5,790 nt of DNA from an uncultured Cellvibrio sp. (GTDB lineage: Bacteria > Pseudomonadota > Gammaproteobacteria > Pseudomonadales > Cellvibrionaceae), in NCBI GenBank assembly GCA_946481735.1, contig CAMLOU010000195.1, forward strand, positions 1 to 5,790, in the 5' to 3' direction. Every line of letters begins with the position of its first letter. Positions within the stretch are counted from its first letter, which is position 1. A program made the position numbers and the translations under genes. The notes beneath the pieces are model-generated. The model saw only the letters and a list, made by a program, of their open reading frames with translations. It was not told the DNA's origin and ran no database searches. Positions 1-5,790 of this stretch are shown one piece after another.

Positions 1-80
1 GGAATTAATTTTTCGTACAGCAACGCCTCAATAAGTTGGCGGAGCACACGCTGTTCCGGGCTGTTGTCACGCCACTTCAT
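1..80 (-). CDS. Probable second NIS siderophore synthetase (IucA/IucC family), N-terminus only
   Basis: Only the first 26 full codons plus two bases of a 27th are inside the window; the gene continues past position 1. The visible peptide begins MKWRDNSPEQRVLRQLIEAL and continues LYEKLI. The run RVLRQLIEALLYE resembles the opening helix of many IucA/IucC-family synthetases (commonly RxLRQLxEALLFEG), which ligate citrate or another carboxylate to an amine or alcohol in NRPS-independent siderophore assembly. The ATG at 78-80 lies inside the end of the upstream synthetase gene, with a 14-nt overlap and a strong Shine-Dalgarno sequence (GAGGTGG) just before it, so the two are probably translationally coupled. 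Pairs of NIS synthetases in tandem are usual in such clusters. The family call rests on a short stretch and on context; the substrate cannot be judged. Confidence 0.6.
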   Translation of the reverse strand, partial: MKWRDNSPEQRVLRQLIEALLYEKLI

Positions 81-1869
81 AGTCCACCTCTGTATTGATA
101 ACGCCCTCGACTTTAGCCAACGGATTGTTGATATGCGTATATACCGCCAGCTCCAGTTCTGCGGTTAACTCATCAATATCGTGCAGGCGCGTGAGCAGGT
201 TGGCTTTACAGGGAATCGCTTTTTTGTGCAGCAAGCCGTGCACAAATTGCTTGCCGGTGCCGTGCAATTGTTTTTCCAGAGCGGCTAATCGGCGCTGCAC
301 GCAGGCCAGTAATACGGGTTCTTCAACCAGGCGGTCGGCTCCCAGCCGATGAATCACGGAATAGAGTTGATTGATAATCAGGTAATAGGAAAAGCGATCA
401 CAGATCATGTCGTCATCGTAAAAAAGTTCCGGGGTTTCCCCAACGCTCGGTTCAATCGCCGCCAGACATTCGCGATGGCTTGGCGATAAATAAAAACCCT
501 GGTTGTCACGATAGAAATAGGTGGTGGGGTAACCGCTGCTTACATTCAGCAAACTGTTTTGCTGATGCGCTTCAAGTGCGATGCCCTGCTCTTCGTACAA
601 CAGGATCAATGGCACCACCGCGCATTCCAGGTATCGCTCAAACCAATCCTGCGCAACCTGCGAAGGGCTGCGCTTTTCTTTAGCAGCCAATGTGGCGATT
701 AATATCGATATACGCGATGCAAAGCCTGGCAAAGGCTCTTGCACCAGTGCCGCGATAGAATGCACACCCGTGTCGTGATGCGTCGTAAAAGGATTGGAGC
801 GGATGATCAACTCAAAGCCGGCTTCTATTTGCCCCGGCAGTTGCACGGCCAGATAAGCCGGATCATCAATCAGTTGAAAGTGCGGATATTTTTTTACAAA
901 GTCGCAGCGGCGCAACAAACTGGCCATCACCTTACCTGCCAGTAATTCCGGGTAGTGATTGAGGCGTAGCGAGTTGGTGATCTTTACCGGAATGGAAAAC
1001 TTGAACATCCACGGGCACTGTTCGGAATACACCGTGCGCACGGAAGACGTGGCCGTAAAGTGCAAACCTTGCCTGCCCAGGTCGCGAATCATCCCTGTGG
1101 CCAACGCGTGCTGAATATAATCCTGATGCAACATCCACTGCGCCTGCAACGGGTGCGCCGGCACCACCACATAATCGTCGGGCAGTGTCAGCGTATCGCT
1201 GCCCAACGCACTGCGCAAAATAATTTCTGCAGTGTGCTCGGCAATAGAATCCTGTTTGACGTAACGGCGTTGCACTGCAAAATAATGCAACTGAAACCGG
1301 CCGCCCAATTCCGGCGCGTAGCAACCTTGCAACCATTCCGCCATTCCCTGGCGGCTTTTCGGCGTCGGGTGCAGCCAGTGCCCATACAGCAGTGATTGTT
1401 CAGATTCAATAAATCGATCGCCCAGTAAACGCGGGTCCGCGTGCCGCGCTTGCAGAAAACGCGACATTAATTGCAGGCTGGATGTTACGCGCAAGATCAG
1501 TTCAAGGTGTTTTTCCTTTAACGCCGGTGAAGCGTGTCCCGCGTTGGAATAAATCTCATTGATTAACAATATCAAGGCGGGAAAAAAATCAATCGGCTGC
1601 CAGGCTTCATTTATTTGCCGTATCCATACGGTGCTGATGCGGTGACGCCCCACCAAAGAAACATAATCTACCGCCAGGGCGAGCTGCATCTTCTGGTGCG
1701 GCAATGCCAGTTCAATGATGTATTCAGCGGGAACAGAATTCAGATCCGGGTGCCGCGCAACCCATTGCCGCGCGTTAAGCCAGACGCCCTCATCCAACTC
1801 ACGTAAATAGCCGTTGATAAAGGCCTGAAAGGATGCATGTTCTGCAATCTCGCTGCACGATTGACTCAT
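67..1869 (-). CDS. NIS siderophore synthetase, IucA/IucC family, 600 aa
   Basis: Cytosolic ATP-dependent ligase that condenses a carboxylate (typically citrate) with an amine or alcohol through an acyl-adenylate, in siderophore assembly without an NRPS. Full length for the family (about 580-620 aa). Visible signatures in order: GHWLHPTPKSR (residues 163-173, equivalent to the GHxxHPxxKxR nucleotide-binding motif), PAHPLQAQ (237-244), TATSSVRT (272-279) and KFSIPVKITNSLR (290-302), which together form the ATP site in this family, then EAHQQN (433-438) and YRDNQG (453-458) of the carboxylate-binding core. The C-terminal FhuF-like part holds KANLLTR (555-561) and NNPL (581-584). Motif spacing matches IucA, AcsD and related enzymes, but the substrate cannot be assigned. 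The ATG at 1869 is firm: an in-frame TGA lies two codons upstream and GGTGA sits just before it. The gene follows its own candidate promoter and overlaps the next synthetase by 14 nt. No frameshift or missing motif was seen. Confidence 0.93.
   Translation of the reverse strand: MSQSCSEIAEHASFQAFINGYLRELDEGVWLNARQWVARHPDLNSVPAEYIIELALPHQKMQLALAVDYVSLVGRHRISTVWIRQINEAWQPIDFFPALILLINEIYSNAGHASPALKEKHLELILRVTSSLQLMSRFLQARHADPRLLGDRFIESEQSLLYGHWLHPTPKSRQGMAEWLQGCYAPELGGRFQLHYFAVQRRYVKQDSIAEHTAEIILRSALGSDTLTLPDDYVVVPAHPLQAQWMLHQDYIQHALATGMIRDLGRQGLHFTATSSVRTVYSEQCPWMFKFSIPVKITNSLRLNHYPELLAGKVMASLLRRCDFVKKYPHFQLIDDPAYLAVQLPGQIEAGFELIIRSNPFTTHHDTGVHSIAALVQEPLPGFASRISILIATLAAKEKRSPSQVAQDWFERYLECAVVPLILLYEEQGIALEAHQQNSLLNVSSGYPTTYFYRDNQGFYLSPSHRECLAAIEPSVGETPELFYDDDMICDRFSYYLIINQLYSVIHRLGADRLVEEPVLLACVQRRLAALEKQLHGTGKQFVHGLLHKKAIPCKANLLTRLHDIDELTAELELAVYTHINNPLAKVEGVINTEVDYEVA
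84..90 (-). promoter_or_regulatory. Ribosome binding site of the second synthetase, inside the upstream gene
   Basis: On the minus strand GAGGTGG precedes the ATG at 80-78, with GAGG about 6 nt away. It lies within the last codons of the 600-aa synthetase and supports a real gene start despite the overlap. Confidence 0.7.
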
Positions 1870-1931
1870 AGCTCACCATTGCTGCATGGATGTCCGTTGC
1901 GGGTCCGCGATCTTGTCGAGGAAGAGCCACG

Positions 1932-1960
1932 AAGTTAATGAGAATGGATCTCAGCTTCAA
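1932..1960 (-). promoter_or_regulatory. Candidate sigma70 promoter of the synthetase operon
   Basis: On the minus strand, TTGAAG (1960-1955, 4/6 to the -35 consensus) and TAACTT (1937-1932, 3/6 to the -10 consensus) are separated by 17 bp. The hexamers are weak, as expected of an activator-dependent promoter, and the tandem motif starts 5 bp upstream of the -35. Predicted transcription start is near 1925, giving a leader of about 56 nt. The location in the only long gap upstream of the synthetase supports it; the start has not been mapped. Confidence 0.4.
1939..1953. promoter_or_regulatory. Fur-like operator in the synthetase promoter
   Basis: TGAGAATGGATCTCA is an interrupted palindrome (TGAGA-N5-TCTCA). 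Against the 7-1-7 Fur consensus TGATAAT-N-ATTATCA, the first half matches 6/7 and the second 4/7. The adjoining bases AA extend the good half to AATGAGAAT, a common Fur half-site. It fills the spacer between the predicted -35 and -10, a classical position for iron-dependent repression, and stands in front of a siderophore gene. The second half is imperfect, so this remains a candidate. Confidence 0.5.
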
Positions 1961-1964
1961 TCAG

Positions 1965-1985
1965 TTTTACAACTGTTACGTTTAC
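1965..1985. promoter_or_regulatory. Tandem TTAC motif upstream of the synthetase, candidate response-regulator site
   Basis: On the plus strand TTTTAC (1965-1970) and TGTTAC (1974-1979) are direct repeats 9 bp apart, followed at once by a third, GTTTAC (1980-1985). The 16-base core 1965-1980 matches the motif at 3732-3747 in 13 of 16 positions and lies at the same offset from the predicted -35. OmpR-family regulators bind direct repeats about one helical turn apart next to the -35, so the neighbouring response regulator is the natural candidate. This is inference from pattern and position. Confidence 0.5.
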
Positions 1986-2016
1986 GAAGATCAATGCGCC
2001 AGGATAAAAGCAAATG

Positions 2017-3375
2017 CTAACGCGGCTGCTCTGATGCAAATAAAACCGCCGGTTTAAAACGCAGAAACAGTGCAAGCGCAACAACGAAGGTCAACCACTC
2101 CGCCAGAGGTAGGGCCATCAATAACGGATAACCGGGCAGCCACCAGAACAACACCATCAACACGCTAACCGGCAGAATTAAACTGCGCAGCAGGGCGATA
2201 GCGGCAGAGGCTGCCGGTTGATGAATAGCGGTGAGATAAGACGATAACAGCACGTTCAAACCATTGACCAAAAAGATCGGCCAGACCACCAGAATAAAAT
2301 CCGCCGCCAGGGTTATGACTGCCGTGTCCTGCGCGCTGACAAACCAGCTGACCCATTGCGTTCGCCAACTTAATAACACACTGATTAACAGAACGCCGAA
2401 CACCAGTATGGCTACCGTTGAGGTCAGCATAAATTGACGCATTCGCTGCACCTGACGCGCGCCGAAATTTTGCGCCACCAATAATTGCATAGCATCTGCA
2501 ATGCCGTAGAAAATCATCAGGCTGGCAAACAAACAATAATTGATCACCGTAAAGGCAGAGACACCTTCCACACCGATCCGTGTTACCAGCAACCAGTTCA
2601 CCACCAGGATCACCAGGCCGCCGGATATTTCGTTTACAAATTCCGAAATACCGTTAAACGCCGCATGCGCTACGTCAACCCACTGCGTCTGGCGAAAACG
2701 AAACTGCAAACGACGCGCAGGCAGCCAGAAATAACGAAACAGAATCCCCAACTGCACAAGCTGCGACATGCCCGTTGCCCAGGCGGCACCGGCAATACCC
2801 CACTGGAAATAACCGATAAATAACGCATCCAACAGCATGTTACCTAACGCACCACTGGTCAGTGCGACGGTGGCCATAACCGGTTTACCCTCCGCCCGGA
2901 TAAAATAATACAGCACCACCGACAACAACTGCGCCGGCAGGAAACAGGCGATGATATGAAAGTAGTCGCGCATCAACGGGTGCAGCGATTCAGGCGCACC
3001 CAGTGCGGTAAAAATCCAGCGACTGAACAACAGGTTGACGCTGGCCATCACCAACCCAAACACCCCCACTGTCATCACACATTTACTGAAGATGGCCGAT
3101 GCCGCCTGCGGATTTTTTTCGCCCAGCGCTTTGCCAGCACGCACCGAACCACCGATGGCGAGCATCAACGCCAAGCCAAAGACCAGTGCAAGATAGGGAA
3201 TTAAAAAATTGATTGCCGCCAAGGCGTCGGCACCCACAAAGTTGCCGATAAATAAGCCGTCTACCAGATTGGCCGTGGTGAGTGCCAGCAAGGCAGCGAT
3301 GGAGGGAATGACAAAATAAAAAAATGTCGGAACAATGGCACCACAAAGAATGCGATCAGAAGATGCTTGTGTCAA
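2017..3375 (-). CDS. MATE-family multidrug/siderophore efflux protein, 452 aa
   Basis: Inner-membrane antiporter that uses a sodium or proton gradient to export organic molecules. The length and the pattern of about 12 hydrophobic helices in two similar halves fit the MATE (NorM/MepA/DinF-like) family. Helix 1-2 segment FVIPSIAALLALTTANLVDG (residues 21-40) with the following FIGNFVGADALAA is typical, as are RAGKALGEKN (79-88), RAEGKPVMA (160-168) with LGNMLLDALFIG behind it, and, in the second half, AQNFGARQVQRM (301-312) and NGLNVLLSSYLTAIHQP (371-387). Translation starts at a TTG, 7 nt after AAGGA; the first in-frame ATG is about 70 codons further in and would remove two helices. It lies 12 nt after the DUF2218 gene in the same operon, upstream of siderophore synthetases. 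Export of the siderophore made by the neighbouring enzymes is the likely role by context; the family also exports drugs and dyes, so the substrate is unproven. Confidence 0.9.
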   Translation of the reverse strand: MTQASSDRILCGAIVPTFFYFVIPSIAALLALTTANLVDGLFIGNFVGADALAAINFLIPYLALVFGLALMLAIGGSVRAGKALGEKNPQAASAIFSKCVMTVGVFGLVMASVNLLFSRWIFTALGAPESLHPLMRDYFHIIACFLPAQLLSVVLYYFIRAEGKPVMATVALTSGALGNMLLDALFIGYFQWGIAGAAWATGMSQLVQLGILFRYFWLPARRLQFRFRQTQWVDVAHAAFNGISEFVNEISGGLVILVVNWLLVTRIGVEGVSAFTVINYCLFASLMIFYGIADAMQLLVAQNFGARQVQRMRQFMLTSTVAILVFGVLLISVLLSWRTQWVSWFVSAQDTAVITLAADFILVVWPIFLVNGLNVLLSSYLTAIHQPAASAAIALLRSLILPVSVLMVLFWWLPGYPLLMALPLAEWLTFVVALALFLRFKPAVLFASEQPR

Positions 3376-3382
3376 AACAGAA

Positions 3383-3387
3383 TCCTT
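3383..3387 (-). promoter_or_regulatory. Ribosome binding site that fixes the TTG start of the MATE gene
   Basis: AAGGA on the minus strand lies 7 nt before the TTG at 3375 and abuts the TAA stop of the DUF2218 gene (3390-3388). The optimal spacing and lack of a nearby ATG decide the non-canonical start. Terminating ribosomes would sit on this site, which suggests coupling of the two genes. Confidence 0.7.
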
Positions 3388-3669
3388 TTAAGGCGACCAG
3401 ACTAATTCACACGCTTCCTTGTGAGCAAAGCGATCAAAATGACGTTTGATCACATCCATGACTTCATGCAGGTTATCGGCATCCTGCGCTTCGCAATACA
3501 CCAGCAAGGTGGCTTCTTCGGCATGCAACCGGCATTGACCGATACCGAAGTCGAGCGTGCCGAATTGCTCGTCCCATTGCGCTGCAATTTTGTGGCCGAA
3601 GTGCTTACACAATTGATAAAGGTAATGTTGCGCCTTCGCAGTCGTTACCTGTGCCTGACGTTCAAACAT
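3388..3669 (-). CDS. DUF2218 family small protein, 93 aa
   Basis: Small soluble protein of the DUF2218 family, whose biochemical function is unknown to me. Recognisable family pattern: an N-terminal AxAxxYLxQLCKHFGHK segment (about residues 10-27), a central strand region with FGIGQCRLHAEE (41-52) and hydrophobic TLLVYCEA, and a C-terminal helix with VIKRHFDRFAHKEACELVW (73-91). The length is normal for the family and there is no signal peptide or membrane segment. The start chosen is the ATG at 3669, with GGGGA 7 nt upstream; a TTG 14 codons further upstream (3711) lies between the predicted -10 and -35 and has no ribosome site. It is the first gene after the candidate promoter at 3698-3727 and is followed 12 nt later by the exporter, so it belongs to the siderophore transcription unit. 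Family members are known next to siderophore and iron genes, which fits an accessory role. Conserved Cys and His residues could suggest metal binding, but this is speculation. Confidence 0.85.
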   Translation of the reverse strand: MFERQAQVTTAKAQHYLYQLCKHFGHKIAAQWDEQFGTLDFGIGQCRLHAEEATLLVYCEAQDADNLHEVMDVIKRHFDRFAHKEACELVWSP

Positions 3670-3697
3670 ACTGGTGTCCCCGTAATAACAGCCGCCG

Positions 3698-3727
3698 ATT
3701 CTATTTTTCAACCGAACGAACTGTGAA
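3698..3727 (-). promoter_or_regulatory. Candidate sigma70 promoter of the DUF2218-exporter operon
   Basis: TTCACA (3727-3722, 5/6 to the -35 consensus) and TAGAAT (3703-3698, 5/6 to the -10 consensus) are 18 bp apart on the minus strand. The predicted start near 3691 gives a leader of about 22 nt that contains the GGGGA ribosome site. It lies in the 73-bp gap between the kinase stop and the DUF2218 start, so the downstream genes could be transcribed separately from the regulatory pair. Confidence 0.55.
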
Positions 3728-3731
3728 GTGT

Positions 3732-3747
3732 TGTTACAAGTGTTACA
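3732..3747. promoter_or_regulatory. Tandem GTTACA motif, candidate response-regulator site
   Basis: On the plus strand GTTACA (3733-3738) and GTTACA (3742-3747) are perfect direct repeats with 3 bp between them (9-bp period). The site lies 4 bp upstream of the predicted -35, centred about 49 bp before the predicted transcription start, and overlaps the kinase stop codon (3743-3745). Tandem half-sites in this position are typical of OmpR-family activators; OmpR itself is described as using GTTACA repeats, usually with 4 bp between them. A closely related motif precedes the synthetase promoter at the same offset. Confidence 0.55.
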
Positions 3748-5125
3748 GACTCGCCGCGCGTGTCTCCGGCATAGGTAGCGGCATAGGTACCGGCACAGGC
3801 AACAGGATCACCATCTGCAATCCACCCCGAGGTAAATTCCGCGCCTGGATGTGGCCCTTTGCCGCTTCTATCTGGCGTCGCGCCAAGGCCAGGCCGATTC
3901 CGAATCCCTGATGTTCCTCGTCCTTCTGCGTCAGCCGGAAAAAGGGTTTGAAGATATTATCCAGATGTTCTTCCGGCACGCCTGGCCCCTGGTCATCAAT
4001 CAGCAAACACCAGTTATCACTCTGCACTTGCAGGTTGATATGAACCCTGCCACCTGCTGGCGTGTGGCGAGCTGCGTTGCGAATAATATTTTCTATCGCC
4101 TGGCCTAAAGAGCGGGAGCAACTGGCCAGTGGGGCTTCCGATGGCAATTGCGCGGTGATGCGGTGCGCGGGAAATTCAAATCGCGCATCGTCAATAATAC
4201 TGTCCAGCAAATCCACCAGATCCAGGTGTTCTTTTACCAGCACCGGTTTTTCATTTTCCAGCCACGCGAGGGTCAAGGTGTCTTCCACCAGCTCACGCAT
4301 AATCCGCGATTCCCGCGCGATGCGCTGAAAGGTTTGTTCCGGCTTGACCAGTTCGCGTTCTGCACACTGCAAGGCGATATCAACTCGCGTTAATGGCGTA
4401 CGCAATTCATGGGACAGATCCGCAATCAATTGGCGCTGGGTCAGGATTAACCTGCCGGTGCGATCCGCCATGCGATCAAAGGTCTCCGCCAATGCCGCCA
4501 GTTCATCATTGCGCGAACCGAGGCAATTGCGCACCCGCACATCAAACTTGCCTTCACTGAATTGACGCGTGGCGCTTTCCAACTGCCGCAGGGGTTGCAT
4601 CAGGTGGCGATACAACACCAGGCTCACACTGATTAACACCACCAGTGGCAAGGCAATTTGCAGCAACAGCTGTGCGTAATGCCAATATTCTCCCGGGCGC
4701 ATGCGTTGCGGCAGGGTGATGACAAAAAAGGTTTTCCCATCAGCGAACGGAATATCCATCACCGGGTTTTCTTTAAAGTACAGATGAATTTTCCAACGCA
4801 CATCGCGCCCCAAGCGAAACCGTTCAGTAAACGCGGGTGCCAATACACTGCCTGCCAGCGGCTGGATATCAGCCGCGATGACCGCCGCCCAGGTTTGCTC
4901 GCGCGCCTGCAATTGCTGCAACCAGTGGTGCAATGCGTTGGCATCGCCCGCGCGGTATAAACGTTCTGCTTCAGCGCCGTAATCCAGCAAGGTTTGTTGA
5001 TGCTGTGGATCAATAAAACTCATCTGCGATTCGGTATTGCGGGTCAGGTCATTGATAACGCCATACAGCGTCACCGTGCCCGCCGCAATGGTGATACACA
5101 GCGTCCATAGCAAACGCTTGTTCAT
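3743..5125 (-). CDS. Membrane sensor histidine kinase of a two-component system, 460 aa
   Basis: Inner-membrane kinase that autophosphorylates on His and passes phosphate to the adjacent regulator. Domains in order: TM1 about residues 5-24, periplasmic sensor about 25-150, TM2 about 151-173, HAMP about 174-226, dimerisation/phosphoacceptor domain with SHELRTP (238-244, His239), then the ATPase domain with N box ENIIRNAARH (345-354), G1 DDQGPG (377-382), F box IFKPFFRL (391-398) and G2 GFGIGLALA (407-415). All catalytic motifs are intact, and SHELRTPLTR resembles the CpxA/PfeS group. The periplasmic region has no cysteines and no sensor fold I recognise, so the ligand is unknown; iron status or a ferric siderophore is a guess from the neighbours. 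The start ATG overlaps the regulator stop (ATGA, 4 nt), implying coupled translation; the ribosome site is weak, which fits coupling. The C-terminus carries an unusual Pro-rich run encoded by a 12-bp tandem repeat. Confidence 0.95.
   Translation of the reverse strand: MNKRLLWTLCITIAAGTVTLYGVINDLTRNTESQMSFIDPQHQQTLLDYGAEAERLYRAGDANALHHWLQQLQAREQTWAAVIAADIQPLAGSVLAPAFTERFRLGRDVRWKIHLYFKENPVMDIPFADGKTFFVITLPQRMRPGEYWHYAQLLLQIALPLVVLISVSLVLYRHLMQPLRQLESATRQFSEGKFDVRVRNCLGSRNDELAALAETFDRMADRTGRLILTQRQLIADLSHELRTPLTRVDIALQCAERELVKPEQTFQRIARESRIMRELVEDTLTLAWLENEKPVLVKEHLDLVDLLDSIIDDARFEFPAHRITAQLPSEAPLASCSRSLGQAIENIIRNAARHTPAGGRVHINLQVQSDNWCLLIDDQGPGVPEEHLDNIFKPFFRLTQKDEEHQGFGIGLALARRQIEAAKGHIQARNLPRGGLQMVILLPVPVPMPLPMPETRAASL
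3767..3802. repeat. 12-bp tandem repeat, three copies, at the 3' end of the kinase gene
   Basis: Plus-strand units CGGCATAGGTAG (3767-3778), CGGCATAGGTAC (3779-3790) and CGGCACAGGCAA (3791-3802). The first two differ at one base and the third is more diverged. Being a multiple of 3, the repeat keeps the frame and encodes LPVP-VPMP-LPMP (residues 442-453), an alternating-proline tail after the last ATPase-domain strand. Confidence 0.85.
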
Positions 5126-5790
5126 ACAAACGCATAGCCTTTACCGTGAACGGTTTGCAGGCGATCCGGCGCGAGACCGGCTTCGGTTAATTTGCGGCGC
5201 ACGCGGCTCAGATGCATGTCGAGGCTGCGGTCATAACAACTGAATTCCCGCTCCAGCACCAGCTGATACAAATAAGGTTTGGTGAGGGTTTCGTTCTGGT
5301 GACTGACCAACATCCACAATAACTTGAACTGGATCGGCGTGATGATCACCGGGGTGTCATTGACGAAGACACTCTGAGCCTGGCGATCAAGGCGCAGCGG
5401 CCCCACACAGAGTTCAGCAATATTCGCGCGCGAATCCGTGAGCCCCATGGAGCGGCGCAAAAGTGCATCAATGCGCAATAAAAGTTCGGTAAAGTTAAAC
5501 GGCTTGGGCACAAAGTCATCGGCCCCTTTGCTGAAACCGGTGATGCGCTCTTCTTCTGCCCCGCAGGCGGTAAGCATCATCACCGGGGTCTGGCGGGTTT
5601 TGCGCAATGTATTCAGCACCGCAAAACCATCCATCCGCGGCAAGAGTACATCCAGCAAGATCAGGTCAAAACGATGACTGATGGCCGCCATCAAACCACC
5701 CGGCCCATCGAAGCATTGTTCCGTGCTGTGGCCATGCTGCCGAAGCAACTCGGCCACCTGGGTATTAAGCGCAGGATCATCCTCAACAAT
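5122..5790 (-). CDS. OmpR-family response regulator, N-terminus beyond the window
   Basis: DNA-binding partner of the adjacent kinase. The frame stays open to the window edge: residues IVEDDPALNTQ precede a GTG at 5757 that could be mistaken for a start, and they include the acidic pocket (EDD). Only a few N-terminal residues should be missing. In visible numbering (222 aa), the receiver domain carries acidic residues 3-5, phosphoacceptor Asp47 (LILLDVLLPRMDG), Thr74 (MLTACG) and Lys96 (VPKPFN). The winged-helix domain has the recognition-helix segment RSLDMHLSRVRRKL (188-201) and the wing GKGYAF (216-221), typical of OmpR/CpxR/PfeR-type proteins. All signature residues are present, so it should be phosphorylatable. 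It is co-transcribed with the kinase (4-nt overlap) and is the likely binder of the tandem motifs at 3732-3747 and 1965-1985. A promoter of its own would lie outside the window. Confidence 0.95.
   Translation of the reverse strand: MVEDDPALNTQVAELLRQHGHSTEQCFDGPGGLMAAISHRFDLILLDVLLPRMDGFAVLNTLRKTRQTPVMMLTACGAEEERITGFSKGADDFVPKPFNFTELLLRIDALLRRSMGLTDSRANIAELCVGPLRLDRQAQSVFVNDTPVIITPIQFKLLWMLVSHQNETLTKPYLYQLVLEREFSCYDRSLDMHLSRVRRKLTEAGLAPDRLQTVHGKGYAFV

Follow-up and report, generated by a model that had tools for sequence, protein, structure and literature searches.

In Pseudomonas aeruginosa, the PfeS/PfeR pair induces pfeA and pfeE with enterobactin, PfeR is taken as an activator, and deletion of pfeS raises transcription of both genes, according to PMC8001512. 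In Vibrio parahaemolyticus, a GCAAA-N4-GTAAA repeat ahead of peuA has been printed as a CpxR-box, and binding of PeuR is only expected there (PMC4141801). As for petrobactin, the main text of an Alteromonas study (PMC8776838) returns no occurrence of the terms two-component, histidine kinase, response regulator, Fur box or promoter, and the titles and abstracts listed by literature searches yielded neither a PfeR box nor two-component control of petrobactin. The box described below is thus not wholly unseen before; its family-wide role, the petrobactin regulon and the series of clusters lacking a kinase were not found in the literature searched.

Here we analyze a window, by which we mean the whole stretch of 5,790 nucleotides from an uncultured Cellvibrio sp., in which an initial annotation had pointed out a 16-bp tandem motif shared by two intergenic regions. 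From sequence comparison we consider it highly likely that this box is the predicted binding site of the locally encoded PfeR-like response regulator, which would activate uptake, export and synthesis of petrobactin.

Results

The features of the window are collected in Table 1. The kinase has a PF16750 periplasmic sensor (123.1 bits, cut-off 30.5) as well as HAMP, HisKA and HATPase domains; it matches the pfeS sensor structure PDB 3kyz weakly (E 2e-7), its homologues carry the name PfeS in their source annotations, and its nearest relatives, among the best 120 of 984, are 98, 91 and 79% identical; these lie on short contigs, and the window is accordingly likely to be of metagenomic origin. 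Its gene is adjoined by that of an OmpR-family response regulator, as in PfeRS-type loci. In the place of the receptor gene that such loci have next to the pair, the window, which ends inside the regulator gene, has DUF2218-MATE, and we therefore term its pair PfeRS-like, not PfeRS. Relatives do have a receptor gene adjoining the pair, and this receptor, the main target of the box there, is absent from the window as cut. The DUF2218 and MATE genes probably share one transcript, judging from the 12-bp gap between them. The NIS synthetase shares 50-53% identity with the NIS that comes first in petrobactin-type clusters and is followed, as in these, by an AsbB-like NIS, the latter called from 26 residues, which is too short for a family test. 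The initial annotation had spoken of siderophore-linked genes near an OmpR-family regulator; this stands and can be sharpened, in that the pathway is that of petrobactin and the regulator is PfeR-like.

Table 1. Positions and properties of the genes and predicted control elements of the window.
Feature	Position	Strand	Remarks
OmpR/PfeR-like response regulator	5122..5790	minus	PF00072, PF00486; recognition helix DMHLSRVRRKL; cut by window edge
PfeS-like sensor histidine kinase	3743..5125	minus	PF16750 HK_sensor
Box 1	3732-3747	minus	TGTAACA-CT-TGTAACA, half-sites 9 bp apart; overlaps kinase stop codon; 19.7 bits with relatives' matrix
-35 of promoter 1	3722-3727	minus	TTCACA
-10 of promoter 1	3698-3703	minus	TAGAAT
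DUF2218 protein	3388..3669	minus	PF09981, 101.8 bits
MATE exporter	2017..3375	minus	PF01554; TIGR00797 over cut-off
Box 2	1965-1980	minus	CGTAACA-GT-TGTAAAA; 22.7 bits with relatives' matrix
-35 of promoter 2	1955-1960	minus	TTGAAG; TTG in matching columns of L003, L092, L095, L096
Fur-like site	1934..1952		Spans the spacer and -10 of promoter 2; 13/19 to E. coli consensus
-10 of promoter 2	1932-1937	minus	TAACTT; matching columns in L095
AsbA-like NIS synthetase	67..1869	minus	First petrobactin operon gene; PF04183, PF06276
Start of second NIS-like gene (AsbB-like)	1..80	minus	26 residues MKWRDNSPEQRVLRQLIEALLYEKLI, resembling asbB ORF starts; cut by window edge

Both elements had been read and placed correctly (TGTTACAAGTGTTACA and TTTTACAACTGTTACG on the plus strand for boxes 1 and 2, respectively), and they are identical at 13 of 16 positions. 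The sensible strand for both is the minus strand, on which they follow TGTAACA-N2-TGTAAMA and are oriented toward the downstream gene, box 1 reading TGTAACACTTGTAACA (3747-3732) ahead of DUF2218-MATE and box 2 reading CGTAACAGTTGTAAAA (1980-1965) ahead of the AsbA-like petrobactin synthetase. Direct reading bears out the proposed 9-bp direct repeat, with identity between the repeats of 7/7 in box 1 and 5/7 in box 2, and also the proposed common offset from the -35 hexamer, the gap between box and -35 being 4 bp and the offset in plus-strand coordinates 10 bp. When the window was scored with a matrix built on 28 sites of relatives, 10 of them distinct and none taken from the window, box 2 ranked first and box 1 second, and the next-best place reached 6.9 bits, setting aside the opposite strand of the first site itself (11.2). 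Across 300 Markov-1 shuffles the best match averaged 9.3 bits and peaked at 20.2; a single shuffle beat the weaker window site (19.7) as single best match, and the second-best match never exceeded 12.9, which places the shared sequence beyond chance, as had been proposed. High matrix scores are partly so by construction, because the pattern used to choose the training sites was itself modelled on the window motif; the independent evidence for the box is its placement ahead of particular genes and its flanking architecture.

As regards placement, 30 of 34 loci of kinase relatives have a match to TGTAACANNTGTAACA (up to two mismatches) just past the kinase or ahead of the receptor, and four more matches lie elsewhere within the 34. 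Three loci that miss the pattern (L025-L027) carry the variant TGTAAAA..TGTAAAT ahead of the receptor (16.3-17.5 bits), and a distant Chloroflexi kinase locus (L034) has no TGTAACANNTGTAACA match at up to two mismatches. In a held-out set of 29 other loci with kinase identity of at least 38%, from which L103 was dropped as a repeat of training locus L031, at least 15 bits were found upstream of the labelled receptor ORF in 26 of 28 distinct loci. The two misses are L087, where the long receptor ORF starts late and a 93-aa receptor fragment has a 24-bit box ahead of it, and L118, which has no labelled receptor and a 20.8-bit box close by. Under the same test 24 of the 28 training loci pass, three lack a labelled receptor and one stays below 15 bits; these counts come from related sequences, with L031/L103 and the near-identical L094/L096 as duplicates, and from thresholds set after looking. 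Of 196 Vibrio genomes, 28 have the kinase, and all 28 loci have the box at 19.6 bits or more; one of them (L230) belongs to the genome that supplied training locus L019, and the gene after the box is labelled as a receptor only in L019 and L072. The mature N-terminus of peuA, NVQTDEH, was not found among these 28 loci, so that the peuA locus was not recognized there. None of 26 Pseudomonas-type loci (kinase identity 31-38%) reaches 15 bits, 20 scoring below and six having no labelled receptor. A class-wide PF16750 search gave 7 of 274 genomes, three over the cut-off.

Some individual loci deserve mention. Ahead of a Marinomonas-like receptor gene, four half-sites stand in a row at 9-bp steps (L108:9358-9391, oriented). 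In Psychromonas, a 22-bit box (L009:9194-9209, minus) precedes a 301-aa ORF, divergent and signal-like at its N-terminus, beside the regulator gene; this may be another regulon member. The kinase of Marinobacter salarius (L032:10001-11348) is matched in three separate pieces that do not form one open frame, which suggests frame breaks or sequence errors.

Of the 17 loci whose AsbA identity is at least 42%, a set that omits five weaker NIS matches, 15 have the box ahead of asbA (at least 15.5 bits, right orientation); it lies 63-113 bp upstream, once 229 bp. Other NIS genes have it in none of 13 loci, the top score on the relevant strand being 9.2. Five clusters (L003, L092, L094, L095, L096) carry one site each at receptor, MATE and asbA, the relatives' MATE sites being a weaker variant, TGTCACA (15-17 bits), and a Marinobacter locus (L122) has the MATE-box-asbA order of the window. 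The asbC-F genes were found in relatives' clusters; that of L003 comprises a pair of NIS together with a ligase, a DUF6005-bearing AsbD-like carrier and an AsbF-like barrel, with receptor, periplasmic-binding, FecCD and ABC genes, DUF2218 and arginine decarboxylase on its other side. Beside another petrobactin cluster (L101/L178), a 19.4-bit box stands ahead of a speA-like arginine decarboxylase gene (L178:2673), which fits the spermidine that petrobactin contains.

Genome-wide, exact matches to GTAAMANWTGTAAM numbered 18 in 10 genomes, 1-3 per genome, against two for the reversed pattern; ten lie ahead of a receptor, six ahead of asbA and two elsewhere (L123, L200). These genomes, mostly GC-rich, were chosen for known sites and most of the 16 on-target matches were known beforehand; what the scan newly establishes is the scarcity of other matches. 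With one mismatch allowed, the pattern was no more frequent than its reverse in AT-rich genomes, where the scan is uninformative. Among the outcomes that the initial annotation had named as speaking against it were lack of conservation in orthologous promoters and random scatter in the genome; conservation held at both receptors and asbA, and the exact matches are not scattered.

The box is also linked to the regulator gene. A PfeR-like regulator lies within about 13 kb in 15/15 box-bearing asbA clusters and, at a slightly smaller radius of about 9 kb, at neither of the two box-less asbA loci (G630, G542; Fisher p 0.007, uncorrected for kinship); G542 does have a regulator pair, on another contig, yet no box ahead of asbA. 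These data bear on whether a global CpxR-type or other OmpR-family protein binds the box instead of the local regulator. The CpxR box consists of tandem GTAAA-type half-sites with a spacer of 4-8, and in the window box, with half-sites GTAAC and GTAAA, the 9-bp period fits the N4 of PMC4141801. The best NCBIfam matches of the window kinase and regulator are CpxA/CpxR models, though far below cut-off, and the Vibrio peuA repeat was printed under the CpxR name (PMC4141801). A global regulator should, however, have many targets, which is at odds with one to three exact matches per genome, nearly all at receptor or asbA, and a PfeR-like regulator accompanies every box-bearing asbA cluster; we therefore regard a global binder as improbable.

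At the position of the R in the recognition helix DMHLSRVRRKL, the 61 regulators of the box group have R (56), K (4) or N (1), whereas the 22 of the Pseudomonas-type group have H (18), N (3) or Q (1). Residue and base correspond only loosely: R occurs without C in L019 and L020, and K with C in L117. The Pseudomonas-type box, TGTATA..TGTAAAT, was found in 16 of 19 loci with a receptor adjoining the kinase (misses L071, L085, L086) by a pattern derived from the same loci on which it was scored; pirA has four mismatches to it and is hence uncounted. It too has a 9-bp period, as does the printed Vibrio box, so that the initial remark that this period is unusual for OmpR-type sites does not carry over to the PfeR-like subfamily. 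Upstream of the regulator in six Pseudomonas-type loci (L074, L075, L077, L080, L083, L084) there is a second repeat, GTAAAGAATGTAAG, which perhaps serves autoregulation or a divergent gene.

To compare the flanking architecture, 15 near-duplicates were dropped from 57 loci and the remaining 42 promoters were aligned at the box. Invariant positions are G1, T2, A3, A4, A6, G10, A12, A13 and T20, the last being the T that opens the -35, 20 bases past the box start, in 42/42; the -35 occupies columns 20-25 and the -10 approximately columns 43-48. The asbA promoters (window, L003, L092, L095, L096) have TTG at 20-22 and the -10 at 43-48. Only promoter 1 (TTCACA-18-TAGAAT) passed a sigma-70 scan, which is no evidence by itself because shuffled sequences gave 5.0 on average where the window gave three, the promoter/terminator scan not exceeding shuffles; the predicted promoter 2 (TTGAAG-17-TAACTT) draws its support from conservation in asbA promoters. 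The score of the Fur-like site was reached in 2/200 shuffles of that length and in 41/100 whole-window shuffles, so that scoring alone is weak. The Fur-like CATTCTCATTA is kept across the spacer of the asbA promoters of L003, L092 and L095, with two changes in L096, and the CATTCTCATTAACTT of the window is identical to that of L095. For promoter 1 the best Fur match is poor, at 10/19 to the E. coli consensus.

A fixed offset upstream of the -35 is what one would expect of an activator site. The opposite sign of control, in which the regulator would block the promoters until the siderophore is sensed, could appeal to the rise of pfeA/pfeE transcription upon pfeS deletion, from which the sign of control appears not to be simple; PMC8001512 itself, however, takes PfeR as activator, and together with the fixed offset this leaves a repressor site very unlikely.

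The register of promoter 1 is kept in L004, L005, L006, L033, L079 and L081, where the box overlaps the kinase stop as in the window, stands ahead of receptors and is followed by TTCACA or TTCACT. DUF2218 comes after receptor and transport genes in L003, L095 and L096 and directly after promoter 1 in the window. The simplest reading is that promoter 1 was inherited from a receptor, the receptor and transport genes of the window having been lost or moved. That the element is a non-regulatory by-product of the kinase stop codon or coding sequence, as the kinase TAA inside the first half-site in the window and several relatives might suggest, we reject almost outright, since the box accompanies the receptor even far from the kinase (L003, L024, L092, L104, L117) and precedes asbA, where no kinase ends.

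The PF16750 search gave no match in seven asbA genomes; their best kinase matches, 29-39% identical, are encoded elsewhere, and one of these might still serve the regulator. Six of the seven have the box and a regulator without an adjacent kinase. Such regulator genes lie in or beside petrobactin clusters (L170, L171, L172, L174, L177, L180, L181) and number eight, namely those of the six genomes, that of L177, in whose genome a full pair (L113) is present as well, and another one in L174. Phosphorylation residues of the receiver are altered in seven of the eight (L180 is intact), the acidic pocket being altered in six and the acceptor Asp lost in four (L171, in a gapped alignment, L174_13871, L177, L181); all eight keep the recognition-helix arginine. 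By comparison, 77 regulators adjoining a kinase (window and one duplicate included) keep the Asp in 77/77 and the EDD pocket in 76/77 (Fisher p for Asp loss 3e-5, uncorrected for kinship). In some bacteria, it seems, the sensor partner of the regulator has gone and the box has been retained. The proposed regulon of the local two-component system is supported, but "two-component" is not always to be taken literally, as some clusters keep box and regulator with no adjacent kinase.

Discussion

The conserved box, the fixed promoter geometry, the genomic specificity and the linkage to the regulator gene are observed here. From these we infer binding, which is very probably by the regulator encoded nearby, and further activation rather than repression, the signal and the role of Fur, as follows. 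TGTAACA-N2-TGTAAMA would offer the PfeR-like regulator encoded alongside two half-sites in head-to-tail order with a 9-bp step, immediately before the -35. The kinase, if it works as PfeS does, would sense its ferric siderophore, upon which the regulator would activate the promoters of the receptor, the MATE exporter and the asbA operon; under ample iron, Fur would probably repress the asbA promoter. A point against this explanation is that the box is kept in kinase-less clusters and is thus independent of the kinase. The missing box at asbA in G542, the looseness of the match between helix residue and base, the weaker MATE sites of relatives and the one-mismatch result in AT-rich genomes also count against it.

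A broader proposal, to which we would give somewhat less than an even chance, is that the PfeR subfamily has a common 9-bp-period tandem box, with one helix residue (R or H) tracking the box type, and that petrobactin clusters have repeatedly shed the kinase. The phosphorylation site of the regulator would then have decayed, with box and DNA-reading helix retained, and the former two-component switch would now activate siderophore uptake, export and synthesis as a one-component system that perhaps senses a ligand. JadR1, ChxR and NblR are atypical, phosphorylation-independent response regulators. Like these, the kinase-less regulators have altered receiver residues and a kept DNA-binding helix; they differ in belonging to a siderophore cluster, their ligand and activity being putative. 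The kinase-less clusters would form a natural series on how a response regulator becomes phosphorylation-independent. With the box itself, the PfeR subfamily gains an operator that can be searched for, and a whole siderophore system in marine bacteria (uptake, export and synthesis, in one genome also polyamine supply through arginine decarboxylase) would come under one regulator.

Among known systems, asb petrobactin clusters are represented by L003, which shares with them the NIS pair, ligase, AsbD-like carrier with DUF6005, AsbF-like barrel and arginine decarboxylase. PeuR/PeuS-peuA (PMC4141801) resembles the present locus in having a Cpx/PfeR-like pair ahead of a receptor, a Fur box and a 9-bp-period repeat, and differs in that the repeat is called a CpxR-box and the receptor is for enterobactin. 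PfeR/PfeS-pfeA and PirR/PirS-pirA of P. aeruginosa share the order regulator-kinase-receptor, the PF16750-type sensor and a Fur-like site. The box of the Pseudomonas-type loci, which may already be in print, has the same period and about the same offset as here; a 1996 J Bacteriol paper reportedly dealt with PfeR binding to the pfeA promoter. The window kinase is, however, only 31-38% identical to those of the Pseudomonas-type group, the first half-site is TGTAAC and not TGTATA, and, unlike in PfeRS and PirRS, the box here also stands ahead of exporter and biosynthesis genes.
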